Shown here one piece after another: positions 1 through 64,000 of a stretch of 64,000 nt of DNA. The notes under the pieces are model-generated. The model saw only the letters and a list, made by a program, of their open reading frames with translations. It ran no database searches and had not been told where the DNA came from. A program made the translations under genes and the position numbers. This DNA comes from Terriglobia bacterium (GTDB lineage Bacteria; Acidobacteriota; Terriglobia; Bryobacterales; Bryobacteraceae): positions 1 to 64,000 of the forward strand of contig JAJPIT010000110.1 in the NCBI GenBank assembly GCA_021324615.1, written 5' to 3'. The stretch's first letter is position 1; each line of letters begins with the position of its first letter.

Positions 1-3000
1 AAGGTAGATCACCGGCGTTGTATACAGCGTCAACAACTGGCTGAAGATCAGGCCGCCGATAATGGCGATGCCCAGCGGCCGCCGCAGCTCCGATCCGGTT
101 CCGGTTCCCAGCGCCAGCGGCACGCCGCCGCCCATCGCCGCGAGCGTGGTCATCAGAATCGGACGGAAGCGCAGCAGGCAAGCCTGATAGATGGCTTCCC
201 GCGGCGGTTTCCCTTCCTTGCGCTCGGCCTCCAGCGCGAAGTCGATCATCATGATGGCGTTCTTTTCGACGATGCCGATCAGCAGCACGATCCCGATCAG
301 CGCGATGATGCTGAAGTCGGTTTTGCACAGCATCAGCGCCAGCAGCGCGCCCACGCCCGCCGAGGGCAGCGTCGAAAGGATGGTGATCGGATGAATGTAG
401 CTTTCATACAGCACGCCCAGCACGATGTACACCGTCACCAGCGCCGCCAGGATCAGCACCGGCTCGTTGCTTAACGACGACAAGAACGCCGCGGCCGTGC
501 CCTGAAACTCCGCCTGGATGCTGGCCGGCATGTTCAGTTCTTTTTTCACCTGGTCGATGGCCTTCACCGCGTCGCCCAGCGAGGCGCCCGGCGCCAGGTT
601 GAACGACGCGGTCACCACCGGGAACTGACCCTGATGATTGACCACCAGCGGCGTCGTGCCCGGGCGGAACTGCGTGAACGCGCTCAGCGGAACTTCGCCG
701 CCCTGCTGCGAGCGGATATAGATGTCCTTGAGCTCGGCCGGATTCTGCTGCAAATCCGGCTTGAGTTCCAGCACCACCCGGTACTGATTCAGTTGCGTGA
801 ACATGATCGAGATCTGGCGCTGGCCGTAGGCGTCATACAGCGTATCGTCGATCATCTGCGGCGTGATTCCGAAGCGCGAGGCGGTGGATCGGTCGATGAC
901 CAGTTCCGCCTGCAAGCCGCCGTTCAACTGGTCGCTGGCCACGTCGCGCAGCGCGGGAATCTGCTGCAGCTTCTCCAGAAACCGCGGAACCCACACGGCC
1001 AGCTCGCGCGCGTCTGCGTCCTCCAGGCTGTATTGAAACTGCGTGCGGCTCACCCGGTCTTCCACCGTCAGATCCTGCACCGGCTGCATGAACAGCGTGA
1101 TTCCGGGCACCTGCGCGATGGCCGGCTGCAAGCGCCGGATCACCTCGCTGGCGCTGATCTTGCGCACCTCCAGAGGCTTTAAGTTGATCTGGATGCGCCC
1201 GCTGTTGAGGGTGGTGTTGGTGCCGTCGATGCCGATGAAGCTCGAAAGGCTCTCCACCGCCGGATCCTGTAAAATCACCTTGGCCAGCGCCTGCTGCCGC
1301 TGCGACATCGCCGGGAAGGAAATGGTCTGCGGCGCCTCGGAAATCCCCAGAATCACGCCGGTGTCCTGCACCGGGAAAAATCCCTTGGGGATGATGAGGA
1401 ACAGATAAATGGTTGCGGCGAGCGTTCCGGCCGCCACCAGCAGCGTCGCCGGCTGGGCCTTTAACACCAGCGTCAGCGTCCGGCCATAAAAGCGGATAAC
1501 CGCCTGGAACATGCGTTCAGAGGCGCGGTAAAACCAGCCCTGCTCGGATTCCGGCTTGTGATGCAGCAGGCGCGCGCACATCATCGGCGTCAGGGTCAGC
1601 GACACCATGGCCGAAATCAGAATCGTCACCGCCAGGGTGATGGCGAACTCGCGGAACAGACGGCCGACGATGTCGCCCATGAACAGCAGCGGGATCAGCA
1701 CCGCGATCAGGGAAACGGTCAGCGACAGAATCGTGAATCCGATCTGCTCAGAACCCTTCAGCGCCGCCTGCATCGGCGACTCGCCTTCTTCGATATAACG
1801 CGCGATGTTCTCGATCATCACGATCGCGTCATCGACCACGAAGCCGGTGGAGATCGTCAGCGCCATCAGCGTCAGATTGTTCAGGCTGTAGCCGAGCAGA
1901 TACATCGCGCCGAAGGTGCCCACCAGCGACAGCGGCACGGCCACGCTGGGGATGATGGTGGCGGAAAGCGTCCGCAGGAACAGAAAGATCACCATCACCA
2001 CCAGCGCGATGGTCAGCATCAGCTCGAACTGAACATCCTCAACCGAGGCGCGGATCGTCACCGTGCGATCCGTAAGGATGTGGACGTGAATCGAGGTCGG
2101 CAGCGACGCCTGCAAGGTGGGCAGCAGGCGCTTGACGCGGTCCACCACCTCGATGATATTGGCGCCGGGCTGCCGCTGGATGTTCACGATCACCGCCGGA
2201 TCGCGGTTCATCCACGCCGCCAGCCGCACATTTTCCGCGTCGTCGACGACGTTGGCCACATCGGAAAGCGTCACCGGCGCGCCGTTCCGATAGGCGATCA
2301 CCAGCGGCTTGTAATCGTCGGCCTTGAGCAACTGGTCGTTGGCGCCGATGGTGTAGGAGTTCCGCAGCCCGTCGAAGTTGCCCTTGGCCTGGTTGACGTT
2401 GGCCGTCATGATCGCCGTGCGCAGATCTTCCAGGTTGATGTGATAGGCCGAAAGCGCCATCGGATTGGCCTGAATCCGCACCGCCGGCTTCTGCCCGCCG
2501 CTGATGCTTACCAGGCCCACGCCGGGAAGCTGCGAGATTTTCTGCGCAAACCGGGTATCGGCGTAGTCCTCCACCTGCGACAGCGGCATGGTGTCGGAGG
2601 TGAGCGCCAGCGTGAGGATCGGCGCGTCGGCCGGATTGGTCTTGTTGTAAATCGGGGGATTCGGCAGATTCGCCGGCAGGAACGTTCCCGCCGCGTTGAT
2701 GGCCGCCTGCACCTGCTGCTCGGCCACATCGATGTTCAGATCGAGGGTGAACTGCAAAGTGATGACGCTCGCGCCGCTAGAGCTGGTCGAGGTCATCTGG
2801 TTCAAGCCCGGCACCTGCCCGAACTGCCGCTCCAGCGGCGCCGTCACCGACGACGCCATGACGTCCGGGCTCGCCCCGGGATAATACGTCACCACCTGGA
2901 TGGTCGGATAATCCACCTGGGGAAGCGCCGATACCGGCAGTTGCTTGTAGGCGACCGCGCCCACCAGCAACAACCCCACCATCAGCAGACTGGTCGCCAC

Positions 3001-3033
3001 GGGGCGAAGGATAAAAGGCCGTGATGGACTCAT
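1..3033 (-). CDS. RND multidrug efflux permease (MdtB/MdtC-like), 3' end cut by window edge
   Basis: Inner-membrane proton-driven exporter of the hydrophobe/amphiphile RND family. The frame is open from ATG at 3033 to base 1, giving 1011 codons without a stop. These families run to about 1040 residues, so only the last few dozen are missing. The N-terminus ([18 protein letters not shown]) has the usual first membrane helix and is followed by [11 protein letters not shown] and YPGASPDVM, typical of MdtB/MdtC. The last visible residues, [11 protein letters not shown], match the conserved end of the final helix. It starts 9 bases after the adaptor's stop codon, so the two form an operon. The substrate cannot be read from sequence. 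No outer-membrane TolC-like gene lies nearby. Confidence 0.93.
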
Positions 3034-3042
3034 GTACCGCTG

Positions 3043-4272
3043 CTAGGTCGTTTTCTGCGGCTTCTCGCCGGCCATCCGCACGCTGACCTTGGAACCCTGC
3101 CGGAGCTTGTCGATGCCGTCGATCACCACTTTCTCGCCCGGCTCGACGCCGGAATCGATCGAAGCTTCGTCGCCTTCGGTGACGCCCTGTTTGATATTGC
3201 GAATCTCCACCGTGTTATCGTCCTTCACCACATAGACGAACGTCGAATCCGGGCTGCGCTGGATGGCCGCCGTCGGGATGATCGTCGCGCCGTGCTTGGT
3301 GTCGATCAGCAGGCGCGCGTTCACGAACTGGTTGGGGAACAGCGCCAGGTCTTTATTCTCGAAAACACCCTTGAACTTCAGCGTGCCCGTGGTCTGATCG
3401 ATGGTGTTGTCGATGGTGGCCAGCGTGCCGGTCGCCAGTTTCGTCTTCACATTGCGGTCGTAGGCGTAGACCGGAAGCTTGACGCCCGCCGCCAGCTTTT
3501 TAGTCACTTGCGGAAGATTGTCCTCGGGAATGTTGAAGACCACAGCGATCGGCTGCAACTGCGTGATCACCGCCAGGCCGTTGGAGTCGCTGGCATGCAC
3601 CACGTTGCCCGGATCGACCAGACGCAGCCCGATCCGGCCGGTAATCGGCGAGGTGATGTGCGCGTACGTCAACTGCAGCTTGGCGTTATCGATGGCCGCC
3701 TGATCGCTCTTGATCACTGCCTGATCCTGATTCACCGTGGCGATCTGCGTATCCAGCGTCTGCTTGGGAATCGCTTCCTGCTTAAAAAGAACCTGGTACC
3801 GCTCCAAATCGAGCCGGGCGTTGGCCAGCAGCGCCTGATCGCGGGCCAGTTGAGCCTCGGCCTGCTCCTTCTGCACCTCGAACGGCCGCGGGTCGATCTC
3901 AATCAGCGGATCGCCCTCCTTTACGAACTGGCCCTCCTCGAAGTACACCTTCATGATCTGGCCGTCCACCCGGGTCTTCAGCGTTACCGTATAAAACGCC
4001 TGGACGGAGCCCAGCCCGTCCAAAAACACCGGCATATCGCCGCGTCTGGCCACCGCCGCAACCACCGGCACCGGCCGGTCCGCATCCGCCCCCTTGCCCT
4101 TCTTCGGACCGGCGGCCTGCGGCGAGGTCTGCGTGATCTTCGGAAACAGGTACGTGGCCCCGCCGGCGATCGCCAGCAGCACCAGCCAAGGCACAATCCG
4201 GAACTTCTTTTCCCTTTTCACCGGAGGCCCCGGCTCATGCACAGGCGGCCGCTCAATCGTATTCGGAGTCAT
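3043..4272 (-). CDS. RND efflux periplasmic adaptor (MdtA/AcrA-like membrane fusion protein)
   Basis: Periplasmic adaptor that links the RND permease to an outer-membrane channel. About 409 residues. A membrane anchor lies near residues 25-43, followed by a barrel-sandwich half (FLDGLGSVQAFYTVTLKTRV), a long alpha-hairpin rich in A/Q/L (about 120-190), the second lipoyl half (ITGRIGLRLVDPGNVV) and a C-terminal beta-barrel. I chose ATG at 4272. A TTG four codons upstream (4284) is also possible; neither has a clear Shine-Dalgarno sequence. It sits directly upstream of the permease gene and is surely co-transcribed with it. Confidence 0.93.
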   Translation of the reverse strand: MTPNTIERPPVHEPGPPVKREKKFRIVPWLVLLAIAGGATYLFPKITQTSPQAAGPKKGKGADADRPVPVVAAVARRGDMPVFLDGLGSVQAFYTVTLKTRVDGQIMKVYFEEGQFVKEGDPLIEIDPRPFEVQKEQAEAQLARDQALLANARLDLERYQVLFKQEAIPKQTLDTQIATVNQDQAVIKSDQAAIDNAKLQLTYAHITSPITGRIGLRLVDPGNVVHASDSNGLAVITQLQPIAVVFNIPEDNLPQVTKKLAAGVKLPVYAYDRNVKTKLATGTLATIDNTIDQTTGTLKFKGVFENKDLALFPNQFVNARLLIDTKHGATIIPTAAIQRSPDSTFVYVVKDDNTVEIRNIKQGVTEGDEASIDSGVEPGEKVVIDGIDKLRQGSKVSVRMAGEKPQKTT

Positions 4273-4363
4273 CGGGTTTTCCAACCTATCATCGGCGAAT
4301 TCGCTCCGGGCGGGCAGTGCTAAATGGCGGCTTTCAGAATATGCCGGATGGCATAGGCCGCGG

Positions 4364-5437
4364 TCAGACGGGAACCTGATCCACGATCTCGATGCCGAAG
4401 GCGTCCAGTCCCATTACTTTTCGCGGATGATTGGTCAGCAGGCGGATGGTGGAAAGGCCCAGATCGGCCAAAATCTGCGCGCCGATTCCGGTTTCATGCT
4501 GTGCCGGCGCCTGCCGCGGGTCGGCGGGATGGTGGTGCCGCCGCTCCGATCCGGTCTGGTGCAGATAGACCAGCACGCCGGCGCCCTCCTCCGCGATCCG
4601 CCGCATCGCCTCGCGGATGATGCGCCCGCAGTCGCATTGCGTGGCGCCGAAGACGTCGCCGTAGAGGCAGCGGGAGTGCATCCGCACCAGAACGTCCTTT
4701 TTCCCGCTCACCTCGCCCGCCACCAGCGCCAGATGCGATTCGCCATTGAACGTACTCACATAGCGGACCGTGCGGAAGGGACCGAATTCCGTGTCGATGC
4801 AGCCGGTTTCCCTGCGCTCCAGAAAATTTTCCGTGGCCAGGCGGTAGCGGATGAGCTCGGCCACCGAGATCATCTTCAAGGAATGAATCCGGCAGAATTC
4901 GATGAGCTGCGGCACGCGGGCCATCGAGCCGTCGGCATTCATGATTTCGCAGATCACGCCGCCCGGCTGCAGCCCGGCCAGGCGGGCCAGATCGACCGCC
5001 GCTTCGGTCTGCCCGGCGCGCACCAGCACGCCGCCTTCCCGCGCGCGCAGGGGAAAGATATGCCCCGGACGCGCCAGCTCGCGCGGCGCCGTATGGGGAT
5101 CGATCGCCTTCAGAATCGTCCGCGCCCGATCGCTGGCCGAGATTCCCGTGGTCACGCCTTCCACCGCGTCGATCGACTCGCAAAAGGCGGTGCCGAAGCG
5201 CGAGGTATTCATCGGCGAAATCAGCGGCAGGTGCAGGGCGTCGCAGCGTTCGGCGGCCAGCGCCAGGCAGATCAGCCCGCGGCCGTGAGTGGCCATGAAG
5301 TTGATGGCCTCCGGCGTGACGCACTGCGCCGCCATGGTGAGATCGCCCTCGTTTTCGCGATCCTCGTCGTCGACGACGATCAACATCCGCCCGGCGCGGA
5401 AATCCTCCAGCGCCTCGGGAATCGTGGCGAACGACAT
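4364..5437 (-). CDS. ribB: 3,4-dihydroxy-2-butanone-4-phosphate synthase with degenerate GTP cyclohydrolase II domain
   Basis: Riboflavin biosynthesis; the N-terminal half makes the four-carbon precursor from ribulose 5-phosphate. RibB features are intact: [32 protein letters not shown] and [13 protein letters not shown]. The C-terminal half starts like RibA and keeps three zinc-type cysteines ([15 protein letters not shown]). It lacks the catalytic EGRGIGL stretch and the AY..Q..G.DT..AN block, and stops just after the LLTNHPRK strand. GTP cyclohydrolase II activity is therefore unlikely, and a separate ribA would be needed. I chose ATG at 5437 because RibB homology begins there. An upstream in-frame start at 5533 would overlap the divergent transporter gene. 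Confidence 0.88.
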
Positions 5438-5517
5438 CTCCTCCAGAATACTGAACCCGGCGGCCGGAAGGCGGGCGCGCCCGGGCCGGCGGGCGGCGGA
5501 GTTCTGTATCCTGGATT

Positions 5518-7386
5518 TTGGCACTCCGGACACAAGCGATCCCGGGCGCCTCGCTGCCCGAGCTTCATTCGAGCGTGGCCCCCTCCCGCGCCGGCTTATG
5601 GCGGCGGATGTTCGCCTTCTCCGGCCCGGCCTATCTGGTCAGCGTCGGCTACATGGACCCCGGCAACTGGGCCACCGATCTTGCCGGCGGCTCGGCCTTC
5701 GGCTACCGCCTTCTATGGGTTCTGGTCCTTTCCAACCTGATGGCGATTCTGCTGCAAACCTTGGCCGCGCGATTGGGAATCGTTTCCGGGCGCGATCTGG
5801 CGCAGGCCTGCCGCGAAGCCTACCCGCGCCCGGTTTGCCATGCGCTCTGGATCCTGTGCGAAATCGCGATCGCCGCCTGCGATCTGGCCGAAGTGCTCGG
5901 CGCGGCCATCGCCCTGCGTCTTCTGTTCGGGCTCCCGTTGCTGGCCGGCGTGCTGTTGACCGCCTGTGACACGATTCTGGTCCTGTGGCTTTCGCGGTAC
6001 GGCATCCGCCTGATTGAAGCCGTGATTCTGTCGCTGATCACCATCATCACCGGATGTTTTTTGGTCGAGCTGGCCTTCGCGCATCCGGTGATGCGCGAAA
6101 TCATTTCCGGGATCGTTCCGCGCATCGATAGCGCGAGCCTGTACATCGCCGTCAGCATCATCGGCGCGACGGTGATGCCGCACAACTTCTATCTCCATTC
6201 GGCGCTGGTGCAGACGCGCCGCATCGGACGCACCGAGGCCGACCGCCGCGAAGCCTGCCGCTTCAACCTGATCGATTCCTGCGTCGCGCTGAACGGCGCG
6301 CTGATCGTCAACGGCGCGATCCTGGTGCTCGCCGCGGCCGTATTTTTCAAGCAGCACATTGCCGTCACCGAAATCGAGCAGGCGCACGAGCTGCTCACGC
6401 CGCTGCTGGGAACCACCCTGGCCAGCGTGCTGTTCGCCATAGCGCTGCTCGCCAGCGGCCAATCTTCGACCCTTACCGGCACCTTCGCCGGACAGATCGT
6501 GATGGAAGGATTTTTGAATCTCCGCATGGTGCCGTGGCTGCGGCGGCTGCTGACGCGCGCGCTGGCCATCATTCCCGCCGTCCTCACCATCCTGATCGCG
6601 GGCGAGAAGGCCACGCTCAGCCTGATTATCCTGAGCCAGGTGGTGCTTAGCATGCAGCTTCCCTTCGCCGTAATCCCGCTGGTCCGCTTCACCGGCGACC
6701 GCAGGCGCATGGGCGAATTCGCCAACCGGCCGTGGGTCGCGATTTTATCGTGGGCGGCTTCGGGCCTCATTCTGGCTCTGAATTTTTGGCTCGCCTGGAA
6801 TATCTCGCGGGATTGGATTGCCGCGTCGCCGTGGCGTACCGCCGTCGTCGCGCCGGTGGTGCTCGCGCTTACCGTCCTGCTGGCCTGGATCTCGCTGGCC
6901 AAGCTGCGCGCGCCGCATGAACATGCGCCGGCCGGCCCGCTCTTGGGAGACCTGCGCGAGCCCGTCTACCGCCGCATTCTGGTTCCCCTCGATCACAGCG
7001 AACATGATCGCGCCGCGATCGCGCATGCCGCCGCCATGGCCCGGCGCCACGGCGCGGTTCTGCATTTCGTTCACGTCGAGGAGGGCGCCACCAGCCAGCT
7101 TTACGGCGCGCTCTCGTCGACCGCCGAGATTCACGCCGGCGAAAAATACTTCCAGGGCATCGTCGAATCGCTCGGGGCGCAGGGCGTGCGCGCCGAGCTC
7201 AGCATTCTTCACGGGCGCAGCCCGAAGGACGAAATCGTCAAGCTCGCCCGCGAAATCCGCCCGGATCTGGTGGTGATGAGCGCGCACGGCCATCGCGGGA
7301 TCAAGGATTTGATCTTCGGCAATACCATCAACGCCCTTCGCCATGAAATCTCCACTCCGGTGCTGGTGGTGGGAGAAGGGGAGTGA
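5518..7386 (+). CDS. NRAMP-family metal ion transporter fused to a C-terminal universal stress (UspA) domain
   Basis: Inner-membrane divalent metal/proton symporter, probably for Mn2+ or Fe2+. The transporter part (residues about 30-460) has the TM1 metal-binding motif DPGNWATD (47-54) and the TM6 motif MPHNFYLHS near 220, with about 11 hydrophobic helices. From about residue 484 a UspA-like domain follows ([14 protein letters not shown]); its phosphate loop reads SAHG...GN rather than the ATP-binding G-x2-G-x9-G-S. The start is uncertain: TTG at 5518 lies 5 bases after a TATCCT hexamer (5507-5512), while GTG 5575 and ATG 5608 are alternatives. It is divergent from ribB with about 80 bases between them. 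NRAMP-Usp fusions are known; the Usp part may sense stress or nucleotide. Confidence 0.9.
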
Positions 7387-7453
7387 GCCCGGCAAGAACA
7401 AATATCGCCGTTAGAAAATCCTTCCGCCGCGCTTAAATCGTCTCAAAAGCGGG

Positions 7454-7459
7454 TATAAT
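7454..7459 (+). promoter_or_regulatory. Perfect TATAAT -10 element ahead of the kai operon
   Basis: TATAAT stands 71 bases upstream of the first kai-operon ATG (7531). Sixteen bases further upstream is a weak CTTAAA (7432-7437) as a possible -35. Such a hexamer is rare in this GC-rich DNA, which supports a sigma-70-type promoter. A TTG at 7471 in frame with the first gene would make a leaderless start, but the protein it adds looks unlike coding sequence. Confidence 0.5.
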
Positions 7460-7530
7460 GGGGCGTTTCGTTGCGCTTTGCATCGAGAAGTTGCCGCGGA
7501 TTGAGCGGTCCTCCGGGCAACGACAGACCC

Positions 7531-7902
7531 ATGACCGAACCCGACGCGACCTCGATGCTCGCCGGCTGTGAGCTGGCCCGCAAGGCGCCGGAGTTGTTCA
7601 GACCCGCGGTCGAGGAATACGCCGCCATCGTGCAGTTGGCCGTAGAGGATTCCGTATCCGTCAGCGGCCGGCGCGCCTTTTCCCGGGTGCGCAGGCTGGC
7701 CCGGAGATTGGGGCAGGCCGACTCGCTTCCCCACGACCTGATCGCGATCCACCTCTCTGCTCTGGCCCATCTCGTCGGGACCAAACCCCAGCCGATGGCG
7801 AGGGCCTGCGTCCGGCACTCCCGCCTGCTCCTGGTCAAGCTGATCGGCGAGCTGGCGCTCTACTACCGCGAGCAGGCCCGGGGTGGAAAGGCGATGCCTT
7901 AG
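7531..7902 (+). CDS. Small helical protein resembling RsbU N-terminal/RsbR-type domain, first gene of kai operon
   Basis: 123 residues and almost wholly helical. The spacing of EEYAAIVQLAVEDS, GRRAFSRVRRLARRL and LIAIHLSALAHL resembles the RsbU_N domain that precedes PP2C phosphatases in stress signalling. That match is by eye only. No phosphatase domain follows. The stop codon (TAG) directly abuts the ATG of kaiB, so translation is likely coupled. I chose ATG 7531; an in-frame TTG at 7471 adds 20 unconvincing residues. Inferred role: a partner or input protein of the Kai pair. It could also be an unrelated helical protein. Confidence 0.6.
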   Translation: MTEPDATSMLAGCELARKAPELFRPAVEEYAAIVQLAVEDSVSVSGRRAFSRVRRLARRLGQADSLPHDLIAIHLSALAHLVGTKPQPMARACVRHSRLLLVKLIGELALYYREQARGGKAMP

Positions 7903-8226
7903 ATGGAATCCGCTCCGGCCGCCGGCGGCGCGCCTGAAGTCCTCCTGCGGCTGTTCGTAACCGGCGGTTCTCAACGGTCCCTGCGGGCGATTGAGGCCGT
8001 GGAGGGGATGTGCAAGGAGTTCCTCGGCAAGGCCGTGCGGCTGGAAGTCGTCGATGTCAGCGAGGCGCCGGATCAGGCCGAACACGAGAAAATCCTGGCC
8101 ACTCCCACGCTGATCCGCCAGGTCCCCTCCCCGCCGCGCCGCCTGGTTGGCGATCTGTGCGAGCCGGAACGGGTGATTCAACTGCTAGGCCTAAAGGAGT
8201 ATGTTCGCCCCAGGAGAGCGGAATGA
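7903..8226 (+). CDS. kaiB: KaiB-like clock/timer protein
   Basis: 107 residues with a thioredoxin-like KaiB domain: LRLFVTGGSQRSLRAIEAVE, then LEVVDVSEAP, then the hallmark ILATPTLIRQVPSPPRRLVGDL. In cyanobacteria KaiB binds the KaiC hexamer and drives the dephosphorylation phase. Here no KaiA is visible, so this may be an hourglass-type or non-circadian KaiB/KaiC pair. The gene abuts the upstream helical gene and its TGA overlaps the kaiC ATG (ATGA), so the three are one translational unit. The N-terminal 12 residues and the last 8 are charged tails of unknown role. Confidence 0.92.
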   Translation: MESAPAAGGAPEVLLRLFVTGGSQRSLRAIEAVEGMCKEFLGKAVRLEVVDVSEAPDQAEHEKILATPTLIRQVPSPPRRLVGDLCEPERVIQLLGLKEYVRPRRAE

Positions 8227-9734
8227 GCAGTTCACGAGAACTGAAAAGGCTGAAAACCTATATCCCCGGATTTGATCTCATCAGTAACGGCGGGCTGCCG
8301 GCCGGCCGGACCACGCTGGTCAGCGGCGGTCCGGGAAGCGCCAAAACCATCCTCGCCGGGCAATTTCTGGCCGAAGGAATCAAACACGCCAACCAGGCCG
8401 GCTGCTTTGTGACCTTCGAGGAAAAACCGGACGACATCCGCCGCAATCTCTCTTCGCTCGGATGGGAGATCGCCAAGTGGGAAGCCGAAGGAAAGTGGGT
8501 TTTCGTCGACGGATCCCTGCATCCCAAGGACGAACCGGTGACCATCGGCGATTACGATCTGGGAGGCCTGATGGCCAGGATCGACAACGCGGTCCGGAAA
8601 ACCGGCGCAAAGCGGGTTTCGCTCGATTCAATCGGCGCCATGCTCATTCAGTTCGGCAGACCCACCGTGATCCGCCGCGAGCTGTACCGCGTGGCCTGGC
8701 AGCTCCGCGATATGAACGTCACCTCCATCATCACGGCCGAACATGCCGGCCACGCCGAGGCTCCCGTCGAGGAGTACGTCACCGACAACGTGATCATTCT
8801 TCGCAACACGCTCGAAGACGAGAAGCGCCGCCGCACTCTGGAGATTCTCAAGTTCCGGGGAGCCTCCCATCTGAGGGGAGAATTCCCGTTTACGATTTCC
8901 GAAGACAGCGGCATCATTCTGCTGCCCTTGTCCTCCATCGAGCTCCGCCAGAAATCCTCCGACAAACGGATTACTTCCGGCATCGCCGAGCTCGACAACA
9001 TGTGCGGGGGCGGTTTCTACCGCGACTCCGTAGTCCTGATCTCGGGAGCCACGGGAACGGGCAAAACTCTCACCGCGACCGGATTTCTCGCCGCGCTGGG
9101 CCAGGATGAACGCGGGCTTCTGTTCGCCTTCGAAGAAAGCAGGGACCAGCTCTACCGCAACGCCCTGGGCTGGGGCGTGGACTTTCCGAAGCTGGAAGGC
9201 GCCGGCCGGCTGCGCATCGTCTGCGAATATCCGGAGGTCGCCGCGCCCGAGGATCATCTGCTGCGGATCAAGAAACACATCGAGGAGTTCCAGCCGACCC
9301 GCGTGGCCGTGGACAGCCTTTCGGCTCTGGAGCGGATCGCCACGCCGCGGACCTTCCGCGAGTTCGTTCTGGCCCTTACGTCGTATCTCAAAGACAAGCA
9401 GATCGCCGGCCTGTTCACCTCAACCACGCCCTCCCTGCTGGGCGGCTCGACGGTGACGGAAGCGCATATTTCCAGCGTCACCGATTCGATCATCCTGCTG
9501 CGCTATGTGGAAGCCTTCGGCGAGATGCGGCGCGGAATCGCCGTGTTGAAGATGCGCGGATCGCAACACGACCGCAGCATCCGGGAATATACCATCGACT
9601 CCCAGGGAATGCATGTGGGAGAGCCCTTCCGCAGCATTTCCGGCATCCTCTCGGGGGCCTTCACGCACTCCACCAGCTCTGAGCTGCAGACGCTGGAACA
9701 TCTGTTCGACCGCACCGACGCGGAAGATGCTTAG
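8223..9734 (+). CDS. kaiC: KaiC-like double RecA-fold ATPase/autokinase
   Basis: 503 residues with two tandem KaiC domains. CI has Walker A GPGSAKT (36-42) and a catalytic Glu pair (66-67). CII has Walker A GATGTGKT (near 274) and Glu 304-305. The CII phosphorylation segment reads THxxEAHISSVTDSI in outline (HISSVTDSI visible), so the cyanobacterial Ser431-Thr432 pair is Ser417-Ser418 here. The following GEMRRGIAVLKMRGSQHD block is well conserved. The ATG overlaps the kaiB stop, and AGGAG at 8212-8216 is well placed as its ribosome site. The protein ends shortly after the CII core, without an obvious KaiA-binding tail. Autokinase activity is inferred from retained residues. Confidence 0.95.
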   Translation: MSSSRELKRLKTYIPGFDLISNGGLPAGRTTLVSGGPGSAKTILAGQFLAEGIKHANQAGCFVTFEEKPDDIRRNLSSLGWEIAKWEAEGKWVFVDGSLHPKDEPVTIGDYDLGGLMARIDNAVRKTGAKRVSLDSIGAMLIQFGRPTVIRRELYRVAWQLRDMNVTSIITAEHAGHAEAPVEEYVTDNVIILRNTLEDEKRRRTLEILKFRGASHLRGEFPFTISEDSGIILLPLSSIELRQKSSDKRITSGIAELDNMCGGGFYRDSVVLISGATGTGKTLTATGFLAALGQDERGLLFAFEESRDQLYRNALGWGVDFPKLEGAGRLRIVCEYPEVAAPEDHLLRIKKHIEEFQPTRVAVDSLSALERIATPRTFREFVLALTSYLKDKQIAGLFTSTTPSLLGGSTVTEAHISSVTDSIILLRYVEAFGEMRRGIAVLKMRGSQHDRSIREYTIDSQGMHVGEPFRSISGILSGAFTHSTSSELQTLEHLFDRTDAEDA

Positions 9735-9843
9735 CTTCCGGCAGTTCAGGAGCAGCTCGGCTTCCGACTCTACCCCGGCCACGGCGCCGGCGCCGGCGCC
9801 GATTCCTCTGATCGACCGGGTCGATTATCCCACGCCAAATTAA
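9727..9843 (+). CDS. Possible small proline/alanine-rich peptide nested over the end of kaiC
   Basis: A 38-codon ORF begins at an ATG inside the last codons of kaiC and runs in another frame. It encodes a Ser-rich start, an Ala-Pro repeat and the ending IDRVDYPTPN. There is no strong Shine-Dalgarno sequence, and no family is recognised. The overlap resembles the tight coupling seen upstream in the operon, which is the only argument for it. Chance is quite possible. Confidence 0.2.
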   Translation: MLSFRQFRSSSASDSTPATAPAPAPIPLIDRVDYPTPN

Positions 9844-10268
9844 GCAATCCCCCAGGAACTGAGCGTCTCTTCCGAAAGTAGCCTCAGCACGGGCGGCGGG
9901 GCTGGACACACGGAGAGAAAATTGGCCACTTCCTGGCGCGGACTGAAGCCTTAGCAGTTTTTACGCGCGAAATCGGACGAGTCTGAGAATCTTGTCTGCG
10001 GGGAAAGAATCTCCCGCTCGAACTGCGCAAAGTCGTTCAGGGCCAGGAAGAGCAGATCCATCATACTGATTTTTCTGGCAATTGTTCGTTTGCTTTCGCG
10101 TTCTTCTCTGGTTGGCATCCTGTTCATCCCTCTGTCAAAAGGGCAACTGGAATGCCAGAATCGGAAGAGCGGTTCCACCGGCTGCTGCGCCGGGACGGAC
10201 CAGACCAGACCGTGAATGGGCGGGACCTACGGGGCGCCGCGCGGCTGCTATCCTGAAGACACACCGCT
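9844..10268. other. Intergenic stretch between the kai operon and the Lpt genes
   Basis: No convincing gene. A weak minus-strand ORF (start ATG near 10124, stop at 9951) would encode about 57 residues including MMDLLFLALNDF. It has no recognisable domain, though AGAGGG sits directly before the ATG; I leave it undecided. A short ACTG..CAGT stem followed by TTTT near 9945-9965 could terminate the kai transcript but is weak. Near the right end, TGCTATCCT (10247-10255) fits an extended -10 element for the lpt gene starting at 10269. Confidence 0.4.
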
Positions 10269-12539
10269 ATGCGCCGCAGCCGGTGGCTCTTTCTTGCCGC
10301 CTTTTTCGCCATCGTCATCTGGGTGAGTGCGATTTACGTCAGATCCAAGGCCAGCGCCGAGCGCAACACCATCTCGCCACCCAAGCCGCTGGAAGCGGGC
10401 ATCGACGCGCGGTCCCAGCACTACAGCTACACCAAAAGCAACGGCACCACGCCGGTCTTTTCGATCAGCGCCGGCGAGATGCGCGAAAACAAGGATTCTT
10501 CCATCATTCTGCTCCAGGACGTCGAGCTGCATCTGTTTCATAAAGACGGCAGCCAGTACGACCGCGTGCTGTGCGACAAGGCCAGCTTCAATGAGAGCGC
10601 CAAAACGCTCTTTTCCGACGGCGAGGTGCGGATCACCATGGGCATTCCCGCCGAAGGCCCGCCGCACGGCCGCATCGTCGGCATTAAGTCCTCCGGCATC
10701 ACTTTTCAAAGCGAAACCGGAAAGGCCGCCACCGACCGCCGCGCCTGGTTCGATTTCGGCAGCGATGGCAGGAAAGAAGGCGGCGGAACGGCCGTCGGAG
10801 TGGAGTACGATCCGCAAACCCGCGAGCTGCATCTGAAAAGCCAGGTCTCGCTCGACTGGACCGGCAAGACGGAGGGCTTCGTTCCCATGCACATCGAAGC
10901 GGGCGAAGCGTTTTACCGGGAAAAGGAGTCGAAAGTCCTGCTGACGCCGTGGTCCAGGCTGAGCCGCGACACGCTGCACATGGAGGGCGGCAACGCCGTG
11001 ATCACGCTCGATCAGGGCGACATTCGCGAGGCGTATGTCGCCGGCGGGCACGGCCTGCGCGAGGAGCCCGACCGCAAGATCGAATTTCAAGCCGATCGCA
11101 TGTGGATCCATTTCGCCGACGGCATGGTGGTCGATCACATCTACGCGGATCAGAACGGCCGGCTGGTCTCCACCGCCGCCACCATGCGCACCACGGTTAC
11201 CTCGCCGCACATGGATCTGAGCTTCAAGCCGCAAAACAAGGACAGCGAGCTCCAGGAAGTTCTGGCGCGTGGCGGCAGCACCGCCGAAGCGCAGCCGCTT
11301 CCCAGGCCCAACACGGAAACCAAGGAAACGAAAATTCTTAGAAGCGATACCATCACGCTCAAAATGCGCGCGGGCGGGAAGGAGATCGCCAGCGCCGAGA
11401 CCGCCGGGGCCGGTACGCTCGATTTTCTTCCCAACGCGCCCGGCCAGGCGAGGCGGTTTCTTAAAGGCGATCACATCTGGATCACCTACGGCGCCGGGAA
11501 TCGCATTCAAAGCCTCAAGGCCGTCAACGTCACCACACGAACCGAAAAACCGGGAGCGAAAGATCCGGCGGTCACCGAAAGCCGGGATCTGCTCGCGATC
11601 TTCGATCCCAAAACCAGCGATCTTTCGCGCATGGAGCAGAAGACAAACTTCAAGTACGACGAAGGCGACCGCCACGCGCGGGCCGCCAGCGCCGTGCTCG
11701 AACAGGATACCGGCGTGATGACGCTCGATGGCGGGGCGAGGATGTGGGATTCCACCGGCTCGGCCGCCGCCGATCATATCGTGACCAATCAGAAGACGGG
11801 CGATTTCGAAGCCGCCGGACATGTCATGTCCACGCATCAGCCGGATAAGAACGGCAAATCCTCGGCGATGCTTTCCACCGATGAAGTCATGCAGGCCCGG
11901 GCACGGCGCATGACCTCCACCGAGAACAACCAGAAAGTCCTCTACGAAGGGGACGCGGTGGCCTGGCAGGGCGCCAATCGAGTGGAGGCCGACCGGCTGC
12001 AAATCGACCGCGAGGCGCAGATCCTGGAAGCGCATGGCCGGGTGAAAAGCCAGTTCGTCGATAAGAACAAGAGCCAGGAGGACGAAGCGGACGGCGAACC
12101 GGCGCCCGCGGCGCCTCCCGTGTTCACCATCGTGACCGCGCCCGACATGGTCTACCACGAGGAAAATCGGGTGGTCGAGTATTCGGGAGGCGTGGAGCTG
12201 GTTCGCCCCGGCATGACCATCACCGCGCGCCGGATCCGCGCGTTCCTCAAGGACGCCGACGAGGATTCCTCGCTGGACAAAGCCTTCGCCGATGGAACGG
12301 TGAAGATCGTGAGCACGTCGGAAAAGACCAGGAGGACGCGGGTGGGCACCTCCGAACACGCCGAATATTACGCCGATGAAGAACGCGTCGTGCTCAGCGG
12401 AGGCCAGCCTCTGCTAATCGATAACCAGAACCGCACGCGCGGCAGTCAATTGACCTGGTTTGCCAACGATGATAGGCTCATCGTAGACGGCAAGGACAAA
12501 ACCAATCCCGCCAAAAGCGTCGTCCACAAGAAGAAATAG
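10269..12539 (+). CDS. LPS-transport protein: LptC-like N-terminus fused to LptA/OstA-type repeats
   Basis: 756 residues. A single membrane helix (about 5-25) anchors the protein and is followed by an LptC-like periplasmic domain ([25 protein letters not shown]). Several OstA/LptA-like beta-jellyroll segments come next, e.g. [52 protein letters not shown] and [20 protein letters not shown]. coli LptC is about 191 residues and LptA about 185, so one polypeptide here seems to supply the whole periplasmic bridge. lptB follows after 8 bases. No separate lptA is seen. LptF/G and LptD must be elsewhere. The C-terminal Lys-rich tail is odd. Confidence 0.85.
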
Positions 12540-12547
12540 TTTTTCCT

Positions 12548-13321
12548 GTGCACACCCTGCGAACCAATGAACTGACCAAGGCGTATCGCGGCCGGAAGGT
12601 GGTCGATAACGTGTCGGTGTGGGTCAAGCAGGGGGAGGTGGTGGGGCTGCTCGGCCCCAACGGCGCCGGCAAGACGACGACGTTCTACATGATCGTCGGC
12701 CTGATCACGCCCGACTCCGGCCGGGTCCTGTTGGACGACGACGACATCACGCCGCTGCCGATGTACCGGCGCGCGCACCGGGGCATCAGCTATTTGCCGC
12801 AGGAGGCCTCGGTGTTTCGCAAGCTGTCGGTGGAAAACAACCTGATGGCGATCCTGCAAACCCTCCCCATCAGCCGCCGCGAGCGCCGGGAGCGAATGAA
12901 CCGCCTGATCGCGCAGATGGGTCTCGAGCAGGTGCGCCACAACAAAGGCTACGCTCTTTCCGGCGGCGAGCGCCGCCGCGTCGAAATCGCGCGCAGCCTG
13001 GTGATCGAGCCGAGTTTTCTTCTGCTCGACGAGCCTTTTTCCGGGATCGATCCGATTCAGGTCCTGGAGCTGCAAAAAATCATCACCGACCTCAAGCGCG
13101 CCGGCATCGGCATTTTGGTCACCGACCACAACGTGCGCGAGACGCTGGCGGTGGTGGATCGCGCCTATATTATCAACAACGGCCGCATCTTCCGCTCGGG
13201 ATCGCCGGAAAGCCTGAGCAACGATCCGGAAGTCCGCCGGGTCTATCTGGGCGAAAATTTCAGCACGGTGGAGCTGCAAAGCGGCCGCTGGCAGATCCCC
13301 GCCGCCGAAGAGGATTCCTAG
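12548..13321 (+). CDS. lptB: LPS export ABC transporter ATP-binding protein LptB
   Basis: 257-residue cytoplasmic ATPase that powers LPS extraction by LptFG. It has Walker [10 protein letters not shown], the Q-loop [12 protein letters not shown], signature LSGGERRR, Walker [14 protein letters not shown] and switch His in VTDHNVRET, all as in LptB. The start is GTG at 12548, 8 bases after the LptC/A fusion, so the two are co-transcribed. Unlike in many genomes, rpoN does not follow; the next genes converge from the other strand. Length is normal for the family (about 240) apart from a short C-terminal extension. Confidence 0.95.
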
Positions 13322-13357
13322 AGCCCGCACGGCGGCGTTTCCGCGCGGCAGAAATCC

Positions 13358-13792
13358 CTAGTGGTCGATGTACATCTGCGCGGTCGAGGACACGTAAAGG
13401 TTTTGCTTCAGCGCCAGTCCCGCCAGCGGCTGGATGGTGTAGCCCACCGTCACGGTGACCGTGGAGCCCGGCGTATTGTCGGGATTCCAGGTGGTGGTGA
13501 CGCTCAACTGGCTGCTGTTCAATCCGACCGCCTCCGACTGCACGTAAGCGGTCACATCGGAGGCCGCCGCCGGCGAGGAGCTTTGGGATCCGTGAACGGA
13601 CGCCCACCGTGCCGCATCCTGTGCCGCGTAGGAGCAGAAATTATAGGCGTAAATCCCCCAGCCTGCCTCCATTCCGCCGAGCGTCATCAAAAGAAAGCCG
13701 AGCAGGCACAGGGAAAGCTCGATCATTGCGCTGCCGCGCTGCCGGCGGCGCCGCAGCCCGGGTCTTCCGGCGGGCGGATGGCGTGGGGCCAC
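13358..13792 (-). CDS. TadE-like pseudopilin
   Basis: 144 residues. After a basic stretch (RRRRQRGSAMIEL) comes one hydrophobic helix, then an extracytoplasmic domain with a TIQPLAGL segment. This is the TadE architecture of Tad/Flp pilus minor pseudopilins. The conserved Glu five residues after Gly (GSAMIE) fits prepilin processing or packing. The start is GTG at 13792, one base after the upstream gene's stop. It is the last of three minus-strand Tad-type genes and converges on lptB. The pilus motor and secretin (tadA, cpaC) are not in the window. Confidence 0.8.
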   Translation of the reverse strand: MAPRHPPAGRPGLRRRRQRGSAMIELSLCLLGFLLMTLGGMEAGWGIYAYNFCSYAAQDAARWASVHGSQSSSPAAASDVTAYVQSEAVGLNSSQLSVTTTWNPDNTPGSTVTVTVGYTIQPLAGLALKQNLYVSSTAQMYIDH

Positions 13793-13793
13793 T

Positions 13794-14267
13794 TTATTGC
13801 ACCTGTCCGATGGCGATCTGCGTGCAGTTGATCGGCGCCGGAACCCAGGGATAAACGATCACCGGCGAATAGGGAATCGTCACCGATACCTTGACGTAGG
13901 TCATGCTGGTGCCGCTGCTGCACGATGCCGGACAACTGCTCTGGGCGCCGCCCACCGAGCAGGTGCAGAACAGGCTCGCCGTGGCCGTCGCGCCCGGATA
14001 ATTTCCGGTGTCGGCCAGCGCCGCGTTCTGGACCCCCGCGAGGTTGTTATAGTTGGCCGGACTCAGCGCGGCGTAGAGAACCCCGGCCTCCGCCGCTCCC
14101 TGCGCCATCGACTCAATGTTGAAGATGCGCGAAAACCCGGTGATGCCGCAAAGGAACATCAGCAGCACGGTGGAGCAAAGCGCGAACTCGATCAGCGCGT
14201 TGCCGCCCTGATTTTTTCTCCGCGGTCGAGTGACGGTGCGATTCATCTCCGGTCCCCGCTTTCTCAT
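13794..14267 (-). CDS. TadE/TadF-like pseudopilin
   Basis: 157 residues. It has a basic N-terminus (RPRRKNQGGNALIEFAL) followed by one hydrophobic helix and an extracellular part with a Cys-rich insert (CTCSVGG..CPASC). The GNALIEF segment is the TadE signature. The ATG overlaps the TGA of the upstream Tad gene (ATGA), so translation is coupled. An internal ATG at 14246 (MNRTV) is an alternative but has GGAG too close to it. The cysteines may form a stabilising disulfide after export. Confidence 0.8.
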   Translation of the reverse strand: MRKRGPEMNRTVTRPRRKNQGGNALIEFALCSTVLLMFLCGITGFSRIFNIESMAQGAAEAGVLYAALSPANYNNLAGVQNAALADTGNYPGATATASLFCTCSVGGAQSSCPASCSSGTSMTYVKVSVTIPYSPVIVYPWVPAPINCTQIAIGQVQ

Positions 14268-15616
14268 TGCACCAGCCCGCCTCCGGTCGAGGACGGCGCG
14301 ATGGTGTAGACGTTGGCCAGCGCGGTATGATCGTTGCCCAGATTCGAGTTGCCGGTGAGGTTGATCATATCCGCCACGATATACAGAAATCCCGGCGTCC
14401 TGTTGTTCCCGTTGAAGGTCACGGTGTTGTTCAGGAAATAGAGGGCGCCGTCGAAGGTGCTGGTGGAGTTGCCGTTGATCTTATGCGAGAGTCCGCTGAT
14501 ATTGCGGTCGTCGAAGAATAGCACGCCAGCCGGCGTCGTTGTGCTCAGCCCGGCAAGATTGATGCTTGGCGTGCCATTGACGGTGATCGATGACGCCGCC
14601 ACCGTGCCTCCGGAGCAGCCCCAGGCCTGCGAGTTCGACGACGTGTTGTAGAACATGACGCCGGTCTCCTGCTGGCCTCCGGGAAGCGTCACCGCGCTTC
14701 CCACCGAAACGTTGGCCTGCGACCCGATATTCATTCCTCCGCCCGCCAAAACATAGACCCCCGGCGTGAAGGTCACCGATCCATGGATCGTCATGCCTCC
14801 GCAGTAGATCCCCGGACTCAAGGTGTTGGAGGAGTTCGGATTATTATCGTGCCATCCGCCGCTGGCGACCCGGAGAGTCAGGCCGTTCGGAGTGGGCGTG
14901 GCGACGTGCGCCAGGGGATCGTTGAAGTCGGCGATGTGAACCGGCGTCTCATAGGCCGCCGTGGTCGAATTGATCACGTAGCTGCCATAGAGGTCCCAAC
15001 CGCCCACCACGCCGATGGCTGCTCCGTTGGTGAGATTCCAGGTGGAGTTGCCGCCCATCATAAAGGCCGTCGAACTGGTCGATTTCACCACCGCGCTGCA
15101 CGCCGTGCTGATCGTCAGATTGCCGGACACGTTCAGCGCGCCGCTGGCCGTCGGATCCATGGCGAAGATACAGGCGCCGATGCTGCCTTCATCATTGCTG
15201 GTGCGGGCCGTCGAGGTGGCCGTAAGGCTCGCCGTCTTCTGGCCGAAGATCTGCATGAAAAACAGCGGCATCGTATGGGTCACGGTAACTTGAACCGCAG
15301 CGCTGTCGCCGGCGTACGCTCCGCTGGTGGGCGGGTTCGCCACCGTGACGGTGGTGTTATCGGTTCCGTTGGTGAAACCGTTCAGCGAGGCGTCGTTTTG
15401 ACCGGCCGCGACCAGGTCCGTATTTCCGCGCTCCATCTCCCGAAGCGCGCCCATCGCGGCCGCGTCGGCCGCCATCTGGAGTTTTCGCTTCTCAAATTGC
15501 ATGTAGCCGACGTCCACGGCGAGTCCCGTGAATCCGATCATGGCGACCAGCATGGCCGCGTAAGCCACCGCGACGAAACCACGTTCCCGGTCAGAACGGA
15601 GAGGGGGATGCTTCAT
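14264..15616 (-). CDS. TadG-like pilus-assembly protein with large Gly/Ser/Asn-rich exported region
   Basis: 450 residues. The N-terminus is the Tad domain (RGFVAVAYAAMLVAMIGFTGLAVDVG, here only in outline) followed by KLQMAADAAAMGAL, typical of TadG. The long rest is rich in Gly, Ser, Thr and Asn, with repeating beta-helix-like turns (GIYCGGMTIHGSVTFTPGVY; VYVLAGGGMNIGSQANVSVG). It lacks a recognisable von Willebrand A motif. I chose ATG 15616 because AAGGAA lies 7 bases before it; a TTG at 15640 is possible. It is the first gene of the pseudopilin set, about 200 bases downstream of the response regulator. Confidence 0.78.
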   Translation of the reverse strand: MKHPPLRSDRERGFVAVAYAAMLVAMIGFTGLAVDVGYMQFEKRKLQMAADAAAMGALREMERGNTDLVAAGQNDASLNGFTNGTDNTTVTVANPPTSGAYAGDSAAVQVTVTHTMPLFFMQIFGQKTASLTATSTARTSNDEGSIGACIFAMDPTASGALNVSGNLTISTACSAVVKSTSSTAFMMGGNSTWNLTNGAAIGVVGGWDLYGSYVINSTTAAYETPVHIADFNDPLAHVATPTPNGLTLRVASGGWHDNNPNSSNTLSPGIYCGGMTIHGSVTFTPGVYVLAGGGMNIGSQANVSVGSAVTLPGGQQETGVMFYNTSSNSQAWGCSGGTVAASSITVNGTPSINLAGLSTTTPAGVLFFDDRNISGLSHKINGNSTSTFDGALYFLNNTVTFNGNNRTPGFLYIVADMINLTGNSNLGNDHTALANVYTIAPSSTGGGLVQ

Positions 15617-15820
15617 AGGGTTTTTCCTTCGTCCTACCAAAGTCTGGCATTACGAGCGTTCCGGTTCTATCGGGGAACTCACCCATATGGAAGTGCGGGA
15701 ACTACCTACCTATTTTCTTGGTGGGAACATACCAGCCTCTGGTACTAGGGACGCACTCTCCCTTGGACGGAGCTACTTATTAATCATTGATAAATAAGGT
15801 GTTAATCTCTTAGCGGGTGG
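15617..15820. promoter_or_regulatory. Upstream region of the Tad genes with GGGAAC repeats and an AT-rich dyad
   Basis: The region holds three direct copies of GGGAAC followed by a loose ACC (15673-15678, 15697-15702, 15723-15728), spaced 24 and 26 bases apart. An imperfect AT-rich dyad has arms 15777-15786 and 15788-15797 that match at 9 of 10 positions. The response regulator gene ends at 15821 and the Tad genes start at 15616, both on the minus strand, so this is the probable control region for the pili. Binding proteins are unknown. Confidence 0.4.
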
Positions 15821-16486
15821 CTACCGCGAGGACGTCAGATTCCGCTGGAGGGCGAACTTCACCAGCCCGGCCACGTCGTGGATATCCAGCTTCCGCATTA
15901 AGCTGGCGCGGTAGGTATCGACCGTTTTGGGACTCAGCGAAAGCCGCGCGGCGATTTCCTTGGCGCGCACACCGTCGCAGAGGAGCGAAAAAACCTGATA
16001 TTCGCGCGAACTGAGCGATTGCAGCGGATCGTCGCCCGGCCGCCTTTCCCCGGGACAGAAAATCTTGTTCAGTTCCAGTTCCGGAGAAACGTAGACCCCG
16101 CCTTCGAGGATCTGATCGAAGGCCTCCAGCAGCTCATGGGAGGGCGCCGACTTCAACAGAAACGCGCTGACGCCGGAGCGCAGAGCCTCCACCACCGTCT
16201 TCCGGTCGCGGCGTGTGGAAAGGACCACCAGCTTGCTGGCCAGCCCCTGGCTGCGCACCCGGCGGACAATTTCCAAGGTGTACAAATCCGGCAGGTTAAG
16301 ATCCAGGACCGCGATATCGGGCCGCTGTTCCTGAATCAGCCGCAGCGCCACCGCGCCCTGCGAGCACTGTGCAACGACGTGCAGGTGCGGCTGCGCCTGG
16401 CACAATGCCGCCAGTCCTTCCCTCACCAGCGTCAACTCGTCCGCCAGAAGGACCGAATAGGTTTTGGGCTCTCTTACCGGGACCAG
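15821..16486 (-). CDS. NarL/LuxR-family response regulator, apparently with a CTG start
   Basis: Receiver plus LuxR-type helix-turn-helix. The first receiver strand (YSVLLADELTLVREGL), phosphoacceptor Asp (AVLDLNLPD) and Lys (FLLKSA) are visible. The C-terminal helix-turn-helix reads LSSREYQVFSLL...KEIAARLSLSPKTVDTYR. The first strand and its acidic pocket lie upstream of the first usual start (TTG 16435). No ATG, GTG or TTG exists between them and the in-frame stop. A CTG at 16486 sits 4 bases after AGGAGG, so I place the start there, giving about 221 residues. It follows the STAS gene on the same strand and precedes the Tad genes. Confidence 0.85.
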   Translation of the reverse strand: MVPVREPKTYSVLLADELTLVREGLAALCQAQPHLHVVAQCSQGAVALRLIQEQRPDIAVLDLNLPDLYTLEIVRRVRSQGLASKLVVLSTRRDRKTVVEALRSGVSAFLLKSAPSHELLEAFDQILEGGVYVSPELELNKIFCPGERRPGDDPLQSLSSREYQVFSLLCDGVRAKEIAARLSLSPKTVDTYRASLMRKLDIHDVAGLVKFALQRNLTSSR

Positions 16487-16539
16487 AAGCCCTCCTCAGT
16501 TAAAGTGAGCGCCAGACGGGTTAATTCTCTATGTTTTTT

Positions 16540-16884
16540 CTATGAAAAACTACGGACCGCGGCGGCCTCGTCGTCGAAAACTTCGAACACCGTGTACAGC
16601 TTGGTAATTTGCAGCAAATCCCGCACGCGTTTGGTCAGATTGAGGAGCTTTACCGCTCCCCCCTGATTGGCGACGGTGGTAAAGCCCGAGACCATTTCGC
16701 CGATCCCCGAGCTGTCGATATAGGAAACTTCGGCCAGGTTGAGCAGCAGCTTCTTTTTCCCGTTGGCCGCCAGTTCGCGGATGGTATCGCGGAAGGCGCT
16801 GGCGCCTTCGCCCAGCGTAATGCGGCCCACCACGTCGATCACCGTCACGTCGCCCACCTGGCGGGTAGTCATTTTCACGCTCAC
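16540..16884 (-). CDS. STAS-domain anti-anti-sigma factor (RsbV/SpoIIAA-like)
   Basis: 114-residue cytosolic STAS protein. Unphosphorylated, such proteins bind and remove an RsbW-type kinase from its sigma factor. The phosphorylation site YIDSSGIGE (Ser58/59) is intact, as is the VIDVVGRITLGEG strand region. GTG at 16884 is preceded by GGGGGAGGAA at good distance. It begins 14 bases after the RsbW-like gene ends, so kinase and substrate are encoded together. No sigma factor gene or PP2C phosphatase is nearby, so the final target is unknown. Confidence 0.92.
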   Translation of the reverse strand: MSVKMTTRQVGDVTVIDVVGRITLGEGASAFRDTIRELAANGKKKLLLNLAEVSYIDSSGIGEMVSGFTTVANQGGAVKLLNLTKRVRDLLQITKLYTVFEVFDDEAAAVRSFS

Positions 16885-16898
16885 AGGATTCCTCCCCC

Positions 16899-17345
16899 TT
16901 AGTGATTGTTCTTTCCCAAGTACTTCACCATTCTCACTTCGGTCCCCCGCGGTTGATGGGGCCGGATCTGAAATTCGTCCATAAAAGCCTGCATCAGCAG
17001 CAGGCCCCGTCCGGAGTGCCGCAGCAGATTTTCGTCGGCCAGCGGATCGGGAAGATTGCTCATATCGAAGCCTTCGCCCTCATCGGCGATAATCACCTCC
17101 AGCCGCCCGGCCGACCGCGAGATGCTGACCGTCACCTTTTTGCGCGCATTGTAGCGATTCCCATGGACCACGGCGTTGACCATGCATTCCCGCACCGACA
17201 TGCCGATGTGATGCTGCTGGTCTTCATCGAAGCCGGCCTGCGCGGCCTCGCTGAGCACGCGCTCTTCGGCGATGTCCACGCTTTCCAGCGTGGAATCGAG
17301 CACAAGAGTCACGGTCCGCGCCTCAGCGGCCTGATTTTCTGCCAT
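16899..17345 (-). CDS. RsbW-like serine kinase / anti-sigma factor (GHKL ATPase)
   Basis: 148-residue GHKL-fold kinase of the SpoIIAB/RsbW type. The N box (RECMVNAVVHGN), G1 box (IADEGEGFD) and G2 box (HSGRGLLLM) are all present. It should phosphorylate the STAS protein encoded just downstream and, in its free form, hold a sigma factor or other target. It opens a minus-strand set: kinase, antagonist, response regulator. A TTGACA/TAACTT promoter lies about 60 bases upstream. Length and motif spacing are normal. Confidence 0.92.
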   Translation of the reverse strand: MAENQAAEARTVTLVLDSTLESVDIAEERVLSEAAQAGFDEDQQHHIGMSVRECMVNAVVHGNRYNARKKVTVSISRSAGRLEVIIADEGEGFDMSNLPDPLADENLLRHSGRGLLLMQAFMDEFQIRPHQPRGTEVRMVKYLGKNNH

Positions 17346-17404
17346 ACGGTCAACATGAATCCGCGCCTGCTCCGGCCGCCCGGTCCCGGCCTGGTCGAAA
17401 CGTT

Positions 17405-17434
17405 AAGTTAGAATAACACCGCGCCGGATGTCAA
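17405..17434 (-). promoter_or_regulatory. Sigma-70-type promoter for the RsbW/STAS genes
   Basis: On the minus strand TTGACA (17434-17429) and TAACTT (17410-17405) are separated by 18 bases. The start codon of the RsbW-like gene is 60 bases further on. The perfect -35 in GC-rich DNA is the main support; the -10 matches 4 of 6. The stretch from here to 17609 shows no gene or RNA that I recognise. Confidence 0.5.
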
Positions 17435-17609
17435 GCTGCATGGCCCATCTCCCGATACAAAAAGACGCCGCAGCGCGGGGATTTGATCGCGTGCGGAGCT
17501 TCCTTGCGGGCCCCGATCGGGGCGGAAGCCTGAAGCGCCGGCGGGCAGATCCGGCGCGGCTTTGCGAAGAATGCCGAAACGCTCCGCCGCCGGTGCGGTC
17601 TAGTTCGGC

Positions 17610-18816
17610 ATGCGAGCTGTTGTATACCACGGAACCGGCGACATCCGGCTGGAGGATGTGCGCGAGCCCAGGATCCGCGAAAGCACCGACGCCATTGTGC
17701 GGATCACCGCCAGCGCGATCTGCGGAACCGACCTGCATCTGGTGCGCGGCACCGTGCCGGGAATGAAACGCGGCACGATTTTAGGCCACGAGGGAGTCGG
17801 AATCGTGGAACAAACCGGCCGGGACGTGCGCAATCTGTGCGAAGGCGATCGTGTGGTGATTCCCTCCACCATCGGCTGCGGCGTTTGCAGCTATTGCCGT
17901 TGCGGATACTATTCGCAGTGCGACAACGCCAATCCGCGGGGCAAGGGGACGGCGTTTTTCGGCGGTCCGGAGGAAAACGGGGCGTTCGACGGATTACAGG
18001 CGGAAAAGGCGCGGATTCCCTTCGCCAACGTCGGCCTGGTGAAGCTTCCCGATACGGTGAGCGATGATGACGCCATCATGCTCTCCGATATTTTTCCGAC
18101 CGGTTACTTCGGCGCCAAGCTCGCTCAGGTGAAGCCGGGCGATACGGCCGCGGTCTTTGGCTGCGGGCCGGTGGGCCAATTCGTGATCACCAGCCTGAAG
18201 CTGCTCGGCGCGGGCCGGATTTTCGCCGTCGACACCATCGCTTCGCGTCTGGAAATGGCGCGCGCAGGGCGCCGAAGTGATCGATTTCAATGAAGAACAT
18301 CCGGTGGCGGCGATCCGCGAAATGACCCGCGGCATCGGCGTCGATCGCGCCATTGACGCCGTTGGCGTGGATGTGGTGCGCCCGCACTCCGGTCCGGCGT
18401 CGAAAGAGGCCAGGCAGAAAGCCGGCAGCTACAAAAGCGAGCTGCGGGAGATCGCGCCCAAATCTCATCCACGCAACGGCAACTGGAATCCGGGCGACGC
18501 GCCGTCGCAAGCGCTGGAGTGGGCCGTCGAGGCGCTGGCGAAGGCGGGCACGCTTTCCATCATCGGCGTCTATCCGCAGATCATGAAGCGGTTCCCCATC
18601 GGCGCGGCGATGATGAAGAATCTCACCGTCACGGCCGGCAATTGCAATCACCGCAAGTATCTGCCGACGTTAATCGCCATGGTTTCGGCCAACATCGTCC
18701 GGCCGAGCCGGGTTCTGACCAAAGTCGAGCCGCTGCAATCCGTGCTCGACGCCTACAAGGCCTTCGATCAGCGGCAGGCCGGCTGGGTCAAGGTCGAGCT
18801 GCTGCCGGCGGCGTGA
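17610..18816 (+). pseudogene. Zinc-dependent alcohol dehydrogenase (Tdh/FDH-like), broken by a frameshift
   Basis: Medium-chain dehydrogenase of COG1063 type. The first frame (17610-18293) has catalytic-zinc CGTDLH and GHEGVGIVE, the structural-zinc cysteines CGVCSYCRCGYYSQC and the Rossmann GCGPVGQ. Translation then runs off frame at a GCGCGCGC run (18258-18265) and stops at 18293. The second frame resumes with EVIDFNEEHP and continues to 18816 with the normal C-terminal half. Restoring one GC unit, or removing one base, joins the halves. This is either a true pseudogene, a phase-variable repeat or an assembly error. Substrate unknown; alcohol, formaldehyde adduct or polyol are all possible. 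Confidence 0.85.
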
Positions 18817-18817
18817 A

Positions 18818-19639
18818 CTATTTTATCCTGGCGACCCGCCCCTGGAGCGGGAATTTTTGGAATTGCAGCGCATCGTGGCCGGGGATCACCCGCTCGACGG
18901 AACCGGCCAGTTCGATCATGCGCTGCTGCGCTTTCAAATTATCGGGATAATCGGCGGGGCTGAAGGTCGCGCTCGGCTTGTGCTCGGCGAAATTGCGATA
19001 GAGATATACGTTATCGGAGGCAAGCACGTAATTCGGGTTGCCCTCCACGCGCAGATATTGCGAGGCAAACGTATGCCGCGCGCCGGTGTAGGCGCGGATG
19101 CCGGGAAAAATTTCGACATCGTCGCCATTCACGAAGCGCACGCGCCCGGCGAGGTTCAGCCGGACCAGTTCCGTCACATCATCGGCGTCGATTCCGCCCT
19201 TATGGCCGCCCGGCTGCCACGCCGGACCGGTGTAGTAGGCGTATTCGTCTTTCTGAATCCAAACCGTCGCCTTGGGAAACAGATCGATGCCGCCCATGTG
19301 ATCCCAATGCGCGTGGCTGATGACGATATCGGTGATGTCTTCCGGTTTGAGTCCGGCAAACAGGATCGCGTCCTGCGGCGGCATGTAATCCTTGATCGTC
19401 CATTGCTGGAACCAGCGGTCGCGATGGAAGCCGGTGTCGAAAAGAATATTGCGGCCGCCGCCGCGGATCAGCCAGATGGCGTAAACTGTGTCGATTTTTT
19501 CGTCCTTCGGCGCGCCGATGACAAGCTGGCCCAGCGAATCGCCGGGTCCGTTGGCGATGAGAATCGCTTGAATCGAGTATTCGGGCGGCGCCGCGACGCC
19601 CAGCGCGGCTAGGCCCAGGGCGAGCACGACGGTTTTCAA
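18818..19639 (-). CDS. Secreted metallo-beta-lactamase-fold hydrolase, N-acyl homoserine lactonase-like
   Basis: 273 residues with a short signal peptide (MKTVVLALGLAALGVAA). The metal motif HAHWDHMGG is complete. Further ligands are the His in GARHT, the Asp in VLASDNVY and the His in VIPGHD. The layout (WLIRGGGRNILFDTGFH before the motif) matches AHL lactonases of the AiiA/AttM group, but other MBL esterases share it. The start is TTG at 19639 with AAGGAGG 4-5 bases before it, overlapping the upstream gene's TGA. It converges on the broken dehydrogenase with one base between. Lactonase activity is inference. Confidence 0.8.
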   Translation of the reverse strand: MKTVVLALGLAALGVAAPPEYSIQAILIANGPGDSLGQLVIGAPKDEKIDTVYAIWLIRGGGRNILFDTGFHRDRWFQQWTIKDYMPPQDAILFAGLKPEDITDIVISHAHWDHMGGIDLFPKATVWIQKDEYAYYTGPAWQPGGHKGGIDADDVTELVRLNLAGRVRFVNGDDVEIFPGIRAYTGARHTFASQYLRVEGNPNYVLASDNVYLYRNFAEHKPSATFSPADYPDNLKAQQRMIELAGSVERVIPGHDALQFQKFPLQGRVARIK

Positions 19640-19884
19640 GCATCCTCCTTATGTTGCCGCGGGGAGTCGTCGCCGAGCCCCAGCGGGTGATCCGGAACCT
19701 TTTCGATCCACTCCGCCCGCCTCCTTGCCTGTCTTTGCAGCAGCCAGCGCAAAGCGAGCAGCAGCGCAATGAGGAACATCAGCATCGGCTGCACCCGCCG
19801 GCTGAAGGGACGAATCTCCTGCGCCAGGCCCAACGCCAGCACGATTCCAGCCAGAAGAATCGCGATGTTTTCCCGCAAATTCAC
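19636..19884 (-). CDS. Small two-helix membrane protein of unknown function
   Basis: About 82 residues from GTG 19884: an N-terminal ENIAILLAGIVLALGLA helix, a short loop with RPFSRRVQP, a second helix (MLMFLIALLLALRWLL) and a charged cytoplasmic tail. No family recognised. Its TGA overlaps the TTG start of the lactonase-like gene, which suggests coupling. No strong ribosome site precedes the GTG, so the start is uncertain. It is divergent from the small gene at 19922, with 37 bases between. Confidence 0.55.
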   Translation of the reverse strand: MNLRENIAILLAGIVLALGLAQEIRPFSRRVQPMLMFLIALLLALRWLLQRQARRRAEWIEKVPDHPLGLGDDSPRQHKEDA

Positions 19885-19921
19885 CGATTGTTTCCATTCT
19901 ACGTCTGCTATGATTTGGGCG

Positions 19922-20137
19922 ATGGCGAAGCAGACTGTGTCGTCGCTGCTGCTGGTGCTCGCAGCGGCCGCCGCCGTTTCGGCCGCCGCGACGCTGCTGC
20001 CGTTCGGACCTGCGCGCAACCCGGATCTGGGCTACGCGTCATGGTGTACGTTTGCGCCGGCCAGCACCGTGATTCTTCTTTTAGCGGCGGGCGTGCTGTG
20101 GGTGATCCGGCAGTACATTCGCACGCGCCTGAGCTAA
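19922..20137 (+). CDS. Small two-helix membrane protein of unknown function
   Basis: 71 residues: MAKQTVSSLLLVLAAAAAVS as a first helix, a polar loop (PFGPARNPDLGYASW) and a second helix ending IRQYIRTRLS. No family recognised. TGCTATGAT (an extended -10, TATGAT at 19909-19914) ends only 7 bases before the ATG, so the mRNA would be nearly leaderless. Its 3' end overlaps the convergent GDPD-like gene by 57 bases. Confidence 0.55.
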   Translation: MAKQTVSSLLLVLAAAAAVSAAATLLPFGPARNPDLGYASWCTFAPASTVILLLAAGVLWVIRQYIRTRLS

Positions 20138-21091
20138 AAATCGCGCCAGATCCTCATATTGATCCGTCGCGATGAAGTTCACGCCGGCGTCGTAGGCCGC
20201 TTTCCAGCGCCGCTGCACTCTTGCCAGAGAGCCGAAGTTATAGTTCGCGTCCCAGCCGCGGTCTTCGGCGGCGGTGAAGCCGTCCAGAGTATAGAAGCGA
20301 ATCCAATAGCCGAGCTCATGCGCTCGATTGACCAGAGCGCGCAGCCGCCGGTCGCTCGCCTCGGTCCATTCGCCCGCCCTGGTTTGCCCGCCTTCCTCCA
20401 CTTCGTGCCAGGAGTTGTTCCACCACCGCCGGTAATTGGTCGGCCTTTCCCGCAGGAGCTGATCGGGAGGGAGCGTCGCCATCAGGTGCTCGCGTTCGGC
20501 CGCCGATTTGCCCGCAAAGGACGCGCTGTGCGCCGAGCCAAACACGCGCAGCCGCGCGCCGTTCGGCAGATCGCGAAAGAAAATTTCTTCCTGTTCATCC
20601 GCGTCCTCGGTGATCACCAAAAGCGGCTTGGGATCAAAGGGCGCGAGCTGATGCGGATCCGCGGTCCGCGCCGCGGTGGTGATCCAGGATTCGTATTCGC
20701 CGAGCAGATCCCAAACCGCCCGCAAGGTTTGCCGGTCGAGCGTCTTGAAATCGAAGTGCAACACGATCAGCGGCCAGGACTGGCGCCGATTCTCCTTGAG
20801 CGCTCTTTCGACAATCGGCTGCACGCGTTCAAAAAAATATTCGCGCAGCGAAGGCTCGCCGCCAGTGGTCTTGGCGGTATGGGACACCACCGGGCGGCCG
20901 TCCGCCCACGCGATATCCTGCTCGATCGAGACCGGAAATCCCGCGCTCAGCGCGCGCTCAATGCGATCGCTCCAGCGGCCTTCGTAGGGATAGCAATTAT
21001 GCGCGTCGACCATCGGACGCCCGCGGTTGAGAAAATCGAGCTGCTGGCCGAAGCAGCCGAGCACGCAGGCGAACAGCGCGGCGAAGCGCAT
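20081..21091 (-). CDS. Secreted PI-PLC/GDPD-like phosphodiesterase fold protein
   Basis: 336 residues with a short signal peptide (MRFAALFACVLGCFG). The TIM-barrel phosphodiesterase signature appears as VDAHNCYPYEG, then VSIEQDIAWADGRPVVSH, which supplies His, Glu-x-Asp and the second His of GDPD-like enzymes. The C-terminus has YWIRFYTLDG and GVNFIATDQYEDLARFL, again as in this superfamily. The substrate is unknown; glycerophosphodiesters or phosphoinositides are family options. GATAAT (21098-21103) lies 6 bases before the ATG, implying a leaderless message. Confidence 0.7.
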   Translation of the reverse strand: MRFAALFACVLGCFGQQLDFLNRGRPMVDAHNCYPYEGRWSDRIERALSAGFPVSIEQDIAWADGRPVVSHTAKTTGGEPSLREYFFERVQPIVERALKENRRQSWPLIVLHFDFKTLDRQTLRAVWDLLGEYESWITTAARTADPHQLAPFDPKPLLVITEDADEQEEIFFRDLPNGARLRVFGSAHSASFAGKSAAEREHLMATLPPDQLLRERPTNYRRWWNNSWHEVEEGGQTRAGEWTEASDRRLRALVNRAHELGYWIRFYTLDGFTAAEDRGWDANYNFGSLARVQRRWKAAYDAGVNFIATDQYEDLARFLAQARANVLPDHPQHARR

Positions 21092-21122
21092 CCCGCAATT
21101 ATCGCATCGCGCGGCGGCGGCC

Positions 21123-21773
21123 TTAGGCGTGCGCCGGGCGGGCGGCGGGCGCGGGAATCGTGATGATGAACCGGGCGCCGCCTTCGGGCCGGTTCAAGGC
21201 GCGCACCAGCCCGTCTTCCTGCCGTACGATGCTCTCGACGATGTGCAGCCCCAGGCCGGAACCCCGCGTGGAAACGTGAGGCTTGAAGATATCCGGCAGG
21301 ATCTCCGGGGCGATCCCCGGACCGTCGTCCTCGACGATGATCTCGATTTCCGTTCCGCGCCGCCACGCGCGAACGCGGATGGTCCCGCCCTGCGGCATGG
21401 CGCGGCCGGCGTTGGAGAAGAGATTGATCAGCACGCGCTCCCAGCCCCAGATGCTGCGCAGCTCGATTCCCGGGTCGATCTCGGTGGCGAAGGAAATTTT
21501 CGGACCGCGCCCGGCGATGAGCGAATCCTGGACAAAGGAGATGGCGTTACCGAGCACGGTTTCCAGCGGCGCCGAAACGGGATCGGTGCGCTGGATGCTC
21601 GCGGTGAGATTTTTTCCGCGCTCGACGCTGCGGACGATGGCCGCCGAGAGCGCCGCCCAGCGGGGGTCCGTCGAAAGCAGATCCGCCGCCTCCACCAGCG
21701 TCTGAAAAACATTATTGAGATCGTGTATCAGACAAGGCAGAGTCAGATCCGAATGTGGCGTATCCTCTGTCAC
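21123..21773 (-). CDS. Soluble sensor-less histidine kinase
   Basis: 216 residues. The N-terminal helix carries the candidate phosphorylated His17 in LIHDLNNVFQTL. The GHKL ATPase follows with the N box LINLFSNAGRAM, G1 VEDDGPGIAPE and G2 RGSGLGLHIVE. No membrane helix or sensor domain precedes it. The GTG start overlaps the aroA stop (GTGA), so its expression follows aroA, an odd pairing. No response regulator lies beside it; the nearest is at 15.8 kb. The partner is unknown. Confidence 0.85.
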   Translation of the reverse strand: MTEDTPHSDLTLPCLIHDLNNVFQTLVEAADLLSTDPRWAALSAAIVRSVERGKNLTASIQRTDPVSAPLETVLGNAISFVQDSLIAGRGPKISFATEIDPGIELRSIWGWERVLINLFSNAGRAMPQGGTIRVRAWRRGTEIEIIVEDDGPGIAPEILPDIFKPHVSTRGSGLGLHIVESIVRQEDGLVRALNRPEGGARFIITIPAPAARPAHA

Positions 21774-23038
21774 CGGCTGATGTGTCGCAGTGTACTAAAA
21801 AATTCGGGAAAAGAAACGGCGGCCGCCTCCGAGCCGTGAATGATGGAGGGCGCCTCGGCGGCGAGCGCGGCGATCGAGAAGGCCATGGCGATGCGGTGAT
21901 CGCCCTCCGGATCGATCTCGGCGGCGTGAAAGCGCTGCTTGCCCGGCACGGTGAAGCCGTCGGGCGCCGCTTCCAGCCGGACTCCCATGCGGCCCAGATT
22001 CTTTTCCAGGGCCGCGATGCGGTCGGTTTCCTTCACACGCAGCTCGGCCGCGTCGCGGACGATCAAGCCGTGTTCGCTCGCCGCGCCCAGGATGGCCAGC
22101 ACGGGAATTTCATCGATCAGGGCCGCGGTCATCGCGCCCTCGATGACGCCGCCGGAGATTTTCGAGGAGCGCACGCGCAGGTCGCCGATCAACTCGCCGC
22201 CGGTCTGCCGTACCTCCACGACCTTGATCGAGGCGCCCATCGAGGCCAGAAAATCGAGCAGCGCCGAGCGCGTCGGATTCAGGCCCACGGCGTGAATCAG
22301 CAGATCCGATTCCGGAAGCAGCAGCGCGGCGACCAGGAAAAACGCGGCCGAACTGAGGTCGCCGGGAATGATCTGGCTCCGGCCGCGGAGCCGCGCGCCC
22401 GCGCGGAGAGTGATCACGCCGCGCACGCTTTCAATATCAGCCCCGAACTCGCGCAGCGCGATTTCGGTGTGATCCCGCGTGCGCACCGGCTCGCGGACGA
22501 TGGTGTCGCCCTTGGCGAACAGGCCGGCAAACAGCACGCAGCTCTTCACCTGCGCGCTGGCCACCGGCAGCGTGTAATCGATCCCTTGCAGCGCGCGGCC
22601 GTGGATGGTTAGCGGCGGAAATTTTCCGTCGCGCGCTTCAATCCAGGCGCCCATCTGCGACAGGGGCGCGATGATGCGCAGCATCGGCCGGCGCGAAAGC
22701 GATTCATCACCGCCGATATGGGAGGTGAACGGCTGCGCGGCCAGAATGCCGCTCAACATCCGGATCGTCGAGCCGGAATTTCCGGCATCCAGGCGCGGCG
22801 GCTCGCGCAATTCGCCGCCCTCAATGACGATCTTGCCGTCCCGCCGCTCGATCTTGACACCCAGCGCCGACAGACAGGCGAGCGTGGACTGGCAATCGGC
22901 CCCGGTCGCATAGTTCTCCAGTATGGTGGCGCCCTCGGCGATCGCGCCCAGCATGGCGTAGCGGTGCGAAATCGACTTGTCGCCGGGCGGAGTCACCACC
23001 CCCTCGACGCCGCGCGCCGGGGAAATTTTTTCTGGCAT
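21770..23038 (-). CDS. aroA: 3-phosphoshikimate 1-carboxyvinyltransferase (EPSP synthase)
   Basis: 422-residue shikimate-pathway enzyme that joins shikimate-3-phosphate and phosphoenolpyruvate. Visible motifs: PGDKSISHRY, LDAGNSGSTIRML, DYTLPVASAQVKS, the catalytic region LRVKETDRI and DPEGDHRIAMAF. The GNSGSTIR loop resembles the Bacillus-type subgroup more than the enterobacterial LFGNAGTAMR; glyphosate behaviour cannot be judged from that. Length is normal. It is divergent from the small zinc-finger gene (77 bases between) and overlaps the histidine kinase start by 4 bases. Confidence 0.96.
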   Translation of the reverse strand: MPEKISPARGVEGVVTPPGDKSISHRYAMLGAIAEGATILENYATGADCQSTLACLSALGVKIERRDGKIVIEGGELREPPRLDAGNSGSTIRMLSGILAAQPFTSHIGGDESLSRRPMLRIIAPLSQMGAWIEARDGKFPPLTIHGRALQGIDYTLPVASAQVKSCVLFAGLFAKGDTIVREPVRTRDHTEIALREFGADIESVRGVITLRAGARLRGRSQIIPGDLSSAAFFLVAALLLPESDLLIHAVGLNPTRSALLDFLASMGASIKVVEVRQTGGELIGDLRVRSSKISGGVIEGAMTAALIDEIPVLAILGAASEHGLIVRDAAELRVKETDRIAALEKNLGRMGVRLEAAPDGFTVPGKQRFHAAEIDPEGDHRIAMAFSIAALAAEAPSIIHGSEAAAVSFPEFFSTLRHISR

Positions 23039-23115
23039 GAAGTATCAGTTTAGTGCAGTCCGCGGTTCCGATTCGGGATTTTTCTTTGGCACTTGACGTG
23101 CACCAACTCACCGCG

Positions 23116-23307
23116 ATGACTATTTCGGCACACCTTTCGGCACACCTGAATGAGGAAACCCTGGGACTTTACCTGCTCGGCGACCTTTCCGTCAACGGAG
23201 CCCTGGCGGTCGACGAGCACCTGGCGTGGTGCGGCCGCTGCAACCGCAAACTGCCCCGCGTCAAAGAGGTTTTGGATGCGCTGCGGCCTGCCGCTAGCCG
23301 GCGATGA
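23116..23307 (+). CDS. Small zinc-finger (anti-sigma ZAS-like) protein
   Basis: 63 residues. The segment VDEHLAWCGRCNRKL gives the H-x3-C-x2-C pattern of anti-sigma zinc-binding domains (zf-HC2), preceded by NEETLGLYLLGDLS, as in many ZAS proteins. There is no membrane helix or periplasmic domain, so it would be a soluble version. No ECF sigma gene is adjacent. I chose ATG 23116; a GTG at 23053 in the same frame would add 21 residues. Its end overlaps the convergent glycosyltransferase by 14 bases. Confidence 0.65.
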   Translation: MTISAHLSAHLNEETLGLYLLGDLSVNGALAVDEHLAWCGRCNRKLPRVKEVLDALRPAASRR

Positions 23308-24241
23308 CCGCCGTGCGTATCAGCCTTCCAAGGATCCCGCCAAAGGGTGTGGCAAAAATCAGCGACGGCCAGAAATAAGGCAGGCGGAAATCGCGGTGCG
23401 AGCGGAAGCGGCGGCGGAGCTCCCGCGCTTCGCGCCAGCGGCCCCATACGCTCCAAACACAGGCCGTTTTAAAGGCCCGGATGCTTAAAAATGCGGCGAG
23501 CAGCGGCCGCAGCTCGGCAGGACAGTCCGCCTCGATCGCCGAGGGGTCCTTTAAAAATGGCTCCAGCGGATGCGGACCCAGGCGCCGGTGGCTCAGCGCG
23601 GAGCTTTCCGCGTGCAGGATCATTCCCGGCCGGAGATCAATCCCAACCGGATGCCGCAGCAACAGCTTGAGCCAGAGCGCCGCGTCTTCGGCGTACATGC
23701 AACGATCTTCGATGAATCCGCCGCAGCGGCGCACCAACTCCGTGCGGCTCAGGGTGCTGCACGGCGTCATAAACGCGACGGCGTGCAGAAGAATTTCGGG
23801 CGGCGTGGCCGGGCTGAGGCAAAATGTTCCCTCCGTCAACCTGCGCTGCCGCCACATTTTTTCCGTCGATACACGGCCGGGATCGCGCAGATAGCCGCAA
23901 ACCCAGGCGGCTTCTTCGCTATGACGCAGCCGTTTGACGCCGCGCTCAAGATAATCGGGCAGCCATTCGTCATCTGCATCGAGGAACGCGATCAGGCCGC
24001 CGCGGGCGGCTTCGACGCCGCGATTGCGAGCCGCGCCTGGACCGCTGTTGGCCTGCCGGATCAGGCGGAACCGCGGGTCGGGATAGCGCTCCGCGGTGCA
24101 GGGGCCGTCATCGGTCGAGCCATCATCGACCACCAGGACTTCAAAGTCGCGAAAACTCTGGTTGGCGATCGAATCGAGCGCCCTTTTTACGTATGGTCCC
24201 TTGTTGAAGAGCGGGACAACGACGGTGACGGCGGGGTCCAT
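23294..24241 (-). CDS. Family 2 glycosyltransferase
   Basis: 315 residues. GT-A fold: VTVVVPLFNKGPYVKRALDS at the start, LVVDDGSTDD, GPGAARNRGVEAA and the DADDEW metal motif. The C-terminal region has a WLKLLLRHP segment and hydrophobic helices near the end. I start it at ATG 24241 because homology begins there; the frame stays open far upstream, but only as the shadow of the neighbour. It is divergent from the GT4 gene with 51 bases between. The donor and acceptor are unknown; the neighbours suggest surface glycan synthesis. Confidence 0.9.
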   Translation of the reverse strand: MDPAVTVVVPLFNKGPYVKRALDSIANQSFRDFEVLVVDDGSTDDGPCTAERYPDPRFRLIRQANSGPGAARNRGVEAARGGLIAFLDADDEWLPDYLERGVKRLRHSEEAAWVCGYLRDPGRVSTEKMWRQRRLTEGTFCLSPATPPEILLHAVAFMTPCSTLSRTELVRRCGGFIEDRCMYAEDAALWLKLLLRHPVGIDLRPGMILHAESSALSHRRLGPHPLEPFLKDPSAIEADCPAELRPLLAAFLSIRAFKTACVWSVWGRWREARELRRRFRSHRDFRLPYFWPSLIFATPFGGILGRLIRTAVIAG

Positions 24242-24277
24242 TGGAGAACAGCCGAATTCTACAATCGGCCGAAACGC

Positions 24278-24283
24278 TATAAT
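24278..24283 (+). promoter_or_regulatory. TATAAT -10 element giving a leaderless GT4 message
   Basis: Perfect TATAAT ends 9 bases before the ATG at 24293, which would put the transcription start within about 3 bases of the start codon. No Shine-Dalgarno sequence fits. No good -35 is seen 17 bases upstream. Confidence 0.55.
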
Positions 24284-24292
24284 ACCGACTCC

Positions 24293-25417
24293 ATGGCCGA
24301 TATCCGCGTCGCCGCCGTCATGGAGGCCACCACTGTAACCGGGCCGGCGAAAAACCTGCTTCGCTTCTGCTCGCTCGCGCGCGAGCATCCTTCGCGCCCT
24401 GAAATTTCGGTGGTCACCTTCGTGCGGGGGGCGGAATCGAACGCATTTACGAAAGCGGCGGGCGCGGCGGGAATCAAAGTTTTCACCATCCCCGAGCGAT
24501 CGCCAGTGGACGCGCTGATTTCGGGCCGCTTCGCCCGTCTGCTCGGCGAACTGTCCCCCGGCATCGTTCAAACCCACGGGTCGAAAGCTCACTTTTTCAC
24601 CCGGATGGCGCGGCCGGGCGGCGTCAAATGGCTGGCCTATCACCACGGCTACACCGCCGAGGACTTGAAGATGAAGATGTACAACCGCCTTGGATTCTGG
24701 TCCATGAAAGCGGCCGACCGGATCGTTACGGTGTGCCGGCCGTTTGCGCGGCATCTTGAGGCCGGCGGAATCGACCCGGCGCGGATCCGCGTTGTGCCGA
24801 ACGCCATCGATCCGGCGGCCGAGCACGCGGCGGCGGCGAGCGCGCCGGCCCGAATCGAGGCGGGCATTCCCCCGGGCGCAAAGTGCATTCTGGCCGTCGG
24901 GCGGCTGTCGCCGGAAAAGGGCCACCGCGATCTCATCGAAGCGATGGCGCTTCTGCGGCGCCGGGGCATCGGCGATTTTCGAGCCTTGATCCTGGGCGAC
25001 GGCCCGGAAAGGAAACGGCTGCTCCGGCAGATTGAAACCCGCGGCTTATCCGGGATTGTTCTGTTGTCCGGCCACCAGGCGAATCCCCTGCCTTACTATC
25101 GCCTGGCGGACGTCTTTGTGCTTCCCTCGCACAGCGAAGGCTCGCCCAACGTGCTACTGGAAGCGATGGCCGCCGGCGTTCCGATCGTCGCCTGCGCGGT
25201 GGGAGGAGTTCCCGAATCGGTGCGGCATGAAGAAAGCGCTCTGCTGGTCCCGCCCGGATCGCCGGAGGAGCTGGCCGGGGCGGTCGAGCGGGTGCTCCGG
25301 GACGCTCCGCTGGCCGCGCGCCTGGGACGGGCCGCGCTCGAGCGCGCCGAAAGCTCCCATTCTCCGGCTGTCTATTGCACTTCGTTACTGGAGATCTATT
25401 CCGAATTGTTAGGGTGA
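24293..25417 (+). CDS. Family 4 glycosyltransferase
   Basis: 374 residues, GT-B fold. The N-terminal domain has TVTGPAKNLLRF and VQTHGSKAHFF. The C-terminal nucleotide-sugar domain shows VPNAIDP, LAVGRLSPEKGHRDLIEAM, LILGDGPERKRL and the EX7E region SEGSPNVLLEAMAAGVP. Likely transfers a sugar onto a lipid-linked or secreted glycan. The frame is open well upstream, but the real start is ATG 24293, set by the -10 element and by homology. FkbH starts 32 bases downstream, so this gene leads the next operon or stands just before it. Confidence 0.92.
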   Translation: MADIRVAAVMEATTVTGPAKNLLRFCSLAREHPSRPEISVVTFVRGAESNAFTKAAGAAGIKVFTIPERSPVDALISGRFARLLGELSPGIVQTHGSKAHFFTRMARPGGVKWLAYHHGYTAEDLKMKMYNRLGFWSMKAADRIVTVCRPFARHLEAGGIDPARIRVVPNAIDPAAEHAAAASAPARIEAGIPPGAKCILAVGRLSPEKGHRDLIEAMALLRRRGIGDFRALILGDGPERKRLLRQIETRGLSGIVLLSGHQANPLPYYRLADVFVLPSHSEGSPNVLLEAMAAGVPIVACAVGGVPESVRHEESALLVPPGSPEELAGAVERVLRDAPLAARLGRAALERAESSHSPAVYCTSLLEIYSELLG

Positions 25418-25422
25418 GTTGT

Positions 25423-25428
25423 TATAAT
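25423..25428 (+). promoter_or_regulatory. TATAAT -10 element upstream of fkbH
   Basis: TATAAT lies 21 bases before the ATG at 25450, just after the GT4 stop codon. It would give a short leader of about 15 bases. It suggests the FkbH-ACP genes can be transcribed on their own. Confidence 0.45.
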
Positions 25429-25449
25429 CGGTAACGTTCAAAACACGGG

Positions 25450-27180
25450 ATGATGACTTTAACCGAAGCCCTGCGGGAGAGGAAACGGGCGCCCGTAGAT
25501 GCCGAGCCTTTTCGAGTCATTCTCGCTTGCGGCTTCACTCCCCTGCATTTGAGCACTTTCCTGGCGGCGCATCTGCAACGGCGGCTGCCATCGAGGCCGG
25601 TGGAGGTCACCTGCGGCTTATATGGCGATCTCCCGGGCACGCTGCGCGAAAGCGCCGCGAAGAATCCGGGCGCGGTGGCGGTCGCGCTGGAGTGGGCCGA
25701 TCTGGATCCGCGCTTGGGTTACCGCAATCTGGGCGGGTGGGGTCCGGCGGAGCAGGACGATATTGTCCGGCAAGTCGAATCCCGACTCGGATCGCTGCGC
25801 CGTGTGATCGAAGAAGTTGCTGATGCGGTTCCAGTGGCGGCCGCGTTTCCGAGCCTGCCTCTGCCGCCGGTTTTTCACACCGGATCGCGGCAGGCGGGCC
25901 GCGCCCAGGCGCGCTTGAACGCACTGGCGCAGCAGGCCGCCTGCGAGCTTTCCGCGCACGCCTCGATTTCCATCGCCAGCGCGCAGCATCTCGATCTGGT
26001 TTCCCCGCCCGCAGAGCGTTACGACCTTCAATCGGACCTGTTTACCGGATTCCCTTATAAACGGGCGCACGCTTCGGCTCTCGGCGAGGCGCTGGCGAAC
26101 CTGATCGCGCCGGCGCCGCCCAAAAAAGGGCTGATCACCGATCTCGACGATACGCTGTGGAGCGGGATCGTCGGCGAGGCAGGGCCGGAAGGGGTGCATT
26201 GGGATCTGGAACATCACGCCCAGATCCACGGTTTATATCAGCAGACGCTGCGCGCGCTCGCCGACGAAGGCGTTTTGATCGCGGTCGCCAGCAAGAACGA
26301 CGCCGCGGTGGTGCAGCGGGCGCTGGCCCGCCCGGACATGATCCTTTCTCCGGAGAAAATTTTCCCGCTCGAAGTGCATTGGCAGGCCAAGTCCGGATCG
26401 GTGGCGCGAATTCTCAAAGCCTGGAATATCGGCGCGGGCGATGTGGTGTTTGTCGACGACAGCCCGCTTGAGCTGGCCGAGGTGGAACGGGCCTTTCCCG
26501 GAATCCACTGCCTGCGCTTCCGCCCGGGCGATTATGCGTCGGCCGAAGCTTTTCTTACCGGCCTGCGCGACCTGTTCGCGCGAAAGCGCATTTCCGACGA
26601 AGACGCGTTGCGCCGGGAAAGCCTGCGTTCGGCCTCCGAATTTCAATCGCGAATGGCGCAGCAGGACGCCCCGGAAGAGTTTTTGCGGGAGCTGAACGGC
26701 TCCATCGCGGTGAACGCGCAAGCCGCCGGAGATCCGCGGTCGCTGGAGCTGGTCAATAAAACCAATCAGTTCAATTTAAATGGCCGGCGATTCGATGCGG
26801 CCGAATGGCGGGCGCTGGCGGCGTCGCCGGGCGCTTTTGTCTGGAACGCCGCGTATCAGGACAAGTTCGGTTCGCTGGGCAAGATCGCCGTGCTGGCGGG
26901 GAAGGTCCGGGAAGGCAAGGTCCTGCTGGAAAGCTGGGTGATGAGCTGCCGCGCCTTTGCCCGCGGAATCGAAAATCACTGCCTGGCGCTGTTGTACGAA
27001 CGGACCGGCGCCGAAGAGATCATTTTCTGTTTCCGCGCCACGGACCGCAACGGGCCGCTTCAGGATTTTCTGGCGCGGCTGCTCGGCCGCGCGCCGGAAG
27101 CAGGGGCGCGGCTGGAGCGGCGCGAGTTCGAACTGCGCGATTTGCCTCTTTATCACCAAGTCCAGTGGAGGGAATCATGA
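25450..27180 (+). CDS. fkbH: FkbH-like HAD-IIIC protein (acyl loading onto ACP)
   Basis: 576 residues. The central HAD domain has ITDLDDTLWSGIVGE (from about residue 229), AVASKNDAAVV, and DVVFVDDSPLELAEV. The C-terminal domain has LVNKTNQFNLNGRR and the acyltransferase-like SWVMSCRAFARGIE. FkbH proteins such as OzmB take 1,3-bisphosphoglycerate and load a glyceryl unit onto an acyl carrier protein. The N-terminal 200 residues match the usual FkbH N-terminal domain. Its TGA overlaps the ACP gene's ATG, which strongly supports this partnership. The final product here is unknown. Confidence 0.92.
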   Translation: MMTLTEALRERKRAPVDAEPFRVILACGFTPLHLSTFLAAHLQRRLPSRPVEVTCGLYGDLPGTLRESAAKNPGAVAVALEWADLDPRLGYRNLGGWGPAEQDDIVRQVESRLGSLRRVIEEVADAVPVAAAFPSLPLPPVFHTGSRQAGRAQARLNALAQQAACELSAHASISIASAQHLDLVSPPAERYDLQSDLFTGFPYKRAHASALGEALANLIAPAPPKKGLITDLDDTLWSGIVGEAGPEGVHWDLEHHAQIHGLYQQTLRALADEGVLIAVASKNDAAVVQRALARPDMILSPEKIFPLEVHWQAKSGSVARILKAWNIGAGDVVFVDDSPLELAEVERAFPGIHCLRFRPGDYASAEAFLTGLRDLFARKRISDEDALRRESLRSASEFQSRMAQQDAPEEFLRELNGSIAVNAQAAGDPRSLELVNKTNQFNLNGRRFDAAEWRALAASPGAFVWNAAYQDKFGSLGKIAVLAGKVREGKVLLESWVMSCRAFARGIENHCLALLYERTGAEEIIFCFRATDRNGPLQDFLARLLGRAPEAGARLERREFELRDLPLYHQVQWRES

Positions 27181-27431
27181 ACGACATCCGGGCGCGATTG
27201 ACCACCTGTTTCGCCACGGTATTTCCGGCGCTGGAGGCCGCCGAGATTCCCGCGGCGACGCAAAAGACGGTAGCCGCATGGGATTCGGTGGCCGCCATCA
27301 CGCTGCTGAACGTGATCGAAGAGGAGTTCAACACGCAGATCGATTTCGAAGCGCTGGCCGATCTGGATTCCTTCGACGCAATCGCCGCGTATCTAAGCGA
27401 CCGGGTGGCGGCGGGCAATTCGGGCGCCTGA
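27177..27431 (+). CDS. Acyl carrier protein partner of FkbH
   Basis: 84 residues. The phosphopantetheine site is Ser37 in AAWDSVAAITLLNVIEEEF, in the usual D-S-V/L context, and the second half has the expected helix (FDAIAAYLSDRV). It starts at an ATG overlapping the fkbH stop (ATGA), and its own stop overlaps the next gene's ATG (TGATG). It probably carries the glyceryl or similar three-carbon unit made by FkbH. It is not the housekeeping fatty-acid ACP, whose core is DSLDTVE. Confidence 0.9.
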   Translation: MNDIRARLTTCFATVFPALEAAEIPAATQKTVAAWDSVAAITLLNVIEEEFNTQIDFEALADLDSFDAIAAYLSDRVAAGNSGA

Positions 27432-27850
27432 TGGAAGCCGCGCTGCTCGGCAAGCTGCATCATGTCGGCTTCGTGGTGCGCTCGATTGAGGAGTCGCTGG
27501 GAGGTTTTTTACGCTCGCTCGGCGGTCACGCCGTCACCGGCGTCATTCACGATCCGCTGCAACAGGTCAACGTGCTGTTTCTGCGGACCGGTCCGGCGGA
27601 GTCGATGATTGAACTGGTCGAGCCCGCTGGAGAAAAATCGCCGGTCCGCCGCTTTCTCGAAAAGGGCGGCGGCTTGAATCATCTCTGCTACGAGGTCGCC
27701 GACATGGAAGCCGCGCTCAACCAGATGAGGCTCCGAACCGCCACCATCGTCAGCAGACCCAAGCCGGCCGCCGCTTTCAACGGCCGTCCGGTCGCCTGGG
27801 CGGTGACCAAAGAGTGGCTGCTGGTCGAACTGCTCCAGGCCGAGAGGTAA
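27431..27850 (+). CDS. VOC-family protein (glyoxalase / methylmalonyl-CoA epimerase-like)
   Basis: 139 residues, two beta-alpha-beta-beta-beta halves. LHHVGFVVRSIEESLGGFL begins the first half; LNHLCYEVADMEAALNQM begins the second. The metal-ligand pattern H...(E in MIELVEP)...H...(E in LLVELL) fits the family. Similar small VOC proteins accompany FkbH-ACP pairs in some polyketide and glycan clusters. It might epimerise or otherwise change the ACP-bound unit; that is inference. Coupled to the ACP gene by a one-base overlap. Confidence 0.85.
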   Translation: MEAALLGKLHHVGFVVRSIEESLGGFLRSLGGHAVTGVIHDPLQQVNVLFLRTGPAESMIELVEPAGEKSPVRRFLEKGGGLNHLCYEVADMEAALNQMRLRTATIVSRPKPAAAFNGRPVAWAVTKEWLLVELLQAER

Positions 27851-27856
27851 GCGCGC

Positions 27857-28612
27857 ATGGCGGGGTCGTTTCTTCTGAAATTGCACCGCGGCGAGGGGCC
27901 GTTTTTCGGTTTCCTCAAACGTCTGATTCTGGCGAGCATGCGGTCCAGCTTCACGCCGCCGCGCGCGGTGAAGCCGCTTTTTTGCTTTTTCTATCACGCG
28001 CATTACGCGGTTTCCTTCGGATTCCGCCAGTTTTTGAACATGATTTATCGCGGGCCGCTGTTTAAGGCGCGCTGTGAAAAGGTCGGCCGGAATCTGAGCA
28101 TCTGGTCGATGCCCGCCGTTGTCGGACCGGTGCGGATTTACATTGGCGACGATGTGGAGATCTTCGGGCATCTGGGCGTGACCAGCGGGCGGATCTTCGA
28201 CGAGCCGCGGCTAGTGATCGGGGACCGGGTGGATATCGGCCACAACATCCAGATCACGGTCAACCGCGAGGTGGTCATCGAGGAGGAAGTGAATATCGCC
28301 TCCGGCGTGCGAATTCTCGATACCGACGCGCATCCCCGCGATACCGATGCCCGCGCGAAAGGGCTGCCTCCGCCGGAAGCCGAGATCAAGGCCGTGCGCA
28401 TCGGGCGGCGCGCCTGGCTCGGGCAGAGCTGCTTCATCATGAAGGGCGTGACGGTCGGCGAAGGTGCGGTCATCGGGGCGAACAGCGTGGTGGTCACCGA
28501 CATTCCGCCGTATGCGGTGGCTATGGGCAATCCGGCGCGGGTGGTGGTTAAAGATGTGCGGCAGACGGCGGCTCCGGGCCCGTCCGCGGATCCTGTGCCG
28601 CCGCGGGCGTGA
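27857..28612 (+). CDS. Left-handed beta-helix acyltransferase
   Basis: 251 residues. N-terminal helices (FFGFLKRLILASM, LFCFFYHAHYAVSFGFRQF) are followed by hexapeptide repeats (IYIGDDVEIFG, LVIGDRVDIGHNIQI, VVIEEEVNIASGV) and the LbH acyltransferase end (AVIGANSVVVTDIPPYAVAMGNPARVV). It starts 6 bases after the VOC gene, in the same operon. It could move the FkbH/ACP-derived acyl group to a sugar. Its last 65 bases overlap the convergent second acyltransferase gene. Confidence 0.88.
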   Translation: MAGSFLLKLHRGEGPFFGFLKRLILASMRSSFTPPRAVKPLFCFFYHAHYAVSFGFRQFLNMIYRGPLFKARCEKVGRNLSIWSMPAVVGPVRIYIGDDVEIFGHLGVTSGRIFDEPRLVIGDRVDIGHNIQITVNREVVIEEEVNIASGVRILDTDAHPRDTDARAKGLPPPEAEIKAVRIGRRAWLGQSCFIMKGVTVGEGAVIGANSVVVTDIPPYAVAMGNPARVVVKDVRQTAAPGPSADPVPPRA

Positions 28613-29165
28613 TCGGCTTTGCCGGATTGCCGGCGGCCACGGTTCTGGCCGGCACGGGCCGGGTCACCACCGAACCGGCGCCGACGGTTGAACCGTTGCC
28701 GACATCCGCCATCACGATGGCCCCCGCGCCGATCCAGCAGTCGGCGCCGATCTCGATCCGCTGGAACTCGCCTTTTTCGGCGCCCTGAAGGCCCCCGGCG
28801 GCGTCGCGGGGATGCTGGCGGCGGCCGCTTAGGATCTGCACCCCGGAGGCGATTTGCGTCCGTTCTCCGATGGTGACTTTTCCAAGCACGCAGAACGATC
28901 CGATATAAACGCCCGGCGCGACGCGCGCGTCGCGGTGAGCGAAGAAGGTTCCAAAGGAGATCCGCGCCGCGAGCGAACATTCGGCCAGCGTCAGGCGGTA
29001 GTAGGCCGCGCGGAAGTAATCGCCCAGAATCCCGGGACCAAGCGCCGCCAGGTGCGCCCCCACGGTAAACAGCGGCCGCAGGCGGCCGAATCCGGCGAGC
29101 AGGGCGAAGGGCAGGGCCAGCAGCAGAAAGACAAAGTTGGCGATCCGCTTGGCCGCCGGTTTCAA
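28548..29165 (-). CDS. Left-handed beta-helix acyltransferase with N-terminal membrane helix
   Basis: 205 residues. An N-terminal helix (FVFLLLALPFALLAGFG) precedes hexapeptide repeats (GVYIGSFCVLGKVTIGERTQIASGVQI) and the usual end (GAIVMADVGNGSTVGAGSVVTRPVP, AAGNPAKPI). The start is TTG at 29165, with GGGAGGG 5 bases before it. It is divergent from the asparagine synthase gene (62 bases between) and overlaps the other acyltransferase tail to tail. Acceptor unknown; probably a surface sugar. Confidence 0.87.
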   Translation of the reverse strand: MKPAAKRIANFVFLLLALPFALLAGFGRLRPLFTVGAHLAALGPGILGDYFRAAYYRLTLAECSLAARISFGTFFAHRDARVAPGVYIGSFCVLGKVTIGERTQIASGVQILSGRRQHPRDAAGGLQGAEKGEFQRIEIGADCWIGAGAIVMADVGNGSTVGAGSVVTRPVPARTVAAGNPAKPITPAAAQDPRTGPEPPSAAHL

Positions 29166-29227
29166 GAGTCCCTCCCGCCCATCACATCAGGATAGCTGTG
29201 TCACGCTTCATCTGCGACAATAGCGGA

Positions 29228-31114
29228 ATGTGCGGAATTGCCGGTTTCATCAGCACCGGCGAGCCGGGTAGCGAAATCCCGGCGGTACGGGCCATGATGG
29301 CGGCACTCGCCCGCCGCGGGCCGGATGGGGAGGGCCTGAGCCACTGGCCGGGGGTGACCTTCGGTCACCGGCGGCTGGCCATCATCGATCTGAGCGCGGC
29401 CGGGAGCCAGCCGATGCTGTCCGCCGACGGGCGGATCGGGCTGGTGTTCAACGGCTGCATCTATAACTTCGAGGAACTGAGGCGGGAACTGCAAGCCGCC
29501 GGGTGGACGTTCCGCTCCCGTTGCGACACCGAAGTTTTGCTGATCGGTTATCAGCAGTGGGGCGCGCGCGAGATGGCCCGGCGGCTGCGCGGGATGTTCG
29601 CTTTCGCCATCTGGGACCAGAGCTTGCGGAAATTGACGCTGGTCCGCGACCGGCTCGGGGTAAAGCCGCTGGTGTATGCCGTCCGGGGCCAGGAGCTGGT
29701 TTTCGCCTCGACCATTTCGGCGCTGGCGGCGGCGGGCGCGGCGGGCGATATCGATCCGGCCGCGGTTCTTGAATACCTGGAATTCGGTTTCGTGACCGAC
29801 CAGCGCTCGATCTTTCAGGGCGTCCGCAAGCTGCCGCCCGCAACGATTCTCGAATGGCAGGAGGGCCGCGTGTCGGAATCCTGCTACTGGTCTTTGCCCG
29901 CAACGGAGAATTTCGCGCCGGTCCGCTTCGAGGATGCGGTCGAGGAAACGGAGAACAGAATCATCGAGGCGGTGCGCATCCGGCTTTGCGCCGATGTGCC
30001 CATTGGCGCGCTGCTTAGCGGCGGCATCGATTCCGCGCTGGTCTGCTGGGCTCTGGCGCGTCTTCAGGCGAACGTGACGGCCTTCACCATCGGCGCGGCA
30101 GGCGACGCCTCCGATGAAGCGGACGCCGCGCGCCAGACCGCTGCGAAACTCGGGATTCCGCATGAGGTGATCCCGTGGGAAGAAGCCGGCGCGCCGGCGC
30201 TGGACGAGTTGCTCGATGCCTTCAGCGAGCCGTTCGCCTGCCAGTCCGCCTTGGGGGTTTTGCATCTGGCGCAAGCCATCCGGCCGAAAGCAACTGTTCT
30301 GCTGACCGGAGACGGCGGCGACGACGTTTTCCTCGGCTATCCGTTTTTTTACAACGTCTGGCGGGCCCAGCGGATCGCGCAGCGGCTGCCCGGATGGGCG
30401 CCCGCGGCCTGGAAGTGGATCCGCCCGCTGGCCGCCTTCGGCGCCGGACGCCGCGCGGCCAACTTCGGCGATTACGTCGTGGGAGGCCTGGGCGCCTATA
30501 ATCGTGTGCGCGCCGGGTTGCCGTATTTCGAGCAGCGGGGGATGCTCGGCGAGCGCTTGCAGAATGTCCGGCTGGAGCAGCGCCGGATTCCGGCGTCTTT
30601 CGCCTCCGCGCGCCGGCTTCTGGATGATGTCTTCAAATATCATCAAAAAACGCATTTTTTGAGCGAATTTATGCCGAAAGTGGACGGTGGAACGATGTAT
30701 TGGGGCCTGGAAGCGCGCGCGCCGTTTCTCGATCATAGGCTGTGGGAATACGCCGCCTCGCTGCCGCCGGAGATCCGTTTTCAGGGCGGAAAGCTCAAGG
30801 CCGTTTTGCGGGAAATTGTTGCGCGCCGCATTGGCCGGACGGTCGCCATCCGCCGCAAACAGGGCTTCACGATTCCGGTGGAGAAGTGGCTTGCGACGGA
30901 GGGGCGCGGGCAGCTCGAGCTGCTGCGGTCCGGAACGCGCCTGGAGAGCGGCGGGTGGATCCGCCGCGGCAGTCTGGCTACAGAGATCGATCGTTTCGGC
31001 AAGTCCGGCGCCGCTCCCCTGCCGCTCTGGTATCTTTTGGTACTGGAAAAGTGGCTGCAAAGGCAGGCCGAGATCCGCGTCCGCCCGGCGCCGGTCCAGG
31101 CGGAAGTGGCGTGA
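29228..31114 (+). CDS. Asparagine synthase-like glutamine amidotransferase, with Glu to Cys change in glutaminase site
   Basis: 628 residues. The N-terminal Ntn glutaminase begins with the catalytic Cys (MCGIAGF) and has ARRGPDGEG, HRRLAIIDL and RCDTEV. The synthetase half has the ATP-binding SGGIDSALV and a conserved LTGDGGDDVFLGY. One oddity: the family's FNGEIYN reads FNGCIYN, Cys77, at the position equal to glutamine-binding Glu76 of E. coli AsnB. In glycan loci such proteins amidate uronic acids; that fits the context. ATG follows GACAAT (29216-29221) by 6 bases. The stop overlaps the next gene's GTG. Confidence 0.92.
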   Translation: MCGIAGFISTGEPGSEIPAVRAMMAALARRGPDGEGLSHWPGVTFGHRRLAIIDLSAAGSQPMLSADGRIGLVFNGCIYNFEELRRELQAAGWTFRSRCDTEVLLIGYQQWGAREMARRLRGMFAFAIWDQSLRKLTLVRDRLGVKPLVYAVRGQELVFASTISALAAAGAAGDIDPAAVLEYLEFGFVTDQRSIFQGVRKLPPATILEWQEGRVSESCYWSLPATENFAPVRFEDAVEETENRIIEAVRIRLCADVPIGALLSGGIDSALVCWALARLQANVTAFTIGAAGDASDEADAARQTAAKLGIPHEVIPWEEAGAPALDELLDAFSEPFACQSALGVLHLAQAIRPKATVLLTGDGGDDVFLGYPFFYNVWRAQRIAQRLPGWAPAAWKWIRPLAAFGAGRRAANFGDYVVGGLGAYNRVRAGLPYFEQRGMLGERLQNVRLEQRRIPASFASARRLLDDVFKYHQKTHFLSEFMPKVDGGTMYWGLEARAPFLDHRLWEYAASLPPEIRFQGGKLKAVLREIVARRIGRTVAIRRKQGFTIPVEKWLATEGRGQLELLRSGTRLESGGWIRRGSLATEIDRFGKSGAAPLPLWYLLVLEKWLQRQAEIRVRPAPVQAEVA

Positions 31115-31875
31115 ACGGGCAGGAGGAACTCAGCTCGGCCCGCCGCGCTCTGTACCGCTTCTACGGCAGGCTGCAAAAGGCGGTCGCGCCGGGGATCCGC
31201 TATTCGCAGTTCGATTATCTGGACGCGCTGAAGGCCCGCGCCGCGCCGGGCTGCCGGTGGCTGGACCTCGGTTGCGGGCACCGGATGTTCCCCGATTTCC
31301 TGTCCGCCGAGGAGCGGGCGCTGGCCGCGCGAGCCGCCTATCTGGTCGGCATCGATATGGTCGCCGCCGACGTGAAGCGGCATCGGTCGCTGGCGGGCAG
31401 GGTTGCCGGAAACATCGAGAGACTGCCGTTTGCGCCGGAGTCGTTCGACCTGGTCACCGCCAACATGGTGATCGAACACGTAGCCGATCCGCGGGCGCTT
31501 CTGGAGCAGGTTTTTGGCGTGCTCCGCTCCAAGGGTTTGTTCATCTTTCACACGCCGAACCGCAACTGCGCGCTGGTTCGGATGGCGCGGCTGGTTCCGC
31601 AAGCGGTCAAGAATAGAATCATCCTGCTGCTGGAAGGGCGCCGGGAAGAAGACGTCTTTCCGACGGAGTACCGGATGAACACGAGCCGGGAAATTCGCGC
31701 GGCGGCTGCGGCGGCGGGTTTCGAAGTTGTGGAGTTGAAGCAGTTGAACTCCGCCGCGATCACCGCGCTGCTGGGCCCGCTGGCGATCTTTGAGTTGTTG
31801 TATCTCCGGATTCTGGAGAATCCGCGTCTGGCCTGGCTGCGCAGCAATCTGGTGGCGACCTTGCGGAAGCCCTGA
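31111..31875 (+). CDS. Class I SAM-dependent methyltransferase
   Basis: 254 residues. Motif I is WLDLGCGHRMF; the acidic residue of motif II is in VGIDMV; ESFDLVTANMVIEHVADPRALL is motif IV, and GLFIFHTPNRN motif VI. This is the Methyltransf_11 type often found in sugar and secondary-metabolite clusters. The GTG start overlaps the asparagine synthase TGA by 4 bases. The C-terminus has a hydrophobic segment (AITALLGPLAIFELLYL) that may bind the membrane or a lipid-linked substrate. Confidence 0.9.
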   Translation: MNGQEELSSARRALYRFYGRLQKAVAPGIRYSQFDYLDALKARAAPGCRWLDLGCGHRMFPDFLSAEERALAARAAYLVGIDMVAADVKRHRSLAGRVAGNIERLPFAPESFDLVTANMVIEHVADPRALLEQVFGVLRSKGLFIFHTPNRNCALVRMARLVPQAVKNRIILLLEGRREEDVFPTEYRMNTSREIRAAAAAAGFEVVELKQLNSAAITALLGPLAIFELLYLRILENPRLAWLRSNLVATLRKP

Positions 31876-31888
31876 GGCGCCGGCGGCG

Positions 31889-33337
31889 TCAGCGGAAGAT
31901 TGCGCGGGCGGCGTGCAAGACCTTGGCGGCGAACTCCCGTTCCTGGCTCTGAAAGAATCCGCTCAGGATCAGCGTGGCGGCGTAAACCGCCAGTCCGATG
32001 AGGCTGATCAGGGTTTGCGAGAACCAATCGCCGGAGCCGAACATCATGATGAGGAGGCTTGCGGCGCCGGCGATTCCGATGCGCGCCAGGCGTCCGGTCT
32101 CAAAGGAAAAACTCCGGACGCGCTGCGCCTGAATGAAACTGAGGATGGCCATGGCCAGGAATGACAGCCCGGTCGCCGCCACGGCTCCCCAGGCTTTAAA
32201 TGCGGGGATCAGGGTCGCACACAGCAGCAGGCAGATTCCCGCGGTCCACAGAATCACGCGCGCGGTCAGGCCCGGGCGGTTTTCCACCAGAAGCGGCGAG
32301 CGGAGATAATCCGCCAGGCCGCGCACCACGTAAGCGCCGGTCAGCAGCGGGATGTAGGCGATCGCGGGATGGAAGGCAGGCGGGGTCAGCAGCAGCACGC
32401 CCGGCTGGCCGAGGGCCGTAAGGACCACGGCGGCGGTCATCAGCGCCAGCACGTAATAGGTGCACAGCCGCACATACATCTCGCCGCCTTTTCCTTCCTT
32501 CAAGATCGCGAACATCTGGGCGTCCCAATAGGTGACAAAAGCAAGTTGCGCGGCGCCCACCACCATCGCCGCTTTATAAGCCAGCGAATACAAGCCGAGA
32601 GCCGAAAGAGACGCGGATCTTTGCAGGAACCAGCGGTCGCCGAAATGGATAAACAGCATGGCGACTCCGCTGACGCCGAGCGGGGCCGCGTAGCGGAATA
32701 ACGAGCGCAAAAGCGCCAGATCGACGGCGGCGCGGTGGCGGATAAGGGCGTAGGGGACAAACACCAGGCACGCCGACAGGGACGCGATCACGGCGCCCTT
32801 CTGAACGCCGAGGTATCCATCGCCATGGACCAGGAACAGGACGCTCGACCCGGCCTGAACCGCCAGCCTGCCCACCTGAATCGCCAGATATACCCTGGAT
32901 TTGTTCAGCACGCGCAGATGGGCGAAGCCGATCTCCTGCACAAACGCCAGAGCCGTCCCGACCGAGACGAGCTGAAATCCGGGCGTGTACGCCGCCGTGC
33001 CGAATACCAGCCGCGACAGGAGGCCGGAGCAGAACCAGCCTCCAAAGCCCACGGCGATACCCGCCAGCGCCCCGCCGAGATAGGCGGTCATGAGCACCGC
33101 AGGCCGGCGTTGCTCGCCGGCATGAGAGTCGAAGTAAAAGAAAGCATCGCTCAGCCGTAACGCCACCAGTGTCCCGATCACGCTTGAAGAAATCTCCAGC
33201 AGTTCCAGGACGCCGTAGTCGGCCGGAGCCAGGTAGTGCGTGTAAACCGGCAGCAGAAGAACGGAGGCGAGCTTGCCGGCGACGATACCGGCCGAGTAGG
33301 CCGTCAGATGCCGCAGCATGCTCCTGTAGTTCGACAT
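31889..33337 (-). CDS. Polysaccharide flippase (Wzx/MOP family)
   Basis: 482 residues with about 12-14 membrane helices; begins YRSMLRHLTAYSAGIVAGKLASVLLLPVYTHYL and continues DYGVLELLEISSSV, the classic Wzx/MOP entry. It should flip lipid-linked oligosaccharide across the inner membrane. I chose ATG 33337; the frame is open upstream but only as a shadow of the APH-like gene. It begins 4 bases after that gene's stop and shares its operon. The tail converges on the methyltransferase with 13 bases between. Confidence 0.9.
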   Translation of the reverse strand: MSNYRSMLRHLTAYSAGIVAGKLASVLLLPVYTHYLAPADYGVLELLEISSSVIGTLVALRLSDAFFYFDSHAGEQRRPAVLMTAYLGGALAGIAVGFGGWFCSGLLSRLVFGTAAYTPGFQLVSVGTALAFVQEIGFAHLRVLNKSRVYLAIQVGRLAVQAGSSVLFLVHGDGYLGVQKGAVIASLSACLVFVPYALIRHRAAVDLALLRSLFRYAAPLGVSGVAMLFIHFGDRWFLQRSASLSALGLYSLAYKAAMVVGAAQLAFVTYWDAQMFAILKEGKGGEMYVRLCTYYVLALMTAAVVLTALGQPGVLLLTPPAFHPAIAYIPLLTGAYVVRGLADYLRSPLLVENRPGLTARVILWTAGICLLLCATLIPAFKAWGAVAATGLSFLAMAILSFIQAQRVRSFSFETGRLARIGIAGAASLLIMMFGSGDWFSQTLISLIGLAVYAATLILSGFFQSQEREFAAKVLHAARAIFR

Positions 33338-33341
33338 GCGG

Positions 33342-34289
33342 CTACGTCCAGATGCCCGCGGGTAAGGATGAGCCGGGCGGGGGAAATCCGCGGCGCTCCA
33401 GAATCGAAGCGATTTTATACCAGATCCCGCGCGTGGATGGTCCCGCGATCCGGATGCTACCGGCCAGGAAATGATAGAAGGCGGTTCGCAGTTCGGCTTC
33501 GCCGCCGGAAAGGGTGCGGATTTTTTCTTGAAAAAACCGGGAGAGCGGCGCCGGCGAAAACCAGATGGAGCCAAATGCGGCGACATCGGGCGGGGTCTTC
33601 ACCGCGCCGCCGTACTCAAAGCAACAGCTCGTCATCAACTTAAAGATGTCGTGCAAGGGGCTTCGCGCCGCCAGGCCGCTCCAGTCGAAAACTCCTATGC
33701 GCTTTCCTTCGAACCGCAGGTTGCCGTACCAGAAATCTCCGTGGCTGGGAGCGGCGGCGAACTCCGGGGCGGATTCCAGAAGACTGCGCAGCCCGGCGAC
33801 CGCGCCGCATTCTTGCTGGAGCGGATGCAGGGCGGCGATTGCGGATTCGCGCGCGGCGCCGGCGGATCCGCAGCTTTCGGCGGGAATCGTTTGCCGGAAC
33901 CGCTCCAGCCACGCGAGGGCCGTGTTCAACGGCTGCGCGCCGCCGCCCGGGCCGGAGGCCAGGCGGAAAGTGATCCTCACCAGCCGTCCGGGAACGGCGG
34001 AAGTCAGCAGGCAGGCGCTGCCTGCCTCGCACTGCCAGTCGAGCACGCGCGGGATTCCCAACTCCGCGGCCCAGGGGGCGATGGCCAGCAGCGCCTGATG
34101 CTCCTTCGCCAGTTCCAGGACCGCTTCGGGGGTGCGCGCGACTTTGGCCACCCACGCCGGACCCTTCCCCGATTCGGGATAGCCGAGGATGACCGCGACG
34201 CCCTTCCTGCTGCCCAGCGTGGCGAGGGAGATCCGCTCCGGCGCGCGCGCCAGAGCGGCAGCCACGGCTTTATGCACCGGCGGCCTCAA
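33342..34289 (-). CDS. APH/choline-kinase-like phosphotransferase
   Basis: 315 residues. The kinase catalytic loop PSHGDFWYGNL (HGDxxxxN) and the metal motif IGVFDWSGLAA (IDWE-like) are clear, and WVAKVA carries the ATP lysine. The family covers antibiotic kinases, choline kinases and small-molecule or sugar kinases; the setting between a methyltransferase and a flippase suggests a sugar or lipid-head substrate rather than drug resistance. Its start overlaps the upstream methyltransferase by 20 bases, so translation is coupled. Confidence 0.8.
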   Translation of the reverse strand: MRPPVHKAVAAALARAPERISLATLGSRKGVAVILGYPESGKGPAWVAKVARTPEAVLELAKEHQALLAIAPWAAELGIPRVLDWQCEAGSACLLTSAVPGRLVRITFRLASGPGGGAQPLNTALAWLERFRQTIPAESCGSAGAARESAIAALHPLQQECGAVAGLRSLLESAPEFAAAPSHGDFWYGNLRFEGKRIGVFDWSGLAARSPLHDIFKLMTSCCFEYGGAVKTPPDVAAFGSIWFSPAPLSRFFQEKIRTLSGGEAELRTAFYHFLAGSIRIAGPSTRGIWYKIASILERRGFPPPGSSLPAGIWT

Positions 34290-35346
34290 GCACGAAGACG
34301 AAATCGGCGCCGAAGGTCCGCCAGAACCAGGGCTTCGCCAGGGCCAGGCGCAGGCCGTTCAGCAGGCGGTCTTTCAAGCCGCCGGGCTGGTTCAGATGCT
34401 CCAGAGTGTAGGTGACGATGGCCTCCTGCACCAGCGGAACCAGCTCGGTCGGATAGTCGTAGCCGCGGACGCTGATGTGGGTGGATCGCGCGCGCAGTCC
34501 GGCCCGGGCGAATAGTTTTAAAAATCCGCCGTGGGTGTAGGTATATGTCCGGTAGGTGGCGTTGTGCGAGGAGCGGTAATTGCGGCTCCGCCGGCAAATC
34601 CAGGTCGCCAGAAAACGAGGCAGCAGGCTGGTGTAGGGAATTCCGCTGTGATCGGGAACGCCGCGGAGCTGCGCCCAGCCGATGCGATTCTCGATTCCCA
34701 CGTAGATCAATCCGCCGGGCTTGAGAAAACCGCGCAGCCTCCGGAGAAAATCGACTTGAACCTCCGTCACGCCTTTGGAGGTATCGAAAAGGCCGACCCA
34801 TTCGAGCACGCCGCTGACGATGGCGGCGTCGAACTGGCCGGGGCCGAACCCGACCGAGTTCACGTCGCCATTGACGACGGCGAGATTCTCGCTGAGGCCC
34901 TCCTGGGCGGCTCGCAGCGCGATGAAATCCGCCCGCTCGGCTACGCCTTCCTGCGCAACAACCCGGTAATTCCGGGCGAGCTCGGCGGCGATGCCGCCCA
35001 TCCCCGCGCCCACGTCGAGCACCAGAGCGCCCGGGCGAAGCGGCAAAATTTCCTGAAAAGCGGCGCGGTCCGGCGTGGTCACGTATTCGCACAGGACCGG
35101 GTCGAGGAGGGACCGAACCGCCGCGCGCCAGCCCTCGCGCTGGCTTTCCTCGAGCAGGCGGCGCATCTGATCCTGCGGGATCTCGCCCCAATAGGGAATC
35201 GGCGAGCCGATCACGGCCTTCGCGCCATCCCAGGCCCCGGCCTTCCGGCCGCAGCCGCAGAGATAAACGCCGCCGGAGAGCGGGATGTCACGGCCGCACG
35301 GGCAGCCGAGGTTCAGCTTCTCCAGCCAGCGGGGATAGTCTGCCAC
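34270..35346 (-). CDS. SAM-dependent methyltransferase with N-terminal zinc-ribbon-like segment
   Basis: 358 residues. The N-terminus has CPCG and CGCG pairs 16 residues apart (first at about 15), which look like a small zinc ribbon of the Trm112 sort. The methyltransferase core has VLDVGAGMGGIAAELA, AVVNGDVNSVGF, FDAAIVSGVLEWV and GGLIYVGIENRIGW. It is the first gene of the minus-strand methyltransferase, kinase, flippase set. The substrate is unknown; glycan or lipid-linked sugar is likely from context. Confidence 0.85.
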   Translation of the reverse strand: MADYPRWLEKLNLGCPCGRDIPLSGGVYLCGCGRKAGAWDGAKAVIGSPIPYWGEIPQDQMRRLLEESQREGWRAAVRSLLDPVLCEYVTTPDRAAFQEILPLRPGALVLDVGAGMGGIAAELARNYRVVAQEGVAERADFIALRAAQEGLSENLAVVNGDVNSVGFGPGQFDAAIVSGVLEWVGLFDTSKGVTEVQVDFLRRLRGFLKPGGLIYVGIENRIGWAQLRGVPDHSGIPYTSLLPRFLATWICRRSRNYRSSHNATYRTYTYTHGGFLKLFARAGLRARSTHISVRGYDYPTELVPLVQEAIVTYTLEHLNQPGGLKDRLLNGLRLALAKPWFWRTFGADFVFVLEAAGA

Positions 35347-35587
35347 GTTACCTCTTCTTAATCTAATGCGTTACTTCCGTACTCACCTTGCCACACACCG
35401 GCTTTTTTGTCAAAAATCGGCGTCTCTTGGCGTCTCTTAAGGTTATCGGCCGGGAAAGAGCTCACTTCAGACCCCGCCCGAGGATTAGGCCGGGCGGGGG
35501 AACGGCCGATTTGACCGAAACCGCGCGGCTGTGCTAATTTGGGCCTTCAGAGACTCCGCAGTAACGGTTCCCTTACACATTCCTTAG
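35347..35587. promoter_or_regulatory. Divergent control region with a 9-bp GC hairpin upstream of the ATP synthase genes
   Basis: The 241-base space separates the minus-strand glycan set from the atp operon. CCCCGCCCG (35472-35480) and CGGGCGGGG (35491-35499) form a perfect inverted repeat with a 10-base loop. No T run follows on either strand, so it is not a clear terminator. It could be a leader hairpin or an operator. No gene seen in this stretch. Confidence 0.4.
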
Positions 35588-36046
35588 ATGGAACAGACTC
35601 TTCAAGCCCTAGGTGGGTTGATGCTTCAGGCTGTGCCCACCATTGTCCTGCTGATTGTCGTTTATTTTTCCCTGAAGACCATGCTGTTCACGCCGCTGGA
35701 GCGCGTGTTGGGCGAGCGCGATTCACTCACGGCGGGGACCCGCAGGGGAGCGAAGGAAAGCCTGGAAGCAGCCGAGCGGAAGCAGAAGGAGTACGAACAG
35801 CGCCTGGCCGAAGCCCGCGCCGAAGTCTACAAGAGCCAGGAGGAGATGCGGCGGCAGTGGCTGGACGAACAGGCCTCGCGTATCGCCGCCGAGCGCGCCC
35901 GGATGCAGGCCCGGGTGGAAGCTGAAAAGCAGCGGCTGGCGGCGGAAAGCGCGGCGGCCCGGGAAAATCTCACGCTGCCCAGCGCGGAGCTGGCGGCGCG
36001 GATCGCCGACTCGATTCTCAATCGCAAGGCGGGTACGGCGGCATGA
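35588..36046 (+). CDS. atpF': ATP synthase F0 subunit b' (stator)
   Basis: 152 residues. One N-terminal membrane helix (VPTIVLLIVVYFSLKTMLF) followed by a long charged coiled coil rich in E/A/R/Q. This is the peripheral-stalk b-type subunit, and the first of two b-type genes, so I call it b'. It is the first gene of the operon; its TGA overlaps the next ATG by 4 bases (ATGA). The a and c subunits that normally precede it are absent from this locus. Confidence 0.88.
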   Translation: MEQTLQALGGLMLQAVPTIVLLIVVYFSLKTMLFTPLERVLGERDSLTAGTRRGAKESLEAAERKQKEYEQRLAEARAEVYKSQEEMRRQWLDEQASRIAAERARMQARVEAEKQRLAAESAAARENLTLPSAELAARIADSILNRKAGTAA

Positions 36047-36585
36047 AACGCCTGGCTTTGCTGGCGTTGTGCTGGGCCGCGGCGCTGCGCGCCGATCAGG
36101 CCCCGGGCGAGCGGGATCTTACGCTGGAATCGGTCAACTTCGCGATTCTGGTCCTGGCGGGCGGCTATTTTCTGGCCAAGACGATGCCGCCGTTTTTCCG
36201 TTCCCGTTCGAGCGAAATTCGGAAGGAGATCGCCGAAGCGCAAAAGATCAAAGCCGAGGCGGAGCAGCGGGCGCGCCAGATCGAGGCCAAACTGGCCTCG
36301 CTTGGCGCGGAAATCGAGAAGTTCCGCGAGCAGGCGCGCGCGGAAATGGAGCAGGAAGGCGCGCGCATCCGGCAGGAAACCGAGCGGCATCTTCAGAAGC
36401 TCGGCCAGCAGGCGGAGCTGGAAATTGAAACTGCGGGCAAGCTGGCGCGGCGCCAATTGCAGGCCTACGCGGCCCGGCTTTCGCTGGAAATCGCCGAACA
36501 GCGGTTGAAGGAAAAGCTGACGCCTGCGGTGGAGAACCGCCTCATCGAGGAGTTCGTTTCGGATCTGGAGGCGTCGCGGAACTAG
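36043..36585 (+). CDS. atpF: ATP synthase F0 subunit b (stator)
   Basis: 180 residues. The N-terminus (MKRLALLALCWAAALRADQ) looks like a signal peptide or an extra helix ahead of the usual membrane segment SVNFAILVLAGGYFLAKTMPP, after which a long coiled coil follows and ends LIEEFVSDLEASRN. Such a signal-like start on b subunits is known in several phyla. Overlaps atpF' by 4 bases; the delta gene follows after one base. Confidence 0.9.
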   Translation: MKRLALLALCWAAALRADQAPGERDLTLESVNFAILVLAGGYFLAKTMPPFFRSRSSEIRKEIAEAQKIKAEAEQRARQIEAKLASLGAEIEKFREQARAEMEQEGARIRQETERHLQKLGQQAELEIETAGKLARRQLQAYAARLSLEIAEQRLKEKLTPAVENRLIEEFVSDLEASRN

Positions 36586-36586
36586 C

Positions 36587-41023
<4,437 letters not shown>

Positions 41024-41025
41024 AG

Positions 41026-41280
41026 ATGGCCGACGTCCTCCAAGTGGAGATCGCCACGCCGGAAAAGCTGGTGGCGCGGCAGCAGGCCGATTCGGTGACC
41101 ATCCCCGGCAAGGATGGCTACATGGGAATCCTGCCGGGCCACGCGGCGCTGCTGAGCGAGCTGGGCGATGGAACGCTCGAAATCGTCTCCGGCGGGCGCA
41201 AGGAAGATTACCATATCATCGGCGGATACGTGGAGGTCCGCGATAATCATGTCCGCGTTCTGGCGGATCGCGCTGAGTAG
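41026..41280 (+). CDS. atpC: ATP synthase F1 subunit epsilon, short form without C-terminal helices
   Basis: 84 residues. Only the N-terminal beta-sandwich is present (LQVEIATPEKLV, IPGKDGYMGILPGHAALL, IIGGYVEVRDNHVRVLAD). The usual two-helix C-terminal domain, which inhibits ATP hydrolysis in E. coli-type enzymes, is missing; the stop falls right where it would begin. Short epsilons exist naturally, for example in Chlorobi. The last 32 bases overlap the next gene. Confidence 0.93.
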   Translation: MADVLQVEIATPEKLVARQQADSVTIPGKDGYMGILPGHAALLSELGDGTLEIVSGGRKEDYHIIGGYVEVRDNHVRVLADRAE

Positions 41281-41638
41281 TTTTCTGCTGGCCTCCGGCG
41301 CCCGGGCCGGCGACGACGGCTTCGCCCGATGGTGGCCGCAGTTTCAGACGGCGGTAAAATCCGGCGACGCCAGGGCGATCTCGGCGGATTCCAAATTTCC
41401 CATGCAGTGGGAACTCGGCCCGGTTCGCCAGGTGCAGAGCCAAGCCGAATTCATCGCGCGATTTCACAAGCTATTTACCGCCGATATGACCCGCGCCGTC
41501 GCCGCCGAAAAGCCGGTCCGGATTCCGGAAGGCTACATGATCACCTGGCATGCGCGCGGCAACGAGTACGCGTTCTATTTTCATGCGGCGGCGGGCGGCG
41601 GTTTTGCGCTGGCCGGATTGTCCGAAGGCCCTCCTTAG
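41249..41638 (+). CDS. Small secreted protein of unknown function, overlapping atpC
   Basis: 129 residues. Signal peptide MSAFWRIALSSFLLASGARA, then a soluble domain with an FAxWWPQFQTAVKSGDARAI-like opening and an aromatic ending (YAFYFHAAAGGGFALAGL). The fold may resemble SnoaL/NTF2-type proteins, but I cannot name a family. The ATG lies inside the end of atpC in another frame. This overlap would couple a periplasmic protein to the ATP synthase operon. Confidence 0.65.
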   Translation: MSAFWRIALSSFLLASGARAGDDGFARWWPQFQTAVKSGDARAISADSKFPMQWELGPVRQVQSQAEFIARFHKLFTADMTRAVAAEKPVRIPEGYMITWHARGNEYAFYFHAAAGGGFALAGLSEGPP

Positions 41639-41730
41639 AACCTTCGTACCTTTTTCCCCCTAGACCGCGTACTGCTCCTGGGAAGCTGTGGTAAAATTCC
41701 CGGAAAGTACCGTAGTCGGAGGTATTGAAG

Positions 41731-42369
41731 ATGCGTAGATTCTTGTTTTGTGCTCTTCTTGCGGGGCTTCTGGGAGCCGGTCTGCGCGCCGCGCCGGTTT
41801 GCACGCCCGGGTCCGGCATCTGGAATGAGGGCGATGATGGCGAAGGCGATGCGGGCCCCACGCTGGCCTCGGCGAATAACACGATCGGCACGAATCCGCT
41901 GACTGAGATCTGTGGGAAACTGCCCGATGCCAACGTCGATATGTACGCGATCATGATCACGGGCTCGCCGTTTACCGCCGTCGCGACCGGCGCGGCGGTT
42001 AATGGGCTTTCGGAGCCGACGTTGTACCTTTTCGATTCGGCCGGCCACGGCCTGGATGCGGCCTTCAATAATTCGGGAACCGCCTCGCTGACGGTGACCG
42101 GATTGACGGCCGGGCTCTACTATCTGGCGCTGGCTTCGGAGAACCGCGATCCGCAAAACGCCAGCCATCAACTGATCTTCGGCACGAGCACCACGCCGGT
42201 GGTGTCCGATACGGTGCTCAAGAGCTGGACGGGCACCGGGGATTCCAGCGGCAACTACGTCATAACGCTCCGGGATGCGGGATTCGCGAACCTGCCCGAG
42301 CCGGGGACTTTCGCGCTGATCGGCGTAAGCCTCGGTCTGGTGGGCTTGGTCCGCAAACGCGCGCGCTAG
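41731..42369 (+). CDS. PEP-CTERM sorted exported protein
   Basis: 212 residues. Signal peptide MRRFLFCALLAGLLGAGLRA; a beta-rich exported domain (DMYAIMITGSPFTAVATGAAV, PTLYLFDSAGHGL, GLTAGLYYLALASENRDP) resembling bacterial pre-peptidase folds; and the sorting tail LPEPGTFALIGVSLGLVGLVRKRAR, here quoted only in part by its PEP motif, helix and basic end. Exosortase processing is expected, but no exosortase gene lies in the window. CGGAGG sits 8 bases before the ATG. Its stop overlaps lpxI's stop by 4 bases (convergent). Confidence 0.88.
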   Translation: MRRFLFCALLAGLLGAGLRAAPVCTPGSGIWNEGDDGEGDAGPTLASANNTIGTNPLTEICGKLPDANVDMYAIMITGSPFTAVATGAAVNGLSEPTLYLFDSAGHGLDAAFNNSGTASLTVTGLTAGLYYLALASENRDPQNASHQLIFGTSTTPVVSDTVLKSWTGTGDSSGNYVITLRDAGFANLPEPGTFALIGVSLGLVGLVRKRAR

Positions 42370-43181
42370 TCCGGAGCCGGTTGGCGCGCAAGGATCGCGA
42401 TTTGCGCTTCGTTGGCGCGCGCGATCATCTCCTCGCGGTCGATCAACAACGTGCGGCCGGCGTCGACGGCCAGCGCGGTGGTGCCGGTCTCGCGCATGAC
42501 CTGGATGGTTTGCGGGCCGATCACCGGAACGTCGAACCGCAGGTGCTGGCGGCGCTGTGACCCCTTCACCAGCCGCAGCGGTTTTCCTTCTGAAAGCGAC
42601 CGGGCGCGGCGCAGCATGGCGTCGGTTCCCTCCATCGCCTCGACGGCGACGCAGGCCCGTTCGGCAATGGCGACGCTTTGTCCGATGTCGAGCGAGGCCA
42701 GCGCGGCGGCAATCTTGCGGCCGTAATCGAGATCCCGCATCTCCTCGCCGGTGGGCTTCCGGCGGCTTAAAACTCCTTGCGGCGCGAGCAGATCTTTGAG
42801 CAACAGCGTGGAGTCGGCGAGCTCGATTCCCTCTTCGGCCAGCACGCGCGCGACGCCGCCGATCAGGCTCTCGGTGTTTTTCGTTTCAAGCGAAGCCAGC
42901 AGCTTCAACAGCCGCCAGTCCGGCACGATCGCGGAAAAAATTTTCGCGTGCTTCACTTGCCCGCACATCATCACCTGGGTGATGTTTTCGCGGTGGCAGA
43001 TCTCGATCAGCCGGGAGAGCGCGCCCAGCGAGATCCAATAACAACGCGCCGCCAGAGGCTCGATTTCGGGCGCGGCTTGTTCCTGGATCGCGATGGCGAC
43101 GATCTCGATACCGGCCTTCCGCGCCGCCTCGAGCGCGAGCACGGGAAAACGGCCGCTGCCGGCGATCAAACCCAGCGGCAT
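42366..43181 (-). CDS. lpxI: UDP-2,3-diacylglucosamine pyrophosphatase LpxI
   Basis: 271 residues of the LpxI (formerly DUF1009) family, which hydrolyses UDP-2,3-diacylglucosamine to lipid X in lipid A synthesis where LpxH is absent. It begins PLGLIAGSGRFPVLALEAA and has RRKPTGEEMRDLDYG, GQSVAIAERACVAVEAMEGTD and AVDAGRTLLIDREEM, all LpxI marks. It follows lpxA by one base; fabZ-lpxA-lpxI form one minus-strand operon. Confidence 0.93.
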   Translation of the reverse strand: MPLGLIAGSGRFPVLALEAARKAGIEIVAIAIQEQAAPEIEPLAARCYWISLGALSRLIEICHRENITQVMMCGQVKHAKIFSAIVPDWRLLKLLASLETKNTESLIGGVARVLAEEGIELADSTLLLKDLLAPQGVLSRRKPTGEEMRDLDYGRKIAAALASLDIGQSVAIAERACVAVEAMEGTDAMLRRARSLSEGKPLRLVKGSQRRQHLRFDVPVIGPQTIQVMRETGTTALAVDAGRTLLIDREEMIARANEAQIAILARQPAPD

Positions 43182-43182
43182 T

Positions 43183-43959
43183 TTACTTGACGAATCCGCG
43201 CTCGCTCGAGCGGATGAAGCGGATCAGCTCGTCGAGCTCGGGCGACGGCTCGATCTCCGCGGCAATTCTTTCGAGCGCCTGGGTGGTGTTCAAGCCGCTG
43301 TGCGTCAGCAGCCGGAAGGCCTTGTGCAGCGCGTCGATGGTGGCGGGCGCGAAGCCGCGGCGCTTGAGCCCGGTGACGTTCGCTCCGAAGACGCGCGCCT
43401 CGCGTTCGGTCACCGTGGTGGAAAACGGAAGCACGTCGCGGGTGATGACGCTGTAGCCGCCGATGAAGGCGTGGCGGCCGACGCGGCAGAATTGATGAAC
43501 GCCGCTGGAGGCGCCCACGATTCCCCAGTCCTCGACCACCACATGGCCGCCGAGCGTCGCGGCGTGCGATATCACGGTATGGCTGCCGATGCGGGTATCG
43601 TGCGCCACATGAACATAGGTCATCAGCAGATTATCGTCGCCGATGGAGGTGAGCATCCCGCCGCCTTCTGTGCCCCGATGAATGGTCACGAACTCGCGAA
43701 TCTGATTCCGGTGGCCGATGCGAGTCCGCGAGGGCTCGCCGCGATATTTCAGATCCTGCGAAGCGACGCCGACGGTGGAATACGGGAAAAAGACGTTGTC
43801 TTCGCCGATTTCGAGATCGCCGTCCAGGAACACGTGGGCCAGGATCCGGGTGCGCGCGCCGATGGAAACCTTTGGGCCGATCAGGCAGTAGGGGCCGATC
43901 TCGGCCGACTCCGCGATCTTCGCGCCGGGCTGTACGATGGCGGTGGGATGAATCGGCAT
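43183..43959 (-). CDS. lpxA: UDP-N-acetylglucosamine O-acyltransferase LpxA
   Basis: 258 residues; first enzyme of lipid A synthesis, cytosolic trimer. Hexapeptide-repeat beta-helix from IHPTAIVQPGAKIAESAEIG on; the catalytic His is in MTYVHVAHDTRIGSH; TVTEREARVFGANVTGLKRRGF and the C-terminal helices are typical. Two bases separate it from fabZ upstream and one from lpxI downstream. Confidence 0.96.
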   Translation of the reverse strand: MPIHPTAIVQPGAKIAESAEIGPYCLIGPKVSIGARTRILAHVFLDGDLEIGEDNVFFPYSTVGVASQDLKYRGEPSRTRIGHRNQIREFVTIHRGTEGGGMLTSIGDDNLLMTYVHVAHDTRIGSHTVISHAATLGGHVVVEDWGIVGASSGVHQFCRVGRHAFIGGYSVITRDVLPFSTTVTEREARVFGANVTGLKRRGFAPATIDALHKAFRLLTHSGLNTTQALERIAAEIEPSPELDELIRFIRSSERGFVK

Positions 43960-43961
43960 CG

Positions 43962-44405
43962 CTACGGATCAGCGCGGTCAGCGAGCTTGCAGAGCATCGT
44001 CGCCTCGGCGGCCACCGCGCCGTCAATCGAAGCCGTGCCGAACATTTTGGCGATGGTCGCCTTGCGCCTGGCGACCTTCATTTCGATGCGGAGCTGATCG
44101 CCGGGCCTCACCGGTCTGCGGAATTTCGCCTCTTCCACCGAGGCCAGCAGGACCAGTTTATTCTGGCGGTCCGGAATCTGGCTCAACACCAGCACGCCCG
44201 CCACCTGCGCCATGGCTTCCACGATCAAAACGCCCGGCATCACCGGAAAATCCGGGAAGTGGCCGATGAAAAACGGCTCGTTTACGGTGACGTTCTTGAT
44301 GCCGACGATGCGCTCCGGTTCCAGTTCGTCGATGCGGTCGACCAGCAGAAACGGATAGCGGTGCGGCAGGATCGCGCGGATCCCCTGGATATCCATGACT
44401 GGCAT
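43962..44405 (-). CDS. fabZ: 3-hydroxyacyl-ACP dehydratase FabZ
   Basis: 147 residues; dehydrates beta-hydroxyacyl-ACP in fatty acid synthesis. ILPHRYPFLLVDRI, the catalytic GHFPDFPVMPGVLIVEAMAQ region (His and Glu) and FRRPVRPGDQL are intact. ATG 44405 and ATG 44396 (MDIQG) are both usable. A minus-strand TATAAT (44423-44418) ends 12 bases before ATG 44405. First gene of the lipid A operon. Confidence 0.96.
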   Translation of the reverse strand: MPVMDIQGIRAILPHRYPFLLVDRIDELEPERIVGIKNVTVNEPFFIGHFPDFPVMPGVLIVEAMAQVAGVLVLSQIPDRQNKLVLLASVEEAKFRRPVRPGDQLRIEMKVARRKATIAKMFGTASIDGAVAAEATMLCKLADRADP

Positions 44406-44416
44406 GGGTGTCCCGT

Positions 44417-44423
44417 TATTATA
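44417..44423. promoter_or_regulatory. Overlapping -10 elements for divergent transcription
   Basis: The seven bases TATTATA read TATTAT (44417-44422) on the plus strand and TATAAT (44423-44418) on the minus strand. The divergent starts are GTG 44429 (M20 peptidase) and ATG 44405 (fabZ), only 23 bases apart. One AT block thus serves as a -10 both ways. No clear -35 lies at either side. Confidence 0.5.
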
Positions 44424-44428
44424 GCAAC

Positions 44429-45568
44429 GTGGATCCCTTTCTTCGTTACGCGCGGCAAAAACAGAACGATATCGTTGCGTTGCTTCGGGAACTGGTTGAG
44501 TGCGAATCGCCCAGCGATGATCCGGGTTCGGTGAATCGTTTCACCGAGCTGCTGGCCGACCGCGCGCGCGGCATCGCCCGGGTGCGGAGATTTCCCGGCG
44601 GCGCCTTCGGCCGGCACCTGCGGATGGAGTTTTCCCTGCCGGGCAGGGAGCGCAGCGGCCAGATCCTGGCGCTCGGGCACTCCGACACGGTCTGGCCGCT
44701 GGGCACGCTGAAATCCATGCCATTCCGCAACTCCGGCGGGCGGCTGTGGGGGCCCGGCGTACTCGATATGAAGTCGGGGCTCGCCCTTTTCCTGTTCGCC
44801 ATGCGTGCGCTGCGCGATTTGGATGTGCCGGTGAAGCGCAAGGTGGTGTTGCAGGTCAACTCTGATGAGGAAGCCGGCAGCCCATCCTCCCGCGCGCTCA
44901 CCGAAGAAGCCGCACAGGCGAGCTGCGCGGTGCTAGTGCTCGAACCCGGCACCGGACGGGAAGGCCGTTTGAAAACCGCACGGAAAGGCGTGGGCCATTA
45001 CACCGTGCTGGTGCGCGGCCGCGCCTCGCACGCCGGCGTCGATTTTTCCAGCGGCGCCAACGCCATTGTCGAGATGTCGCGCCAGCTTCAAAAAATCGCC
45101 GGATTCACCCGCTTGGACCGCGGCGTGACCGTCAGCCCCGGAGTGGTGCGCGGCGGAACGCGCAGCAATGTGGTGCCCGCCGAATGCCGCGCCGAGATCG
45201 ACGTCCGCGCGCCGCGGCGCCGCGATCAAATTTATCTGGAGCGCGCCTTCGCCTCCTTGAAGCCGTTCGATAAGCGCTGCGCGATTGAAGTCACCGGCGG
45301 GTTGAATCGCCCGCCGATGGAGCGCTCCGCGGGCGTCCGCAAATTGTTCCGCATCGCGAGCGCGCTGGCTTCCGAGCTGGGCGTCGCTCTGGAAGAATCC
45401 TCCACCGGCGGAGGATCGGACGGAAATTTCACGGCCGCGCTGGGAGTGCCGACGCTCGATGGGCTGGGCGGCGTGGGCGAAGGCGCGCACGCGCTGAATG
45501 AGAGCATTCTGATTGATCGGATCGCCGACCGAACGGCGCTCTTGGCCAAGATGGTCGCGGCGCTTTGA
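44429..45568 (+). CDS. M20-family metallopeptidase (carboxypeptidase G2-like)
   Basis: 379 residues. Zinc and catalytic residues: GHSDTVWPLG (His and Asp), GPGVLDMKSGL (bridging Asp), NSDEEAGS (Glu pair), and a late His in GEGAHALNE. The dimerisation domain (GKxRASHAGVDFSSGANAI-like; RGRASHAG visible) lies in between. The group includes glutamate carboxypeptidases that cut folate or peptide C-termini. I prefer GTG 44429, which follows the -10 by 6 bases; a GTG at 44408 would overlap the promoter. Confidence 0.9.
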   Translation: MDPFLRYARQKQNDIVALLRELVECESPSDDPGSVNRFTELLADRARGIARVRRFPGGAFGRHLRMEFSLPGRERSGQILALGHSDTVWPLGTLKSMPFRNSGGRLWGPGVLDMKSGLALFLFAMRALRDLDVPVKRKVVLQVNSDEEAGSPSSRALTEEAAQASCAVLVLEPGTGREGRLKTARKGVGHYTVLVRGRASHAGVDFSSGANAIVEMSRQLQKIAGFTRLDRGVTVSPGVVRGGTRSNVVPAECRAEIDVRAPRRRDQIYLERAFASLKPFDKRCAIEVTGGLNRPPMERSAGVRKLFRIASALASELGVALEESSTGGGSDGNFTAALGVPTLDGLGGVGEGAHALNESILIDRIADRTALLAKMVAAL

Positions 45569-45577
45569 CGGGGCCCG

Positions 45578-46246
45578 CTATCTTTGGAGCGAAACCTCCA
45601 GCCCGATCCGGTCTTCCAGGATCTCCACGGAGCGAAACGGGGTGCGCGCCGCCATCTGCTCAAACGCTTCTTTGGTATAAGCTCGCTTGAGCAAGAGGTG
45701 GCGAAAAATCAATTTCGTCACAAATGTGTTGACCGGACCGAGCCGCATCTGCCCGACCGCTTCGTCGAGGGAGCGCCGGGAGGCGTTCCTGCGCAGATCA
45801 ATAATCAGCGCGCCGCCGCCCGGCGCCAGCACGCGATGCATTTCCTTCAGCGCGGCAACGGGCCGGGCGAAGTTCTTGAAGGCGGCGCGGCAAAGCAGAA
45901 AATCGAAGCTTTCATCATCAAACGGCATTTGCGACGCGTCGCCGCGCTGGAAATCGACGGGGACGCCGGCCGCGGCCGCGTTGCGCGAGGCGATCTCGAC
46001 GAAGGTCCTGCTGATATCCAGGCCGGTGATGCGGTAGCCGCCGATCTTGGCCAGTTCGATGGCGAAATAGCCGGGTCCGGGAGCGACTTCCAGCACGCGT
46101 CTGCCGCGCGGCAGCTCGTCGGCGATGCGGCGGGCCAGAGCGCGGAAATGATCGATCGATTTGAGTGTGGTGGAGGCATACCAGCGCGCGGCCGCGCCTT
46201 CCATGCCCATCCCTTTGTACCCCTTGTGAGTTTCGGTTTGCGTCAT
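45578..46246 (-). CDS. SAM-dependent methyltransferase
   Basis: 222 residues. Motif I reads VLEVAPGPGYFAIELA; ITGLDISRTFVEIA, FQRGDASQMPFDDESFDFLLC and LAPGGGALIIDL follow, as in the Methyltransf_11/25 group. It starts at ATG 46246 and converges on the peptidase gene with 9 bases between. Substrate unknown; the start is divergent from the DPP-IV-like gene. Confidence 0.88.
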   Translation of the reverse strand: MTQTETHKGYKGMGMEGAAARWYASTTLKSIDHFRALARRIADELPRGRRVLEVAPGPGYFAIELAKIGGYRITGLDISRTFVEIASRNAAAAGVPVDFQRGDASQMPFDDESFDFLLCRAAFKNFARPVAALKEMHRVLAPGGGALIIDLRRNASRRSLDEAVGQMRLGPVNTFVTKLIFRHLLLKRAYTKEAFEQMAARTPFRSVEILEDRIGLEVSLQR

Positions 46247-46384
46247 GGTTGCTGCTCCGTGAGTCCAGGCTAAGGCGGCCGCGGAAGCGGCGACAGGCCG
46301 AATCGGCGAATCGACGGGGCGGATCGGCGAGCGGCGCCGCCCGGCGCGCCTAAATTCCGCTCCGGGCGATAGAATAGCTAGGAA

Positions 46385-48682
46385 ATGTCTGCAAAATGCC
46401 TGCTTTTGTTCGCTCTTCCCCTGGCCGCGCAGAAACTCTCGACGGCGGACTACGCGCATGCCGAGCAGTTCATGCCGTATAACGTGAACCCGCTGGTCTA
46501 TCACTCCCTCGCGCGGCCGTCCTGGATCGACGACGGGCATTTCTGGTATCGCACGACCACGCCGGAAGGAACAGAGTTCATCCTGGTGACGGCGGCGACG
46601 GGCGCCAAAGCTCCGGCCTTCGACCACGCGAAGATCGCGGCCGCGCTTTCGGCTGCCACCGGCAAAAGCTATGACGCGCATCATCTGCCGTTCACCGATC
46701 TGGAGTGGAGCGAGGGAGCGATCACGGTAACGGTCGATCGCGGGCGCTGGAAATGCGATCTGGCCGGAACCCGCTGCGCAAGCGACGGCGCCCGCCGCGG
46801 CGGCCGCGGGGGAAATGAATCGATTTCGCCGGATAAGAAGCGCGCCGTTTTCATTCGCGATAACAACTTGTGGTCGCGGGATCTGGCCAGCGGCAAGGAA
46901 ACGCAGCTTACCACCGACGGCGAAAAGGATTTCGGATACGCCACCGACAATGCCGGATGGGCCTCGAGCGACCGGCCGATTGTGTTGTGGTCGCCCGACT
47001 CGAAAAAGATCGCGACCTACCAACAGGATCAACGCGGCGTCGGCGAGATGTATCTGGTGAGCACGAAGGTGGGTCATCCGGAGTTGAAGGCGTGGAAGTA
47101 TCCGCTGCCGGGCGACGCAGTTGTGACCACGATCCAGCGCGTGGTGATCGATGTGGCCGATCCGCACACGGTCCGCTTCAAAATGCCGCCGGACCAGCAC
47201 CGCTCCACGCTCTGCGATAACATCGCCTGCCGCGGCGGCGAGTGGAGCGATGTGGAATGGAGCCCGGACGCTGCGCGGGTGGCTTTCGTTTCCACCTCGC
47301 GCGATCACAAGGAGGAAAAGTTCAGGATCGCCGATGCCGCCACCGGCGAGGTTCGCGATGTGCTCGAAGAGAAAGTGGCGACCTTTTACGAATCGGGAAA
47401 CGGCCGCGTGAACTGGAGGTATCTGGCGGCGTCGAACGAGCTCATCTGGTTTTCCGAGCGCTCCGGCTGGGGCCAGCTTTATCTTTATGACGCCAACACG
47501 GGAAAGCTGAAAAACCAGATCACCTCCGGCGAAGGCAATGTGACCCAGCTTCTGCGCGTCGATGAAAAGAACCGGATCGTGTATTTTCTCGCCGTGGGCC
47601 GCGAAAAGGGGCGCGATCCGTACTTTGTCCACTTCTATCGCGCGGGATTCGACGGCAGGAACCTTAAATTGCTCACGCCGGAGGACGCCAATCACGAGAT
47701 TTCGCTCTCGCCTGCGGGGGACTTCTTCGTGGACAGCTACTCGAGGCCGGATGTGCCGCCGGTCGCGGTTCTTCGCGATCTGGAGGGCAGGCTGATCGCG
47801 ACGCTCGAACGGGCCGACATTTCCCGGCTGGAGCAGACCGGCTGGAAGCCGCCGATTCCCTTCACGGTGAAGGCTCGCGACGGCGTGACTGATCTCTACG
47901 GCCTGATGTTCCGTCCGGTGAATTTCGACGAACACAAAAAATATCCGATCATCAATCACATTTATCCGGGTCCGCAGACCGGCAGCGTCGGAAGCCGCAG
48001 TTTCGCGGCGGCGCGCGGCGACTGCCAGTCGCTGGCCGAGCTCGGATTCGTTGTCGTCGAAATTGACGGCATGGGAACGCCGTGGCGATCGAAGAAGTTT
48101 CACGAAGCCTACTTCGGCAACCTCGGCGACAACACGCTGCCGGATCAGGTGGCGGGGATGAAGCAGCTAGCCGAAAGATATTCGTGGATCGACCTGGATC
48201 GTGCGGGAATCTACGGCCACTCCGGCGGCGGTTACGCCACCGCCGACGCGATGTTCCGCTATCCGGATTTTTTCAAGGTCGGAGTCTCCGAGGCCGGCAA
48301 TCACGACAATCGCGATTATGAGGACGATTGGGGCGAAAAATGGCAGGGATTGCTGCAAACCAATCCCGACGGTACGACCAATTACGACAATCAGGCGAAC
48401 CAGTTGATTGCGAAAAACCTGAAGGGCCACCTGCTGCTGGCGCACGGCACCATGGATAATAATGTTCAGCCCTACAACACTCTGCTGGTGGTGAACGAAC
48501 TGATCAAAGCCAACAAGGATTTCGATCTACTGCTGCTGCCGAACCGCAATCACGGCTTCGGCAATGAGCCGTACATGGTGCGCCGGCGCTGGGATTATTT
48601 CGTCCGCTATCTGCTGGGCGCCGAGCCGCCGCCGGGCTACCAGTTGCGGCCGCCGGCCGAGCCGACCGGGCCTCCGCGCTAG
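46385..48682 (+). CDS. Secreted S9 peptidase, DPP-IV-like
   Basis: 765 residues. A short signal peptide (MSAKCLLLFALPLAA) leads to an eight-bladed-propeller region (DPP-IV N domain) and a C-terminal alpha/beta hydrolase. The nucleophile is in IYGHSGGGYA, the Asp in GTMDNNVQP and the His in NRNHGF. It should cleave dipeptides from peptide N-termini in the periplasm or outside. TAGAAT (46370-46375) ends 9 bases before the ATG; AGGAA just before the ATG may also act as ribosome site. Confidence 0.93.
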   Translation: MSAKCLLLFALPLAAQKLSTADYAHAEQFMPYNVNPLVYHSLARPSWIDDGHFWYRTTTPEGTEFILVTAATGAKAPAFDHAKIAAALSAATGKSYDAHHLPFTDLEWSEGAITVTVDRGRWKCDLAGTRCASDGARRGGRGGNESISPDKKRAVFIRDNNLWSRDLASGKETQLTTDGEKDFGYATDNAGWASSDRPIVLWSPDSKKIATYQQDQRGVGEMYLVSTKVGHPELKAWKYPLPGDAVVTTIQRVVIDVADPHTVRFKMPPDQHRSTLCDNIACRGGEWSDVEWSPDAARVAFVSTSRDHKEEKFRIADAATGEVRDVLEEKVATFYESGNGRVNWRYLAASNELIWFSERSGWGQLYLYDANTGKLKNQITSGEGNVTQLLRVDEKNRIVYFLAVGREKGRDPYFVHFYRAGFDGRNLKLLTPEDANHEISLSPAGDFFVDSYSRPDVPPVAVLRDLEGRLIATLERADISRLEQTGWKPPIPFTVKARDGVTDLYGLMFRPVNFDEHKKYPIINHIYPGPQTGSVGSRSFAAARGDCQSLAELGFVVVEIDGMGTPWRSKKFHEAYFGNLGDNTLPDQVAGMKQLAERYSWIDLDRAGIYGHSGGGYATADAMFRYPDFFKVGVSEAGNHDNRDYEDDWGEKWQGLLQTNPDGTTNYDNQANQLIAKNLKGHLLLAHGTMDNNVQPYNTLLVVNELIKANKDFDLLLLPNRNHGFGNEPYMVRRRWDYFVRYLLGAEPPPGYQLRPPAEPTGPPR

Positions 48683-48765
48683 CAGGGCGAGTCTCGTGAG
48701 GAACCGCGGCCCGGAAGCCTGCGCGGCTGCGCGTAGCCGTTTCCTCGAATCTCAGCGAACGGAGT

Positions 48766-51336
48766 CTATTCCACGAACTGGCCCGCGAGGAGTTCCCGAT
48801 AGAGCCGTTTTTGCGCTTCCGCGATCGCGTTCCAATCATAGATCTGTTCGGCGGTTTGGCGCGCCCGGCGCTCCAATTCGATTCGATCTCCGGGATGATC
48901 CAGGAGGTGGGCGATCGTCTCCGCGATCTGCCCGGGTTCTTGCCGCACGGCGACCGCCGCCCCGACGTTGAGCCCGTGCACGCCGGCGGGCGTGGAGACG
49001 ATGGCCTTGCCCATGGCCATCGCTTCCATGATTTTAATATTCGTTCCCGCCGAGGCCACCAGCGGAGCGATGACCATCGCCGCCCGGCGATAGGCGGGGC
49101 GGACATCGGCGACAAACCCCTCCACCTCGACGCCGGGATGGCGGAGGTCCCAGAAGCGCTCGTGATTCAGACCCGCGATCACGTGCAAAGTGACGTTTTC
49201 CAGGCGCGGAAAAACTTCGCGCAGGAAAAATTCGATGGCCAGGACGTTCGGCTTGTGCGCGAACGATCCAATGAAAAGCAGCCGCCGCGGCTCGGGCGGC
49301 GCCCCGCACGGCTGAAATCTTTCGAGATCGACTCCGTTGGCGATGACCACCGAGCCGGGGACGACGCGCTGGTCCTGTTCCGACATGACCACCACGCGAT
49401 CGACCTGGCTCCAGGCGGCGCGCTCAAACGGGACCCAGCGCTCGTACTGGCGGCGCGTTTCCCAATCCTCTTTTTGCGCGAGCATCTGGGCGTAAAGATC
49501 GTAGGTGATATCGTGCTCGACCAGAATCGTCTTCGCCGGCGCGCAGCCGGCGGCGTATTGCGCCATTTGCGTGAATTCAAGCTGCACCACTCCGGGCCGC
49601 CACTTCGCCGCGGCTTGCCGGAGGGCGGCATGAAACGGGCGCGAATCAAACTCTTCGACCGTATCCGGGCGCGGCGTGGAGGGCAGCGCGTGGGTGCCCG
49701 GGCGGCGAACGGTGATCACTTCCACGCAGATCTCGCGCAACTCGCCGGGAACCGGCCGCGGCGATTCGACGAAACAGATCAGCACCTGATCGAAATCGGC
49801 GGCGGTGCGGCGCATCAGATTGTACATGCGGACGGCGGCGCCGTGCGCCAGGGGAAAGGGCAGATAGGGGCTGACCACAAAGATCACCGGCCTGCCGGAA
49901 GGGGGCTTGCCCGGAAAGACGGCGACATCGCCGGTGAGCAGGTCGAAGAACGCGCGGTTGTGATGCACGGTCACCGGCTGGCGAGCCGCGAACGCCAGCG
50001 CATCCACTTTGTTTTCCAGATTGAGGCGCACGACGTTGTCGCGCCACAGGGCGGCGTCGCCGGCGGTCCGGGCGAGAAACCGGAGGAAATTCCGTTCGAG
50101 CGCGCGGTCGAGTTGCGGCGGAGTGAAATAGCGCGAAGTGGTGGCGCGGTGCAGATGCAGGACCCGCGCGTCCGCCGCGTAAACGGTGGGCCAGCCCTGC
50201 TGCCAGGCCCGGACTCCCAGATCGAGGTCCTCGACATAGGCGGGTTCGTAGGATTCGTCGAAGCCGCCCAGCGCGGCGAGCTTCGCCGCGTCGTACAAAG
50301 TGCAGCCGCCGCTGCCGTAAAGCACATAGCTGAAGTTCTCGCCCTCCAGCGGCTCTTCGCAGCGGATAGGGAAATCGGCGGCGCCGCGCGAAAGCGGCAT
50401 CGCGGTCTTGCCGGTTTCCTCGCGGCGGCGGCCTTCGGGAAAGAAAATCTGGGCAGTTGACGCAAAAATGCCGGGTACGCGGTCGAAGGCCTCGCGCAGC
50501 GCGCGCAAAAAGCCCGGCTCGGCGATCATGTCGTTGTTCAGCAGGCAGACGTGCGAGTAACGCGCGCGCCGGATGCCGCGGTTGGCCGCGCGCGAAAAGG
50601 CCAGCGGCGCGGCGGTGTGCTCGACGATGACCGAGGGGAAGTAGGAGCGCAGGAACTGTTCGGTGCCGTCGGTTGAACCGTTGTCCACGACGATGATCTC
50701 ATCGGCGTCGTAAACGCGCGGCAGGCAGCGGTCCAGCAGTTCGCCGCCGTTGCGGGAGGGGATCACCACGGAGATCCCGGGCGTCCGCGTTTCGGTGACC
50801 CGCAGGGCGGGCGGCTCGCGGCGATGAACGAACTTGCCGCGGGCTAGCGCGAGGCGGTAATAGATGGGCAGGCGAAGCTTGGATGGATGGCGAAGACGAT
50901 CGGCTTGCTTGTGGATCCAGCCGCCGGGCTCCACTTGCCAGCGAACGAAGTTTTTCGCCCGCCAGGCCAGGTGCCGCGCGATGGTGGCGGCGCTGCGCGG
51001 GCGCAGCATAAAATGCTCGCCGTTCTCGTTAAACGCCATGAGATACAGCGGAGCGAGTGAAAATCCGAGCAGGCGCAGCGACCAGTGCGGCACGCCGGGC
51101 TCCAGGATCACCGCCGCGAGGCGAACTTTGCGGCCGGCCAGCGCCGCCGTGATGAGCGCCCGATTTTCCCGGACGCGGCGCTTGATGTGATAGGGAATCC
51201 ATTCGCAATCGGGTTGGCGAAATTCCGAGACGATCACCAGGGGCAGCTCCGGAAAGATGCCGCGCATTTTTTCGCGTGCGAGCGCGATGGCGCTTTCCGA
51301 GCCGGAGGCGAACAGAACTTTTACCGCGGTGCTCAA
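48766..51336 (-). CDS. Bifunctional glycosyltransferase (GT2 domain plus GT4 domain)
   Basis: 856 residues. An N-terminal part of about 185 residues is of unknown family. The GT2 domain (about 188-430) shows ISVVIPSRNGGELLDRCL, IIVVDNGSTDGTEQFL, RAANRGIR and LNNDMIAEP. The GT4 domain (about 490-850) shows SPYLPFPLAHGAAVRMYNL, LVEHDITYDLYAQ, LLFIGSFAHKPN and GTNIKIMEAMAMGKAIVS. One chain could add two sugars in turn. TTG 51336 overlaps the upstream gene's TGA. The stop converges on the DPP-IV-like gene with 83 bases between; no clear terminator is seen there. Confidence 0.88.
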   Translation of the reverse strand: MSTAVKVLFASGSESAIALAREKMRGIFPELPLVIVSEFRQPDCEWIPYHIKRRVRENRALITAALAGRKVRLAAVILEPGVPHWSLRLLGFSLAPLYLMAFNENGEHFMLRPRSAATIARHLAWRAKNFVRWQVEPGGWIHKQADRLRHPSKLRLPIYYRLALARGKFVHRREPPALRVTETRTPGISVVIPSRNGGELLDRCLPRVYDADEIIVVDNGSTDGTEQFLRSYFPSVIVEHTAAPLAFSRAANRGIRRARYSHVCLLNNDMIAEPGFLRALREAFDRVPGIFASTAQIFFPEGRRREETGKTAMPLSRGAADFPIRCEEPLEGENFSYVLYGSGGCTLYDAAKLAALGGFDESYEPAYVEDLDLGVRAWQQGWPTVYAADARVLHLHRATTSRYFTPPQLDRALERNFLRFLARTAGDAALWRDNVVRLNLENKVDALAFAARQPVTVHHNRAFFDLLTGDVAVFPGKPPSGRPVIFVVSPYLPFPLAHGAAVRMYNLMRRTAADFDQVLICFVESPRPVPGELREICVEVITVRRPGTHALPSTPRPDTVEEFDSRPFHAALRQAAAKWRPGVVQLEFTQMAQYAAGCAPAKTILVEHDITYDLYAQMLAQKEDWETRRQYERWVPFERAAWSQVDRVVVMSEQDQRVVPGSVVIANGVDLERFQPCGAPPEPRRLLFIGSFAHKPNVLAIEFFLREVFPRLENVTLHVIAGLNHERFWDLRHPGVEVEGFVADVRPAYRRAAMVIAPLVASAGTNIKIMEAMAMGKAIVSTPAGVHGLNVGAAVAVRQEPGQIAETIAHLLDHPGDRIELERRARQTAEQIYDWNAIAEAQKRLYRELLAGQFVE

Positions 51337-52358
51337 ATCAGTTGTTCAAGAGAAAAATTCCAGCGGCCGGAGCAGTGCTGCTCCCACAGCGCCAGGGCCT
51401 GTGCGGCAAAGGCGGTCGAGACGGGATTCATGAACGGGAGCAGCGCGCCGCCCTTTCTTCCGAACCAGAAACCGCCGCGCAGGCGCGGGTCGGAATCGAA
51501 GCTCTGGAAGGATGCGGTGCGCTCCGCCTCCTGCCGCGCGTCACTCTCATTCAAGGCGAGGTTGTGGGCGCGGTGCGCGATCAGCCGTAAACGCAGAAGC
51601 TGGGCGCAGACGTCGCTGCGCTCAAATTGCGGTGAGATTTCGCGCCACAGCGCCGCCACTCGCGCGATGCCGGACTCGAGCGCGGCGCGGGGCTCCGGAC
51701 GGTCCGCCGCGGCGAGCAGTCCTTCGAGGAAGTAGCAGTAGGCGTGCAGCCGGTCCATCAACTTCTCGCGGTCGGGTTCACAGGCCAAAAAATGTTCATG
51801 CGTGGCCAGCGCTTGTGCCAGCGCGGCTTCAAACAGCCCCTCCGCCCGCTCATCGCCGACTTCGCGCCAGGCGAGCGCCGCTTTCAGTTGGTAACAGCCG
51901 GGCGAGCGCGACCAGCGGGGCTCGTACGCCAGCGGCTGCTTGGCCGGCAGCTCGATGACGGGGTGAAAGGAGCCGTCGCCCAAAAAATCGAAAGCCAGAG
52001 AAAGAGCGGCGTCGCGGGCGAGACCGCGAAAGGAGTCATCGCCGGTGGCGCGGGCGGCGGCGAACAGGCCGCGGGCCACGATCCCGAGATCGAAGAAATA
52101 GGCCAGCGGCGAGCCGGGCTCGAAGGGAAACGTGCCCGACGGGGTGTTCCAGGCGCAATCCCGGAGATAAGCCGCCGCCCGCGCCGCGCCGCCGGAGTCG
52201 CCGAAGTACACAAAGCAACTGGCCGCGTAGCCGGTGATCTCGTTGGAAACCGTTGCGTTGCGGCCCAGATCAGAGCGGTAGTAGCGCGCCACTCCGCCGG
52301 AAGCTTCCTGAATCCCGGAGCGGGCGAACCAGCAGCGAGCGTGTTCAAAAGGCGTCAA
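51333..52358 (-). CDS. Six-hairpin (alpha/alpha)-barrel-like protein, possibly glycan-active
   Basis: 341 residues, nearly all paired helices (GYAASCFVYFGDSGGAARAAAYL, YFFDLGIVARGLFAAARAT, CYQLKAALAWREVGD, DRLHAYCYFLEGLLAAAD), the pattern of six-hairpin glycosidases or epimerases. No family named with certainty and no signal peptide. TTG 52358 follows TACAAT (minus strand, 52370-52365) by 6 bases, so the message would be leaderless. It shares an operon with the GT2-GT4 gene. Confidence 0.6.
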   Translation of the reverse strand: MTPFEHARCWFARSGIQEASGGVARYYRSDLGRNATVSNEITGYAASCFVYFGDSGGAARAAAYLRDCAWNTPSGTFPFEPGSPLAYFFDLGIVARGLFAAARATGDDSFRGLARDAALSLAFDFLGDGSFHPVIELPAKQPLAYEPRWSRSPGCYQLKAALAWREVGDERAEGLFEAALAQALATHEHFLACEPDREKLMDRLHAYCYFLEGLLAAADRPEPRAALESGIARVAALWREISPQFERSDVCAQLLRLRLIAHRAHNLALNESDARQEAERTASFQSFDSDPRLRGGFWFGRKGGALLPFMNPVSTAFAAQALALWEQHCSGRWNFSLEQLI

Positions 52359-52392
52359 TGTCTGATTGTACTGCGAGGTTTCCGGCAGCCGC

Positions 52393-52398
52393 TATAAT
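52393..52398 (+). promoter_or_regulatory. TATAAT -10 element giving a leaderless TMTC-like message
   Basis: Perfect TATAAT ends 8 bases before ATG 52407. No Shine-Dalgarno sequence fits in the gap. The divergent six-hairpin gene starts 48 bases away on the other strand. Confidence 0.55.
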
Positions 52399-52406
52399 GC
52401 TCCTGA

Positions 52407-54413
52407 ATGAGCAAGACTGGCGCGCCGCGCAGGCCGGCGCCTCCGCCGCCGGACAAGCAGCGGCCGGCGGACCGCCCCGGGCACGCCTGGCGGCTTGCGC
52501 TGCTGTGGACCGCGCTGGCGGGCGCCTATTCCAATTCCTTCAACACCGGGCTGGTATTCGACAACCAGCCGGTGATCGCCGAAGATCCCCGCGTCCAGGC
52601 GGCGACGGCAAGTAACGCCGGCCTGATTCTGCACGGCGATTATTGGTACCGCGCCCGGACCTCCGGCCTGTACCGGCCGCTGACCACGTTTTCCTATCTG
52701 TTCAATTACGCCGTGCTGGGCAATGGCGCCAGGCCGCCAGGATATCACGCAATCAACCTGGCGCTGCATGCCGGAAACGCCACGCTCGTTTATTTCGTGG
52801 GGCTGGAAATTTTCGCCGCCCCCGGATTCGCGCTGGCCTTGGCCGCGATGTGGGGATTGCATCCGCTGGCCACCGAAGCGGTGACCAATATCGTGGGGCG
52901 CGCGGATTTGCTGGCGGCCTTTGGCGTGCTCGCGGGGTTGTTGTGCCATATGAAATCGCGCCGGTGGGCCGGAGTAGTGGGGATCGGGATGGCCCAGGCG
53001 GCGGGAATTTTTTCGAAAGAGAACGCGATCGTTCTGCCCGCGCTGATGGTGTTATACGACTTGAGTTGCAGGCCGCGGAAAGCATGGCGCGTGTGGCCGT
53101 ATGCCTCGGCCGCGCTGCCGATTGCGTTGTATTTCGGGATGCGCGCCTCCGCGCACCCTCACTTTCTGATCAATTTTCAGGAAAACCCGCTGACCGGTGC
53201 GGGATTTTTGGCCGCGCGGCTGACCGCTTTCAAGGTCATCGGGAAATTTTTATGGCTGTTTGTCTGGCCCGCCGCTCTGGCCGCCGATTACTCCTACAAC
53301 GCCGTGCCGGTGTTCGGATCGGGCGGATGGGAGGATGCGAAGGCGCTGGTCGGCGTTCTGATTTGCGCCGCGGCGCTGGCGGGGTGGGCTCTTTCCTTCA
53401 AGCGTTCGGCGCCGCTGTTCTTCTTCGCGGGATTTTTCTGGATCGCGCTGCTGCCCACGGCCAACCTGCTGCTGTTGATCGGCGCGATCATGGCCGAACG
53501 CTTCCTGTATCTGCCGATGGTGGGGCTGTGCGGATGCGCGGTGTTGGGGCTGAAGTGGCTGGCCGGGCATCGGGCGCCGCCCCGGGCGGTCTGGACCGGC
53601 GTAGCCGTCCTCTGCCTTGCGCTCGGCGCGCGCACTTATATCCGAAACATGGATTGGCGCGATGGCTTAGCGCTTTGGAGCAGCGCGGTGGAGGTGAATC
53701 CGACCGCGGCGCGCGCGCACCATAATTTGGGCTACGAACTGGAGCAGATTCCGGGCCGCCTGCCGGACGCCGTGGCGGAGTATCGGACCGCGCTGCGCAT
53801 CCGGCCCGATTATCCGGAAGCGTACTACAGTCTCGGAAATGCTCTGCTGCGGATGGGCCGCCTGCCGGAGGCGACCGCGGCATTTCAATCGGCGGTGAAG
53901 CTGGCGCCGCAATACGCCGAGGCGCACAACAATCTGGGCGGCGTGCTGCTTCAAAGCGGCCGGTTTGCGGATGCGATCGGCGAGTTTCAGGCGGCGCTGC
54001 GCATCCAGCCGGATTTCGCCGATGCGCGCCATAATCTCGCCAACGCGCACAACCAGTTCGGGAACGCGCTGGCGCAAACGGCCGGGCACATCAGCGAGGC
54101 GATCGCGGAGTATCAGGCGGCGCTGCGCGTTGAACCCGGGGACGCCGAGGCGCACGCCAACTTGGGAAGCGCCTTCTATGCCTCGGGAGCGATCGAGCAG
54201 GCAATCGCCGAATACCGGACGGCGCTTCGGCTCGATCCGCGGCTTGCCGACGCGCACTTCAATCTGGCCCAGGCGCTGCTGCGGACCGGGAAACGTTCGG
54301 AGGCGATCGGCGAATTGCAAGCCGCGGAGCGGATCCATCCCGATGCGGAGACCCGGCGAATGCTGGTGGAATTAGGCGTGCGGCAGGAAGGAAACGGGAC
54401 GCGCGGCAGATGA
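52407..54413 (+). CDS. TMTC-like membrane protein: multi-pass N-terminus plus TPR repeats
   Basis: 668 residues. About ten membrane helices fill residues 30-410, with an early loop FDNQPVIAEDPRV and HAINLALHAGNATLVYF, and SKENAIVLPALMVLYDL; this is the arrangement of DUF1736/TMTC proteins, whose animal members O-mannosylate. Then six or so TPR repeats (e.g. AEAHNNLGGVLLQSGRFADAI). Its place beside the GT2-GT4 and six-hairpin genes suggests protein or lipid glycosylation; that is inference. Its stop lies in the loop of a perfect hairpin shared with the receptor gene's end. Confidence 0.82.
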   Translation: MSKTGAPRRPAPPPPDKQRPADRPGHAWRLALLWTALAGAYSNSFNTGLVFDNQPVIAEDPRVQAATASNAGLILHGDYWYRARTSGLYRPLTTFSYLFNYAVLGNGARPPGYHAINLALHAGNATLVYFVGLEIFAAPGFALALAAMWGLHPLATEAVTNIVGRADLLAAFGVLAGLLCHMKSRRWAGVVGIGMAQAAGIFSKENAIVLPALMVLYDLSCRPRKAWRVWPYASAALPIALYFGMRASAHPHFLINFQENPLTGAGFLAARLTAFKVIGKFLWLFVWPAALAADYSYNAVPVFGSGGWEDAKALVGVLICAAALAGWALSFKRSAPLFFFAGFFWIALLPTANLLLLIGAIMAERFLYLPMVGLCGCAVLGLKWLAGHRAPPRAVWTGVAVLCLALGARTYIRNMDWRDGLALWSSAVEVNPTAARAHHNLGYELEQIPGRLPDAVAEYRTALRIRPDYPEAYYSLGNALLRMGRLPEATAAFQSAVKLAPQYAEAHNNLGGVLLQSGRFADAIGEFQAALRIQPDFADARHNLANAHNQFGNALAQTAGHISEAIAEYQAALRVEPGDAEAHANLGSAFYASGAIEQAIAEYRTALRLDPRLADAHFNLAQALLRTGKRSEAIGELQAAERIHPDAETRRMLVELGVRQEGNGTRGR

Positions 54414-54425
54414 GCGCGTCCCGTG
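54395..54425 (-). terminator. Hairpin terminator of the Oar-like receptor gene, overlapping the TPR gene's stop
   Basis: ACGGGACGCGC (54395-54405) and GCGCGTCCCGT (54415-54425) form a perfect 11-bp stem with a 9-base loop. On the minus strand TTTCCTTCC follows, so it should end the receptor transcript. On the plus strand no T run follows. The loop contains the TGA stop of the TMTC-like gene. Confidence 0.65.
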
Positions 54426-54435
54426 AAGAAAACCA

Positions 54436-57400
54436 CTACCAGGTATAGCGTAGAGCAAACTGCATCTGCCGCGGCTGGGTCAAGGTCCTGCTCAGCCGTC
54501 CAAAGGTCGAGGAGGAGAGGAGATTTTCGCTCGCGCTGGCCGGGTCAAAGCGGACCGAGTTGGTTAGATTATACGACTCCCAGCGGAACTGGAGTTTTTG
54601 ATGCTCGCTCCAGGGCATCGTGAACACTTTGTAGACGCCGCTGTCGATATTGAACAGCCCGTCGCCGCGGAGAGTATTGCGCATTCCTGCCTCGCCCGCG
54701 AAGGCCTCGCGGAAGGAGGCGAAGGCAGCCGCCGGATTGGCCCAGAGGTTCGGCAGGGGCTGGCCGATCGCTTTGCCTGTGCTGACAACGGGAGGAATCG
54801 GGCCGATCGGCTCGACGCCGGTGCTGACCTCCCAGTTGGTGGCCCAGCGCGCTCCGTCGCTTGGCGCGGTCGGCAAGCCCGAGGTCTGGCGGTAGATTCC
54901 GCTGATCTCCCAACCGCCGACGAAGGCGTCCAGAATCCGGTTCATGTTCGAACCGAATTTCATGCCGCGCCCGAACGGAAGCTGATACACCGCGTATACG
55001 TTGATCTGGTCCGTCGTGTCGTAGTCCGAGACGGCCCGCTGCAGATGTGTATTCCAGGTATTGATAATGACCCCGGCATAGGTGCTGGTGCCGCCGGTGA
55101 CGCCGGCGCCGCTTTCCGGGTTCGAAGACAAGTCGATGGATTTGGAAAAGGTGTAGTTCAGGTCGAACTGAAGGCCGCTGCTGAAGCGCTTGCGGACCGT
55201 CCATTGCATGGCGTGATAAGCGCCGCTGCCGACCGAACTCTCCGCCGCCAGAGCCGAGAACTGCGGGTTGAACATCATCCAGGGGCCGTAGATGCCGCAG
55301 GCCATCTGGCTGACGCCGCCGTTGGACTTGAATTTCGTCGCGCCGACGTTGCAGTTGCTCGCGTTATCGGCGTTGTTCAGCGTGTTGGTGGCATCGCCCA
55401 TGTTGCTGTTGCCCTTGATGCCTCTGGTTGGGTCGCCGTGGTAGTCTAGACCCCACACTTGGGTCGCAGTCAGTCCGTTGCCGGCCGCGGTGGCCCACAT
55501 GTCCTCAAAGAAGGGGATCTTGGGCAGATTGGCGATGGTCACGCCGCCGTAATCGAGCATGCTCATCAACTGAGTCATGGCCTGGAAATAGGTCTGCCCC
55601 GACTTGGGATCGACCAGATTGGTCGGTTCGGCCAAGTCCCGGGTAATCAGCGATTTTCGCGAAAGCCGCCCAACATAGGAGCCCTGGACGAAAAATCCGT
55701 GCCCGAACTCGCGGCCGATGCTGAAGTCCAGGTTCATCGTGTAGGGCGCCTTCAAACTATCATCGAGGCTGTTGGTGATCGCAAATTGATTCGGGTAGGT
55801 GGCCGGCAGCCCGCCTGGCGGCGGGGGCGGAACAAACGGCTGGCCATTCGGAAACGTGCTCGGCACCGTGAAGAACGAGGTGAATCGCGGGACCTGGGCC
55901 GAGGTGTAGACGTTTGGCGCGGTGCTCAGGCTGCTTGCCAACCCGAACTGATCCGAGCTTACCGTCTGTGCCAGGGGCTGGCCGAGAATGTCATAGTACA
56001 TTCCCGCGCCCGCGCGGATCGACGTCTTGCCCGCGCCTCCGAAGAAAAATCGGGCAAGCGGGCTTTCGGATGCCGGGGAATAAGCGATGCCGAGGCGAGG
56101 AGCCCAGTCGGTGTGCTCCGGATACAATGGCCGTCCGCCGCTTCCATTGGCGGGAATGAAGGTGATCGGCGTCACGCCGTTTTGCGACCGACCCTGGTTG
56201 GCGAGGATCTCCCGCTCCGACATCCAGGCGGCGATCGGGATATTGGTCGAGGCCTGCTGCCCGTTGGCTTCATGAACCGGCGGCTCAATCGAAACCCGGA
56301 GACCATAGGTCACCGTAAAGGAACGGGTCAGCTTCCAGGTATCCTGTGCGTACAGCTCTCCTTCATTGTTGACAAAGTCGAGCAATACGGGCTGGCCGGG
56401 CGGGATCAGCTTGCCGTTCACCAGATAGTTGTAGTAACCGGTGCCTTGAACAACCAGCCCGAGAGCGGCCGCCGCGGCATATTCGTAGCTGTTTAAAGTT
56501 CCGCTGCTAATCGCCAGGCTGTCGGTGAGGTCCGAACCAGAACCGTTCAGATAGGAAGGATTTGAGCTGGCATGGCTGTAAGAATGGGAGAAGTTCACCG
56601 AGCTGTTCGAGATGAGCCGCACCACCCCGCCGACCCGAAAATCGTGCGCGCCATGATTCCACGATAAGTCGTCGCTGATGGTGTGCACCGGAATGATATG
56701 CGTCAAACCGGTGCTGGTTCCGTAGGGTGTGTCAAAGCCGCGGAAATAGGTGTAGGGGCCGGACAGAACGCCGGTCTGCTGGTTGCCGGCCCTCGTGAAT
56801 CCGTAGTGCATCGTGTTGACCAGGTTCGGCGTCAACACGCCGGTCCACCCGGACGCCAGGCCTTTGTTGTTGGAAAGAAAGACGCTGTTGGCCGGTTGTC
56901 CGGGAAATTGCGGCGCTGCCGCCGACGAGCCGCCGTAGGTCGAGTCGTTCTGAAGATTGCCGCGGATAAACAAGCTGTGCCGACCCGCGTTATCGAGTTT
57001 ATAGTCGAACTTGGCGATGTAGGTGTTCTGATCAGTGGGGCTGGGCGCATTAAACAGAAAACCGGTCATATTCAACTGATCGCCGAGAGCCAAATAATTC
57101 CCCTTCGGAAACAGGTTCAGATACGCCAGAGCCGCCTGGCTCACGCCGATTCCGGCCGGATCGATCGCCTTGAGCTGCGCCGGCGTGACCTGCTGAACTG
57201 CGCCGGTCGGATCTTTGTACTCGACGATGCCCTGCTTCAGTGTCTCTGTCGGAACTGTGCGGCTAACCTGCACCGAGCTGCGCGAGCGGTAGCCTTCGTA
57301 GTTCAGGAAATAGAACAGCTTGTTCTTTTTGACCGGGCCGCCGACGCTTCCCCCAAAGACGTTGATCAGCAGCGGCGCGATGGGAACTCCCGAGGCGTTG

Positions 57401-58212
57401 TTGAAGAAGGTATTGGCGGCGGTCTCGGTGCCGCGCCGGTACTCATATAACGATCCGTGGAGCTCATTGGTGCCCGATTTGGTCACCAGCGTGACATCCG
57501 CGCCCGAACCGCGTCCCGTCGAGGCGTCCCCATTGGTCGTGGTGCTGCGGAACTCTTCGACCGAATCGAGCGTGACGCGAAGAACCGAGGTGAACGCCGC
57601 CCGCGAGTTTTGATCGTTGACGTCCGCGCCATCGAGCGTGATATTTCCCTGGTCGGACTTGCCGCCATTGACAGAACCTTCACGCGAACCGGGCAGTTGC
57701 CCCACCGTCTGCGTACCAAACGAACTGAAAGAAGTCACTCCCGGCTGCAAGGCCAGCAGCCCGGCGACGTTGCGGGCGAACATGGGCACTTCCAGGATGG
57801 CGTTGTTGTTGATGGCGTTGCCGAGCGAGGCGTCGGTGGTATTCACCTGCGCCGCCGCCGCTTCCACTTCCACCGTCGTGGTCGTCGCGCCCAATTTCTG
57901 GAACTGAATCGGAACCGTGCCCGGCTGGCTCACCAGCAACTCCACTTTGTCGATCACGACATCGGCAAAGCCCGGCGCCTTCGCCGTCAATTTGTAAGTT
58001 CCCGGAGGCACCAGCGAAAACGTGTAGCGGCCCTGCGAGTCGGCCACCGCGGTACGCTGCAAGCCGGTCTCGGCGTTGACAATCGTAATCGTGGCGCTAG
58101 GGATCACCGCGCCGGAAGGATCGCTCACCGTGCCCGTAAGCGACGTCGTCTGCGCGGCCAATCCCAAGGCAAACAACACCAGCGCCGCGCTGATCGATAA
58201 GAGTCTTTTCAT
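54436..58212 (-). CDS. TonB-dependent receptor, Oar-like, with carboxypeptidase-regulatory-like N-terminus
   Basis: 1258 residues. Signal peptide MKRLLSISAALVLFALGLAA; a CarboxypepD_reg-like domain (about 23-110: GTVSDPSGAVIPSATITIVN, DSQGRYTFSLVPPGTYKLTA); a plug region (VPMFARNVAGLLALQPGV, NITLDGADVNDQN); then a long outer-membrane barrel ending MQFALRYTW with the C-terminal aromatic for BAM assembly. Oar-type receptors are multiplied in Acidobacteriota and take up or export large molecules; the ligand is unknown. AAGGGG precedes the ATG. A strong promoter lies 50 bases upstream. Confidence 0.93.
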   Translation of the reverse strand: MKRLLSISAALVLFALGLAAQTTSLTGTVSDPSGAVIPSATITIVNAETGLQRTAVADSQGRYTFSLVPPGTYKLTAKAPGFADVVIDKVELLVSQPGTVPIQFQKLGATTTTVEVEAAAAQVNTTDASLGNAINNNAILEVPMFARNVAGLLALQPGVTSFSSFGTQTVGQLPGSREGSVNGGKSDQGNITLDGADVNDQNSRAAFTSVLRVTLDSVEEFRSTTTNGDASTGRGSGADVTLVTKSGTNELHGSLYEYRRGTETAANTFFNNASGVPIAPLLINVFGGSVGGPVKKNKLFYFLNYEGYRSRSSVQVSRTVPTETLKQGIVEYKDPTGAVQQVTPAQLKAIDPAGIGVSQAALAYLNLFPKGNYLALGDQLNMTGFLFNAPSPTDQNTYIAKFDYKLDNAGRHSLFIRGNLQNDSTYGGSSAAAPQFPGQPANSVFLSNNKGLASGWTGVLTPNLVNTMHYGFTRAGNQQTGVLSGPYTYFRGFDTPYGTSTGLTHIIPVHTISDDLSWNHGAHDFRVGGVVRLISNSSVNFSHSYSHASSNPSYLNGSGSDLTDSLAISSGTLNSYEYAAAAALGLVVQGTGYYNYLVNGKLIPPGQPVLLDFVNNEGELYAQDTWKLTRSFTVTYGLRVSIEPPVHEANGQQASTNIPIAAWMSEREILANQGRSQNGVTPITFIPANGSGGRPLYPEHTDWAPRLGIAYSPASESPLARFFFGGAGKTSIRAGAGMYYDILGQPLAQTVSSDQFGLASSLSTAPNVYTSAQVPRFTSFFTVPSTFPNGQPFVPPPPPGGLPATYPNQFAITNSLDDSLKAPYTMNLDFSIGREFGHGFFVQGSYVGRLSRKSLITRDLAEPTNLVDPKSGQTYFQAMTQLMSMLDYGGVTIANLPKIPFFEDMWATAAGNGLTATQVWGLDYHGDPTRGIKGNSNMGDATNTLNNADNASNCNVGATKFKSNGGVSQMACGIYGPWMMFNPQFSALAAESSVGSGAYHAMQWTVRKRFSSGLQFDLNYTFSKSIDLSSNPESGAGVTGGTSTYAGVIINTWNTHLQRAVSDYDTTDQINVYAVYQLPFGRGMKFGSNMNRILDAFVGGWEISGIYRQTSGLPTAPSDGARWATNWEVSTGVEPIGPIPPVVSTGKAIGQPLPNLWANPAAAFASFREAFAGEAGMRNTLRGDGLFNIDSGVYKVFTMPWSEHQKLQFRWESYNLTNSVRFDPASASENLLSSSTFGRLSRTLTQPRQMQFALRYTW

Positions 58213-58262
58213 CCACTACCCCTTTCCGTTAGGACATCCCGAAGAAAATGCCAGTTCATAAA

Positions 58263-58291
58263 TCTGTATCAGATTTGCCCCGGGCTGTCAA
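58263..58291 (-). promoter_or_regulatory. Strong sigma-70-type promoter for the Oar-like receptor
   Basis: Minus strand: TTGACA (58291-58286), 17 bases, TACAGA (58268-58263). The receptor's ATG is 50 bases further on. The rest of 58213-58412 shows no gene. Confidence 0.6.
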
Positions 58292-58412
58292 CGATAATCC
58301 GTAGCAGCGCTCTTGCTCCCATAGCCTTCAAAAGAAGGGATATCGGACGATTCCGGCCTATGAGAAAACGAATCGGCCGAGGTCCGTTACAATCGAGTCA
58401 CTTAAGGGGAGT

Positions 58413-58478
58413 AAAAAGACAAAAACCCGTGCCCGGCGCCGGCTCCTCCTGGTGAAGCCCGCGGCCGCCGGGTACGGG
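58413..58478 (-). terminator. Intrinsic terminator of the clpB-lon operon
   Basis: A 13-bp stem (58426-58438 with 58466-58478, one G-U pair) closes a GC-rich loop. Read on the minus strand it is followed by TTTTTGTCTTTTT (58425-58413). It lies 20 bases after the lon stop. Confidence 0.75.
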
Positions 58479-58498
58479 GTCGGATGAAAAAAAACGGC

Positions 58499-60856
58499 TC
58501 AGGCGGCTTTTGCCGGCAGGACAATCAGGCCCGGCAGCATCTCGACCAGGACGTCTTCGACCCGCTCGGCGAAGATGAACGTCATCTCGTTGCGCACCTC
58601 TTCGGGAAGATCGCGCAGATCCTTCTGATTGCCGCGCGGAAGGATCACCCGCTTGATCCCGGCCCGGCGCGCCGCCAGCACTTTTTCCTTGACGCCGCCG
58701 ATCGGTAGAACCAATCCGGTCAAGGTGACCTCTCCGGTCATGGCGGTGTCGCTGCGGGCCGCCACGCCCGAGTAAATCGAAGCGAGTGCGGTGGTCATCG
58801 TCACGCCCGCCGACGGGCCATCCTTGGGAATCGCCCCCGCCGGGACGTGAATGTGCAGGCCGGTGTTGAGGAACTTCGTCGGATCGATTCCCAACTGCAC
58901 GGCGTGCGCCCACACATAGCTTCGCGCGGTCTTGGCCGATTCCTGCATCACGTCGCCCAATTGGCCGGTGATGATCAGGTCCTTGCCGTTGGGCAGCAGC
59001 GTCGCCTCGATGTATAGGACATCGCCGCCGGTTTCCGTCCAGGCGAGTCCGGTCGCCACGCCGGGCGGCAGATCCTTGCGGGCCTGCTCCGGCAGCACCG
59101 GTTCGGGCCCCAGAATTTCGACCACCTCGTCCGGGGTCACCGTCACGTGCGTGGATTCGCCGCCTTCGACGAACTTCAACGCCGTGCGGCGCACGATGCG
59201 CCCGATTGTCTGCTCCAGCCGCCGCACGCCGGCTTCCCGCGTATAACTGGTGATGATCTTGCGCAGCGCATCGTCGGGCAACTCGAACTGCTCCGGCTTG
59301 ATGCCGGCCTGCGCAAGCTGCCGCGGCAGCAGATAGCGGCGCGCGATCTGCATCTTTTCCTCTTCGCTGTAGCCGGAAAGCCGCAGGATCTCCATGCGGT
59401 CGAGCAGCGGGGCCGGGATCGTATCGAGCGTGTTCGCTGTGGTGATGAACAGCACCTTGGACAAATCGAAGGGCAGATCGAGATAGTTGTCGCGGAACGT
59501 CTTGTTCTGTTCCGGATCGAGCACTTCGAGCAACGCCGACGCCGGATCGCCGCGGAAATCGCGCCCCAGCTTGTCGACCTCATCGAGCATCAGCACCGGG
59601 TTATTGACGCCGGCGCGGCGCATCGCCTGAATCAGCCGGCCCGGCAGCGCTCCGATGTAGGTTCTCCGGTGGCCGCGCAGTTCGGCTTCATCGTGCATGC
59701 CGCCCAGGCTCATCCGCTCGAACTTGCGGTTGAGCGCCCGCGCGATGGACTGCCCGAGCGAGGTTTTGCCCACCCCCGGCGCGCCGACGAAGCACAGAAT
59801 CGGAGCCTTGGCCTCCGGATTCAGCTTCAGCACCGCCAGATGCTCCAGGATGCGCTCCTTGACTTTCTTGATGCCGAAGTGATCCTCATCGAGCACCTGC
59901 CGCGCGCGCGGTATGTCGAGATTATCGTCGCTGTGTTTCCTCCACGGCAGCTCGATCACGTAATCGAGCCAGGTGCGGATGACATGATGCTCGGGCTGCA
60001 CCGAAGGTATTTTTTCCAGCCGCGCCAATTCGCGTTCGGCTTCCTTGCGAACCTCCTCGGGCAGATCGGCTTTGCCGAGTTTCTCCTTGAGCTCGTCGAT
60101 TTCGCTCTGATCGGGGTTCTTTTCGCCCAGCTCCTGCTCGATGGCGCGCTTCTGCTGGCGCAGGATGTATTCACGCTGCTCGCGCGACATCTCCCCGCGC
60201 GCCTCTTCCGCGATCTTATTGCGCAGCTCCAGCACCTCCACTTCATGGGCGAGCCAGCCGTGGATCATGCGCAGCGCCTCCAGGCGCGTGGGAGCCTCCA
60301 GCAGGGATTGCTCGCGCGAGGTTTCCAGGTTCATGAGCGAGGCCAGCATGTAGGCCAGTTGCAACGGATCGCCCTGCGAGGTAAACAGCCGCGCCATCTC
60401 CTGGGGCGACTGGTTGGGCGTCTGCACCAGGCCCATGAACTTCGTCCCCAGCTCGAGGATGGAAAGCGTCAACGCTTCCGTCTCGCGGCTGGAGTCGTCC
60501 GGCAGCGGCAGCGGGCGCACGCGCGCCAGAAGTTTGCCGTTTTCCTCGATCTTGACGATGACCACGCGCTCCACCCCATAGACCAGAATTTCGATCTGGC
60601 CTTTGGTTCTACCGAATTTGCGAATGACGCCGCGCGTGCCGATCGTGTACAGGTCGGATGCGCCCGGCGTCTCGACGTTTGCGTCGCGCTGGGCGACCAC
60701 GACGATCTCCTTTTCTTCCGTAGCCAAGGCCTGCTCCACCGCCGCGATGGATCCCGGCCGGCCTACCGAAAGCGGCATCAGCAGCCCCGGGTACAGCACC
60801 GAATTCTTCAGCGGCAGCAGCGGCAGCGTAGTGAGTTGGTGATCTTGTTCAGGCAT
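58499..60856 (-). CDS. lon: ATP-dependent protease Lon
   Basis: 785 residues, normal Lon A length. N-terminal substrate domain (TLPLLPLKNSVLYPGLLMPL), coiled middle, AAA+ module with Walker A GAPGVGKTSLG and Walker B MLDEVDKLG, and the protease domain with catalytic Ser in KDGPSAGV and Lys in GGVKEKVLAA. Cytosolic quality-control protease. It follows clpB by 57 bases and ends before a strong terminator, so disaggregase and protease are co-expressed. Confidence 0.97.
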   Translation of the reverse strand: MPEQDHQLTTLPLLPLKNSVLYPGLLMPLSVGRPGSIAAVEQALATEEKEIVVVAQRDANVETPGASDLYTIGTRGVIRKFGRTKGQIEILVYGVERVVIVKIEENGKLLARVRPLPLPDDSSRETEALTLSILELGTKFMGLVQTPNQSPQEMARLFTSQGDPLQLAYMLASLMNLETSREQSLLEAPTRLEALRMIHGWLAHEVEVLELRNKIAEEARGEMSREQREYILRQQKRAIEQELGEKNPDQSEIDELKEKLGKADLPEEVRKEAERELARLEKIPSVQPEHHVIRTWLDYVIELPWRKHSDDNLDIPRARQVLDEDHFGIKKVKERILEHLAVLKLNPEAKAPILCFVGAPGVGKTSLGQSIARALNRKFERMSLGGMHDEAELRGHRRTYIGALPGRLIQAMRRAGVNNPVLMLDEVDKLGRDFRGDPASALLEVLDPEQNKTFRDNYLDLPFDLSKVLFITTANTLDTIPAPLLDRMEILRLSGYSEEEKMQIARRYLLPRQLAQAGIKPEQFELPDDALRKIITSYTREAGVRRLEQTIGRIVRRTALKFVEGGESTHVTVTPDEVVEILGPEPVLPEQARKDLPPGVATGLAWTETGGDVLYIEATLLPNGKDLIITGQLGDVMQESAKTARSYVWAHAVQLGIDPTKFLNTGLHIHVPAGAIPKDGPSAGVTMTTALASIYSGVAARSDTAMTGEVTLTGLVLPIGGVKEKVLAARRAGIKRVILPRGNQKDLRDLPEEVRNEMTFIFAERVEDVLVEMLPGLIVLPAKAA

Positions 60857-60913
60857 TTTACTTGGTCTCTTTCTCCCGGAATCCGGCGCAACGGACTCCG
60901 GCTATTCCGTTTC

Positions 60914-63436
<2,523 letters not shown>

Positions 63437-63456
63437 AACCACCCCTACTCGAGTCC

Positions 63457-63485
63457 AGCATATCACATTAGCGTAATACTGTCCA
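63457..63485 (-). promoter_or_regulatory. Sigma-70-type promoter for clpB-lon
   Basis: Minus strand: TGGACA (63485-63480), 17 bases, TATGCT (63462-63457), about 20 bases before the clpB ATG. No CIRCE or HAIR repeat is seen; CGCTAA occurs twice nearby, and a CTCGAG palindrome lies in the leader. Confidence 0.5.
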
Positions 63486-63576
63486 TAAATCTTAGCGTAT
63501 TGTTATCAACTACGGAAAGAGATGCGCCAACGCAGAAATCGTTTCAGTAATCAGTTATGCAATGAAAATAAAAGGT

Positions 63577-63597
63577 TTGCTGGATTACACCCGGCAA
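63577..63597 (-). terminator. Terminator of the tail-anchored protein gene
   Basis: TTGCTGG (63577-63583) pairs with CCGGCAA (63591-63597), one G-U. On the minus strand ACCTTTTATTTT follows. It is 11 bases past the stop codon of the upstream minus-strand gene. Confidence 0.55.
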
Positions 63598-63607
63598 GCG
63601 TCCCGCG

Positions 63608-63979
63608 CTAGCGGTAATTAAACGCCAGCCATACGATCAGCCCCACAGCTCCCGGCAGAAGAAGTTCAACCCAGTTCCGCCGCATAAATCCAAGCCAGCG
63701 GTCGGCCGCCTTGGGCGTCTGGCCGGGGCCCGGGGGCTGGACCGCAAGCGAGGAGGAAAGCCGCGTGCGCAAGCTTGATGGCAGACCGTTCAGAGCGCGC
63801 ACGATCTCCTGCCGCCCGCGCCGGTCGGCAATCAGGATGGTGGCGGAGTTGAAGCTGTTGGTGGACTCTTCGAGCTCCTTGCGCAGCGGCGCCGGAACCT
63901 CATTTACCGACCGGTAAACCCGCGTCTTTCCGCTCTTGGCGATGAAAATCGTCGAGGTCTTGATCGTGACGCGGTTCAT
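63608..63979 (-). CDS. Hypothetical protein with C-terminal membrane anchor
   Basis: 123 residues. A soluble N-terminal part (IFIAKSGKTRVYRSVNEVP, LRKELEESTNSFNSATILIADRRGRQEIVRAL) is followed by a Pro-rich linker and one C-terminal helix (VELLLPGAVGLIVWLAFNY). This is a tail-anchored layout. No family recognised. The start at 63979 is an ATG; its upstream context lies beyond the window, so operon structure is unknown. Confidence 0.65.
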   Translation of the reverse strand: MNRVTIKTSTIFIAKSGKTRVYRSVNEVPAPLRKELEESTNSFNSATILIADRRGRQEIVRALNGLPSSLRTRLSSSLAVQPPGPGQTPKAADRWLGFMRRNWVELLLPGAVGLIVWLAFNYR

Positions 63980-64000
63980 GATCGTCGGGCCGCCGATTTT

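Follow-up and report, generated by a model that had tools for sequence, protein, structure and literature searches.

What would an FkbH-type enzyme and an acyl carrier protein (ACP) be doing among genes for sugar chains, with no polyketide synthase at their side? The question is raised by a locus within a window of 64,000 nucleotides of DNA from a Terriglobia bacterium, and the answer that we regard as probable, judging from the sequences, is that a compact cassette makes a glyceryl (2,3-dihydroxypropionyl) group and transfers it for a surface glycan.

Layout and proteins of the cassette

The cassette runs on the plus strand in the order FkbH, ACP, VOC, LbHA, AsnB and methyltransferase, all six at the positions noted previously. 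The fkbH gene (25450..27180; HAD-IIIC glyceryl transferase-phosphatase, 576 aa) overlaps that of the stand-alone ACP (27177..27431; 84 aa) by the four bases ATGA, and the ATG of the gene for a VOC-fold metalloprotein (27431..27850; PF13669, 70.9 bits), at 27431, overlaps the ACP stop by one base; the VOC searches were run on 27428-27850, one residue longer than the gene, and VOC residue numbers follow this longer form. These are followed by the left-handed beta-helix (hexapeptide) acyltransferase LbHA (27857..28612; PF00132, 36.7 bits), an AsnB-type glutamine amidotransferase of 628 aa (29228..31114, with 29228, MCG..., as its best start) and a SAM-dependent methyltransferase (31111..31875; PF13489, 70.4 bits), whose gene overlaps asnB by four bases. 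The earlier note had described the first three genes as overlapping or touching, with an acyltransferase, an AsnB-like protein and a methyltransferase behind them, and both the coordinates and the profile matches bear this out; its list of six genes stands, although it missed a second hexapeptide acyltransferase, LbHB (28548..29165, minus strand; PF00132, 51.3 bits), which is located between LbHA, whose tail it overlaps, and asnB.

On the upstream side lie a GT4 glycosyltransferase directly before fkbH (about 24293..25417, plus strand; PF00534, 142.6 bits) and a GT2 glycosyltransferase of uncertain start codon (about 23294..24262, minus strand; PF00535, 115.5 bits). On the downstream side, all on the minus strand, are a Wzx-type oligosaccharide flippase (about 31889..33337, its profile match being listed as 31889-33586; PF01943, 38.2 bits) and two probable glycan-locus genes, for an APH-type phosphotransferase, or kinase (33342..34289; PF01636, 44.7 bits), and a further methyltransferase (34270..35346; PF08241, 40.2 bits). 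A Terriglobia metagenome-assembled genome (locus L077) keeps all 12 genes, from GT2 to the second methyltransferase, in the same order at 81-95% amino-acid identity, including LbHB in the same place (91% identical), the kinase and the flank methyltransferase, and in each of the 12 genes third codon positions hold most of the nucleotide changes; given this order and this pattern of change, the cassette is not an artefact. A scan for promoters and terminators found no more of them than in shuffled sequence.

FkbH scores 212.7 bits on TIGR01686 (cut-off 146.65), also matches TIGR01681, and is the sole FkbH match in the genome. When 28 of its 31 relatives (L041, L066 and L067 being left out) are aligned with it, D231, D233, T235, D336, D337 and C500 are invariant in the 29 sequences, the four aspartates being what we take to be the HAD catalytic ones, and C500 presumably the conserved cysteine. 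One solved relative of FkbH type was found by sequence, BF1531 of Bacteroides fragilis (PDB 3slr), whose likeness to the window protein is confined to residues 224-363; a literature search by the name BF1531 returned no paper. The ACP matches PF00550 at 26.7 bits (cut-off 20.8), and its attachment site W35-D36-S37, with Ser37, is invariant in 26 of 26 aligned sequences, that is, the window's and those of 25 of the 26 related ACPs. No FkbH-VOC or FkbH-ACP fusion was seen above 25 bits among the open frames of 80 loci with VOC relatives.

The VOC protein reaches 61.4 bits on the methylmalonyl-CoA epimerase model TIGR03081, under the cut-off of 114.95, and the genome has an epimerase of its own on contig C99 (138.5 bits on the same model); with this separate enzyme present, the identification of the VOC protein as the housekeeping methylmalonyl-CoA epimerase was rejected. 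Its AlphaFold2 model (pLDDT 90.7) has as best PDB matches 3hdp and 2qh0, followed by 3oa4 and methylmalonyl-CoA epimerases. H12 and H85 (81 of 81 sequences each), and E62 and E134 (80 of 81 each), are kept and would be, by superfamily, the four metal ligands. Fold and ligands are thus common to methylmalonyl-CoA epimerase, glyoxalase I and the cassette protein, whereas the latter has a conserved stretch, PAxAFxGR(R/P)xAW, at which the genome's housekeeping epimerase reads otherwise and has HP. The position of the Streptomyces coelicolor catalytic base Glu43 (located by means of mutant chains) does not discriminate, because it is Val even in the genome's own epimerase; the alignment of the cassette VOC is uncertain in that loop. 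Annotated plasmid records name this subgroup only "VOC family protein", and the earlier note assigned the protein no role.

Recurrence and glycan context

The recurrence of the set was followed from two sides, in sets that share genomes (L037 and L083 are even one contig). The 80 VOC loci are the best 80 of 207 relatives from a genome-wide scan, whose patterns came from FkbH-linked proteins and which made no use of neighbours; FkbH is present in 65 of the 80 fetched loci, within 3.5 kb in 64, and an ACP in 59. The order may be FkbH-ACP-VOC, VOC-FkbH-ACP or VOC-ACP-FkbH, the linkage staying the same, and among the 15 loci lacking FkbH, one flank is shorter than 5 kb in 11, and neither flank is so short in four (L122, L123, L139, L156). 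The 31 FkbH loci are all but one of the listed high-identity matches, the window being excluded and the omitted one (G138:C228) being a partial copy at a contig end; high and low classes were set by bit score, and L080 is low only because a contig end cuts its FkbH. VOC is found in 12/31 of them and clustered relatives of LbHA in 7/31, one cut by a contig end, so that neither is obligatory. Six LbHA relatives align at 44-55% identity.

LbHA itself stays below the cut-off of the WbbJ model (85.3 bits against 243), and its structure model is poor (pLDDT 69.8), the top Foldseek match, the sugar N-acyltransferase AntD (E 1.6e-4), being a weak likeness that carries little weight. Some acyltransferase candidate, whether hexapeptide, GNAT or MBOAT, is present in 25/31 and 51/80 loci as against 0/19 arbitrary control stretches, a contrast that favours the hypothesis by construction, its profiles having been seeded from these loci.

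Glycan genes (GT2, GT4, polysaccharide deacetylase or O-antigen ligase type) occur in 16/31 and 46/80 loci and in 1/19 controls, and a narrower set (GT2, GT4 or flippase) in 11/31, 36/80 and 1/19, where the controls come from four genomes only at hand-set positions, and the glycan and acyltransferase profiles lean towards the sets of related loci, their seeds having been taken from the window, from L145 and L052 and from proteins of those loci, with iteration across every set. Flippase relatives appear in only 2/31 and 4/80 loci. In Singulisphaera acidiphila DSM 18658 the series is ligase-GT2-GT4-GT2-hexapeptide-FkbH-ACP-VOC-GT4-AsnB-deacetylase-GT2, and the Paludibaculum polysaccharide plasmid pPfer1 carries FkbH, GNAT, glycosyltransferases, deacetylase, MBOAT and O-antigen ligase, its VOC-ACP pair adjoining an exosortase and an XrtA-type deacetylase. 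The partner of FkbH on pPfer1 is not certain, since the VOC-adjacent ACP lies about 19 kb away and scores 16.7 bits, below the Pfam cut-off of 20.8, and a second ACP adjoins an adenylate-forming enzyme. No exosortase was found at the window locus, the sole match in the genome being on C124. The decoration of a glycan, as proposed earlier, therefore agrees in outline with these named relatives; against it count the 15/31 FkbH loci whose fetched stretch shows none of the sought glycan genes, as is also the case in 34/80 VOC loci.

AsnB and the methyltransferase, counted earlier as members of the cassette, are indeed present, but belong to it more loosely: AsnB recurs in 5/31 and 11/80 related loci, and the methyltransferase family in 0/31 and 2/80. 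AsnB exceeds the cut-off of the asparagine synthase model TIGR01536 (393.2 bits against 267.1), stays below that of the XrtA amidotransferase model TIGR03108 (423.2 against 816.9), and has a 37% identical relative on C25 of the genome. AsnB and the methyltransferases would be further glycan-tailoring genes, loosely linked to the glyceryl unit.

Proposed glyceryl transfer and its rivals

The loading of glyceryl onto an ACP is known from FkbH/ACP pairs of polyketide pathways, such as that of OzmB. In the cassette, on the grounds of family, active-site residues and gene coupling, FkbH would take 1,3-bisphosphoglycerate from glycolysis, remove the phosphate and load D-glyceryl onto the thiol arm of the ACP. 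The VOC protein would then act on the ACP-held alpha-hydroxyacyl thioester, most plausibly by inverting the alpha carbon through a metal-bound enediolate, and so may epimerise the ACP-bound glyceryl. From the gene context, LbHA, whose role GNAT-like or MBOAT acyltransferases would fill in relatives, would attach the glyceryl, at a hydroxyl or an amino function, to a sugar that the neighbouring glycosyltransferases build and the flippase exports.

The FkbH proteins described so far serve mostly polyketide synthases (e.g., PMC7489565, in its accessible part), a distant FkbH in another genome (G032, C127:43094-44149) adjoins a ketosynthase, and several of the distant matches on plasmids fall within genes that carry the annotation type I polyketide synthase; FkbH and ACP could accordingly feed a pathway for a polyketide or a nonribosomal peptide elsewhere in the genome. 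The searches make this extremely improbable. The genome, 99.3% complete, has no more than three ketosynthases that are stand-alone and of FabF size, together with two weak matches, all off the window's contig (C29), and no condensation domain anywhere; ketosynthases are found in 0/80 VOC loci and 0/31 FkbH loci, the same search detecting a control polyketide synthase stretch, and in none of the 45 of 55 kb of pPfer1 tested. Polyketide use of the cassette was rejected on these searches, and the earlier statement that no polyketide synthase accompanies it has held. The acceptor could also be a lipid, a protein or a small molecule, the set being a free-standing acylation island brought near glycan genes by genomic-island coincidence, as would be suggested by the loci without glycan genes and by L039, L041 and L042, which lie among genes not tied to glycans by eye; we consider this unlikely, in view of the enrichment over the control stretches and of the position of the set inside glycan loci of named bacteria from two phyla.

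A different doubt concerns the unit itself, for which we keep a somewhat larger, though still minor, place: the group leaving the ACP might be another C3 acyl (lactyl or pyruvyl), made by VOC or, in some relatives, by MaoC and a short-chain dehydrogenase, or an O-methylglyceryl made by the methyltransferase. MaoC and short-chain dehydrogenase each account for 3/104 neighbour proteins in a Pfam tally of 104 of the 197 listed neighbour frames, hand-chosen as nearest and called by a simple in-house gene caller, and Campylobacter jejuni flagellin does bear a 2,3-di-O-methylglyceroyl group (PMC3068675, accessible part); yet neither family was seen in the ten proteins scanned from the cassette and its flanks, and the family of the cassette methyltransferase was found in none of the 31 related loci. 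It is, finally, quite improbable that the VOC protein is a glyoxalase detoxifying methylglyoxal or trioses and not a step of the pathway. Its best solved match, 3hdp, is annotated as glyoxalase I of Clostridium acetobutylicum (a paper on flagellin islands of clostridia mentions neither glyoxalase nor FkbH), but proximity to FkbH in 64/80 loci would be unexpected for a general detoxifier, and no NCBIfam glyoxalase I model, TIGR00068 included, was matched at E 0.001. Glyceryl transfer to a surface glycan remains the reading that we prefer.

Comparison with known systems

Glycerate groups still without a known gene may find their explanation in this set, which recurs next to sugar-chain genes in several phyla. 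One may tentatively go further, with considerable reserve, and see in FkbH-ACP-VOC a module of general use, across several phyla, for the glyceroylation of surface glycans, Dlt-like with a glycolysis-derived glyceryl in place of D-alanine, in which VOC would be an unrecognised alpha-hydroxyacyl-ACP epimerase setting D- or L-glyceryl, the modules being the missing genes for bacterial glyceroyl groups. A portable FkbH-ACP-acyltransferase module would be a concrete candidate route for glyceroyl and would connect glycolysis with the chemistry of the surface; a conserved VOC subgroup receives a proposed function from it, and genome mining a warning that an FkbH gene alone is no sign of a polyketide pathway. 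No literature was found joining FkbH with O-antigen, with polysaccharide and glyceryl, or with glyoxalase, in searches that cover subscription journals thinly; no paper joining it with lipopolysaccharide concerns a glycan role by title and start of abstract, and no FkbH paper among the matches listed is about glycans by title.

In the supply of glyceryl-ACP to polyketides, as with OzmB and the Mad7/Mad8 pair that, with Mad14/Mad12, serves tetromadurin (PMC7489565, in its available text), an FkbH and a stand-alone ACP are found as in the cassette, which, in contrast, shows no polyketide synthase, FabH-like enzyme or dehydrogenases, and has a VOC protein and a sugar-type acyltransferase. The proposed product, glyceryl on a surface sugar, is known as a structure: pseudaminic acid (Pse) with di-O-methylglyceroyl in C. 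jejuni, in a study whose accessible part mentions no acyl carrier (PMC3068675); Pse with N-glyceroyl in Tannerella forsythia (PMC6120980, PMC9912281), where the available text of the gene-cluster study calls the candidate gene for glyceroyl elusive (PMC6120980); and a D-glyceroyl-amino sugar in the O-antigen of Pragia fontium (PMC10609480), these three likewise as far as their accessible text describes them.

The proposed logic of the cassette is also that of D-alanylation by DltABCD. There, a small acyl group is first loaded onto a carrier protein, and an acyltransferase then puts it on a surface polymer. The VOC-MBOAT-unknown-ACP-FkbH array of Sinorhizobium meliloti looks similar, although its MBOAT, at 112.5 bits, stays under the cut-off of 375 of the DltB model; neither MBOAT DltB nor adenylating DltA was seen in the ten proteins of the cassette and its flanks, the genome's sole MBOAT match being on C79. 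Compared with Dlt, therefore, FkbH would replace the adenylating DltA, and the hexapeptide protein of the window the MBOAT DltB.

Gene order and conservation of the cassette

The source genome is a draft of 3.94 Mb, 99.3% complete, in which the window takes up bases 1-64000 of contig C29, and the gene order read from the sequence in the earlier note is confirmed there: on the forward strand fkbH (25450-27180) is followed by acp (27177-27431), voc (27431-27850) and the hexapeptide acyltransferase gene LbHA (27857-28612), and, beyond a second hexapeptide acyltransferase gene, LbHB, which that note does not have and which lies on the reverse strand (28548-29165), convergent with LbHA and overlapping its end, by asnB (29228-31114) and a methyltransferase gene (31111-31875), both forward. 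The 4 bases shared by fkbH and acp, and the single base shared by acp and voc, are a sign that their translation would be coupled. Upstream stand GT4 and GT2 glycosyltransferase genes; downstream, on the opposite strand, come genes for a flippase, an APH-type kinase and a methyltransferase, and then (by eye) those of ATP synthase.

The same 12 genes are found in the same order in a Terriglobia MAG (L077), with amino-acid identities of 81-95%, and in 12 of 12 the third codon positions take most of the nucleotide changes; on the sequence evidence, the genes of the cassette and its flanks are real and under selection. The FkbH residues D231, D233, T235, D336, D337 and C500 are invariant among 29 aligned sequences, that of the window included, as is the ACP serine in 26 of 26. 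Elsewhere, a relative of LbHB (60% identical) occurs about 7 kb from the FkbH of a related locus (L064, 1257-1796), and window 10269-12539 encodes a single chain with LptC and LptA/LptD-N domains (PF06835, PF03968), adjoining an ABC ATPase gene, which probably has a role in lipopolysaccharide export.

Linkage of FkbH, ACP and VOC

A match of some kind to FkbH is present in 103 of 150 genomes of the family, and from its high-identity class (43-54% identity) 31 loci (L037-L067) were taken. The earlier note had suggested looking in other genomes for the order FkbH, ACP, VOC and hexapeptide acyltransferase without polyketide synthase genes; linkage without a ketosynthase is common, and ACP was found in 26/31 of the fetched stretches by tblastn, but VOC in only 12/31 and clustered relatives of LbHA in 7/31, one of them cut by a contig end. 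AsnB appears in 4/31 by tblastn and in 5/31 by iterated profile.

The reverse approach, an alignment scan for VOC over 84,980 species genomes, made without selection on neighbours, gave 207 relatives, and among the best 80 of these 207 an FkbH gene accompanies 65, in 64 cases at 3.5 kb or less, and an ACP gene 59. As genomes of several Mb mostly carry one to three copies of FkbH, we estimate that such proximity would arise by chance in well under 1% of cases. The FkbH proteins of these loci form two score classes (25 high, 40 low), and the genes are not always arranged alike: the order FkbH-ACP-VOC occurs in 23 high-class and 10 low-class loci, VOC-FkbH-ACP in 1 and 18, respectively, VOC-ACP-FkbH in 3 of the low class, and other or incomplete orders in 10. 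Since linkage persists despite this rearrangement, there is strong evidence, at the level of gene neighbourhood, that the three would share one pathway. The titles of the FkbH-linked records include Acidobacteria, Gemmatimonadetes, Omnitrophus, Planctomycetes, Verrucomicrobia, Chlorobiaceae and Proteobacteria. By the loci compared, the FkbH/ACP module is widespread, VOC is a frequent member of it, and the type of acyltransferase (hexapeptide, GNAT-like or MBOAT) is exchangeable.

In three loci without VOC, genes that by sequence likeness encode MaoC and short-chain-dehydrogenase proteins adjoin FkbH-ACP (L062, 7674-8849; L065, 7665-8864; L067, 3812-5281), and their products could turn glyceryl into a different C3 unit; they are not exclusive to such loci, since weak relatives of them are present in VOC loci as well (L122, L143, L147).

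Glycan decoration or polyketide supply

The proposal that the cassette serves glycan decoration rather than polyketide supply is supported in outline by the enrichment of glycan genes over controls, and by the search of the source genome, which turned up neither a polyketide nor a peptide synthase. At least one gene of GT2, GT4, polysaccharide deacetylase or O-antigen-ligase type is present in 16/31 FkbH loci and 46/80 VOC loci, as against 1/19 arbitrary stretches (Fisher p 6e-4 and 2e-5, respectively, with controls drawn from four genomes, and with glycan and acyltransferase profiles seeded from the very sets they count). Polysaccharide deacetylase, with 6 proteins the most frequent Pfam family in a set of 104 near neighbours, is detected by profile in 7/31, 23/80 and 0/19, and a candidate acyltransferase of hexapeptide, GNAT-like or MBOAT type in 25/31, 51/80 and 0/19. 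The profile search of the fetched stretches found none of the sought glycan genes in 15/31 and 34/80 loci, and flippase relatives in only 2/31 and 4/80. By gene content the context is glycan-like, though not always.

Supply to a polyketide synthase has its precedents, even within this family: in one genome (G032, C127:41712-44149) a distant FkbH, 32% identical, adjoins a ketosynthase some 0.6 kb away, so that an FkbH of the other class does sit with polyketide-type genes, and a distant FkbH match occurs in 114 plasmid records, 35 of them from Streptomyces and several of the 114 annotated as type I polyketide synthase. Such pairs therefore exist and the search detects them. A polyketide synthase near the locus had been named beforehand as a finding that would tell against glycan decoration; the ketosynthase model found no match on C29, matched 0/31 FkbH loci and 0/80 VOC loci, and gave three hits in a control PKS stretch. 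Its five matches in the source genome comprise three of FabF size (open frames of 464 and 413 aa, and a protein of 415 aa), the other two being weak (E 3.5e-6 and 5.4e-6), and a condensation domain was matched nowhere in that genome. Ketosynthases are present in the genomes of 30 relatives, where, among the matches listed, those sharing a contig with a high-identity FkbH lie 25 kb or farther off in one case (G001:C140) and 39 kb off in another (G030:C511), with a weak partial match at about 90 kb (G142:C2).

Named examples illustrate the glycan setting. In the planctomycete Singulisphaera acidiphila DSM 18658 (L145) the row reads O-antigen-ligase-type (PF04932, 40.0 bits, cut-off 31.7), GT2, GT4, GT2, hexapeptide (33% identical to LbHA), FkbH, ACP, VOC, GT4, AsnB, polysaccharide deacetylase, GT2. 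On plasmid pPfer1 of Paludibaculum fermentans (L184), FkbH stands beside GNAT, GT2, deacetylase, further glycosyltransferase, MBOAT, O-antigen ligase and flippase genes; VOC and an ACP (16.7 bits, under the Pfam cut-off of 20.8) lie about 19 kb away, adjoining an exosortase and an XrtA-type deacetylase (TIGR03006, 358 bits, cut-off 276), and, as another ACP adjoins an adenylate-forming enzyme, either may be the partner of FkbH. Most of this plasmid of 55 kb, which encodes an exosortase, an O-antigen ligase, a flippase, an adenylate-forming enzyme and two carrier proteins, appears to serve exopolysaccharide synthesis. On a plasmid of Aquisphaera giovannonii, exosortase, glycosyltransferase and dTDP-rhamnose genes surround a distant FkbH-type gene, and neither ACP nor VOC is annotated within the 21 kb examined.

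A possible VOC step and known systems

Enzymes of the VOC fold carry out metal-assisted proton movement at the carbon adjoining a thioester or hemithioacetal. The metal ligands H12, E62, H85 and E134 of the cassette VOC are kept in 80-81 of 81 sequences, and its confidently predicted structure (pLDDT 90.7) is closest to the 'glyoxalase I' of Clostridium acetobutylicum (3hdp, 2qh0), then to 3oa4 and methylmalonyl-CoA epimerases. Given that glyceryl-ACP is an alpha-hydroxy thioester of the kind on which the fold acts, the simplest role would be the inversion of D- to L-glyceryl on ACP, which, by analogy, we propose only tentatively, as possible rather than probable. That it is the housekeeping methylmalonyl-CoA epimerase is ruled out: a separate epimerase on contig C99 scores 138.5 (cut-off 114.95) and the cassette VOC 61.4. 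The former reads FVHPSSTGGVLLEL, whereas the cassette VOC family reads PAxAFxGR(R/P)xAW, somewhat earlier. 3hdp and 2qh0, the closest solved structures to the FkbH-linked VOC family, have part of the motif in common with it, and their glyoxalase I annotation may deserve a second look.

An FkbH with a stand-alone ACP makes glyceryl-ACP in tetromadurin biosynthesis (PMC7489565), and glyceroyl groups occur on the flagellin glycan of C. jejuni (PMC3068675), in the O-antigen of Pragia fontium (PMC10609480) and on the S-layer glycan of T. forsythia (PMC9912281, PMC6120980). Titles and abstract openings in the open-licence literature yielded no paper that connects FkbH with glycans or with VOC proteins, and a search of that literature on HAD-IIIC yielded none either, both being weak evidence of absence. 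The C. jejuni flagellin locus presumably has HAD-IIIC and ACP genes of its own. The enzymology is already known in kind, and what is new is the glycan setting and the proposed VOC step.

A further likeness comes from plasmid pMl9 of Sinorhizobium meliloti (L183, 11974-17859), where VOC, MBOAT (best model DltB, 112.5 bits, under the cut-off of 375), a protein of 409 aa, ACP and FkbH (288 bits) stand in a row, with capsule-type and ABC-transporter genes about 4 kb on, beyond other genes. The 409-aa protein has no Pfam match; by eye it appears membrane-anchored and similar to DltD/AlgJ. We take this order to resemble the D-alanylation (Dlt) system, with FkbH replacing the adenylating enzyme, and by that analogy the row may be an operon for Dlt-like glyceroylation, in a species that is well studied.
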